The notes below the pieces were generated by a model that saw only the letters and a program-made list of their open reading frames with translations, did not search any database and had not been told where the DNA came from. The position numbers were made by a program, and so were the translations under genes. 36,884 bases of DNA, from assembly GCA_903921785.1 (NCBI GenBank), contig CAIXRH010000183.1, forward strand, positions 1-36,884, given 5' to 3'. Each line of letters opens with the position of its first letter. Position 1 is the stretch's first letter. Source of the DNA: an uncultured Pseudomonadota bacterium (GTDB taxonomy: Bacteria > Myxococcota_A > UBA796 > SXON01). Of this stretch, positions 1 through 36,884 are shown one piece after another.

Positions 1-327
1 CCGCCAGGCCGAGCTCGCCGCCGCGGCCGTGCACATCCCCCGGAGGTCCGTGAACCTCGACGCGTTGTGAGCGCCCGGAGGCCGCGATCCGCTCACAAGC
101 GGCGCAAGTCGCCCCGACCTCGGCGACTTGTGCACGGCGGCAGGCGCCGGCGAGCGCCGGAGCGGCGCCGCCGGCCGCCGCCAGGCCGAGCTCGCCCCCG
201 CGGCCGTGCACATCCCCCGGAGGTCCGTGAACCTCGACGCGTTGTGAGCGCCCGGAGGCCGCGATCCGCTCACAAGTGGCGGCGGTGGCCCCGACCTCGG
301 CGACTTGTGCACGGCGGCAGGCGCCGG
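1..327. repeat. 177-bp tandem duplication with hairpins
   Basis: Bases 1-150 recur almost unchanged at 178-327 (period 177), and a shorter module at 330-351 repeats the 288-309 segment with small changes. Each unit holds a perfect 9-bp inverted repeat, TTGTGAGCG/CGCTCACAA (65-73 with 90-98; 242-250 with 267-275). Unit 1 has a second one, CAAGTCGCC/GGCGACTTG (105-113 with 122-130, 8-nt loop). In unit 2 the left arm of that second hairpin is lost. No convincing gene lies in 1-526. The array is cut by the window edge, so more units may lie upstream. Function unknown. Confidence 0.75.
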
Positions 328-370
328 TCGCCCCGACCTCGGCGAGTTGTGCTCGGCGGCGGATGTCTCG

Positions 371-424
371 CCGCCGACGTTCGTCCTGGCTCGCGACGGT
401 GGAGGGGGGCCGGGAGGTGGGACC
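371..424 (+). repeat. Dispersed inverted repeat, left copy
   Basis: About 54 bases here match the reverse complement of 7682-7735 with only a handful of differences, sharing the core GTCCTGGCTCGCGA. The two copies face each other across a 6.3-kb block holding the dehydrogenase, elbB, kinase, MpaB-like and htpX genes. Both copies are non-coding. Bases 425-526 downstream show nothing recognisable. Confidence 0.7.
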
Positions 425-526
425 ATCGACGAGCCCGAACCGGCGCGGAGAACGCCCGATCCACGCGAAACAGCCGCCCCGGCGTCGGCCCCGGGCGCGC
501 CCGCCTCCGCCCCACGCCCACCCCAA

Positions 527-1252
527 CTACCCCCGGACCAGCGGCACCATCACCATCTCGGGGACCACGTAGCGGTCGGACTTGCGGGCGAGCTCCACCA
601 CGCTCTGCGCGACCTCCTCCGGCCGCATGAAGTCCACCGCCGGCTCTACGCCTTCGGGGAAGGGGTAGAAGTCCATCGCGCGCCAGAACGGCGTGTCGAT
701 CCCGCCCGGGCACACGCAAGAGACGCGCACGTTGTGCGGCGCCGCCTCCAGCCGGAGCGTGCCGGTGAACCCGTTCACCGCCCACTTCGAGGCGTTGTAG
801 ACCGCCTCGTTCGGCAGGTGCAGCTTGCCGGCGATGCTGGAGATGTTCACGATCAGCCCGGACTTCTGCTCCTTCATCACCCGGAAGGCGGCCTGGCTGC
901 CGTAGATCACGCCCTTGACGTTGGTGTCGATCATCGCGTCCACCGCGTCGGGGCTGGTGCCCTCCACCGGCCCGTACACCGCGAGCCCGGCGTTGTTCAC
1001 CATGACGTCGAGGCGACCGAACTCGGCGACCGCGGCGTCGACCAGCCGGGCGAGGTCCTCGGCGACCCGCACGTCCGTCTGCACGGCGAGGGCGTTGCCG
1101 AGGCGGGAGGCGAGCTCGTCGATCTCGCTGCTGGTGCGCGCGCCGAGCACCAACGACGCGCCTTCGGCCGAGAACGCCTCCGCGAGCGCCCGCCCGAGGC
1201 CGCGGCCCGCGCCGGTGATGCACACCACCCGACCCTGAAACGGCTTCTTCAT
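527..1252 (-). CDS. SDR family NAD(P)-dependent oxidoreductase
   Basis: A 241-residue classical short-chain dehydrogenase/reductase. Visible motifs are the Rossmann dinucleotide loop TGAGRGLG (13-20), NNAG (86-89), the active-site Asn 111, Ser 139 and the YNASK motif (Tyr 152, Lys 156), followed by CPGGIDTPF near residue 181. The catalytic set is complete, so it should be an active oxidoreductase; the substrate cannot be read from sequence. The start ATG overlaps the stop of the upstream elbB-like gene in an ATGA, implying translational coupling. The reading frame stays open further upstream, but that part lies inside elbB and the family N-terminus begins here. Cytoplasmic. Confidence 0.93.
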   Translation of the reverse strand: MKKPFQGRVVCITGAGRGLGRALAEAFSAEGASLVLGARTSSEIDELASRLGNALAVQTDVRVAEDLARLVDAAVAEFGRLDVMVNNAGLAVYGPVEGTSPDAVDAMIDTNVKGVIYGSQAAFRVMKEQKSGLIVNISSIAGKLHLPNEAVYNASKWAVNGFTGTLRLEAAPHNVRVSCVCPGGIDTPFWRAMDFYPFPEGVEPAVDFMRPEEVAQSVVELARKSDRYVVPEMVMVPLVRG

Positions 1253-1896
1253 GCGAGTTCCAGGAAGCGGGCCACCGCCGCGTCGATGCCCACCGCCGCG
1301 TCGGCGATGTGCGTTTCGTACATGTAGGCCGGGGTGGTGACCAGCTTCCGCGCCTCGTCCACGTGCGCGACGGTGACCGGACAGCTCACGTTGGCGCCGC
1401 CCATCGCCGCGATCGCCGCGGCGGTGCCCGCGTCGTTCCCAATGGTGACGTCGCCCTCGCGCAGCGCGGCGACCACCACCGCCGGGGCGATGCACACGGC
1501 GCCGATGGGCTTGCCGGCGGCGCGAAAGGCCTTCAAAAGCGCCACGAGATCGGGCTCCACGGTGGCGTTGGGGCCGTCGACCGCCACGGTGGAGAGGTTC
1601 TTCGCGGCGCCAAAGCCGCCGGGGAGGAAGATCCCGTCGAAGTCGACGGCGTTCACCGAGGCGAGGGGGACGATGTGGCCGCGGGCAATGCGCGCCGCCT
1701 CCACGAGCACGTTGCGCGTCTCCCCCGACGGTTTGCCGGTGCGGTGATCGACCACCGCGAACGGCTTGTCCGGCGCCGCGCAGGTGACCCGCGCACCCGC
1801 CCGATCGAGCGCGAGCAAGGAGAGCACCGCTTCGTGCACCTCACTGCCGTCGAGGAACCCACACCCGGAGAGGACGACGAGCACACGCTTGGCCAT
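1249..1896 (-). CDS. elbB: Isoprenoid biosynthesis glyoxalase ElbB (ES1/DJ-1 family)
   Basis: A 215-residue class I glutamine-amidotransferase-like protein of the ElbB/ES1 group. The N-terminus carries the family signature GCGFLDGSEVHEAV (11-24), then LPGGFGAAKNLS (91-102) and the nucleophile-elbow Cys 135 in GAVCIAPA. E. coli ElbB has been reported to have glyoxalase activity and was linked genetically to isoprenoid synthesis; the physiological role remains unclear. Full length for the family. It is the middle gene of a minus-strand operon: a small secreted protein ends 30 nt upstream, and the SDR gene overlaps its stop by 4 nt. The pairing with an SDR might reflect reactive-carbonyl detoxification, which is inference. 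Confidence 0.9.
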   Translation of the reverse strand: MAKRVLVVLSGCGFLDGSEVHEAVLSLLALDRAGARVTCAAPDKPFAVVDHRTGKPSGETRNVLVEAARIARGHIVPLASVNAVDFDGIFLPGGFGAAKNLSTVAVDGPNATVEPDLVALLKAFRAAGKPIGAVCIAPAVVVAALREGDVTIGNDAGTAAAIAAMGGANVSCPVTVAHVDEARKLVTTPAYMYETHIADAAVGIDAAVARFLELA

Positions 1897-1926
1897 GCCC
1901 GGAACGTATCCGGTCGGCCGGAGCGG

Positions 1927-2226
1927 CTACTCGTCCTTCGACTCCGCTTCCATCCGGTTGCCCTTCGAGGGCTTCAGCGGCTTCTTCTTCGCGTTGGCCG
2001 GCGGCGCCGCCGCCGGATCGACCGCGGGGCAGTTCGCCGGCGGTGCCACGGTGACCGCCACCGGGTTCGGCGTGGCGGGGATCGGGGAGAGCGCAGGATC
2101 GGTCGCCGTGGGGGGCTGCGTGGGGGCCACGACGATGCACGGGTCCACCACGGGGGGCGCGGCCGCGACGGCGGGAGTGGCGGCGGGGTCGGCGGCGAAA
2201 GCGGAGAAGACCAGGGCGAAGATCAT
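1927..2226 (-). CDS. Small secreted Ala/Pro-rich protein
   Basis: A 99-residue protein with a short hydrophobic N-terminus (MIFALVFSAFAA, likely a signal peptide) and then a low-complexity Ala/Pro/Val body with two cysteines, ending in a charged Lys/Glu tail. No domain is recognised. A strong Shine-Dalgarno (GGAGG, 5 nt before the ATG) supports it as a real gene. It is the first gene of the operon leading into elbB and the SDR gene, and diverges from the kinase gene. Composition alone could be a by-product of high GC, so the call rests on the ribosome site, signal-like start and operon position. Confidence 0.62.
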   Translation of the reverse strand: MIFALVFSAFAADPAATPAVAAAPPVVDPCIVVAPTQPPTATDPALSPIPATPNPVAVTVAPPANCPAVDPAAAPPANAKKKPLKPSKGNRMEAESKDE

Positions 2227-2317
2227 CGAACCCTCCGGGGGCGCGCGTAACCCCCGAAGTGTAGCCGGTCATCCCCCGAGCAGCGCGCCCACCGCTGAGC
2301 TATCGTCCACGCGGAGC

Positions 2318-5300
2318 ATGCCCCTCTCCGCGCCGCTGCCCGCGCCCATCACCGCCCGTTTCCGGCTGGAGCGCCATCTGCGCAGCGGGGGCATGGGCCA
2401 GGTGTGGCTCGCCCACGACCTGGAGTGGGACAGCCCGGTGGCGCTGAAGCTCACCAACGTGGCCTCCCCGGCGGCCGCCACGAGCCTCCGCGCGGAGTTC
2501 CGGGCGTTCACCTTCCTTGAACACCGCAACCTCGCCCGCTTCTTCGCGCTCGTCGGCGACGAACAGCAGTGCGCCTACAGCATGGAGTACGTCGAAGGCC
2601 AGGAGCTCCAGGAACATGTGCGGGCCGAGCTCGCTCCCGGCGCCGTCGCCGACGCCTCCGCGATCGCACGCCTGGAAGCAGCGCTGGTGCAGCTCCTCGA
2701 CGGGGTGACGGCGCTGCACGCCGCGGGCCTCATCCACCGGGACCTCAAGCCCGCGAACATCCTGGTGGACCGCGCCGGTCGCCTGGTGATCGTGGACCCC
2801 GGCATCGCTGTGCGCCTCGACCGGCTACCCGACCTCGCGGCGCCTCCGCCGGCCGGCACCCTCCACTACATGGCCCCCGAGCAGATCTTCGGCGACCCGG
2901 AGGGCACCGCCACCGACTGGTATGCCGTCGGGGCGGTGGTCTTCGAGCTCTTGGCCGGTCGCCCAATCTTCTCGGGGCCCTACAGCGCGCTCCTCACCTG
3001 GCACGAAGCAGGGTCACCGCTGGACGCCACCGCCCTCCCGGGTGGCGCCGAGGGGTTCTGGGCGTCGGTGCTGGCGGACCTCCTTCATCGGCGGCCGGAG
3101 CGGCGCGCGGTCGGGGTGGTCCGCCTCCAGGAACACCTCGCGCTCGTCCCTGCGGCGCCCACCCCGGGGTTCATCGGCCGGCAGCGCGAGCTCGCGGCGC
3201 TCGACCGGGCGTGGGCGAGCGGCGAAGGCGCGCGGGTGATCGAGGTCCGCGGGCTCGCCGGAACCGGCAAGTCCAAGCTGGTGGATGCGTGGATCGCCAC
3301 CTTGAGGCGGCGCACGCCGATCCGCGTCGTCCGCGGTCGCTGCGATCCCCGCGAGTCCGTGCCCTTCGCGGGCCTCGACATGCTCCCGCCGCTCGTCCAC
3401 GACGGCGACGACGCCCCGTCTCGGCCGCCCACCGCCGCGAGCCGCGCGAAGTTCTTCGCCGAAGCGCGGCAGCAGGTCCTCGCCGCCGCCACGGCCGCGC
3501 GGCCGCTCCTGGTGGTGCTCGACGGCGCCCACCTCGCCGCTCCCGACACCCACCTCCTCCTCGAGGTGCTCACCCGACCGCCGCTCCCCGCGCACCTCAC
3601 CTTCATCCTGACCACCCGGCCGAGCCCCGACCCCATCGTCCCCCCGTCGGCGCTCCTCACCGCCATCGAGCTCGGCGCCCTTCCGCTTCCCGACGCCGCG
3701 GCGATGCTCGGCTCCATCGTGCCCCCCGACGTGGCCGCGCGCCTGGCGGCCACCACCGGCGGCCACCCGCTGCTGCTCAGCGAGGTGCTCGGGGCCCTCC
3801 GCTCGGGGCGCTGGACCGACGACCGCCCGCTCGATGACCTCGCCGCCCTGGTGGACCGGCGGCTGGATCGCCTCGATCCCCCGGAGCGAGAGGTCTTCGC
3901 CTCCATCGCCCTCATCGGCGCGCCCGCGACCGCCCGCGCCATCTACGCGCTCGGGCTCCCCGAGGCCCGGCGCGCCGTCTCCGGCTTGCTCGACGCGCGC
4001 CTGCTCCGCATGGAGGCGGGACCCGACGGCATGCGCGTCCTCCCAAGCCACTCGGCGTTCGCCGAGCAGGCGGTGAAGCGGATTCCCATCGCGACGCTTC
4101 CGAGCCGGCACGCCGCGATCGCCCAGGCGCTGCACGCCGCCGGCGACGACCGTGCGCCGCTGCTCTCCCACCACCACGAGCAGGGGAACGACCTGCGGGC
4201 GGCGGCGTCCTGGGCGCTCCGCGCCGCCCAGTCGGCCCGACAGCTGTTCGCGTTCGTGGCCGGCGCGCGCGCGTACGCCCGCGCCTTCGCCCTCGATCCC
4301 ACGCTCGCGACGCCCGAAGTCCGCTCGGAGGAGGCCGAGGTGCTCGCCGCGGCCGGGCGCGGCGTGCAAGCGGCCGAGGTGTGGCTCGCGGCCGCGGGCG
4401 GCGCGGACGGCGATCCCCGCTACGTGATGTCCGCCGCGTCCGAGCTCCTGAAGAGCTCCCAGGTGGATCGGGGGAGCCAGCTCCTCGGCCGCCTCGCTCG
4501 ACGATTGGGCTATGTCCCACCGACCTCCCGACCCGCGCTGCTCCTCGGGATCGCCTGGAATCACCTGCGCTTGTACATCGGCATGCGCCCACGGGCCGAG
4601 GACGAGCTCACGCTGCGCACGCTCCTGGTCGGCGCCGCGGGCCTCACCCCCACCCAGGCGCTCGCTTCCCACTGGTACGCGACCCACTACGTGCTCCGCG
4701 CCAACGCCTCGGGCGACCCCCTGCACGAAGCCCGCGCGGCCGCGCTCGAGGCGATCCTCCTCTCCCGGTTCGGCGGCTCGTGGCTCGGCCGCGGCGCCGC
4801 CGCCGTGTCCCAGCGGGCGTTCGCGCTCGCCGAAGCCACGGGCGACGTCCCCGCGATGGCCTACGCCTCGGTCGCGGCCGGCGGCGTCGCGTGGGTGCGG
4901 CAGGACGTCCCCACGGCGATCGCCGCGTGCGACCGGGCCTTGGCGTTGTACGCCACCGTCCTCGACCGCTCCGTGCGCTGGGAGCGGAGCATCTGCCGCC
5001 TCTGGCTGTTCGGGTCGCTCTCCCTCTCGGGCGACGTCGCCCGGTGCATGGACCTCGCCGACGAGGCGCAGCACGACGCCGAGCTGCTCGACGATCCCTG
5101 GGCGCTCAACTCGGGGCTGTTCGGCGCCGTGTCGCGCGTCGCGGTGCTGCGCGGGGACTACCTGGCCGCCAACCGGGCGATCACCTCCATGCTGGCGCGC
5201 TGCGGGGACGGACCCGGCGCGGTCGGCGCCGTCCTTGTGGACGAAGCCGAGGCGGACGTGGCCCTCGCCCAGGGCGACATCGTGGGCGCGTGGGCAGCGA

Positions 5301-5746
5301 TGGCGCGCGGGCGGAAGCGCCGGAAGTACCATGGGGTGGAGGTGATCCCGTCCCTCGCGGTCAGCTACTACTCCCGACGGGCGGCGATCGCCGCCGCGGT
5401 GGCCGCAGGGCGCGGCGAGCTCCCCACCGCCGTACGCACCGTCGCCGACCGCGTCGCCCGCCGCGACCGCCAACGCCTCGCGAAGGTGTCCGCGGTCTTC
5501 ACGGCCGAGATCGCCACCGTGCTCGACGCACACGCCGACTTGCTGCGCGGGGGCTCCGCGACCCGCTGGGACCCCGTGCTGGAGCGCGTCGAGGCCACCG
5601 GCCGCGCCTGCGGCCACGGGCACTGGGCCGCCGCCGCCGCCGCCCTTCGCCTTGCGGCGCGCGGGCAGCGGGATGGCTCATGGGCGGGCGGGCGCTACGT
5701 GGACCTGATGCTTCCGGGGCTGGTGCCCGCGGATCCACGGCCCTGA
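2318..5746 (+). CDS. Ser/Thr kinase-AAA ATPase-TPR signalling protein
   Basis: A 1142-residue cytoplasmic multidomain regulator like the PknK-type kinases of Myxococcota. The N-terminal kinase (about 15-275) has a glycine loop SGGMGQV (23-29), the ATP Lys 44 in VALK, catalytic HRDLKPAN (140-147) and APE (186-188). The metal-binding DFG is DPG (160-162). Next comes a STAND/AAA-type ATPase with Walker A GLAGTGKS (312-319) and Walker B LLVVLDGAH (397-405). The C-terminal half is alpha-helical with TPR-like repeats. The ATG at 2318 is chosen because the kinase fold begins there; the frame is open further upstream only as a high-GC artefact antisense to other genes. It converges on the MpaB-like gene with a 3-nt gap. 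Confidence 0.93.
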   Translation: MPLSAPLPAPITARFRLERHLRSGGMGQVWLAHDLEWDSPVALKLTNVASPAAATSLRAEFRAFTFLEHRNLARFFALVGDEQQCAYSMEYVEGQELQEHVRAELAPGAVADASAIARLEAALVQLLDGVTALHAAGLIHRDLKPANILVDRAGRLVIVDPGIAVRLDRLPDLAAPPPAGTLHYMAPEQIFGDPEGTATDWYAVGAVVFELLAGRPIFSGPYSALLTWHEAGSPLDATALPGGAEGFWASVLADLLHRRPERRAVGVVRLQEHLALVPAAPTPGFIGRQRELAALDRAWASGEGARVIEVRGLAGTGKSKLVDAWIATLRRRTPIRVVRGRCDPRESVPFAGLDMLPPLVHDGDDAPSRPPTAASRAKFFAEARQQVLAAATAARPLLVVLDGAHLAAPDTHLLLEVLTRPPLPAHLTFILTTRPSPDPIVPPSALLTAIELGALPLPDAAAMLGSIVPPDVAARLAATTGGHPLLLSEVLGALRSGRWTDDRPLDDLAALVDRRLDRLDPPEREVFASIALIGAPATARAIYALGLPEARRAVSGLLDARLLRMEAGPDGMRVLPSHSAFAEQAVKRIPIATLPSRHAAIAQALHAAGDDRAPLLSHHHEQGNDLRAAASWALRAAQSARQLFAFVAGARAYARAFALDPTLATPEVRSEEAEVLAAAGRGVQAAEVWLAAAGGADGDPRYVMSAASELLKSSQVDRGSQLLGRLARRLGYVPPTSRPALLLGIAWNHLRLYIGMRPRAEDELTLRTLLVGAAGLTPTQALASHWYATHYVLRANASGDPLHEARAAALEAILLSRFGGSWLGRGAAAVSQRAFALAEATGDVPAMAYASVAAGGVAWVRQDVPTAIAACDRALALYATVLDRSVRWERSICRLWLFGSLSLSGDVARCMDLADEAQHDAELLDDPWALNSGLFGAVSRVAVLRGDYLAANRAITSMLARCGDGPGAVGAVLVDEAEADVALAQGDIVGAWAAMARGRKRRKYHGVEVIPSLAVSYYSRRAAIAAAVAAGRGELPTAVRTVADRVARRDRQRLAKVSAVFTAEIATVLDAHADLLRGGSATRWDPVLERVEATGRACGHGHWAAAAAALRLAARGQRDGSWAGGRYVDLMLPGLVPADPRP

Positions 5747-5749
5747 GGC

Positions 5750-6676
5750 TCAGGACACGTCGCCCACCCGCTCGCGGTAGTCGAGGAACGCCTGGGTGTA
5801 CCGGAGCGCGTCGATCCCCGTGACCATCAACGTCCGCGAAGAGAGCAGGAAGGCCTCCCACTCCAGGTCCCGGCGGGGCCGCTCCACCTCGGGCACGAGG
5901 GTACGCAGCGCGGGCGGGCAGGTGTGCCACGCCACGCTGTCGGGGAGCCCCCACACGTCGGGGATCTTTTCGAACAGCTTCTCCGCGATGAGGCGGGTGG
6001 TGCGGTGTACGTGCAGGTTGGGGCGGCGCGCCGCGGCGGGCAGCTCCCCCATGGTCACCGCGTCGAGCCGCTCGTCCATCCACGCGCGGAGGGCGGCGTA
6101 GGTCGGCGCGTGTGCCGCGGTCTCCAGGCAGATGGCGTCGGCGATGAGCCGCCCGTCCTGCCAGATCGCGTCGCGCTCCCCGGCGCTGTGGGGGAGCATG
6201 GAGACGAGGTCGTAGGCCGAGATCATCGCCTCGATGATCGTGGCATGTACCCACGTCCGCGCTTCGTCGTCCCACCCATCGTAGGGCTCGCCGACGCGGG
6301 ACGGGCAGGTCCCCGCCGCGATGACGCCCCGCACCTTGTCGTGCCCCATCGCGTACCGCTTCACGGCGTGCTTCGCGTGTTCTCGGTCCCCGAAGATGAG
6401 CCCGTTGAGGAAGCTCGACGTCGCCTCCATGCGCCGGGTGGGGCTCAGCGCGAAGTCGCTCCAGTCGAAGACGCCCTGGGCCACCATCGGGTGGGCGATC
6501 TGCTGCATCAAGGCGTGGAACCCGCCGAGGTAGAGCAGCGGGCGCAGGCGCGCGACCCGGCGGATGGGCGCGCCCCTGGGGAACAGCCCGAGCTCGGGGG
6601 CGAGGCCGCGGGCCTCGGCCAGCGCGTCGATCCGCGCGTCGATCGCGGCTTCGAAGAACTCGGGTGGACGCGGCAT
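5750..6676 (-). CDS. Oxygenase MpaB family protein (DUF2236)
   Basis: A 308-residue protein of the MpaB/rubber-oxygenase catalytic domain family. Features typical of the family are FHALMQQIAHPMVAQGV (53-69) with candidate ligand His 62, a conserved WVHATIIEAM segment in mid-protein, and a helical C-terminus. Members include the fungal MpaB oxygenase and, more distantly, latex-clearing protein, a haem-dependent oxygenase. No signal peptide or membrane segment is evident. A GGAG sits 7 nt before the ATG at 6676. A longer frame upstream runs antisense through htpX and is rejected. It diverges from htpX across about 115 bp. Substrate unknown. Confidence 0.87.
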   Translation of the reverse strand: MPRPPEFFEAAIDARIDALAEARGLAPELGLFPRGAPIRRVARLRPLLYLGGFHALMQQIAHPMVAQGVFDWSDFALSPTRRMEATSSFLNGLIFGDREHAKHAVKRYAMGHDKVRGVIAAGTCPSRVGEPYDGWDDEARTWVHATIIEAMISAYDLVSMLPHSAGERDAIWQDGRLIADAICLETAAHAPTYAALRAWMDERLDAVTMGELPAAARRPNLHVHRTTRLIAEKLFEKIPDVWGLPDSVAWHTCPPALRTLVPEVERPRRDLEWEAFLLSSRTLMVTGIDALRYTQAFLDYRERVGDVS

Positions 6677-6790
6677 GGGGACACTCCGGCTCGGGTCCAG
6701 TGTAGGCGCGTCCCCCCAAAGGCACAACCGCGCCCGCCACGGATCGTCACCGACACTTTCCGATCTCCGCCGGGCGCCTACCTTCCGCGC

Positions 6791-7666
6791 ATGCTCAACA
6801 CCGTAAAGACCACGCTGCTCCTCGGCGCGCTCACCGCGCTCACCCTCCTGGTCGGCCGGGCCCTCGGCGGAAACCAGGGCATGCTCCTCGCGCTTGGCGT
6901 CGCCACCGTGATGAACCTCGGGAGCTGGTGGTTCTCCGACAAGATCGTGCTCACCATGTACCGGGCGCGCCCGGTCACCGAGGCCGAGGCGCCCCGCCTC
7001 TACCGCCTCGTCGCCGACGTGGTGGCCCGCGCGCAGCTGCCGATGCCCAAGGTCTACATCGTGCCCGGCGCCACCCCCAACGCCTTCGCCACCGGCCGCG
7101 ATCCCGAGCATGCCGCCGTCGCGGTGACCCAGGGCATCCTCGAGCTCCTCCCCACGGACGAGCTCCAGGGCGTCATCGCCCACGAGCTCGCCCACATCAA
7201 ACATCGCGACACGCTGATCGCCGCCATCGCGGCCGTCTCCGCCGGCGCGATCAGCATGCTCGCCAACTGGGCGCAGTGGGCGCTGATCATGGGCCGCGAT
7301 CGCCGCCGCGACGACGGGGGTGCCGGCTTGCTCGCCATCCTCCTCGCCCCGCTCGTGGCCACCGTCATCCAGCTCGCGATCAGCCGCTCCCGCGAGTACG
7401 CGGCGGACGAATACGCCGCCCGCCTCCTCGGCGATGGCACGCCGCTCGCCCGCGCGCTGCTCCGTCTGGAGGAGGGCAATCACCGGTACCCCGGCTTCCA
7501 GGAGCCGAACACGGCGCACCTGTTCATCGTGAGTCCGCTCAGCGGCCGCGGCTTCTTCAGCCTCTTCCGGACGCACCCGCGCACGGAGGACCGGGTGAAG
7601 CGCCTGGAGGCGGTCACCGCCGAGCTCGACAAGAGCGGCCAGCGCTTCGTGAACGGTCTGCGGTAG
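6791..7666 (+). CDS. htpX: Membrane zinc metalloprotease HtpX
   Basis: A 291-residue M48B peptidase that degrades misfolded membrane proteins. Two N-terminal membrane segments (about 7-22 and 30-48) precede the catalytic domain. The zinc site is HELAH (131-135), with the third ligand Glu 202 in SREYAADEYA. Another hydrophobic region lies around 142-195. Length and order match the family. The ATG at 6791 begins the typical hydrophobic N-terminus. It is single and divergent from the MpaB-like gene; the 150 bp downstream hold a dispersed repeat and no gene. Confidence 0.96.
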   Translation: MLNTVKTTLLLGALTALTLLVGRALGGNQGMLLALGVATVMNLGSWWFSDKIVLTMYRARPVTEAEAPRLYRLVADVVARAQLPMPKVYIVPGATPNAFATGRDPEHAAVAVTQGILELLPTDELQGVIAHELAHIKHRDTLIAAIAAVSAGAISMLANWAQWALIMGRDRRRDDGGAGLLAILLAPLVATVIQLAISRSREYAADEYAARLLGDGTPLARALLRLEEGNHRYPGFQEPNTAHLFIVSPLSGRGFFSLFRTHPRTEDRVKRLEAVTAELDKSGQRFVNGLR

Positions 7667-7681
7667 CCAGCGCGAAAAGGC

Positions 7682-7735
7682 TGGTTCCCCCTCCCGGTCC
7701 TCCTCCACCCTCGCGAGCCAGGACAAACGTCGGCG
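7682..7735 (-). repeat. Dispersed inverted repeat, right copy
   Basis: Partner of the repeat at 371-424 in opposite orientation, in the gap between htpX and the HAD gene. The matched core includes CTCGCGAGCCAGGAC. The remaining bases to 7817 are GC-rich with no gene seen. Confidence 0.7.
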
Positions 7736-7817
7736 GGCGCCACGGCGGCGGGCCGGCCCCACCGGGTCGGTCCGCCCCTCGTGCGTTCCAGGCGCCGCGG
7801 CCGGTGCGCCGGGCCGG

Positions 7818-8546
7818 CTACCCCCGGAGCGCCAGCACGCGGTCGACCAGCTCGGCGAAGCCGTACCCGCCCGCGCCCGCGGTACGGAACGCGGGCGCGA
7901 CGGGGATGCGCGGCAACCACCGGTCCACGTTGGCCACGCCCACGGACACATCGAAGTGGGCGAACATCGGCGCGTCGTTCGCGCTGTCCCCCGAGTAGGC
8001 CCAGCGGTCGGGCGAGGGGTCGAGCCCCAGCTCGGCGCAGAGGCCCTGGAAGCCGGCGAGCTTGTCGAACGTGCCGAACCAGCCGTTCACGTGGATGCTC
8101 GACACCTTGCACATCGCGCCGAAGCGCTCGAAGATGGCGACAATCTTGTCGATGTCGGCGTCGGGGAGCTCGGGCACGTCCTCGGCGAAGTCGATCGCGA
8201 GGTCGAGCGCGCGGTAGGGCTGGTCGCTGGCGATGGCGGCGCCAGGCACCTCGGCGAGCACCGCCTCGCGGATCGCGACGAGCTTCGCCTGGTTCGCTGC
8301 GCGCAGCTCCGCCGGCTGCGCGTACGACTCCACGAGCTTCCCGCCCCGCATGTAGAACCACAAGCCGCCGTTCTCCCCCACGACGCCGTCGCACGGCCAC
8401 ATGCGACCGATGTGGTCGCACCAGCCGGCGGGGCGCCCGGTGACGGGGATGACCGCGAGGCCCGCGGCTTTCGCCCGCGCCATCGCGGCGAACGCCTCCG
8501 GCACCACCCGCCCGTGCAGCGAGAGGGTGTCGTCGACGTCGGTCAA
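7818..8546 (-). CDS. HAD-IIB family hydrolase (phosphatase-like)
   Basis: A haloacid-dehalogenase-superfamily phosphatase of the Cof/sucrose-phosphate-phosphatase type. It shows motif I DVDDTL (nucleophile and acid/base Asp), motif II in VTGRP, a cap region with SSIHVNGWFG, and motif IV GDSANDAPMF. The start is uncertain. The TTG at 8546 is the only standard start after korB, but it leaves the first beta-strand short. The frame is open back through a CTG at 8598-8600 that gives a better N-terminus (RPLSELDEASARRLVGLL before motif I). It follows korB closely and probably shares its transcript. Substrate unknown, likely a sugar or polyol phosphate by family. Confidence 0.85.
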   Translation of the reverse strand: MTDVDDTLSLHGRVVPEAFAAMARAKAAGLAVIPVTGRPAGWCDHIGRMWPCDGVVGENGGLWFYMRGGKLVESYAQPAELRAANQAKLVAIREAVLAEVPGAAIASDQPYRALDLAIDFAEDVPELPDADIDKIVAIFERFGAMCKVSSIHVNGWFGTFDKLAGFQGLCAELGLDPSPDRWAYSGDSANDAPMFAHFDVSVGVANVDRWLPRIPVAPAFRTAGAGGYGFAELVDRVLALRG

Positions 8547-8611
8547 CAGGCCAACGAGGCGCCGCGCGGACGCCTCGTCGAGCTCGGAGAGCGGCCGCAG
8601 CCGCCGCCCGC

Positions 8612-9619
8612 CTACTTCACGGTCCAGGTTTCGCCGCCGTAGAGGAGCTTCTGGAGGTCGCGCTTGCCGGTGGCCTTCGCGGTGGTGATCTGGTCGGCGA
8701 CCATCGCCTCGTAGCTCGGGCGCTCCTTGCGGTGGATCACGCCCATGGGCACCGGGAACTCCGGGAAGTCCATGCGGGCGACGATCGCGCCGAAGAACGG
8801 ATCGGTCTCGTCGTGCACCAGGCAGTCGGCGGCGCTCAGGCCTTCGCCGAGCTCCACCACCTCGGGCCGGAGCCCGTTGAGGCGGATGCCCTTCTTGCCG
8901 CCGGCGAACACCATCGGCTTGCCGTGCTCCAGGAACAAGCAGCGCTCTTCGCGGATGGTCTTGTCGGTGAGCTGATCCCACGCGCCATCGTTGAAGATGT
9001 TGCAGTTCTGGTATATCTCCACGAAGGACGTGCCCTTGTGATGGGCAGCGGCCTTGAGCACCTCACGCTGCTCCTTCACGAAGATGTCCACCGACCGGGC
9101 GACGAAGCTCGCGTCCGCACCGAGGGCCAGGGCCGCCGGGGTGAACGGGTGATCGATGCTGCCCATGGGGCTGGTCTTGGTCTTCTTGCCGATCTCGCTG
9201 GTCGGCGAGAACTGGCCCTTGGTCAGACCGTAGATCCGGTTGTTGAACATGATGATCTGCAGGTCGACGTTGCGCCGGCAGACGTGGATGAAGTGGTTGC
9301 CGCCGATGGAGAGCGCGTCGCCATCGCCGGTGGCCACCCACACCGAGAGCTCGGGGCGCGCGACCTTCAAGCCGGTCGCCACCGCGAACGCGCGGCCGTG
9401 GATCGTGTGGAACCCATAGGAGTTCACGTAGTAGGGGAACCGCGAGCTGCAGCCGATGCCCGAGATCACCGCGAGGTTCTCGCGGGGGATCTGGAGCTCG
9501 GCGAACACGGTCTGGGCCTGGGAGAGGATCGCGTAGTCGCCGCATCCGGGGCACCACCGGATGACCTGGTCGGACATGTAGTCCTTCTTGGCGAACGTGC
9601 GGGGCGTCTGGGCGTCCAT
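8612..9619 (-). CDS. korB: 2-oxoglutarate:ferredoxin oxidoreductase, beta subunit
   Basis: A 335-residue thiamine-diphosphate-binding beta subunit of a 2-oxoacid:ferredoxin oxidoreductase. It has the family cysteines in RWCPGCGDY (21-29) and GIGCSSR (54-60), and the TPP/Mg motif GDGDALSIGGN (98-108) with NNRIYGLTKGQ (126-136). With KorA it oxidatively decarboxylates 2-oxoglutarate to succinyl-CoA and reduces ferredoxin, or runs in reverse in reductive TCA cycles. Substrate choice of oxoglutarate over pyruvate is inferred from overall similarity and the two-subunit layout. Its ATG follows the korA stop by 1 nt. Cytoplasmic. Confidence 0.95.
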   Translation of the reverse strand: MDAQTPRTFAKKDYMSDQVIRWCPGCGDYAILSQAQTVFAELQIPRENLAVISGIGCSSRFPYYVNSYGFHTIHGRAFAVATGLKVARPELSVWVATGDGDALSIGGNHFIHVCRRNVDLQIIMFNNRIYGLTKGQFSPTSEIGKKTKTSPMGSIDHPFTPAALALGADASFVARSVDIFVKEQREVLKAAAHHKGTSFVEIYQNCNIFNDGAWDQLTDKTIREERCLFLEHGKPMVFAGGKKGIRLNGLRPEVVELGEGLSAADCLVHDETDPFFGAIVARMDFPEFPVPMGVIHRKERPSYEAMVADQITTAKATGKRDLQKLLYGGETWTVK

Positions 9620-9620
9620 G

Positions 9621-11444
9621 CTACTTGGCCTCCACGACCTGATGATGCTGGATGGCGGCGAGGATCTCGCTGACCTTGAACGCCTTGCCCTGGATCTTGG
9701 GGATCGAGATGCAGTCGATCAAGGTCTTCTCCCGGAGGATCTTCACGAGCTGCCCGAGGTTCATCTCCGGCACGATGATCCGGTCGTACTTCCGGAAGAG
9801 CGCGTCGGTGTTGGCGGGCAGGGGGTTGAGGTGCTTGAGGTGGGCGTGGGCGACCTTCACGCCCTGGGCCCGCGCCTGATCGACGGCCACGCGGATGGCG
9901 CCGAAGGTGCTGCCCCAGCCGACGACCAGGAGGCCACCCTCGTCGCCGTGGGCTTCGAGGTCGGGCACCTTGATCCCCGCGACCTTCTGGGCGCGGATGT
10001 GGACCATGTGCTCGTGGTTGTCGGGGTCGTAGGACACATTGCCGGTGCCGTCGGCCTTCTCGATGCCGCCGATGCGGTGCTCGAGGCCGGGCGTTCCCGG
10101 ACGCACCCAGGGGCGCGCCAGCGTGACCGGATCGCGGCCGTAGGCCTTGAAGCCCTCAACCTCGGTGCGGAACGTGACCGGGAACTCCGGGATGTCGTCG
10201 ACGTTGGGGACCATCCACGGCTCGGAGCCGTTGGCGAGGTACCCGTCCGTCAGGAGGATGACCGGGGTCATGTAGGTGACCGCGATGCGGGTGGCTTCGA
10301 TCGCCATCTCGAAGCAGTCGGCCGGGGTGCAGGCCGCCACGACCGGGATCGGCGCTTCGCCGTTGCGCCCGTAGATCGCCTGCAGGAGGTCGGACTGCTC
10401 GGTCTTGGTGGGGAGGCCGGTGGACGGACCCCCGCGCTGCACGTTCACGATGACGAGCGGGAGCTCGGTCATCACCGCGAGGCCCATCGCCTCGGTCTTG
10501 AGCGCCATGCCCGGGCCGGAGGTGGTGGTGAGCCCGAGGGCGCCGCCGAAGGCCGCGCCGATCGCAGAGGTGATGCCGGCGATCTCATCCTCGGCCTGGA
10601 ACGTCTGCACGCCAAACGCCTTGTAGGAGGCGAGGAACTGCAGGATGTCGGTGGCCGGGGTGATCGGGTAGCTGCCCAGGAACAGCGGGAGGTGCGCCTT
10701 CTCCGCCGCCACCAGCATGCCGAGCGCCGTGGCGTGGTTGCCGACGATGTTGCGGTAGATGCCCGGCGCCTGCTGCATCGGGGGGATTTCGTAGCGGGAG
10801 TGGAAGAGCTCCACCGTCTCGGCGTAGGCGTAGCCGGCGCGAAGCGCGCGGAGGTTCGCCTCCTTGTACGGCTCCTTGAACTTGGCTTCCACCCACTTCT
10901 CGGTGGGCTCCAGCGGCCGGCTGTAGAGCCAGTAGGTGATGCCGAGCGCGTAGAAGTTCTTGCAGCGCTCGGTCTCCTTCAGGGAGAGGCCGAGGCCATC
11001 CACCGCTTCCTTGGTGTTCCGCGCAAGGTCGACCGCCACCACGCGGTAGTCGCTGAGCGAGCCATCTTCCAGCGGGTTGCTGGTGAGGCCGGCCTTCTCG
11101 ATCTCGCGGTCGACGAACTTCTCCTTGTTCGCGATCACCAGCCCGCCCTTCTTGAGGTCGGCGATGTTGACCTTCAAGGCGGCCGGGTTCATCGCGATCA
11201 GCGCCTCGGGCGCATCGCCCGGGGTGAAGATGTCGTGACTGGCGAAGTGCACCTGGAAGCCGGAAACGCCCGCGACCGTTCCGGCCGGAGCGCGGATTTC
11301 AGCCGGGAAATCGGGGAAGGTGGCGAGGTCGTTGCCGAACAACGCGGTGGTGTTGGTGAACTGGGTGCCGACGATTTGCATGCCGTCGCCGGAATCTCCG
11401 GCGAAGCGGATGACCACGTGATCGACAGACTGGGCGGTTTTCAT
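9621..11444 (-). CDS. korA: 2-oxoglutarate:ferredoxin oxidoreductase, alpha subunit
   Basis: A 607-residue fused gamma-alpha subunit. The N-terminal gamma domain (about 10-190) begins with RFAGDSGDGMQIVGTQFT. The alpha pyrimidine-binding domain follows (SYPITPATDILQFL, then QAEDEIAGITSAIGAAFGG), and the C-terminus carries the transketolase-C-like region ending in EILAAIQHHQVVEAK. The ATG at 11444 is preceded by a good ribosome site (AGGAAGG, 4 nt away). The frame upstream is open but is a shadow of the divergent gene. It is first in the korA-korB-HAD operon. No ferredoxin domain is fused, so an external ferredoxin is needed. Confidence 0.95.
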   Translation of the reverse strand: MKTAQSVDHVVIRFAGDSGDGMQIVGTQFTNTTALFGNDLATFPDFPAEIRAPAGTVAGVSGFQVHFASHDIFTPGDAPEALIAMNPAALKVNIADLKKGGLVIANKEKFVDREIEKAGLTSNPLEDGSLSDYRVVAVDLARNTKEAVDGLGLSLKETERCKNFYALGITYWLYSRPLEPTEKWVEAKFKEPYKEANLRALRAGYAYAETVELFHSRYEIPPMQQAPGIYRNIVGNHATALGMLVAAEKAHLPLFLGSYPITPATDILQFLASYKAFGVQTFQAEDEIAGITSAIGAAFGGALGLTTTSGPGMALKTEAMGLAVMTELPLVIVNVQRGGPSTGLPTKTEQSDLLQAIYGRNGEAPIPVVAACTPADCFEMAIEATRIAVTYMTPVILLTDGYLANGSEPWMVPNVDDIPEFPVTFRTEVEGFKAYGRDPVTLARPWVRPGTPGLEHRIGGIEKADGTGNVSYDPDNHEHMVHIRAQKVAGIKVPDLEAHGDEGGLLVVGWGSTFGAIRVAVDQARAQGVKVAHAHLKHLNPLPANTDALFRKYDRIIVPEMNLGQLVKILREKTLIDCISIPKIQGKAFKVSEILAAIQHHQVVEAK

Positions 11445-11473
11445 CACGCCTTCCTGTGGATGAGGTTGCGAGC

Positions 11474-11498
11474 GGGGGCCCGTTATCACGGGCACCCC
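11474..11498 (-). promoter_or_regulatory. Hairpin in the korA leader
   Basis: An inverted repeat GGGGGCCCGT / ACGGGC(A)CCCC with a 4-nt loop lies 30 nt before the korA ATG in the korA-11613 divergent gap. The stem is about 10 bp with one bulged base. It could be an operator or a leader hairpin; no U-run follows it. Function is inference. Confidence 0.4.
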
Positions 11499-11612
11499 CA
11501 CCGCGGGGTGGCCGCGACGGCCCGACGACGCAACGGTGACGCTTCCTTGGCGCAACCGCGCCCCGCTTCGGTGGCGTGCGCGGGGGCCGGTGCGGGGGGA
11601 TACGGTCGACCC

Positions 11613-12011
11613 ATGATCGTCCTCGCCGACGCCGCCGACGCCGAAGCCGAAGCAGTGGCGACCGCGCTCGGCGCCCCGGTGCTCCCGACCGAACGAGCGC
11701 TCGACGCGCGCGCCGCCCGGACCATCCTCCTCTTCGCGCCCCCCGACCGCTGGCGCGGCGTGGTGCTCCGCCTCGCCGGCCTCCACCCCCGCGTCCTGGT
11801 GGTGGCGCCGCGGGGCGCGCCCACGCCGCTGCCTGCCGGCTCGCGGGCGATCGCCCGGTTCGTCCTGTCCTCCGCCGAGGAGGCCCGCGCCTGGGGCGCC
11901 CACATCCCGCTGGGACGACTGGCCGTGGCCCGCTCCGGTGACGCGGCGGCGTGGCGCGCGGTGATCGCCGAGGTGGAGGCCCAGCATCGGCGCGGCGGGC
12001 GGGGGGGCTGA
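11613..12011 (+). CDS. Hypothetical 132-residue protein
   Basis: No family recognised. The protein opens with a beta-strand-like segment (MIVLADA) and alternates hydrophobic strands (TILLFAPP, RVLVVAPRG, RAIARFVLSS) with Ala-rich helices, suggesting a small alpha/beta fold. No signal peptide, membrane segment or cysteine is seen. It ends in a Gly/Arg tail. It stands alone, divergent from korA, with the 13-bp tandem repeat shortly downstream. A GGGGGGA tract lies upstream of the ATG. The call rests on the unbroken frame and ordinary protein-like composition. Confidence 0.55.
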   Translation: MIVLADAADAEAEAVATALGAPVLPTERALDARAARTILLFAPPDRWRGVVLRLAGLHPRVLVVAPRGAPTPLPAGSRAIARFVLSSAEEARAWGAHIPLGRLAVARSGDAAAWRAVIAEVEAQHRRGGRGG

Positions 12012-12089
12012 GCGGTCGGGCGAGGAACAGCCGCCGGCGGGCGGCGACGCAGCGGGCGGGGCCCGACGAAACCACGGCCTCGGGGCGCC

Positions 12090-12141
12090 GGGAGGCGCCG
12101 CCGGGAGGCGCCGCCGGGAGGCGCCGCCGGAAGGTGCCGCT
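12090..12141. repeat. 13-bp tandem repeat
   Basis: Three perfect copies of GGGAGGCGCCGCC (12090-12128) and one degenerate copy (12129-12141), between the convergent genes ending at 12011 and 12171. The unit contains the palindrome GGCGCC. It does not belong to a supported gene. Confidence 0.85.
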
Positions 12142-12170
12142 CAACGGCACCCACGACTACCTAAAACAAC

Positions 12171-13073
12171 CTACCCGCCGGCACCCACGCCGACGGGGAG
12201 CACCCCCGCGTCCCCGAGCACCCGTCGGACCCCGTCCACCGTGAGGCTGTTGCCCGCGAGGTCCCAGCGTGCTTCGCGGGAGAGTTCAGGTGGAAAGGTC
12301 CATGTCGACGGGAAGCCGAGCAGCCGCACCACCTCCTCGGGGGAGAACCGACGCACCACGCCGCGGTCACGGAGGTAGCTGCCCGAGCGTACATTGGACC
12401 GGCCGTACGCCGAGGTGAAACAGTTCGCGATCTCGGTGGGGTCCGTCGTGTCAAGGAAGTGAACGGAGTGACCGTGCGCGCGCACCAGCGCTTCGTCCAC
12501 CGTGAGCTCCGGGTCGGGCTCCGGGTCGAGGAACGCCGCGATCGGGCGGATCGGGGCGATCGGAGGCGGGGGCGCGAAGTCGGCGCGGTGGCGGCCGTCG
12601 CCGTCGCGCTGCGCCACGAGGTAGTAGCGCTGCCGCCGCATGGGAATCCCCAGCGCCGTCGGGCAGAGCAGGCGTTCGCTCAAGGTGTAGCCGGCGCCGA
12701 TGAGCGTCGCCCGGAGGTGGCCGCGGGTCGTGGATTCCACGAAGCCCGGGACGTTCTCCATCGCCACCACCGGCGGACGGAGCTCCACCAGGAGGTCGAG
12801 GACCCGCAAAAGTGCGCGCGTGCGCGGATCCTCGAGGTCCCGCCGGGCGCCGCGCACCGTGAACGGCTGACAGGGCGGGGACATCCACCAGGGCTCCGCC
12901 GAAAACGGCGCGAGCTGGGCGGCGCGCACGCCGACCAGGTTCCACGCCTTCGGCTGAAGCCCGTGGCTGAGCGCATAAGCGGCGTTGGCGTTGGCGCTCT
13001 GGTCGATCGCGGCGTGCACCGGGAGTCCCCAGGCCAACCCCGCGGCGCCGAGCCCGGAGAACAGCTCGAGCAC
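12171..13073 (-). CDS. Dnmt2/TRDMT1-like cytosine-C5 methyltransferase
   Basis: A 300-residue SAM-dependent cytosine-C5 methyltransferase. Motif I is LELFSGLGAAGLA (2-14), motif IV has the nucleophile Cys 68 in MSPPCQPFT, motif VI is ENVPG (106-110), motif VIII RQRYYLVA (147-154), and motif X includes GNSLTV (274-279). Several stretches follow the eukaryotic Dnmt2 tRNA-methyltransferase pattern: RRDLEDPRTRALL after motif IV, CPTALGIP before motif VIII, and the CFT triplet (218-220) with Tyr 223. Dnmt2 methylates C38 of tRNA; a Geobacter homologue acts on tRNA-Glu. The GTG start overlaps the TAG of the upstream lipoprotein gene. No restriction enzyme is nearby. An orphan DNA methyltransferase is the alternative. 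Confidence 0.88.
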   Translation of the reverse strand: MLELFSGLGAAGLAWGLPVHAAIDQSANANAAYALSHGLQPKAWNLVGVRAAQLAPFSAEPWWMSPPCQPFTVRGARRDLEDPRTRALLRVLDLLVELRPPVVAMENVPGFVESTTRGHLRATLIGAGYTLSERLLCPTALGIPMRRQRYYLVAQRDGDGRHRADFAPPPPIAPIRPIAAFLDPEPDPELTVDEALVRAHGHSVHFLDTTDPTEIANCFTSAYGRSNVRSGSYLRDRGVVRRFSPEEVVRLLGFPSTWTFPPELSREARWDLAGNSLTVDGVRRVLGDAGVLPVGVGAGG

Positions 13074-14143
13074 TAGTTCCCGCCGAGCTCCCGCTCCATG
13101 ACCCAGCGCACGACCTTGAGCCGGTTCGCGTCGAGGTTCGCGCTGAACCGCCAGGGGGTGAAGACGATCTTCCCATCCCCGAACGGGAACTCCACGAGCA
13201 TGGGCGCGTCGGTCTCGGTGCCGGTCTCCATGCCCTTGCGCCAGGGCGCGTCGGCGCGGAGGAAGACCTTCGCGTCGTCGCTGGCGTCCTTCACGATGGG
13301 CCAGGCGTCGAGGTCGAGGTTCATCTTGATCGAGTCGTTCCCCAGGGACTTCTGCAGGTCGTCGCTGTGGATGTCGCACGCCAGGAGGCCCGGCTCACCG
13401 ATCTGGGCGGCGTCGGGGTCGGCGCCCCCGTAGAAGTCCATCGCGTTCGGCCAGATCTGCTCGACCACGTCGTAGCTCCAGTCGCTCGCGAAGACGACGC
13501 CGCCATTGGTGACGTAGTCCTTCAGGTTCTGCTTCACCGTGTCGACGGTGGTCGCGTCGCTGCCGTCGCTGGAGTAGAAGATGCCGTCCTCGAGGTGACC
13601 GCCGGCGAAGAAGATGGCGCCGTACCTGGCCATCTCGTCGGGGTTGTCGAGGAACTGGAGCATCTCGTCGCCGGTCTGCCCGTCCACCGCGTGGGCGCCG
13701 CCGATGCCGACGCTCTGGAGCACGGTGTCGAAGTCGTCGAAGTCGCCGGTGATCACCGCGACCTCCACGTCGGCCGACGCGGCGCACTCTTCGTTGGGCA
13801 CCTCGGTCTCCGAGCCGTTGCTCACGTCCACGTCGAACATGTCGATCGTGGTGGAGCCGTACTGGATGTAGACCGTGTACGTGCCGTTCGCGAGGTCCTC
13901 GAGGAGCCAGTTCCCATCGGCGTCGGAGGTGGCCTTGCGGGTGTCGCGCAGCTCGCCGGTGTCGTCGATGACGTGCGTGTAGACGGTGGCGCCTTCGAGC
14001 CACTGGAAGGTCTCGGGGTTGCAGACCTTGCCGGAGATCGCCCCCTCGCCGTGCCCGTAGAGGTCGGGAACGCGGCTGAGCACGTTGTCGGTGTCGCAGG
14101 CCACGGCCGCGAGCAGCACGGGTAAGAACAGGAAGGAGCGCAT
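13073..14143 (-). CDS. Lipoprotein with carboxypeptidase-regulatory-like domain
   Basis: A 356-residue predicted lipoprotein: signal MRSFLFLPVLLAAVAC with lipobox Cys 16. Residues about 33-110 form a carboxypeptidase-D-regulatory-like beta domain (GAISGKVCN, then ATSDADGNWLLEDLANGTYTV). The rest (about 124-356) is an alpha/beta domain resembling class I glutamine-amidotransferase-like folds (VEVAVITGDFDDFD, YGAIFFAGGHLEDGIF, NGGVVFASDWSYDVV), but no catalytic triad is assigned. Its ATG overlaps the TGA of the vWA gene by one base, and its TAG overlaps the methyltransferase GTG. The three genes should be translated together. Likely outer-membrane or periplasmic; ligand unknown. Confidence 0.85.
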   Translation of the reverse strand: MRSFLFLPVLLAAVACDTDNVLSRVPDLYGHGEGAISGKVCNPETFQWLEGATVYTHVIDDTGELRDTRKATSDADGNWLLEDLANGTYTVYIQYGSTTIDMFDVDVSNGSETEVPNEECAASADVEVAVITGDFDDFDTVLQSVGIGGAHAVDGQTGDEMLQFLDNPDEMARYGAIFFAGGHLEDGIFYSSDGSDATTVDTVKQNLKDYVTNGGVVFASDWSYDVVEQIWPNAMDFYGGADPDAAQIGEPGLLACDIHSDDLQKSLGNDSIKMNLDLDAWPIVKDASDDAKVFLRADAPWRKGMETGTETDAPMLVEFPFGDGKIVFTPWRFSANLDANRLKVVRWVMERELGGN

Positions 14144-16125
14144 CAGTAGGACCTCCCCGGGACGAGGACGTAGATGTCGAGCGTGTCGAGCAGCACGGTG
14201 CCGTCGCCGAGCACGTTGAGCGTGAGCTTGTAGACCTGGTCGGAGTCCGCCGCGGCGACCGCCCCGCGGAAGGTCAGGCTGAAGTCGAGCTTCTGGCCGC
14301 CGACGCTGGAGGAGAGGGTGTAGCTCGCGGGATCGATGTTCTCGACGAAGCCGTGCTGGTCGCCGTCCACCTCCAGGACGATGGTGGAGAACTGCACGCT
14401 GTTGGTGAGGTCGGTGATCGCGTCGACGATCGTGGTGCGAAGCGCCGAAGCGCCGCTTCCCGACCACTCGAAGACCAGCTTGTCGTCCACCAGGCCATCG
14501 CCGTCGGTGTCGGCGTAGCTGTTGGTGCGCCCGGCGAGGTCGTTCATCTGCGGGACCGCCAGGGTGCTGGTGACGGCGATGCCGATCAGGCTGGCATTGA
14601 GGGTGCCTGCGGCGCTGACGACGTCGCTCCGACCCGCATCCCCCGGGCAGCCGCCCGGCGCCGCATAGCCGTTCTCGGGGTCCCGCATGTAGTTGTCGGT
14701 GACGTACACCACGACGGGCAAGGCGTAGTCGCGGAAGCCCATGCCGCCGTTGACGCCGATCCCCGGCACCGAACCATCGTAGTTGTCGCCACCGCTGCCG
14801 TTGAAGGGGTCGGACCCCGAGGCGATGAACGGCCGCACGTCCTTCGCGGCCCCGTAGGAGCCGTCGCAATTCATGTCGTAGCCGGAGCCGGAGAGCGCCT
14901 GGTACAGCGCCTCCATCGAGCCCTCCGGGCCATCCACGCCGTTGTGGACCGAGAGCGACGACAGCGTGCTCTGCACCGAGCTGGTGTCGGTGGTGATCGG
15001 CTGCACGAGGCTGTAGACGAGGTCCCCGGTGGTGCCGTGGGTGCCGTCGTTGTAGTCGTCGAACGTCGCCACGCCGTACTGGGCGTCGGGCAGCTGGGTC
15101 TGCAGCTGGGTGACGATCTGGGAGAACTGGCTCGCCATCGAGTTGAGCGTGCCGGTCATGGAGCAGGTGGTGTCGAGCAGGAAGCCGATGTCCCCCGAGC
15201 TCACGCTCAAGGTGAACTCAAAACTCTGCTCCACGTTCGTGCGCTCGGGCACGGTGACGTAGATCCCTTCGATGACGCTGGAGGAGTCGGCGGGGTCGGT
15301 GCCGGCGGAGAGCTCGGCGCCGTCGGTGTAGCTGTCGCCGTCGCTGTCGGGGTCGAGGCGGTCGGTGCCGTAGAGGGCCTCGTCGGCGTCGGGGATGCCG
15401 TCGCCATCGGCGTCGAGATCGGCGCCGTCCCACATGCCGTCGCCGTCGGTGTCCCGCGCGGTGTCGCCGCCGCCGACCTCGTCCCGATCCGCGAAGCCGT
15501 CGCCATCGCTGTCGTCGTCCAGGTAGTCGGCGACGCCGTCGCCATCGAGGTCCCGCGGCTGGCTCTCCCAGGCGGAGGTGCCGGACTCAATGGCGTCGCT
15601 CGCGCCGTCGCCGTCGCTGTCGTCGTCGCGGTAGTCGGCGGTGCCGTCGCTGTCGCTGTCGAGCACGGCGCACTCGGCGCCGATCTCGATGGTGTCGAGG
15701 ATGCCGTCGCCGTCGTCGTCGAGGTCGGCGAAGTTGCGGACGCCGTCGCCGTCGGGGTCGTTGGCGCCTTCGTCGGCGTCGGCGATGCAGTTCTCGTCGG
15801 AGTCGAGGTCGCGGAAGTCGGGCTCGCCGTCGAGATCGCTGTCCCATGGGAGGGTGACGACGTCGTCGTCTCCCGCCTCGACCGAGTCGTCGATCCCATC
15901 GCCGTCGGAGTCAATGTCCTGGTAGTCGGGGGTGCCGTCGCCATCGGTGTCCGTGGCGATGAGGCCTTCGGTGTTCGTGGGATCGACGTAGCCTTCATCG
16001 AGGTCGAGGATGGTGTCCTCGTCCTCGTCCTTCCAGGAGACGAGCTGGTTCGGGTCGGTCGTGCCCCCGCCGCCGCTCGTGCTGCAGGCCCCGAGGCCCA
16101 CGAGGAGAAGGAAGGACAGGCGCAT
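14143..16125 (-). CDS. von Willebrand A lipoprotein with TSP3 calcium repeats
   Basis: A 660-residue secreted lipoprotein with signal MRLSFLLLVGLGAC (lipobox Cys 14). Residues about 33-280 are a string of thrombospondin type 3 calcium repeats (DxDxDGxxD, for example DTDGDGTPDYQDIDSDGDG). A von Willebrand A domain follows (about 312-560): a metal-site motif with Asp 318, Thr 320 and Ser 322 in DIGFLLDTTCSM, and FDDYNDGTHG as the next metal-proximal loop. The C-terminus is a beta-rich domain. Such proteins are usually cell-surface adhesion or matrix proteins. A strong GGAGG lies 5 nt before the ATG. First gene of the operon ending in the Dnmt2-like gene. Confidence 0.9.
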   Translation of the reverse strand: MRLSFLLLVGLGACSTSGGGGTTDPNQLVSWKDEDEDTILDLDEGYVDPTNTEGLIATDTDGDGTPDYQDIDSDGDGIDDSVEAGDDDVVTLPWDSDLDGEPDFRDLDSDENCIADADEGANDPDGDGVRNFADLDDDGDGILDTIEIGAECAVLDSDSDGTADYRDDDSDGDGASDAIESGTSAWESQPRDLDGDGVADYLDDDSDGDGFADRDEVGGGDTARDTDGDGMWDGADLDADGDGIPDADEALYGTDRLDPDSDGDSYTDGAELSAGTDPADSSSVIEGIYVTVPERTNVEQSFEFTLSVSSGDIGFLLDTTCSMTGTLNSMASQFSQIVTQLQTQLPDAQYGVATFDDYNDGTHGTTGDLVYSLVQPITTDTSSVQSTLSSLSVHNGVDGPEGSMEALYQALSGSGYDMNCDGSYGAAKDVRPFIASGSDPFNGSGGDNYDGSVPGIGVNGGMGFRDYALPVVVYVTDNYMRDPENGYAAPGGCPGDAGRSDVVSAAGTLNASLIGIAVTSTLAVPQMNDLAGRTNSYADTDGDGLVDDKLVFEWSGSGASALRTTIVDAITDLTNSVQFSTIVLEVDGDQHGFVENIDPASYTLSSSVGGQKLDFSLTFRGAVAAADSDQVYKLTLNVLGDGTVLLDTLDIYVLVPGRSY

Positions 16126-16195
16126 ACAGACCTCCGCGAACGCACGATGCTACCCGAACGCACCCCCGGAGGCGAAGATTTTTTGCAGATTGGAG

Positions 16196-16234
16196 GTGGG
16201 GCATCGATGCCCCACTGGGACGTAGATGTCCCAC
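16196..16234. promoter_or_regulatory. Tandem palindromes, candidate operator
   Basis: A perfect 20-bp palindrome, GTGGGGCATCGATGCCCCAC (16196-16215), abuts an imperfect one, TGGGACGTAGATGTCCCA (16216-16233). Both carry the half-site GATG(C/T)CCCAC, spaced 19 bp apart (16206 and 16225), nearly two helical turns. They lie in the divergent gap, 71 bp from the vWA lipoprotein start and 138 bp from the HTH gene start. The layout suits a cooperative repressor or activator; which protein binds is unknown. Confidence 0.6.
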
Positions 16235-16270
16235 TTGACGGAGCGGACGGCGGGACCGGACGCGGACCGT

Positions 16271-16284
16271 GACGGACGTCCGTC
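16271..16284. promoter_or_regulatory. 14-bp perfect palindrome
   Basis: GACGGACGTCCGTC is perfectly palindromic and sits nearer the HTH gene in the same divergent gap. The sequence CGATCGTCGG also occurs twice close by (16283 and 16317). Possible second operator; function is inference. Confidence 0.35.
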
Positions 16285-16371
16285 GATCGTCGGGGGGCTC
16301 GATCCACACCCAACGCCGATCGTCGGCGAGCACGCGCCGTGCATTCCCCCGGGGCTCACCTGGAGCCCAAC

Positions 16372-16800
16372 ATGCCTCTCGCCTCCTTCGACGTCACGTG
16401 GACCACCGACGGCGCCGCCTACCGCTTCGTCTCCCCCGACAGCCTCACCCTGCCCGATGGGAAACGCTTCACGATGCCCGTCGGGGCGTGGCTCGGCCTC
16501 CGGGAGGTGCTCCGACTCCTCCCGGAGGCGGCCGGGGCGCCCGTGGAGCTGCCGCCCGGCCCGACCGGCCCCGCGAACCGCGGCCGCGCGTGGCTGCCGG
16601 AGGAGGAGGAACGGCTGCGCGCGGCGTGGATCGCCGGGGATGATGCCACCGAGATTGGCCGGGCCATCGGTCGGTCTCGCGGGGCGGTGATGGCGCGGCT
16701 GGTGCGTATGGGCCTCGTGGACGAGGCGGAGGCGGGCTTGCGATACCCGGCGTCGGCGAGCCGGGAAGCGCGCGCCCCTCAGCCGGCCGAGCCGACCTGA
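16372..16800 (+). CDS. Helix-turn-helix DNA-binding protein
   Basis: A 142-residue protein. Residues 1-60 are a beta-rich region of unknown type (TDGAAYRFVSPD, LPDGKRFTMPVG). Residues about 72-115 form a Myb/SANT- or sigma-region-4-like helix-turn-helix: WLPEEEERLRAAWIAGDDA followed by EIGRAIGRSRGAVMARLVRMGL. It is divergent from the vWA lipoprotein operon across the palindrome-bearing gap, so it may be its regulator, which is inference. A GTG at 16339 would add 11 residues; the ATG is preferred because family-like sequence starts there. The Ala/Arg-rich tail is probably disordered. Confidence 0.78.
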   Translation: MPLASFDVTWTTDGAAYRFVSPDSLTLPDGKRFTMPVGAWLGLREVLRLLPEAAGAPVELPPGPTGPANRGRAWLPEEEERLRAAWIAGDDATEIGRAIGRSRGAVMARLVRMGLVDEAEAGLRYPASASREARAPQPAEPT

Positions 16801-16819
16801 GGGGCCCCAAAAATGGCGA

Positions 16820-16849
16820 CGCCCGCCCGGCACGAGGCCGGAGCGGGCG
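16820..16849 (-). terminator. Terminator hairpin after the cytochrome c gene
   Basis: CGCCCGC..CGGC pairs with GCCG..GCGGGCG around a 5-nt loop. Read on the minus strand, a TTTTT run follows 6 nt beyond the stem. It lies between the convergent HTH and cytochrome genes and could serve both, better for the minus strand. Confidence 0.55.
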
Positions 16850-16864
16850 GCGCTCATCCCTGGA

Positions 16865-17167
16865 TCAGGGGTTGACGAAGGTCGCGTCGACGTAGGCGGC
16901 CACGTCCATGATGTCCTGCTCGGAGAGGGTGCTGCCGAACTCCGGCATGTCGCCTTCGCCGTTGGTGACGAGGTCGATCGTCTCGTCGGTGGAGGGCTTC
17001 TCGGCGGTGAGGTCGGGGTACCCGTTCGCGGAGTCGCCGGTACCGTCCACCATGTGACAGGTCTCACAGTTGTCCGTGTAGATCTGCTCGCCGGCCGTTG
17101 CATCGCCCGCAGGCATGTCGGTGGCACAGGCGACGAGGAAGGCGGGCAGCAGAACGAGAACGCGCAC
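16865..17167 (-). CDS. Small c-type cytochrome lipoprotein
   Basis: A 100-residue monohaem cytochrome c. The signal MRVLVLLPAFLVAC has a lipobox-like Cys 14, so it may be lipid-anchored. The haem site is CETCH (34-38), and Met 74 in GEGDMPEFG is the likely distal ligand. The C-terminal helix DIMDVAAYVDATF fits class I cytochromes. It should carry electrons on the periplasmic side. It starts with GTG at 17167, 56 bp after the recF stop, and may be read through from recF or from its own promoter. Convergent with the HTH gene. Confidence 0.9.
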   Translation of the reverse strand: MRVLVLLPAFLVACATDMPAGDATAGEQIYTDNCETCHMVDGTGDSANGYPDLTAEKPSTDETIDLVTNGEGDMPEFGSTLSEQDIMDVAAYVDATFVNP

Positions 17168-17178
17168 AGAGGCTCCGT

Positions 17179-17210
17179 GGAGGGGTCGCCATGCTACTCC
17201 GAGCCCCTCC
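17179..17210. terminator. Inverted repeat between recF and cytochrome c gene
   Basis: GGAGGGG (17179-17185) pairs with CCCCTCC (17204-17210) over an 18-nt loop just past the recF stop. No U-run follows, so it is at most a weak or Rho-aided terminator. Confidence 0.3.
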
Positions 17211-17223
17211 TACCCGCAATCCG

Positions 17224-18303
17224 TCAAGTGCCGGGTGCCGGCCGCGCCAGCCCGGCCTCAACCGAGAAGACCTTGATGTCCACCGAGGTTTTTGGGAGGA
17301 ACCGGGAGTCAGTGGTGGTGACGAACACCTGGGCACCCATCCCGCTCACCACCCGCACCAATCGGGCCGTGCGGTCAGGATCGAGCTCGCTGCCGAGATC
17401 GTCTACCAGGAAGATGGGTGCTTCCGAGCCCGTACTTGCACACGCCAACTCCGCGAGCTTCCACGCAAGGACCACGGAGCGTGCCTGGCCCTGCGAGGCG
17501 TAGTTGCGGGCAAGATGCCCTTGCAAGCTGAACTCCAGGTCGTCCCGGTGGGGGCCCACCAGCGGCCGCCGCTGCTCTCGCTCCTGGGACCGGGCAGCGA
17601 ACAACTTCTGGAGGAGCACCTCCGCATCGCCCACCGCGTGGGGCCGGTACCGGACCGAGACCTCCTCCCGGCCGCCAAATGATTCGTAGAAGGTAGAGAA
17701 CTGCTTCGCCATCTGAGCGACGGTGTCCGTGCGCCGGGCCACCACCCGCACCGCGAGGCCCGCGAGCTGTGCGTCCACCGCGTCGAGCGTCGGGCCGTCC
17801 GCCGAGCCGGCGCGGAGAAGCGCCGCCTTGTGCTCCAGGCAGCGCCGGTACTGCTGGGCGAGGGACAGGTAGGACGGCTCGAGCGTGAGCGCGGCGCGGT
17901 CGAGCATCGAGCGGCGCAGGGCCGGCTCGCCTCGGACGGGAGCGACGTCCCCCGGGACGAACCAGGCGGCGCGGAAGCCGCGGAGCCAGGTCACCGCATC
18001 GACCGTACGATCTTCCCGGCGGAGGGTCCGCTCTCCCTCCGCCCACGCGATGCGGTGGCGGCGGGTCATCCCGTCGGACTCGACGAGCCCCTCCACCATC
18101 GCCTCGCGCGCCCCGAACTTCAGCAACTCGGCGGTTCGAGCCGTGCGGAAGCTCCGGAGCGTACCGAGCGCGGCCACGGCCTCGAGCCAGTTGGTCTTGC
18201 CCTGGCCGTTCGGGCCCACAAAGGCGACGAACGGCGCGTCGACATCCAGGACGTCGGCGCCCAGATTTCGGAACGACACGGCCTGCACACGCAGGAGCCG
18301 CAC
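17224..18303 (-). CDS. recF: DNA recombination/repair ATPase RecF
   Basis: A 359-residue SMC-like ATPase that helps load RecA at single-strand gaps with RecO and RecR. Walker A is GPNGQGKTN (30-38), the signature-like region is in YASQGQARSVVLAWKLAEL, and Walker B is PIFLVDDLGSELD. The N-terminus LRVQAVSFRNL and overall length fit the family. The GTG start lies 3 nt after the dnaN stop, so the genes are co-transcribed as dnaA-dnaN-recF usually are. Cytoplasmic. Confidence 0.97.
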   Translation of the reverse strand: MRLLRVQAVSFRNLGADVLDVDAPFVAFVGPNGQGKTNWLEAVAALGTLRSFRTARTAELLKFGAREAMVEGLVESDGMTRRHRIAWAEGERTLRREDRTVDAVTWLRGFRAAWFVPGDVAPVRGEPALRRSMLDRAALTLEPSYLSLAQQYRRCLEHKAALLRAGSADGPTLDAVDAQLAGLAVRVVARRTDTVAQMAKQFSTFYESFGGREEVSVRYRPHAVGDAEVLLQKLFAARSQEREQRRPLVGPHRDDLEFSLQGHLARNYASQGQARSVVLAWKLAELACASTGSEAPIFLVDDLGSELDPDRTARLVRVVSGMGAQVFVTTTDSRFLPKTSVDIKVFSVEAGLARPAPGT

Positions 18304-18306
18304 CCC

Positions 18307-19422
18307 TCAGTCCAGTCGGACGGGCATCACCACGAACAGGGCGTTGTCGTCGTCCATGTCGCGGAGGATGCAGGGGGAGAGCGCGTCGCCGAGCTCGAGG
18401 GACACCCGGCTGCCGGCCATCGCGCCGAGCACCTCCACCACGAAGCGGGCGTTGAAGCCCATGCTGATCGCCTCGCCGCTGTACTCGATGGGCACCTCTT
18501 CGCGGCACTCACCGGCGTCGAGCTTGCGGGCGGAGAGCACCAGTCCCTCAGGAGAAAACTGGAACTTCACGGAGTTGGTCGCGTCCGTGGCGAGGATCGA
18601 GACGCGACGGAGCGCTTCGCGGAGCGCATCCCGATCCACCAGGGCGCGGCGCTTGAAGGCCGCAGGGAGCACCTGGCGGTAGTCGGGGAAGTCGGCCTCC
18701 AGAAGCCGGCAATGCACGAGGACGCCGGGGTACTGGATGAGCGCGGCGCGGTCGCCGAACGCGATCTGCACGGGGCCGTCGTACCCTTCGAGGAGCTTGC
18801 GGATCTCGCCGAGGCCCTTGCGAGGGAGCAGCATCTTCCGGCCGATCCCGAGCTCGCCGGTGTAAGGGGCCTGCGCCCAGCAGAGGCGATTGCCGTCCGT
18901 GCCGACGAAGCGGACCACCGCGCCGGTGGCGGCGCTGGTGTCCTCGACGTGGGCGCCGTTGAGGCCGTAGCGGTTGTCGTCGGGCGCCACGGCGAAGTGC
19001 ACACGGTCGATCACGCCGCGGAGCGCCGGGCTCTCGATGGTGAGCGCCCGAGCCTGGTCCAGCGCCGGGGTGACCGGGAAGTCCGCCGCGGAAAACGTGG
19101 TGAGCTTGAACAGCGCCGAGCCGCAGCGAACCTCGAGGCGGCCGTTGTCGGTCAAGGTGAGGGTGACGATGTCACCCGACAGCACCTTGGCGACCTGGAA
19201 GAAATTCGCCGCATCCACCGCGATCTCTCCGGGCCGGCGTACCGTGGCCTGGTAGTCGGCGAGGATGGTCATCGTCTTGTCGGTGGCGGTGGCGCGGAGG
19301 CCATCGGCGGTGGCCTGGAGCAGCACGGCGCTGAGGATCGGCGAGGTCGGCCGCTTCTCGACGATTCCCTGGGCACGGGCGAGGGCTCGAACGAGCTCCT
19401 CTCGGTGGATGAGCAGATCCAT
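18307..19422 (-). CDS. dnaN: DNA polymerase III sliding clamp, beta subunit
   Basis: A 371-residue beta clamp that encircles DNA and tethers DNA polymerase III. The three clamp domains are recognisable: the N-terminus LIHREELVRALARAQGIVEKRP with PILSAVLLQ, and the C-terminus SPCILRDMDDDNALFVVMPVRL, matching the usual ending. Typical length. The ATG at 19422 has GGAAG a few bases upstream. It is downstream of dnaA across a 269-bp gap that carries DnaA boxes, and it is followed by recF after 3 nt. Confidence 0.97.
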   Translation of the reverse strand: MDLLIHREELVRALARAQGIVEKRPTSPILSAVLLQATADGLRATATDKTMTILADYQATVRRPGEIAVDAANFFQVAKVLSGDIVTLTLTDNGRLEVRCGSALFKLTTFSAADFPVTPALDQARALTIESPALRGVIDRVHFAVAPDDNRYGLNGAHVEDTSAATGAVVRFVGTDGNRLCWAQAPYTGELGIGRKMLLPRKGLGEIRKLLEGYDGPVQIAFGDRAALIQYPGVLVHCRLLEADFPDYRQVLPAAFKRRALVDRDALREALRRVSILATDATNSVKFQFSPEGLVLSARKLDAGECREEVPIEYSGEAISMGFNARFVVEVLGAMAGSRVSLELGDALSPCILRDMDDDNALFVVMPVRLD

Positions 19423-19501
19423 GAGGCTTCCGGGATGCAGGAGAGAGGGTTCTATACCGTAGAGAGAGAGCTTGAAGGTGATCCCAAAGGTCTATGGAGA
19501 G

Positions 19502-19510
19502 TGTGGATAA
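19502..19510 (-). promoter_or_regulatory. Perfect DnaA box
   Basis: TTATCCACA read on the minus strand, the consensus DnaA box, 80 bp upstream of the dnaN start. Confidence 0.8.
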
Positions 19511-19616
19511 CTGACTTTCCCTTGGTTCAAGCTCGGATCAAGATGATCATAAGCCAGCGGACATTCGGGCTCGGCGCGCTGAAGTTGTGCGCTTCCGGGA
19601 GGGTGCCGCGGAGGCC

Positions 19617-19625
19617 TGTGGACAA
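19617..19625 (-). promoter_or_regulatory. DnaA box with one mismatch
   Basis: TTGTCCACA on the minus strand, one base from the consensus TTATCCACA, between dnaA and the perfect box. Confidence 0.55.
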
Positions 19626-19691
19626 CCCCCCGAACGCTCCCCAGGTGCTCCACTGCTTCTCCGCTGGAAATCCGCTGGGTTGTCCATAGTC

Positions 19692-21005
19692 TCAACCGCC
19701 CCCGCGCACGATCTTCTCGAGGAGGTCCACCTCGGCGCGGAGGTTCGGATCTTTCCGCACTTCCGTGGTCACCTTTTTGCAGGCGTACTGCACCGTGGAG
19801 TTGTCCCGTTCGAAGGCGCGGCCGATCTCGGGGAAGGAGAGCTTCGCCACCTGCCGGCACAGGTACATCGCCAGTTGGCGGGGGTGGGCGATGTTGGCAG
19901 GGCGGCGTTCGCCCCGGATGTCGCTCGGGCGGATGTGGTAGTGCTCGGCGACGCGCTGGATGATCACGTCGGCGGAGGGCGGCGGGGCCTCGGGCGGCAG
20001 CACGTCCGCCATGCGCTCCTGGACGAAGCTCAGGGTGATCGGCCCGCCGTAGAACGCGTGCATGGCCGAGAGCCGGTTGAGTACGCCCTCGGCCTCGCGC
20101 ACGCTGTTTCGGACGCGTTGCGCGATGGCGTACTGCACCTCGGAAGGCAGGTCGAGCCGAAGGGCTTCCGCCTTCTTCGCGAGGATGGCGGTCATCGTCT
20201 CCACATCGGGAGGCTGAACATCGGCGAGGAGGCCCTGAGAGAAGCGCGTACGCAGTCGGGGCTCCAGCTTGCCGATCTCCTGGGGCGGCTGGTCCGCCGC
20301 CAGGACAATCTGCTTGCGGGCGGTGAGCATCGTCTCAAAGACGTAGAAGACCTCTTCTTCGGTGCGATCGCGGCCGGCGATGAACTGCACGTCGTCGAGC
20401 AAGAGGACATCGACCTCGGTGCGGAACCGCTCGCGGAACTCGGGGATGGTCCGGTTCTGGAACGCGGACACCATCGCGTCGAAGAACTGTTGGCCGGTGA
20501 GGTAGAGGACCCCGCCGCCGAGGCGCCGCTCGACGCGGTTGCCGATGGCGTGCATCAGGTGGGTCTTGCCGAGCCCGGTGCTTCCGTAGACGAAGAGGGG
20601 GTTGTAGGCGGAGCCGGGCGCGTCGGCGACGGCGTTGGCGACGCCGTGGGCGAACTCGTTGCACTTGCCGACCACGAAGTTGTCGAACGTCATCCCTCGT
20701 TCGAGGTGCGACGGGGTGCGACGCGAGCGGGACGGGGGCGCGGCTTCCGGTTCGGCGGGGGCGCCGTCCCAGGTGATGTCGACCGCCACGGGGTGGCCGA
20801 GGGCCTCATCCCAGGCGGAGCGGATCTCGCTGAGGAAATTGTCGCGAATCCACTCGTAGGTGACGCGGTTCTCGGCGCGGAGCCGGACCCGTTCGGGGCT
20901 GGCATGATCCAACCGCAGCGCGCCGCTGCGCACCCAGATGTCCATGTTTTGCGCGCCAATCCGCCGCTCAAGCCCCGCGCAGAAGATCGACCAAGCCTCT
21001 TCCAT
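19692..21005 (-). CDS. dnaA: Chromosomal replication initiator DnaA
   Basis: A 437-residue initiator. Domain I (about 1-80) is followed by a short Pro/Ser/Arg linker (81-104), the AAA+ domain with Walker A GSTGLGKT (141-148) and Walker B LLLDD (201-205), and the DNA-binding domain IV (about 344-437) with HPRQLAMYL and FPEIGRAFERDNSTV. The last helix-turn-helix loop reads FERDNSTV where most DnaA proteins have F-G-x-RDH-[TS]-TV, so the usual His is Asn. The ATG at 21005 is preferred over a GTG one codon upstream. A TATTCT (21026-21021) could be its -10 element. Divergent from rpmH, followed by dnaN. Confidence 0.97.
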   Translation of the reverse strand: MEEAWSIFCAGLERRIGAQNMDIWVRSGALRLDHASPERVRLRAENRVTYEWIRDNFLSEIRSAWDEALGHPVAVDITWDGAPAEPEAAPPSRSRRTPSHLERGMTFDNFVVGKCNEFAHGVANAVADAPGSAYNPLFVYGSTGLGKTHLMHAIGNRVERRLGGGVLYLTGQQFFDAMVSAFQNRTIPEFRERFRTEVDVLLLDDVQFIAGRDRTEEEVFYVFETMLTARKQIVLAADQPPQEIGKLEPRLRTRFSQGLLADVQPPDVETMTAILAKKAEALRLDLPSEVQYAIAQRVRNSVREAEGVLNRLSAMHAFYGGPITLSFVQERMADVLPPEAPPPSADVIIQRVAEHYHIRPSDIRGERRPANIAHPRQLAMYLCRQVAKLSFPEIGRAFERDNSTVQYACKKVTTEVRKDPNLRAEVDLLEKIVRGGG

Positions 21006-21296
21006 CACCCTCTGACCGGGAGAATACGGCCCCGGGGTTCGGCACTCGATCGTGTCGCCCCCGCTGCTCGCCGCCTGCCCGACCCGAATTAGCCCGGCTG
21101 GCCGATCGGTTTCAAGGTGCCGGCGGTCGATCCGTGTCCCCGGGAGCCTCGCGCCGTCGATCAACGGCCGGTTGGGGGTGGATTTTGAGAAAAGAGCAGG
21201 ATCGTGATCCACTTCCCGGGATCGAACGCTCTTGACGATCGGGTTTGCGGGCGGCTGGAAATGGGTTAGCCGCCGGGGCTTGATTCGGAGTCGACA
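21006..21296. other. dnaA-rpmH divergent intergenic region
   Basis: A 291-bp non-coding gap. It has a small AT-richer patch (21181-21197, ATTTTGAGAAAAG) flanked by the inverted pair GTGGAT (21178-21183) and ATCCAC (21207-21212). These resemble half DnaA boxes, but no full box is found. TTGACG at 21232-21237 is a candidate -35 element for rpmH with no clear -10. It must hold the promoters of both dnaA and rpmH. Confidence 0.5.
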
Positions 21297-21452
21297 ATGA
21301 AGCGCACCTTCCAGCCTCACAACAAGCGCCGCAAGCGCACCCACGGCTTCCGGGCCCGTATGGCCACCGCCGCGGGGCGGAACGTGCTTTCTCGGCGGCG
21401 CGCCAAGGGCCGTAAGCGCCTCGTCGTCACCGTTGCCACCAAGCACGACTGA
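21297..21452 (+). CDS. rpmH: 50S ribosomal protein L34
   Basis: A 51-residue, strongly basic protein starting [20 protein letters not shown], the L34 signature, and continuing through [20 protein letters not shown]. Slightly longer than the usual 44-47 residues because of a short C-terminal extension (VVTVATKHD). GGAG lies 6 nt before the ATG. It overlaps the start of rnpA by 20 nt. First gene of the rpmH-rnpA-yidD-yidC-jag-mnmE cluster. Confidence 0.97.
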
Positions 21453-21777
21453 GCCTCCCGAGCGGCTCCGGCGCTCGGCGGACTACGCTCGAGCGCAGGC
21501 ACAGGGACGCCGGCAACGAGGTCGCCTCCTCACGGTGGTGGCCTCGCCCGGACCGGAGTCGCGTTCGCGGGTGGGGATGGCTGTGTCTCGGAAGGTTGGC
21601 AACGCCGTCACGCGGAACCGGGTGAAACGATGGTTGCGGGAGGCGGTGCGAGCCGCTCCGAACTTCGTGCCGCCAGGCGCCGACGTGGTGATTATTGCTC
21701 AGCCGGCCGCGGCCACGGCGGGCCTCACCGCCCTGTACCAAGAGCTCACCACGCTGCTCACCCGACTCGCCCGATGA
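21433..21777 (+). CDS. rnpA: Ribonuclease P protein component
   Basis: A 114-residue protein subunit of RNase P, which matures tRNA 5' ends. The N-terminal [17 protein letters not shown] and the RNR box [20 protein letters not shown] (about 51-70) are characteristic. No ATG or GTG is available; the TTG at 21433 is the only standard start before the conserved region, so the gene overlaps rpmH by 20 nt. The stop overlaps the yidD ATG by 4 nt. Confidence 0.95.
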
Positions 21778-22007
21778 CCTGGTTCCTGCTCACCATGATC
21801 CGCGGCTGGCAGCGCGTTGTTTCGCGCTTCCTTCCACCGGTCTGCCGGTTCTATCCTTCGTGTAGCCGGTACACCGCCCAGGCCATCGAGGCCTGGGGGC
21901 CGGTGCATGGCAGCTGGCTGGGGTTCAAGCGGATCTGCAGCTGCCACCCCCTGAACCCGGGCGGGTTCGATCCCGTGCCGCTTCCGCCGCCGAAGGAGCA
22001 AGCGTGA
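21774..22007 (+). CDS. yidD: Membrane protein insertion efficiency factor YidD
   Basis: A 77-residue YidD protein that assists YidC-dependent insertion. After an amphipathic start ([20 protein letters not shown]) it carries the family core CRFYPSCSRYTAQAIEAWG and ICSCHPLNPGGFDPVP with the conserved cysteines. Its ATG lies in the rnpA stop (ATGA) and its TGA overlaps the yidC GTG, so translation is probably coupled on both sides. Inner face of the cytoplasmic membrane. Confidence 0.96.
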   Translation: MTWFLLTMIRGWQRVVSRFLPPVCRFYPSCSRYTAQAIEAWGPVHGSWLGFKRICSCHPLNPGGFDPVPLPPPKEQA

Positions 22008-23689
22008 AGGACAACAACGAGCGGCGGTTGCTCATGGCCGTGGCCGTCAGCCTCGCGATTGTGTGGTTGTGGAGCGCCGTTTTCGGTCCCAAGCCCACCC
22101 CCGAGGAACAGCTCGCTGCCGACGGTACGACGATCACCGCCCCGGCGGAGGGAACGGCGCCGGCAGCGGGAGCCACGGTCGCCGCGGAAGGCACGCCCCC
22201 TGCGCCGACGGCCTCGGCCAGCCCTGCGGCCGCTGAAGCGCCGTGCACGGGCGCCACCGCCAGCATCAAGTCCGAGACCGCCGAGTTCACCGTTTCCGAC
22301 TGCGGCGCGGTCCGGTCGGTGCGGCTGCTCGGCGTGCCTGCGGCCGTCAGCGCCCACCCGTGGTGGAGTTGGGGCTACGGGCGCATCTTCGGCGGGCAAT
22401 CCGGTTCCTGGTCGCCCTACACCGAGGATGAGGGCGAGCTCGATCTCCTCACCAAGGGTGAGTTCCTCACCGCGGGCCAGGGCGCGTTCGCCACCGGCGG
22501 CACGTGGACCATCACGTCCACCGATCCGCTGGTGCAGCAGCGCACCACCTCGGAGGGGCTGCGGATCATCCGCACGATCCAGAAGGGCGACTCGGCGGAC
22601 CTCTGGAACGTCACCGTACGCTTCGAGGCCGACCACACGATCAACGGGCAGCTCTGGATCGGCGTCGCGGACGAGTTCACCGACGGCAGCCGCTCGTCTT
22701 CCAATCCCGGCCTCGTCGGCGTCGTGGACGGGAGCCTCAGCTCGCTCACCTCTCCGTCCTCGCTCAAAGAGCCCAAGGACCTGTCTTCCCCGGTGGACTG
22801 GTTCGGCGTGGCCGACCGGTTCTACATGGCCTCCGCCGCGCCGGTGGACCCGGGTGGCGCCAAGCTCCAGTGGGCCCGGGTGGATGACAAGCGGGTGGGC
22901 GCGTTCATGACGCTCCCCGCGACCAGCGTGGGCCCCGGCGCCTCGGTGGAGAAGGCCTTCGTGGTCTACGCCGGGCAGCGGGAGATGCACCGGCTGGAAG
23001 CGGCCGGGCATTCGTTCGACAAGGCGGTGTCCCTCGGCTGGTTCGGGCTGTTCGCGAAGTTCCTCCTGGTCACGCTGCACCTGATCCACGATCGGGTCGG
23101 CAACTGGGGCTTCTCCATCCTCGCGCTCACGCTGCTCGTCCGGCTGGTCACCTACCCGCTCACCCGCTCGGCGGTGGTGTCGGGGCGGAAGATGCAGTCG
23201 CTGCAGCCCGAGCTCAAGAAGCTTCAGGAGCAGTACGCCGAGGACAAAGAAGCGCTGAATCGGGAGACGATGGCGCTCTGGTCGAAGAACGGGGTGAACC
23301 CCGTCGGCGGCTGCCTCCCGATGCTCATCCAGATGCCCGTTTTCTTCGCGCTCTACCAGGCGCTCGCCTACGAGCCGAGCTTGTTCCACGCCGACTTCTT
23401 CTACTTGAAGGACCTCAGCGCGCAGGACCCCTTCGGCATCCTCGGCCTGTTTGTCATGGGCGGGATGTACGTGCAGCAGCTCGTGTCCCCCGCCCCGGGA
23501 ATGGACCCCACCCAGGCCCAGATGATGCGGCTCATGCCGCTCATCTTCGGACTGATGATGTTCTCCGCTCCCGCCGGTCTCTCCCTGTATTACTCGCTCA
23601 ACACGGTCCTCGCGATCGTGCAGCAGTGGTACAACTCCCGTACCATCCCCCCGGTCGTCCCCCCTGGAGCCGCAAATGTCCCTGCCTGA
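22004..23689 (+). CDS. yidC: Membrane protein insertase YidC
   Basis: A 561-residue YidC/Oxa1 insertase of the Gram-negative type. A first membrane helix (about 9-27) is followed by a Pro/Ala-rich linker, a large periplasmic domain (about 75-330) and the conserved insertase core (about 350-550). The core begins with the helix NWGFSILALTLLVRLVTYPL, which holds the groove Arg, followed by the cytoplasmic hairpin and further helices (LPMLIQMPVFFALYQAL, ILGLFVMGGMYVQQL). The large periplasmic domain fits a diderm cell. GTG start with AAGGAG upstream; it overlaps yidD by 4 nt and jag by 14 nt. Confidence 0.97.
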   Translation: MKDNNERRLLMAVAVSLAIVWLWSAVFGPKPTPEEQLAADGTTITAPAEGTAPAAGATVAAEGTPPAPTASASPAAAEAPCTGATASIKSETAEFTVSDCGAVRSVRLLGVPAAVSAHPWWSWGYGRIFGGQSGSWSPYTEDEGELDLLTKGEFLTAGQGAFATGGTWTITSTDPLVQQRTTSEGLRIIRTIQKGDSADLWNVTVRFEADHTINGQLWIGVADEFTDGSRSSSNPGLVGVVDGSLSSLTSPSSLKEPKDLSSPVDWFGVADRFYMASAAPVDPGGAKLQWARVDDKRVGAFMTLPATSVGPGASVEKAFVVYAGQREMHRLEAAGHSFDKAVSLGWFGLFAKFLLVTLHLIHDRVGNWGFSILALTLLVRLVTYPLTRSAVVSGRKMQSLQPELKKLQEQYAEDKEALNRETMALWSKNGVNPVGGCLPMLIQMPVFFALYQALAYEPSLFHADFFYLKDLSAQDPFGILGLFVMGGMYVQQLVSPAPGMDPTQAQMMRLMPLIFGLMMFSAPAGLSLYYSLNTVLAIVQQWYNSRTIPPVVPPGAANVPA

Positions 23690-24575
23690 GAACCACGTCG
23701 TCGCCGAAGGGCGCACCCTCCTCGCCGCGCGCGAGGCCGCCGCGGTGCAGCTCGGCGTGCCCGTCAACGCCGTCGAGCACAAGCTGGACCTGGCGCACTT
23801 CAAGGCCTCCGGCACCGCCGGCGCCGCCACGGTGAAGATCTTCGCCTGGGCCAAGGACATGGCCGGCGTCGCGCCCGCGATGGCCGCCGAGGCCTGGATC
23901 AAGGCCCTCCTCGAGACCATGGGCCGCCAGGCCACCGTCCGCGCCGAGATGCGCGGCGACCAGGCCGTCGTCTTCGTGGACGCGGGCGATGCCGCGCGCC
24001 ACCTCGTGGGCCGCCAGGGCACGACGCTCCGCGCCATCGAGCACCTGCTCGCCCGCAACGTCGGCGGCGCGTTCCCCGACGTGAACTTCCGGATCGACGT
24101 CGCCCGCAACGACGACGGCCCGCCGCGCGACCGTGACGATCGCCCCCGCGACCGCGACGACCGCCCCCGCGACGACCGCCCCCGCGACGATCGCCCGCGC
24201 CCCCCGCGCGACGATCGTGGCGAGCGCCGCTTCGACCGCCCCCGTGAGGATCGTCCCCGCGACGACCGCCCCCGGGACGACCGCCCCCGGGACGACCGCC
24301 CTCGCGGCCCCCGCGACGATCGTGGGGATCGTGGCGATCGCCCCCGCCGCAACGACGGCGAAGCCCTGAAGAGCCTCGCCCGCAAGCTGGCCTCCAAGGT
24401 GCGTGAGACCGGCGAGCCCGAGGTCATCCGCCGCGAGCTCAACAGCTTCGACCGGCGCCTCGTTCACCTGGAAGTCGCGGACATCGAGGGTGTCGCCTCC
24501 CGTTCGGTGGGCGAAGGCTCCGAGCGTCGCGTCGAGATCTACGTGCCCGCCGCCGCGGACGGCGCGGGCGAGTAG
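23676..24575 (+). CDS. jag: Jag/KhpB RNA-binding protein with Arg-Asp-rich linker
   Basis: A 299-residue Jag (KhpB) RNA-binding protein. Jag-N is about 5-60, the KH domain about 65-142 with GRQGTTL (112-118), and the R3H domain about 229-291 with NSFDRRLVHLEV and SVGEGSERRVEIY. Between KH and R3H lies an 83-residue insert (146-228) made almost entirely of Arg, Asp and Pro in RPRDD-type repeats, encoded by a matching GC-rich DNA repeat (about 24112-24357). Such a zwitterionic linker is likely disordered and may favour RNA condensation, which is inference. The ATG lies inside the end of yidC. Confidence 0.94.
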   Translation: MSLPENHVVAEGRTLLAAREAAAVQLGVPVNAVEHKLDLAHFKASGTAGAATVKIFAWAKDMAGVAPAMAAEAWIKALLETMGRQATVRAEMRGDQAVVFVDAGDAARHLVGRQGTTLRAIEHLLARNVGGAFPDVNFRIDVARNDDGPPRDRDDRPRDRDDRPRDDRPRDDRPRPPRDDRGERRFDRPREDRPRDDRPRDDRPRDDRPRGPRDDRGDRGDRPRRNDGEALKSLARKLASKVRETGEPEVIRRELNSFDRRLVHLEVADIEGVASRSVGEGSERRVEIYVPAAADGAGE

Positions 24576-24596
24576 CGGAGTGCGAGGCTCCCTCCG

Positions 24597-25886
24597 GTGA
24601 CGTGGAGCCTCGCCACCGACACGATCGCCGCCTGCGCCACGCCGTGGGGCCACTCGGCCCTCGCGATGGTGCGGGTGAGCGGTCCCGACGCGCGGTCACG
24701 CGCCGAAGCGGTGGTCGGGCGTCTGCCCGCTCCGCGGCTCGCGCTGTGGCGGCGATTCCGTGACGCCACCGGCGCGTTCGACGACGGCATGGTCACCTGG
24801 TTTCCGGGGCCCGACAGCTACACCGGCGAGGACGTCGTGGAGCTCACCGGCCACGGCAATCCCCTGCTCGTCGAGCGGCTGCTCCGCGCGCTGGGCGCCC
24901 GCCCCGCGCGTCCGGGCGAGTTCACGCGCCGCGCCTTCCTCCACGGACGCCTCGACCTCACCCGGGCCGAGGCGGTGCTGGCGGCGTTGGAGGCGACCTC
25001 GGCGCGGGGGCTCGAGCACGCCCGGGCTGGGCTCGACGGCGCCGTCGCCTTTGAGGTGGGCGCCCTACGCGACGTGTTGACCGACGTCGCGGCCGAGCTG
25101 GAGGCCGGGCTCGACTACCCCGGAGAGGACCTGCTCTTTGCCCCGGAGGCAGCGCTGCGTACGCACCTCATCGGGGTGGGGGTTCGGTCCCGCGCGATGG
25201 CGGGGACGTTCACCGCCGGGAGGATCGCGGTGCAGGGCGCCCGCGTGGTGCTCGCCGGGCCGGTGAACGCGGGAAAATCCAGCCTGTTCAACGCGCTCCT
25301 CGGCCGCGAACGCGCCATCGTGTCCCCGACGCCGGGCACGACCCGGGACGCCGTGGAGGCCACGCTCCAGCTCCCCGAGGTGCGCATCACCCTGGTCGAC
25401 ACCGCCGGGGAGCGCGAGACACCCGACGTGCTGGAGGCCATCGGCATGCAGCGGGCGGCGGAAGAAGCCGCCGCGGCTGACCTGGTGATCCGCTGCATCC
25501 CGCCCGGTGAGGCGCCCCCGGCTGAGCGCCCAAATGAGCTTCGGGTGGGCACGATGATCGACCGGAGTCCGTCGCCGGTGCCGCTGGGGGTCTCGGCGCA
25601 GACGGGGGAAGGGCTCGACCTGCTCCGGGAGGCGCTGGTGCGGGCGCTCGTCGGCGAGACCCCCGGCTCGGTGGTGTCGGTGCTCACCAGTGCGCGGCAA
25701 GCCGAGCTGTTCAGCCGGGTGGCGGACCGGGTGGACGAAGCGGCGGTCGCGCTGGAGTCCGCGGGACCTGCCGTCGCGGTGGAGCTGCTCTATTCGGCGT
25801 TGGAGGCCCTCGCGGAGGTGAGCGGGGCCTCGGTTCGTGAAGCGGTCCTCGACCGGGTGTTCGCACGGTTCTGCATCGGGAAGTAG
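24597..25886 (+). CDS. mnmE: tRNA modification GTPase MnmE with altered G4 motif
   Basis: A 429-residue GTPase that, with MnmG, installs the (carboxymethyl)aminomethyl group on wobble U34 of tRNAs. The N-terminal folate-binding domain (1-115) has ATPWGHSALAMVRVSG. The G domain shows G1 GPVNAGKSS (221-229), G2 PGTTRD (246-251), G3 DTAG (268-271), G5-like SAQTG (333-337), and the C-terminal CIGK (426-429) with the formyl-folate Cys. The G4 NKxD reads TMID (319-322), and the sequence before it is shortened. The protein is a little shorter than the usual 450-460. GTG start, 21 nt after jag. Confidence 0.95.
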   Translation: MTWSLATDTIAACATPWGHSALAMVRVSGPDARSRAEAVVGRLPAPRLALWRRFRDATGAFDDGMVTWFPGPDSYTGEDVVELTGHGNPLLVERLLRALGARPARPGEFTRRAFLHGRLDLTRAEAVLAALEATSARGLEHARAGLDGAVAFEVGALRDVLTDVAAELEAGLDYPGEDLLFAPEAALRTHLIGVGVRSRAMAGTFTAGRIAVQGARVVLAGPVNAGKSSLFNALLGRERAIVSPTPGTTRDAVEATLQLPEVRITLVDTAGERETPDVLEAIGMQRAAEEAAAADLVIRCIPPGEAPPAERPNELRVGTMIDRSPSPVPLGVSAQTGEGLDLLREALVRALVGETPGSVVSVLTSARQAELFSRVADRVDEAAVALESAGPAVAVELLYSALEALAEVSGASVREAVLDRVFARFCIGK

Positions 25887-25895
25887 GAGGGGCGG

Positions 25896-26834
25896 ATGCG
25901 CTCACTCTTCGTGATGGACCCCCTGGAGACGCTGGACCTCTCCGGCGACTCGACGTTCGCGCTCATGCGCGCCAGCACCGGCCGGGGTTGGGAGGTCTGG
26001 TGGTGCCACCCGAGCGCGATGTGGGGCGAAGGGGGCCGGGCGAAGGCGCGGGCGCAGCGGGTGGTCACCACCGCCGCGGGATTCGACCGGCAGGAGTGGG
26101 CCGAGGTGGAGCTGGCGGACTTCCAGGTCGTGTGGATGCGGAAGGACCCGCCCTTCGACATGACCTACATCTTCACCACCTACCTGCTCGACCTGGTGCC
26201 GCCGTCGACCCTGGTGCTGAACAACCCCGCCGGCCTGCGCTCGCGCAACGAGAAGCTCTTCGCGGCCGCCTACGCCGACCTCACCCCGCCCACGCTCATC
26301 AGCCGCGACATCCAGCGGATCATGGCGTTCACCGCGGCGCTCCCCGACCGGGTGGTGCTCAAGCCGTGGGATGGCAACGGCGGGCGCGGCGTCCTTGTCT
26401 CCCGCGCGGGCGACCCCAACCTGCGCTCGATGATCGAGGTGCTCTCCGACGAAGGGCGCCGGTACATCCTCGCGCAGCGGTACCTCCCGGAGATCGTGGC
26501 CGGGGACAAGCGCATCATCCTCATCGACGGGGAGCCGGCGGGCGCGGTGCTCCGCGTCCCGGGGACGGCGGACCACCGGGGCAACCTCCATGTGGGCGCC
26601 ACGGCGCATCGCACCACGCTCACGCCCCGCGAGCAGGAGATCTGCGCCCAGATCGGTCCCACGCTCCGGGCCGAAGGGCTGGTCTTCGTGGGGATCGACG
26701 TGATCGGCGGCTGGCTCACCGAGATCAACGTCACCAGCCCCACCGGCATCCACCAGATCAACGCCTTCGACGGGGTGCAACTCGAAGAGCGGCTCCTCGA
26801 CGCGGCGGAGCGGCGCGCGGCGGAGCGTTCGTGA
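25896..26834 (+). CDS. gshB: Glutathione synthetase
   Basis: A 312-residue ATP-grasp enzyme joining gamma-glutamylcysteine and glycine. Recognisable segments are MDPLETLDLSGDSTFALM at the start, RKDPPFDMTYIFTTYLLD, NNPAGLRSRNEKLFA, the ATP-binding VLKPWDGNGGRGV, and FVGIDVIGGWLTEINVTSPTG near the C-terminus with the Mg-binding Glu/Asn. Full length. A strong AGGAGG is 5 nt before the ATG. The gene for its partner GshA is not in the window. The last 4 nt overlap the next gene. Confidence 0.96.
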   Translation: MRSLFVMDPLETLDLSGDSTFALMRASTGRGWEVWWCHPSAMWGEGGRAKARAQRVVTTAAGFDRQEWAEVELADFQVVWMRKDPPFDMTYIFTTYLLDLVPPSTLVLNNPAGLRSRNEKLFAAAYADLTPPTLISRDIQRIMAFTAALPDRVVLKPWDGNGGRGVLVSRAGDPNLRSMIEVLSDEGRRYILAQRYLPEIVAGDKRIILIDGEPAGAVLRVPGTADHRGNLHVGATAHRTTLTPREQEICAQIGPTLRAEGLVFVGIDVIGGWLTEINVTSPTGIHQINAFDGVQLEERLLDAAERRAAERS

Positions 26835-28081
26835 TCCTCGCGGCGCTCGCCCTGCTCTCGCTCTCCGGCCCCGCCCGGGCGGGCGACGATCCGGGCGACG
26901 GCCTCGACGAGAACACCGTCTCCGGCACGCCGGCCCCCATCGCGCCGATGCCCAACCCGCCGGTCGCGGCCCCCACCGCCGACCCGGCCGACACGCCCCC
27001 CGACCTGCCGCCGGCGCTCGTCCCCGAAGACCCGAACGCCGCATACCCCCGCCTCTCGGTGCAGGCGGCGGAGATCCTCCACCTCGACGTGGCTTTCGCC
27101 GACCGCTGTCGGCGCGCCATCGAGTTCATCTACGCCCGGAAGTACAAGGAGGCGAAGCGGTCGCTCGACCTGCTGAGCGTGGACTACCCCACCACCGGGA
27201 TCGGTCCGGCCGGGCTGGCGGTGATCTACCAGGCGCTGATGTTCGAGAACTTCGACTACCGCTACGAGAAGCAGTACGAAGAAGCCAGCGACCTCGCGTT
27301 CCGGCAGATCGCGGAAGGCCAGAAGATCACCGGCAATGAGGCGATCGAGTGGTTCCTCCGCGCCGGCATGGAGGGCATCGCGGGGATCCACAAGATGCGC
27401 CGCGGGGAGTACCTCGCCGCGCTCGCGGAGGGGCTCGCCGCGGTGAACTCGCTCGCGGAGGCGAAGGCCGCGGCGCCCGACTTCGTGGACCCCCGCCTCG
27501 GCGACGGGATGTACATGTACTGGCGCACCGTCATCTCCCGGCAGACGGCGCTCTTGCCCGACGGCCCGGACGAACGGGAGGCCGGAAAAGCACTGATGAA
27601 GCAGGTGGAGTCGGAGGGCGTGCTGCTCGGCCCGGCGGCCACGCTCGCGCTCACCTACAGCTTCATCGAAGAGCACGACCTGAAGAACGCTCTCGCCCGG
27701 ACGATGTACGGGCGGCTGAAGTACCCCGACAACGTCATCAACAACATGACGGCCGGGCGCGTGCTCACCAGCATGCGCCACTACGACGAAGCGGCCGGGA
27801 TGTACAAGGCAGTGCTCACCGCCGCGCCCGACAACCAGCGCGCGCACTACTTCCTCGGCGTCGTCTACTCCCGGCAGGCGAAGTTCCCCGAGGCCGAGGC
27901 GGAGTTCACCACGTACACCGCCTTCGCCGAGCCGCCGCCGGCCGCCCAGGGCGCGGCGTGGTATCGGCTGGGGCTGCTCTACGTTCGGCAGGGCCGCACG
28001 GCGGAGGCGCGCACCGCCTACGAGAAGGCCGTCTCCATCGGCCACAACGAAGCGGCCCGAAAGGCCCTGGGCACCCTATGA
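26831..28081 (+). CDS. Exported TPR-repeat protein
   Basis: A 416-residue protein with an N-terminal signal peptide (MILAALALLSLSGPARA, cleavage near residue 17) and a Pro/Ala-rich linker to about residue 70. The rest is helical, ending in clear tetratricopeptide repeats (YDEAAGMYKAVLTAAPDNQ, FPEAEAEFTTYTAF, TAEARTAYEKAVSIG). The frame is open upstream, but the GTG at 26831 starts the signal peptide and overlaps the gshB stop by 4 nt. Its own stop overlaps the SCO1 ATG by 4 nt. Likely periplasmic scaffold; partner unknown. Confidence 0.88.
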   Translation: MILAALALLSLSGPARAGDDPGDGLDENTVSGTPAPIAPMPNPPVAAPTADPADTPPDLPPALVPEDPNAAYPRLSVQAAEILHLDVAFADRCRRAIEFIYARKYKEAKRSLDLLSVDYPTTGIGPAGLAVIYQALMFENFDYRYEKQYEEASDLAFRQIAEGQKITGNEAIEWFLRAGMEGIAGIHKMRRGEYLAALAEGLAAVNSLAEAKAAAPDFVDPRLGDGMYMYWRTVISRQTALLPDGPDEREAGKALMKQVESEGVLLGPAATLALTYSFIEEHDLKNALARTMYGRLKYPDNVINNMTAGRVLTSMRHYDEAAGMYKAVLTAAPDNQRAHYFLGVVYSRQAKFPEAEAEFTTYTAFAEPPPAAQGAAWYRLGLLYVRQGRTAEARTAYEKAVSIGHNEAARKALGTL

Positions 28082-28698
28082 AGCAGCTCCTCGTCCCCGC
28101 GGTCCTCCTCGTCGTCGCCAGCGGTTCGCTGGCGTTCGGCGCCGGTTGTTCCTCCGGCTCGTCCTCCTCGTCCTCGATGAGCGGCCCCCACCTCGACCAC
28201 TTGGGGAAGGTCCCCGACTTTGCGCTGCGCGACCAGACCGACTCCCCGGCCACGCTGGCGAACCTCGCCGGCGACATCTGGATGGCCGACTTCATGTTCA
28301 CCAGCTGCCCCGACATCTGCCCCACGCTCTCCGCGCGGATGGCCACGGTCGCGGCGAAGTACGAGAAGCAGGAGAACGTGAAGTTCGTCTCCTTCAGCGT
28401 CGACCCCGGCACGGACACCCCGGCCAAGCTCGCCGACTACGGGGCCCGGTTCGGCGCGAAGTACCCGACGTGGCGCTTCCTCACCGGCGAAACCAAGGAG
28501 ATGCGCCGCGTGGTGGTCGACGGCTTCAAGCTGCTGATGGAGAAGGCGCCGGCCACCGACACCCAGCCGGAGACGATCCTGCACGGCAGCCGCTTCCTCC
28601 TCGTCGACGGCACCGGCGAGATCCGGGCCTACCCCGACCCGAAGGCGCCGGGGGAGCTCGAAGCGTACATGGACCTGCTGCTCGCCGAGGGGCGCTGA
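28078..28698 (+). CDS. SCO1/SenC-type copper chaperone lipoprotein
   Basis: A 206-residue thioredoxin-fold SCO1/SenC protein that delivers copper to the CuA centre of cytochrome oxidase. Signal MKQLLVPAVLLVVASGSLAF leads to a lipobox GAGC (Cys 24), followed by a Ser-rich tether. The copper ligands are present: Cys 77 and Cys 81 in TSCPDICP, and His 169 in ILHGSRF. Its ATG overlaps the TPR gene stop by 4 nt, making a gshB-TPR-SCO1 transcript. It points to aerobic respiration through a CuA-type oxidase. Confidence 0.93.
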   Translation: MKQLLVPAVLLVVASGSLAFGAGCSSGSSSSSSMSGPHLDHLGKVPDFALRDQTDSPATLANLAGDIWMADFMFTSCPDICPTLSARMATVAAKYEKQENVKFVSFSVDPGTDTPAKLADYGARFGAKYPTWRFLTGETKEMRRVVVDGFKLLMEKAPATDTQPETILHGSRFLLVDGTGEIRAYPDPKAPGELEAYMDLLLAEGR

Positions 28699-28916
28699 GC
28701 GCCTACTCCGGGATCGTGCGCGTGATCTGGAGAGCCGCAGCCGCCAGCCCATGCGGGTTGAGGTCGACGGCGACTGACCTCCTGCTCACGCGCTGACGTG
28801 TCCGGTGGCGGTGAGGGGGCGGGTGACGCCGGGTTTCCTTGACGGCGCGCGGTGCGGCTTGACGCCGACGGCCGAATCCCGCTCTTCCGGGCGCCGCGAT
28901 GTGCGCGGCGAGCCAG
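28699..28916. repeat. Convergent gap with a 16-bp direct repeat
   Basis: CTACTCCGGGATCGTG occurs at 28703-28718 and again at 28917-28932, where it encodes the C-terminus (TIPE-stop) of the LysM protein on the minus strand. Read on the minus strand, the first copy also ends a short open frame in TIPE-stop (from a GTG, about 28 codons), but no ribosome site precedes it. TTGACG occurs twice (28844 and 28859). No supported gene or terminator lies here. Confidence 0.55.
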
Positions 28917-29816
28917 CTACTCCGGGATCGTGAGCTTCATCCCCAGCGCGAGCTTCTTGCCGTCCTTCCCGAGCTGCGGGTTGGCCGCGAGGATCTTCTC
29001 CCACTGCGAGGTCTTGCCGTAGTACTTCCCGGCGAGCTTGCCGAGGGTGTCGCCCTTGCCGACGACGTGGGTGCGCGGGCCGCTTGGCACCGCGGCGGGC
29101 GCGACGGCGGCTTCGGGCGTCGGCGGCGACACCTGCCCGACCACGGGCACGGCGCCCGCGGGGACGGCGGCGCTGGCGGCCGCGGCCTCCTCCGGCTCGC
29201 GCGGCACCGGGATCGAGCTCGTCGGCGGGCTGGTGAACATCAGGAACAGGATGACCAGCGTGCCGAAAACGCCAGCGGAGATCGCCACGATCTTCCAGGC
29301 GCGCTCGCGCTCGCGGCCCTCACCGAGCTCGGCTTCGAGGCGGATGGTCTCGCCGCGCAGGTTGCGGGTCTCGTGGCGGAGCGCCTTGAGCTCGCCCTGC
29401 TCGCGGGCGGCGACGCGGGCCCGGTGTTCTTCTTCGCGGGTGCGCTCGGCGCGAATCTGCCCTTCCAACCCTTCACGCAGCCCGGCCGGTGGCACGACCC
29501 CGGTGGTCACCGCGGCGTCGAGGCGGGCGAGCGCCTCGGTCCAGCGGCCCTGGGCGCTGTGCACCTTGGCGAGGAGGAGCTGGGCGTCGCCGTCGTCGGC
29601 GTCGAGGCAGAGGAGCATCTGCAGGCGCGCCTGGGCCTGCCCGAGGTGGCCGTCGCGGGCGAGGGCGAGGGCCTCGTTGTAGAGCGTGCTCGGGACGTGG
29701 ATTCCCGCGTCTCCCAGCACCTTCCCGAAGTGGGAAGGGGAGTTTCCGTCGGGAGTCGCGCCGGGGCGGGGCGCGTCGTCGAACGTGGTGAGGTCAGCAG
29801 CGAGCGCTTCGGACAT
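28917..29816 (-). CDS. LysM-domain single-pass membrane protein
   Basis: A 299-residue protein. Residues 40-110 form a TPR-like helical region (STLYNEALALARDGHLGQAQ, AQGRWTEALARLDAAV), and 122-172 a charged coiled coil (RAERTREEEHRARVAAREQ). A membrane helix lies at about 174-195 (IVAISAGVFGTLVILFLMF), then a Pro/Ala-rich spacer, and a C-terminal LysM domain (249-298; HVVGKGDTLGKLAGKYYG) that should bind peptidoglycan. Topology would put the TPR part in the cytoplasm and LysM outside. The ATG at 29816 is chosen; a GTG at 29825 would add three residues. It converges on SCO1. Confidence 0.88.
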   Translation of the reverse strand: MSEALAADLTTFDDAPRPGATPDGNSPSHFGKVLGDAGIHVPSTLYNEALALARDGHLGQAQARLQMLLCLDADDGDAQLLLAKVHSAQGRWTEALARLDAAVTTGVVPPAGLREGLEGQIRAERTREEEHRARVAAREQGELKALRHETRNLRGETIRLEAELGEGRERERAWKIVAISAGVFGTLVILFLMFTSPPTSSIPVPREPEEAAAASAAVPAGAVPVVGQVSPPTPEAAVAPAAVPSGPRTHVVGKGDTLGKLAGKYYGKTSQWEKILAANPQLGKDGKKLALGMKLTIPE

Positions 29817-29926
29817 CGAATTCACCGGGCGGTGGGGTCTGCGACGGGAATCGCAGGAGGGGAAGTGGATCGTACCGCGCCCCTATTGACGTGTCGAGAG
29901 TTATCGGGGGCCCGGGAGCGACAAAC

Positions 29927-30463
29927 ATGCCCTCTTTCGTCGCCATGCTCCGCGGGATCAACGTCGGCGGGAAACACCGCGTGCCGATGGCGGAGCTGCG
30001 GGAGCTCTGCGCTGGCCTCGGCTGGACCGACGTTCGCTCCTACATCCAGAGCGGAAACGTGGTCTTTCGGGCCGAAGGCGCCGAGCTCGACCTCGCCCGC
30101 ACGCTCTCGGCTGCGCTCCAAACGCGGTTCGGCTTCCCGGTCCCGGTCGTCGTGCGGTCCGCAGCGGGGATGCACGCGGCGATCGACCGTTGCCCGTTCC
30201 CGGCGGCGGACCTGCCCCACACCGCGCTCCACGCGGTCTTCCTCTCGGCAGTCCCGGCGCCGGCCGCGGTCGCGAAGCTCGACCCGAACCGCTCCCCACC
30301 GGAGGTCTTCCAGGTTGTGGAGGACGTCTTCTACATCCACGCCCCCAACGGCGTGGCCGAGAGCAAGCTCACCGTGGACTGGATCGAGCGCCAGCTCGGC
30401 GGCATCGCCACCGCCCGCAACTGGCGGACGGTCACGCTGCTCGCGGAGATGGCCGCCGGCTGA
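29927..30463 (+). CDS. DUF1697 family protein
   Basis: A 178-residue protein of the DUF1697 family, recognised by the start MPSFVAMLRGINVGGKHRVP, then SYIQSGNVVFR and the end RNWRTVTLLAEM. Function of the family is not established; it has a small alpha/beta ferredoxin-like character and no signal peptide. The ATG at 29927 is preferred to a GTG 12 codons upstream because the conserved sequence begins here and GGGAG lies 8 nt before it. Divergent from the LysM gene across 110 bp. Confidence 0.9.
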   Translation: MPSFVAMLRGINVGGKHRVPMAELRELCAGLGWTDVRSYIQSGNVVFRAEGAELDLARTLSAALQTRFGFPVPVVVRSAAGMHAAIDRCPFPAADLPHTALHAVFLSAVPAPAAVAKLDPNRSPPEVFQVVEDVFYIHAPNGVAESKLTVDWIERQLGGIATARNWRTVTLLAEMAAG

Positions 30464-30616
30464 GGTCAGGTTGAACCCGGTCAAGGAGCGGCCCGAGTGG
30501 CCCGCCTTGCCGACCGGCCGGCGTCGGCGGTCGAGGCGCCACGGTGGGCGAGAATGGCGCGAGGGAACGGGCGTGGCCGCGGTCGCGAGCGGCCGACGAA
30601 CGGGCTATCCGCTGGA

Positions 30617-30952
30617 ATGCCCAACCCGCCGAACCGCCAGAACCAAGCCGCGTGGCGCGGCGCCACGACGGGAATCCTCGGCGTCCTCAGCGGCCTCGGG
30701 CTCGCCGGCGGGGCGGTCGCCGCCGTGCTCGGCATCGTCCTGGCGCCGATCGGGTGGGTGACGTTCGGTTGGGGCGACGAGATGCTGCAGGGCGACAGCG
30801 TCTATGGGCTCGCCCCTGGGATGTTCCTCGAGGTATTCGGGATGGCGGCCGGGGTGGCTGGCGCGGCCTTGTTGGTCATCGGCGTGGCCTTCGTCGCTGC
30901 GGGCCTCTTCGGCGTTTTCGGGACCTTTCGATCGGCGAGCGGTCCGAGCTGA
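30617..30952 (+). CDS. Small two-helix membrane protein
   Basis: A 111-residue protein with no recognised family. After a polar start (MPNPPNRQNQAAWR) it has two long hydrophobic stretches at about 18-45 (TTGILGVLSGLGLAGGAVAA onward) and 75-104 (VFGMAAGVAGAALLVIGVAF), joined by a loop (GDEMLQGDSVYG), consistent with a two-pass membrane protein. The frame opens 40 codons earlier, but that part is Arg-rich and unlike coding sequence, so the ATG at 30617 is chosen. No good ribosome site is seen. Confidence 0.6.
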   Translation: MPNPPNRQNQAAWRGATTGILGVLSGLGLAGGAVAAVLGIVLAPIGWVTFGWGDEMLQGDSVYGLAPGMFLEVFGMAAGVAGAALLVIGVAFVAAGLFGVFGTFRSASGPS

Positions 30953-31005
30953 CGCGCCGCGCTGCCGGCGTCCGCCCGGCGGCCCGGGCGCGGGGGGGCG
31001 TTACG

Positions 31006-31022
31006 GGGGGGCGGAGCCCCCC
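31006..31022. terminator. GC hairpin between convergent genes
   Basis: GGGGGGC-GGA-GCCCCCC forms a 7-bp stem with a 3-nt loop between the membrane-protein gene and the dikinase-like gene, which converge here. CCCAAAA follows on the plus strand, without a U-run. A candidate bidirectional terminator. Confidence 0.4.
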
Positions 31023-31057
31023 TGTCCCAAAACGATCAGGCGTACAACCGGCTCGAC

Positions 31058-33169
31058 TCAGCGCATGTACGGGCGGATCTGCTTGATCTTGAGCTGCCCC
31101 TCGGCGTCGATCTTCCACTCGGTGTCCCACACGACGTCGTGACCTTCAGGCACGTCGTAGTCGAGCGGGAAAACCTGGTCGATCCCGTAGAAGGTGCGGC
31201 CGAGCTCTTCGAGTTCGGCGTCGGTGAGCACCTCCGGCACCTCGGAGCCCGCCGAGACCCGGTCGATCAACGAGACCTCGCCGTCGGTGAACGTGAGCAG
31301 GTCGGTCTCGGGGTAGACGCCCGGCTCCGACGAGACGACCGCGAGATCACCCTCCTGCGCGTTGACCATGAACCGGTCGTCGCCGATCGTCGCGGGCACA
31401 CCGCTGAACGCGACCATGTTCGCTTGTTCGTCGATGTAGTGGGTGAAAACCAGGATGCCCATCGCCACCTTGGTCTGGTCCATGCCGTACCAGTTGCGCT
31501 CTTCCCACGCCGCCGTCCCCCACAGCCAGCTCCACTCGGTGGTGAGGCCGAAGGTGACGGTCTCTTCGTCGTTCTCGTCGGCGTCGCAGTGGGAGGGGCC
31601 GATCGTGTCGGCGTCCCGCTCGTCGGCGACGCAGGCGCTGACCGACTCGTAGAGGCCCGCGCCCGAGAACTCCAGGGAGTCCTCGGCGTTCGACGAGCTG
31701 CGGAACCGCACGCCGTAGGTCTCCGTGCCGAACACCTCGACGATCCGGTCGGAGACCGCGTCGAGGACGTCGGGGTTCAGCGGGGTGGACGCCATCGCCG
31801 TGCGCAGTGCTTCGAGCTTCACCCGCCGATCTTCGGCGTCGGTGAGGAACGTGGGGTCGGTGTGCCAGGCGTCGATGGTCTCCTGGAAGGAGTACTCCGA
31901 GGGCCCCGACCCCAGGTCGACCGTCCACATCGACTCGTTCATGAACTGGTCGTAGTAGGTGAACGGGATGAGGAAGCCCTTGCCCCGGTACTCCTCGTCG
32001 ATGCGCTGGTAGAGGGCGGCGAGGTTGCTCCCCTTGCAGCCGTAGGTGCAGAAGTTCGTCTGGCGCGCTTCGGCCGTCTCGGTGTCGAGCTCCATCAGCT
32101 CGGGCAGCGCGGTCTCGCCGAGGAGGGGCTCGCACACGTCCACCGGGTCGGGGCGGATGCTCTCCCACCACGCTTCGGCTTCGGCCTGGGTGGTCGCCTC
32201 GACGCTGTACGCGGTCTCTCCGCAGGTGAACGCGACGAGCTGGCCGTCCCACGCCGCGAGCTCGCCGAGCGGGTCGGCCACGAAACAGTTGGGCGTTCCC
32301 CGGGCCGAGCTCCGCACGTTGAGGTGGGAGAGGTCGCCCTGGCGGGTGCCGGTGACGATGGCGCTCACCACGCGCTCGAGGTCCTCCGGCGCCTCATCGA
32401 GCACCAGGATGTCCTGGTAGCCGTAGTCGGCGTTGTCGGTGGCGGTTTCGAGGTCCGCCAGCGAGTAGAGGCGGAGGGTTCCGTAGGCGGTTCCCGGGTT
32501 GTAGACCTCGTAGGTGACGTCCTTCCGGCCCAGGATCGGGAACTCCGGGTTGGTCCAGCCCGCCGACGCGGTGATCTGCGCGGAGGAGTTCGGGACCCAG
32601 TACAAGGTGCCGAGGTCGAAGCGGGCCTGGAGCTCTCGCCAGGCGTCCGTCACCTGCTCCATCGTGATGGTGCTCGTGGGGTCGGCCGGGTCGTCCCAGA
32701 CGGTGAAGCCGTATTCGAAGCTGTCTTCGGTGATGTAGAGCCCGTAGGTGCCCGCGTAGAACTCCCGGGTGTCCGGGTAGAGGACGAGGTCCTGGTACTG
32801 GGCGGTCGTCAACCCAGCGAACAGGTCGGGGAACGCCTGGGTCATGAAGTCGTAGTGGAGCTGGAACGGGTCCACGTAGAGGAACACCCCCGGCAGGCGT
32901 GCCGTGGGGATGGCCGGGACCAGGTACTTGCCCACCCGGAGCTGATCGACCGACGACACGCCGATGGTCAGCGCCTGGAACGTGGGATCGTCGGGGATCC
33001 GATGTTCGCAGGCAGGGTACCCCAACAACGCCTCGGCGTCCCGGCAGGCGGTCTCGACCACGGCGGTGTCCGCCGTGTCGGCAGTGTCTGCCGTGTCGGC
33101 CGCCGCGGTGTCAGTTTCGCCGCCGGAGGTGCAGGCCGTGGCGAGGAGGAGCAGGAGCTGGGAGACCAT
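31058..33169 (-). CDS. Secreted lipoprotein with dikinase-like domains
   Basis: A 703-residue predicted lipoprotein: signal MVSQLLLLLATAC (lipobox Cys 13) and an Asp/Thr/Ala tether (about 18-36). Residues 250-300 resemble the phosphohistidine swivel of glucan/pyruvate dikinases, with GDLSHLNVRSSARGTPN placing a candidate phospho-His at 282. Residues about 373-700 resemble the PEP-synthase/PPDK nucleotide-binding domain: GCKGSNLAAL (378-387), RFRSSSNAEDS (488-498), SGAGLYES (502-509), and KIKQIRPY (694-701). The His-before-ATP-grasp order is that of glucan water dikinase. It also has many cysteines. Catalysis outside the cytoplasm is unproven; it could be a degenerate binding protein. It follows thrS by 58 bp. 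Confidence 0.85.
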   Translation of the reverse strand: MVSQLLLLLATACTSGGETDTAAADTADTADTADTAVVETACRDAEALLGYPACEHRIPDDPTFQALTIGVSSVDQLRVGKYLVPAIPTARLPGVFLYVDPFQLHYDFMTQAFPDLFAGLTTAQYQDLVLYPDTREFYAGTYGLYITEDSFEYGFTVWDDPADPTSTITMEQVTDAWRELQARFDLGTLYWVPNSSAQITASAGWTNPEFPILGRKDVTYEVYNPGTAYGTLRLYSLADLETATDNADYGYQDILVLDEAPEDLERVVSAIVTGTRQGDLSHLNVRSSARGTPNCFVADPLGELAAWDGQLVAFTCGETAYSVEATTQAEAEAWWESIRPDPVDVCEPLLGETALPELMELDTETAEARQTNFCTYGCKGSNLAALYQRIDEEYRGKGFLIPFTYYDQFMNESMWTVDLGSGPSEYSFQETIDAWHTDPTFLTDAEDRRVKLEALRTAMASTPLNPDVLDAVSDRIVEVFGTETYGVRFRSSSNAEDSLEFSGAGLYESVSACVADERDADTIGPSHCDADENDEETVTFGLTTEWSWLWGTAAWEERNWYGMDQTKVAMGILVFTHYIDEQANMVAFSGVPATIGDDRFMVNAQEGDLAVVSSEPGVYPETDLLTFTDGEVSLIDRVSAGSEVPEVLTDAELEELGRTFYGIDQVFPLDYDVPEGHDVVWDTEWKIDAEGQLKIKQIRPYMR

Positions 33170-33227
33170 GGCGGCATGATGCCACGCCCGGAAACCGGCC
33201 GCGACGCCATTCTGTTGCAGAACCGAC

Positions 33228-34997
33228 TCAGGCGCCGAACGGCGGCTTGCTCTCGGCGACGGCCAGGGCCACGAACGCCTCGACCGAGAGGGCGCCGAGG
33301 TCGGCCTCCCGGGTCTTCACGCTTACGGTGCGGTTCTCCGCGTCGCGCTCGCCGACGACCACCTGCCAGACCGGCTTCACCCCGTGGGCTTCGCGGATCT
33401 TGGCGCCGATCTTGCCGTCGCCGTCGTCCAGGAAAACCCGGAGGCCGGCGGCGTTGAGCGCGGCGGTGACCTCGCGGCCCCACTCGAGCGACTTCTCCGA
33501 CACGGTCATCACCCGCACCTGCTCGGGCGCGAGCCAGGCGGGGAAGGCGCCGGCGAAGTGTTCGATGAGGATGCCGATGAAGCGCTCGAAGCTGCCGAAG
33601 ATCGCGCGATGGATGACGACCGGGGTGTGCGCCGTGTTGTCAGCGCCCACGTAGGACAGCTCGAAGCGGAGCGGCATCTGGTAGTCGATCTGGATGGTGG
33701 CGCACTGCCAGGGGCGGCCGAGGGCGTCGATCACGTCGAAGTCGATCTTCGGGCCGTAGAACGCGCCATCCCCGGCGTTGAGCTTCCACTCCAGGTTGTT
33801 GTTGCGGAGCGCGTTCTCGAGCGCGGCCTCCGCACGATCCCAGAGGGAGTCGTCGCCGAGCTTGTCCACCGGGCGGGTGCTGAGCTTGGCGCGGTAGCCG
33901 AGGCCGAGGGAGCCGTACACGCGGTTCACCAGCGCGATGAGCTCGGTGACCTCCTTCTCGATCTGCTCTTCCATGCAGAACAAGTGCCCGTCGTCCTGGC
34001 AGAACTGCCGCACGCGGGTGAGGCCGCCGAGGGCGCCCTTCACCTCGTCGCGGTGGAGCACACCCTGGTCGTGCATACGCAGCGGCAGCTCCCGGTAGGA
34101 GCGCTTGGTGCTGCGGAAGATGAGCATGTGGCTCGGGCAGTTCATGGGCTTGAGCCCATAGATCCGGCCTTCTTCCTCGCCCTCCTCCTTCTTGTCGAAC
34201 TTGAACATGTTGTCGCGGTAGTGCGCCCAGTGGCCGCTGGTCTTCCACAGCTCGGTGTCGAAGAGCATCGGCGTACGCACGGCCACGTAGCCCCCGTCGC
34301 GGAGCAGCATGGTGCGCATGGCCTCGCTGAGGGTGTGGTAGAGGATCTCGCCCTTGGGGAGCCAGAAGATCGCGCCCGGCGCCCACTCGTGGGTCGTGAA
34401 CAGGCCGAGCTGCGCGCCCACCTTGCGGTGATCACGCTTCTTCGCTTCTTCGAGGCGGAAGAGGTACTGATCGAGCGCTTCGCGGGTGGGCCACACGGTG
34501 CCGTACACGCGCTGGAGCATTGGGCGGGTGGAATCACCCTTCCAGTAGGCGCCGGAGACCTTCATCAGCTTGAAGTGTTTGCAGTTGCCGGTGCGCGGTA
34601 CGTGGGGGCCGTTGCACAGGTCGGTGAAGCCGCCCTGGTCGTAGGTGCCGAGCGGCCCCTTGAGGTTGCCGATGTGCTCGAGCTTGTAGGGCTGCCCGGC
34701 GAAGAGCTGCTCCGCCTCGGCGTGATCCACCTCGCGCCGCGCGAACGGGGAGTTGCGCTTCACGACGGCCTTCATCGCCTCTTCGATCGCCGTGAGGTCG
34801 CCCTCGGTGATCGGCCGCGACACGTCCACGTCGTAGTAGAAGCCGTCCTCGACCGGCGGGCCGAACGCGAACTTGGCGCCGGGGAAGACCGTGGCGATCG
34901 CCTCCGCCATGATGTGCGCGGTGCTGTGGCGCAGCGCGTGCAGGCGGTAGCTCTCTTCGTCGGCGAAGGCCTCGCGGCCTTTCTCGTGGTCTTCCAT
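33228..34997 (-). CDS. thrS: Threonine-tRNA ligase lacking the TGS domain
   Basis: A 589-residue class II threonyl-tRNA synthetase. It begins almost directly in the editing domain (HSTAHIMAEAI, 24-34), without the roughly 60-residue N-terminal TGS domain found in E. coli ThrRS (642 residues). The editing domain is otherwise present. The catalytic core has MNCPSHM, RQFCQDDGHLFC and VVIHRAIFGSFERF, which supply the zinc ligands Cys and two His, and the anticodon-binding domain is at the C-terminus (EKSLEWGREVTAAL to the end). GAGG lies shortly before the ATG, and no in-frame upstream sequence encodes a TGS, because the FG-GAP gene ends 40 bp away. Confidence 0.96.
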   Translation of the reverse strand: MEDHEKGREAFADEESYRLHALRHSTAHIMAEAIATVFPGAKFAFGPPVEDGFYYDVDVSRPITEGDLTAIEEAMKAVVKRNSPFARREVDHAEAEQLFAGQPYKLEHIGNLKGPLGTYDQGGFTDLCNGPHVPRTGNCKHFKLMKVSGAYWKGDSTRPMLQRVYGTVWPTREALDQYLFRLEEAKKRDHRKVGAQLGLFTTHEWAPGAIFWLPKGEILYHTLSEAMRTMLLRDGGYVAVRTPMLFDTELWKTSGHWAHYRDNMFKFDKKEEGEEEGRIYGLKPMNCPSHMLIFRSTKRSYRELPLRMHDQGVLHRDEVKGALGGLTRVRQFCQDDGHLFCMEEQIEKEVTELIALVNRVYGSLGLGYRAKLSTRPVDKLGDDSLWDRAEAALENALRNNNLEWKLNAGDGAFYGPKIDFDVIDALGRPWQCATIQIDYQMPLRFELSYVGADNTAHTPVVIHRAIFGSFERFIGILIEHFAGAFPAWLAPEQVRVMTVSEKSLEWGREVTAALNAAGLRVFLDDGDGKIGAKIREAHGVKPVWQVVVGERDAENRTVSVKTREADLGALSVEAFVALAVAESKPPFGA

Positions 34998-35037
34998 GGT
35001 CGTCCTCGGGGGCGGGGCGTCTATCTCGGCGCCCGCG

Positions 35038-36591
35038 CTACGGCCCGCCGAGGAAACCCCAGGCTTCGCCGTGATCGTGGTCGTCGTCGCCGCCGAGGTC
35101 CGTGCCGAGGAAGAGGTCGGCGTAGCCGTCGCCGTTGGTGTCGCCGCTGGCCACAGACGTGAAGTTCTCGGCGTCGACCCCGGCGTGTACGACCATCGAG
35201 GCGCCGGCGGTCATCAGGTCGCGGGTGCCGGCGAAGGGCCCGTACTCCACGCCGGCCAGGGACTCGTCGGCGTCGGCGCCGAGCCAGGCGAGGTCCACCC
35301 AGCCGTCGCCGTTGGCGTCCAGGGGGGTGATCGCGCGCATCGCGAGGTCGGCCGGCGCCACGACGATCGGCGCCTCCGCGAGCGTCACCGCGCCAGTGCC
35401 ATCGTCGCGGGCCACGCCGAGCTGCCCGGACGGATCGACGCCGCCGGTGGCCGGCTGGATCAACACCAGCTCGGCGCGGCCGTCGCCGTCGAGGTCGGCG
35501 GCGGTGACGTCTCCGGTGGCGTACCAGTCCCAGGCCCGGTTGTCGCCGAAGCGGGCGTCGGCGGAGCGACCGGCGGAGGCCACGTCGATCGGGCCCAGGT
35601 AGAGGTCGGTGGTGGCGCCGGCGACCACCAGCTCGCCGACCCCGTCGCCGTCGAGGTCGTCGACGGCGTGGGGCGTCGCGAGGACGGACGAGCAGTCGTC
35701 GCGGACGTCGGGGCCGAGGGGGATCGCCGCGGAGGTGCCCACGACGCCGGTGGTGTCGGCCGCGACGAGCACGGTGTTCACGGCGGAACAATCGGCGTCC
35801 GAGAGCGCGATGAGCGAGATCACGACCGCGCCGGGCGCGCCGGGGACGAGCGTGGCGTTGCCCTCGGCCCCGAACCAGTCTCCCCACTGCTCCGGCTGGA
35901 TCTCCAGGCTCGCGGCCGACAGCTCGCGGCCGACGGCGAACGCGGGAAACAGGTAGAACCGGTATCCGTAGACCGTGCTCGCGAGGAGGTCCTCGGCGCC
36001 ATCCCCGTCCGCATCGGCGAAGCGGAGGCTCGTGGAGAACACCCCCCGGTACGACCCTTCGTCCCCGACGAGGAGGCTGCGCGCGGCCGTGGCCGCGTCC
36101 ACATCCCCGAGCACCGGACCCGGGAGGTAGAGCAGGTCGGTGGTGTCGCTGTCGCCGTCGACCACGAGGTCCGCGAGGCCGTCGCCGTCGACGTCCTTCG
36201 CGAGCACGCTCTGCAGCGCCAGGCTCGGGGCGCCCTTCCATCGGAGGTGGGTGTCGGCCATCGCCGTGGGCACTTCCCCGAGCCGGGCGGGGTGGCAGGC
36301 GTCATCGACCAGGCCGTCGCAGTCGTCGTCGGCCTGGTTGCAGGCCTCGGTGGCGCCGGGGTGGACGGCGGGGTCGGCGTCGTCGCAGTCGTCGGCGTCG
36401 GGGGAGCCGTCGCCGTCGGCGTCGGGCGCGCCGGAGTCGGAGTCGGCCGTGTCGGTGTCGGCCGTGTCGGTGGTCGCGGTGTCGGCCGTGTCGGGGGCTC
36501 CCGAATCGGGGCCTCCGGTGTCGGGCGCTCCGCCGCTGTCTCCTGGCGTGGCGCAGCCGACCATCGACGCGAGGAGGAGGAGCTTCGACAA
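35038..36591 (-). CDS. FG-GAP/VCBS-repeat lipoprotein with MopE-like motif
   Basis: A 517-residue lipoprotein. The TTG at 36591 gives MSKLLLLASMVGC (lipobox Cys 13) with GGTGAG upstream. A Gly/Asp/Thr/Ala tether follows (about 15-58), then a MopE-like metal-binding motif with DADDCDDADPAVHPGATEAC and DDDCDGLVDDAC, and a chain of FG-GAP/VCBS repeats (LAKDVDGDGLADLVVDGD, DLDGDGVGELVVAG, DTNGDGYADLFLG) that should fold as a calcium-binding beta-propeller. Surface or periplasmic; role unknown. It lies 40 bp upstream of thrS on the same strand. Confidence 0.87.
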   Translation of the reverse strand: MSKLLLLASMVGCATPGDSGGAPDTGGPDSGAPDTADTATTDTADTDTADSDSGAPDADGDGSPDADDCDDADPAVHPGATEACNQADDDCDGLVDDACHPARLGEVPTAMADTHLRWKGAPSLALQSVLAKDVDGDGLADLVVDGDSDTTDLLYLPGPVLGDVDAATAARSLLVGDEGSYRGVFSTSLRFADADGDGAEDLLASTVYGYRFYLFPAFAVGRELSAASLEIQPEQWGDWFGAEGNATLVPGAPGAVVISLIALSDADCSAVNTVLVAADTTGVVGTSAAIPLGPDVRDDCSSVLATPHAVDDLDGDGVGELVVAGATTDLYLGPIDVASAGRSADARFGDNRAWDWYATGDVTAADLDGDGRAELVLIQPATGGVDPSGQLGVARDDGTGAVTLAEAPIVVAPADLAMRAITPLDANGDGWVDLAWLGADADESLAGVEYGPFAGTRDLMTAGASMVVHAGVDAENFTSVASGDTNGDGYADLFLGTDLGGDDDHDHGEAWGFLGGP

Positions 36592-36799
36592 GGGCTCACC
36601 GCGGTGAACAGGACGCCCGTCGCGCCCCGGATCGGCACCATAGCGGCGGCTGGGCCGTGTCCGCAAGCAGAGACGTTCGCCCGTGGGCCGTTCGGCGCGG
36701 ATCGCCGCTACCCGGGCGCGGGTGCCGGCGTGGCGACGAGAGGTTCACCCGCCCACACGTCCACCCAGCCGTCCCGCTCCTGGTGTACCCTCCCGCGCC

Positions 36800-36884
36800 A
36801 TGCGCCGCGCCCTCGCCGTTTCCGCTTTGTCTGCGCTCCTCCTCACGGCCGCCGCCGCGCCCGCCGCCCACGCGGCGCCGCCCC
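36800..36884 (+). CDS. Exported protein, N-terminal fragment
   Basis: An ATG at 36800 opens a frame that runs to the window edge, encoding 28 residues: MRRALAVSALSALLLTAAAA then PAAHAAPP. This is a typical Sec signal peptide (positive start, hydrophobic core, AHA cleavage site). The mature part is outside the window, so no function can be given. It is divergent from the FG-GAP lipoprotein across about 208 bp in which no further gene is seen. Confidence 0.65.
   Translation, partial: MRRALAVSALSALLLTAAAAPAAHAAPP

Follow-up and report, generated by a model that had tools for sequence, protein, structure and literature searches.

The methyltransferase locus

The window, by which we mean the whole stretch of 36,884 nucleotides that was analysed, carries on its minus strand an open reading frame with a GTG start at 13073 and a stop at 12171–12173. 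An earlier note had placed a gene at 12171–13073 from the letters of the DNA alone; these coordinates proved exact, the minus strand having gone unstated. Judged by its sequence, the frame is not a chance one, since it matches the Pfam DNA_methylase family at 1.5e-25 and has a homologue in 10 of the 10 congeneric relatives searched (57–67% identity). The features of the locus are as follows:

12171..13073, minus strand: predicted Dnmt2-family tRNA (cytosine-C5) methyltransferase gene (300 aa, GTG start, TAG stop)
13044..13073, minus strand: motif I VLELFSGLGA, AdoMet binding, residues 1–10 (from alignments)
12858..12878, minus strand: motif IV PPCQPFT, residues 66–72, with catalytic Cys68, followed by a Dnmt2-like RRDLEDPR stretch (from alignments)
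12750..12758, minus strand: motif VI ENV, residues 106–108 (invariant in both alignments)
12621..12635, minus strand: motif VIII RQRYY, residues 147–151, after CPTALGIP (R147 and R149 invariant in the 39-member bacterial alignment)
12414..12422, minus strand: Dnmt2-diagnostic CFT motif, residues 218–220 (CFTSAYGRS, 218–226; diagnostic status from PMC3227630)
12246..12254, minus strand: motif X GNS, residues 274–276 (from the alignment)
13073..14125, minus strand: upstream gene, ∼350 aa, carboxypeptidase-regulatory-like domain, exact start uncertain

The stop codon of the upstream gene overlaps the methyltransferase start (TAGTG), and the two genes are therefore probably co-transcribed, although a functional link between them is not known. 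The carboxypeptidase-regulatory-like gene adjoins the homologue in 7/10 congeneric genomes; in the window it is one of two upstream genes on the same strand, the other encoding a von Willebrand A protein. The downstream neighbours are genes of a pyruvate:ferredoxin-type oxidoreductase, and recF, dnaN, yidC, jag and mnmE lie farther away. The latter genes, spread over 17224–26834 (recF and dnaN in minus orientation, yidC, jag (R3H) and mnmE in plus orientation), form the usual replication-origin neighbourhood, and the methyltransferase gene is therefore probably near oriC. Just 3′ of the gene, at 12060–12130, a GC-rich 13-base unit is repeated in tandem (GGCGGCGCCTCCC).

The catalytic core is complete, with all of the C5-methyltransferase motifs tested being present: I, IV (PPC), VI (ENV), VIII (RxR) and X (GNS). 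The segments quoted in the earlier note were all recovered from the reverse complement, namely MSPPCQPFT, RRDLEDPRTRALL, CPTALGIP, CFT with GS downstream (CFTSAYGRSNVRSGSYL), LLGFPSTWTFP and GNSL. When the protein was aligned with four eukaryotic Dnmt2 enzymes and 13 relatives, the invariant positions were the catalytic Cys with its flanking SP/QP, the D-D-R positions that follow, ENV, the two motif VIII arginines, the FT of CFT with a Tyr, and GNS. PPCQP, D82 and R84 were also invariant across the 39 bacterial members of a separate alignment. The CFT motif has been described as diagnostic of Dnmt2 (PMC3227630); it occurs in 41/53 bacterial members (5/53 have CFI) and in none of the 15 DNA enzymes compared.

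Some relatives depart from this pattern. Loci L034, L053, L056, L060 and ∼30 others, nearly all from Holophagae, carry P[FY]CRMG after motif IV and have CFI replacing CFT. They make up a clade of their own and are a candidate subfamily with altered specificity. In a same-order relative (L033) motif IV reads SPPCAPHG, the Gln and Phe being lost, and this may be a drifting or inactive copy.

Family assignment, phylogeny and distribution

General profile libraries assigned the protein no further than to the C5-methyltransferases. Pfam gave the broad C5 DNA_methylase family alone (PF00145), the match to the NCBIfam dcm model fell below the model cut-off, and the PADLOC type II methyltransferase profile MTase_II matched at 2.2e-26; PADLOC, PHROG and Pfam all label the protein as a DNA methylase. 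We set the PADLOC label aside because S. pombe Pmt1, a known tRNA enzyme, matches the same top profile, and with a better score than our protein. The host role of family members may be misread because such libraries call them DNA methyltransferases.

The four best PDB sequence matches were all eukaryotic Dnmt2, with human DNMT2 at 4.1e-32, S. pombe Pmt1 at 2.9e-30 and Spodoptera DNMT2 at 1.7e-27, HhaI following later at 5.1e-14. By blastp, Dnmt2 enzymes scored 106–136 bits vs 83 for the best DNA enzyme, while a contrast enzyme (HhaI-type, same phylum) scored 228 bits vs HhaI and 39 vs DNMT2. A confident AlphaFold2 model built on an alignment of 39 bacterial sequences (pLDDT 95, pTM 0.91) was compared with the PDB using Foldseek; ranks 1–9 were all Dnmt2 chains (E 1.4e-26 to 1.8e-23, TM 0.81–0.84), followed by HhaI at 2.4e-19. 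The Dnmt2 resemblance proposed in the earlier note is thus borne out by sequence search, fold comparison, the CFT motif and the tree described below, and we regard membership in the Dnmt2 family as well supported and close to certain.

The tree comprised 72 sequences: 15 DNA C5-methyltransferases taken from the same genome, the same phylum, and phage and plasmid records; 53 bacterial Dnmt2-like proteins (the query and 52 others); and four eukaryotic Dnmt2 enzymes. Relatives were drawn from 94 related genomes and from the GTDB species genomes, a scan of which with one short motif/alignment yielded 174 confirmed loci, the best 80 of the 174 being kept. In place of G. sulfurreducens GSU0227 the tree has Geobacter-named relatives, which group among other bacteria. 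A branch with 100/100 support splits the 15 DNA enzymes from the 53 bacterial and four eukaryotic Dnmt2 sequences, and the query falls on the Dnmt2 side. Branching inside the bacterial DNA C5-methyltransferases, which the earlier note had named as speaking against its proposal, was not seen, and trees constrained to place the query lineage within one or the other half of the DNA enzymes were rejected (AU p 0.011 and 0.0021). Grouping the query lineage with all DNA enzymes gave p 0.16, so that a basal position in the Dnmt2 clade, beside the DNA enzymes, was not rejected; because a lineage at the base of the Dnmt2 clade, but within it, satisfies the same constraint, this test says nothing on nesting, and the two nested tests were used instead.

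The eukaryotic enzymes, represented by four sequences only in a tree whose bootstrap was not fully settled, formed a single branch (100/99). Holophagae branch first, and an arrangement with one bacterial clade beside the eukaryotes fits equally well (p 0.53); bacteria nested within eukaryotes were weakly disfavoured (p 0.095). A Geobacteraceae–eukaryote sister clade, as expected from simple transfer, was rejected (p 0.0016).

The gene is present in 11/11 genomes of the genus and in 46/379 of the phylum. It is chromosomal, and was found in a single-contig genome. Searches of phage and plasmid collections returned distant DNA methylases only (best E 1e-8 and 6e-6); four matches, all weak, came from 2.9 million viral contigs. 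This distribution, together with the gene context, fits a housekeeping modification enzyme and not a defence module.

The view that bacterial Dnmt2 homologues are rare, repeated in the earlier note, is outdated. In a 2011 survey of >2300 enzymes, Geobacter was the sole bacterial source of Dnmt2, and acquisition from eukaryotes was proposed (PMC3227630); the 174 relatives in the GTDB scan include Holophagae, Planctomycetota, Desulfuromonadales, Syntrophales, Sulfurospirillum and Myxococcota. The protein type spans at least six phyla of bacteria (Acidobacteriota, Planctomycetota, Thermodesulfobacteriota, Campylobacterota, Cyanobacteriota/Melainabacteria, an Actinomycetota MAG, Myxococcota); many of the genomes bearing it are MAGs, some of them mislabelled, and isolates are included (Geothrix, Sulfurospirillum arcachonense). 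The titles of three MAGs, Klebsiella pneumoniae or Rhodobacterales, look wrong (L067, CAMASI010000037.1; L075, CAMAWH010000036.1; L102, JAACDH010000441.1), these records matching genomes of the window's own family or order. We found no description of such bacterial breadth in the literature searched, and one may exist elsewhere. The gene is a further member of the known Dnmt2 family, which is most familiar from animals and fungi as methylating a tRNA cytosine, and it adds to the evidence that bacteria carry this family widely.

Proposed function and candidate substrates

From family membership we infer that the enzyme methylates C38 of tRNA, with a probability of about 0.84. The chemistry would be that of the DNA C5-methyltransferases, in which Cys68 would attack C6 of the base with the assistance of Glu106 and Arg147/149. 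This part of the analysis covered all 43 tRNA matches in the genome. The most likely substrate would be tRNA-Asp(GUC), whose loop, CUGUCAC, has C38; secondary candidates would be tRNA-Glu(CUC), both copies of which have the loop CUCUCAC with C38, and tRNA-Val. The modification would tune the charging or decoding of Asp codons. C38 is also found in Val(CAC), Val(GAC), both Gln, His, Pro(UGG) and one CAU tRNA. The host thus has C38 in a suitable anticodon loop, but this is a weak test: C38 was found in tRNA-Asp in 27/27 genomes where that tRNA was read, including relatives without the gene, and does not track gene presence. Because gene-less relatives carry C38 too, the tRNA data give no independent signal, and allow the proposed function without singling it out.

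The Dnmt2 of G. sulfurreducens methylates tRNA-Glu (PMC4860778, PMC5372726), as the earlier note had stated, and likely at C38 of tRNA-Glu(UUC); in a Geobacter-named relative this tRNA has the loop CUUUCAC, with C38. A Geobacter-style C38 reaction on tRNA-Glu(UUC) is excluded in the organism studied here, in which the loop is UUUUCAU, with U38; U38 was found in every tRNA-Glu(UUC) read (28 related genomes), gene present or absent. With this reaction precluded, tRNA-Asp and tRNA-Glu(CUC) are the natural candidates. Queuosine stimulates Pmt1 in S. pombe (PMC5372726), and TGT genes, for queuosine, are present in the genome. Three are full-length members of the TGT family (G000:C199, G000:C144, G000:C75), one of them ∼230 bases from a tRNA-Arg gene.

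Three other readings were weighed. The protein could be an orphan or regulatory DNA cytosine-C5 methyltransferase of the Dcm/HhaI type, Dnmt2-like in looks only; its catalytic motifs are those of DNA C5-methyltransferases and the Pfam, PHROG and PADLOC labels read DNA methylase. However, the tree and AU tests put it outside the DNA enzymes, Dnmt2 ranks first by both fold and sequence by many orders of magnitude, CFT is absent from all 15 DNA enzymes, and the two other C5 methyltransferases of the genome are clearly of a different type (PPCQPWS), all of which makes this reading improbable. Still harder to credit is that it serves as the methyltransferase of a restriction-modification module or another defence system. 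Although the PADLOC type II methyltransferase profiles match, the window genes around it belong to metabolism or replication or are lipoprotein-like, none with a defence match, and among the window genes tested there was no restriction gene or adjacent cognate endonuclease, as the earlier note had held. The neighbours of 40 related bacterial loci are likewise heterogeneous: for the 127 genes around them, the list of the 25 most frequent families shows neither an enriched partner nor an endonuclease; furthermore, the gene occurs throughout the genus and is not mobile.

A reading closer to the favoured one is that this is a Dnmt2-family enzyme whose main target is not tRNA-Asp but something else, such as C38 of tRNA-Glu(CUC), tRNA-Val or tRNA-Gln, or a non-tRNA substrate. 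Dnmt2 specificity is known to shift, Geobacter preferring tRNA-Glu, and several non-Asp tRNAs have C38 here; yet a conserved tRNA-Asp with the CUGUCAC loop is present, and Asp is the target of nearly all characterised Dnmt2 enzymes. We consider this reading unlikely, if well ahead of the two above, and retain C38 of tRNA, with tRNA-Asp as the most likely substrate. On a broader scale, we tentatively suggest, at somewhat less than even odds, that Dnmt2 may be an old bacterial tRNA methyltransferase family and the source of the eukaryotic enzyme, and not a eukaryotic invention given to Geobacter. Myxococcota members would then act on tRNA-Asp and/or Glu(CUC), targets proposed because their tRNA-Glu(UUC) is without C38.

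Comparison with known systems

The protein shares with Dnmt2/TRDMT1 (human DNMT2, S. pombe Pmt1, Spodoptera DNMT2, Entamoeba EhMeth) its fold (TM-score ∼0.8), the C5 motifs, SPPCQPFT followed by RDLEDPR, CFT with a downstream GS, GFP and GNSL. It differs from these eukaryotic enzymes in its bacterial host and in being only 24–32% identical to them; at 300 aa it is also shorter, lacking the insert that animal Dnmt2 enzymes carry between CFT and motif IX. With M.HhaI, Dcm and M.HaeIII, bacterial DNA C5-methyltransferases, it has in common the catalytic motifs and overall fold (HhaI E 2.4e-19), but it has CFT, sits outside their clade (100/100) and has a different target-recognition region.

A third comparison is with the bacterial Dnmt2 of Geobacter sulfurreducens (GSU0227), made here via Geobacter-named relatives, which are 42–45% identical to our protein and belong to the same bacterial radiation. 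In contrast to Geobacter, where tRNA-Glu is the substrate and the tRNA-Glu(UUC) of a Geobacter-named relative has C38, the corresponding tRNA of the present host has U38. The bacterial breadth of the family makes the origin of Dnmt2, and the turn of a DNA-methyltransferase fold to tRNA, testable with many bacterial enzymes.
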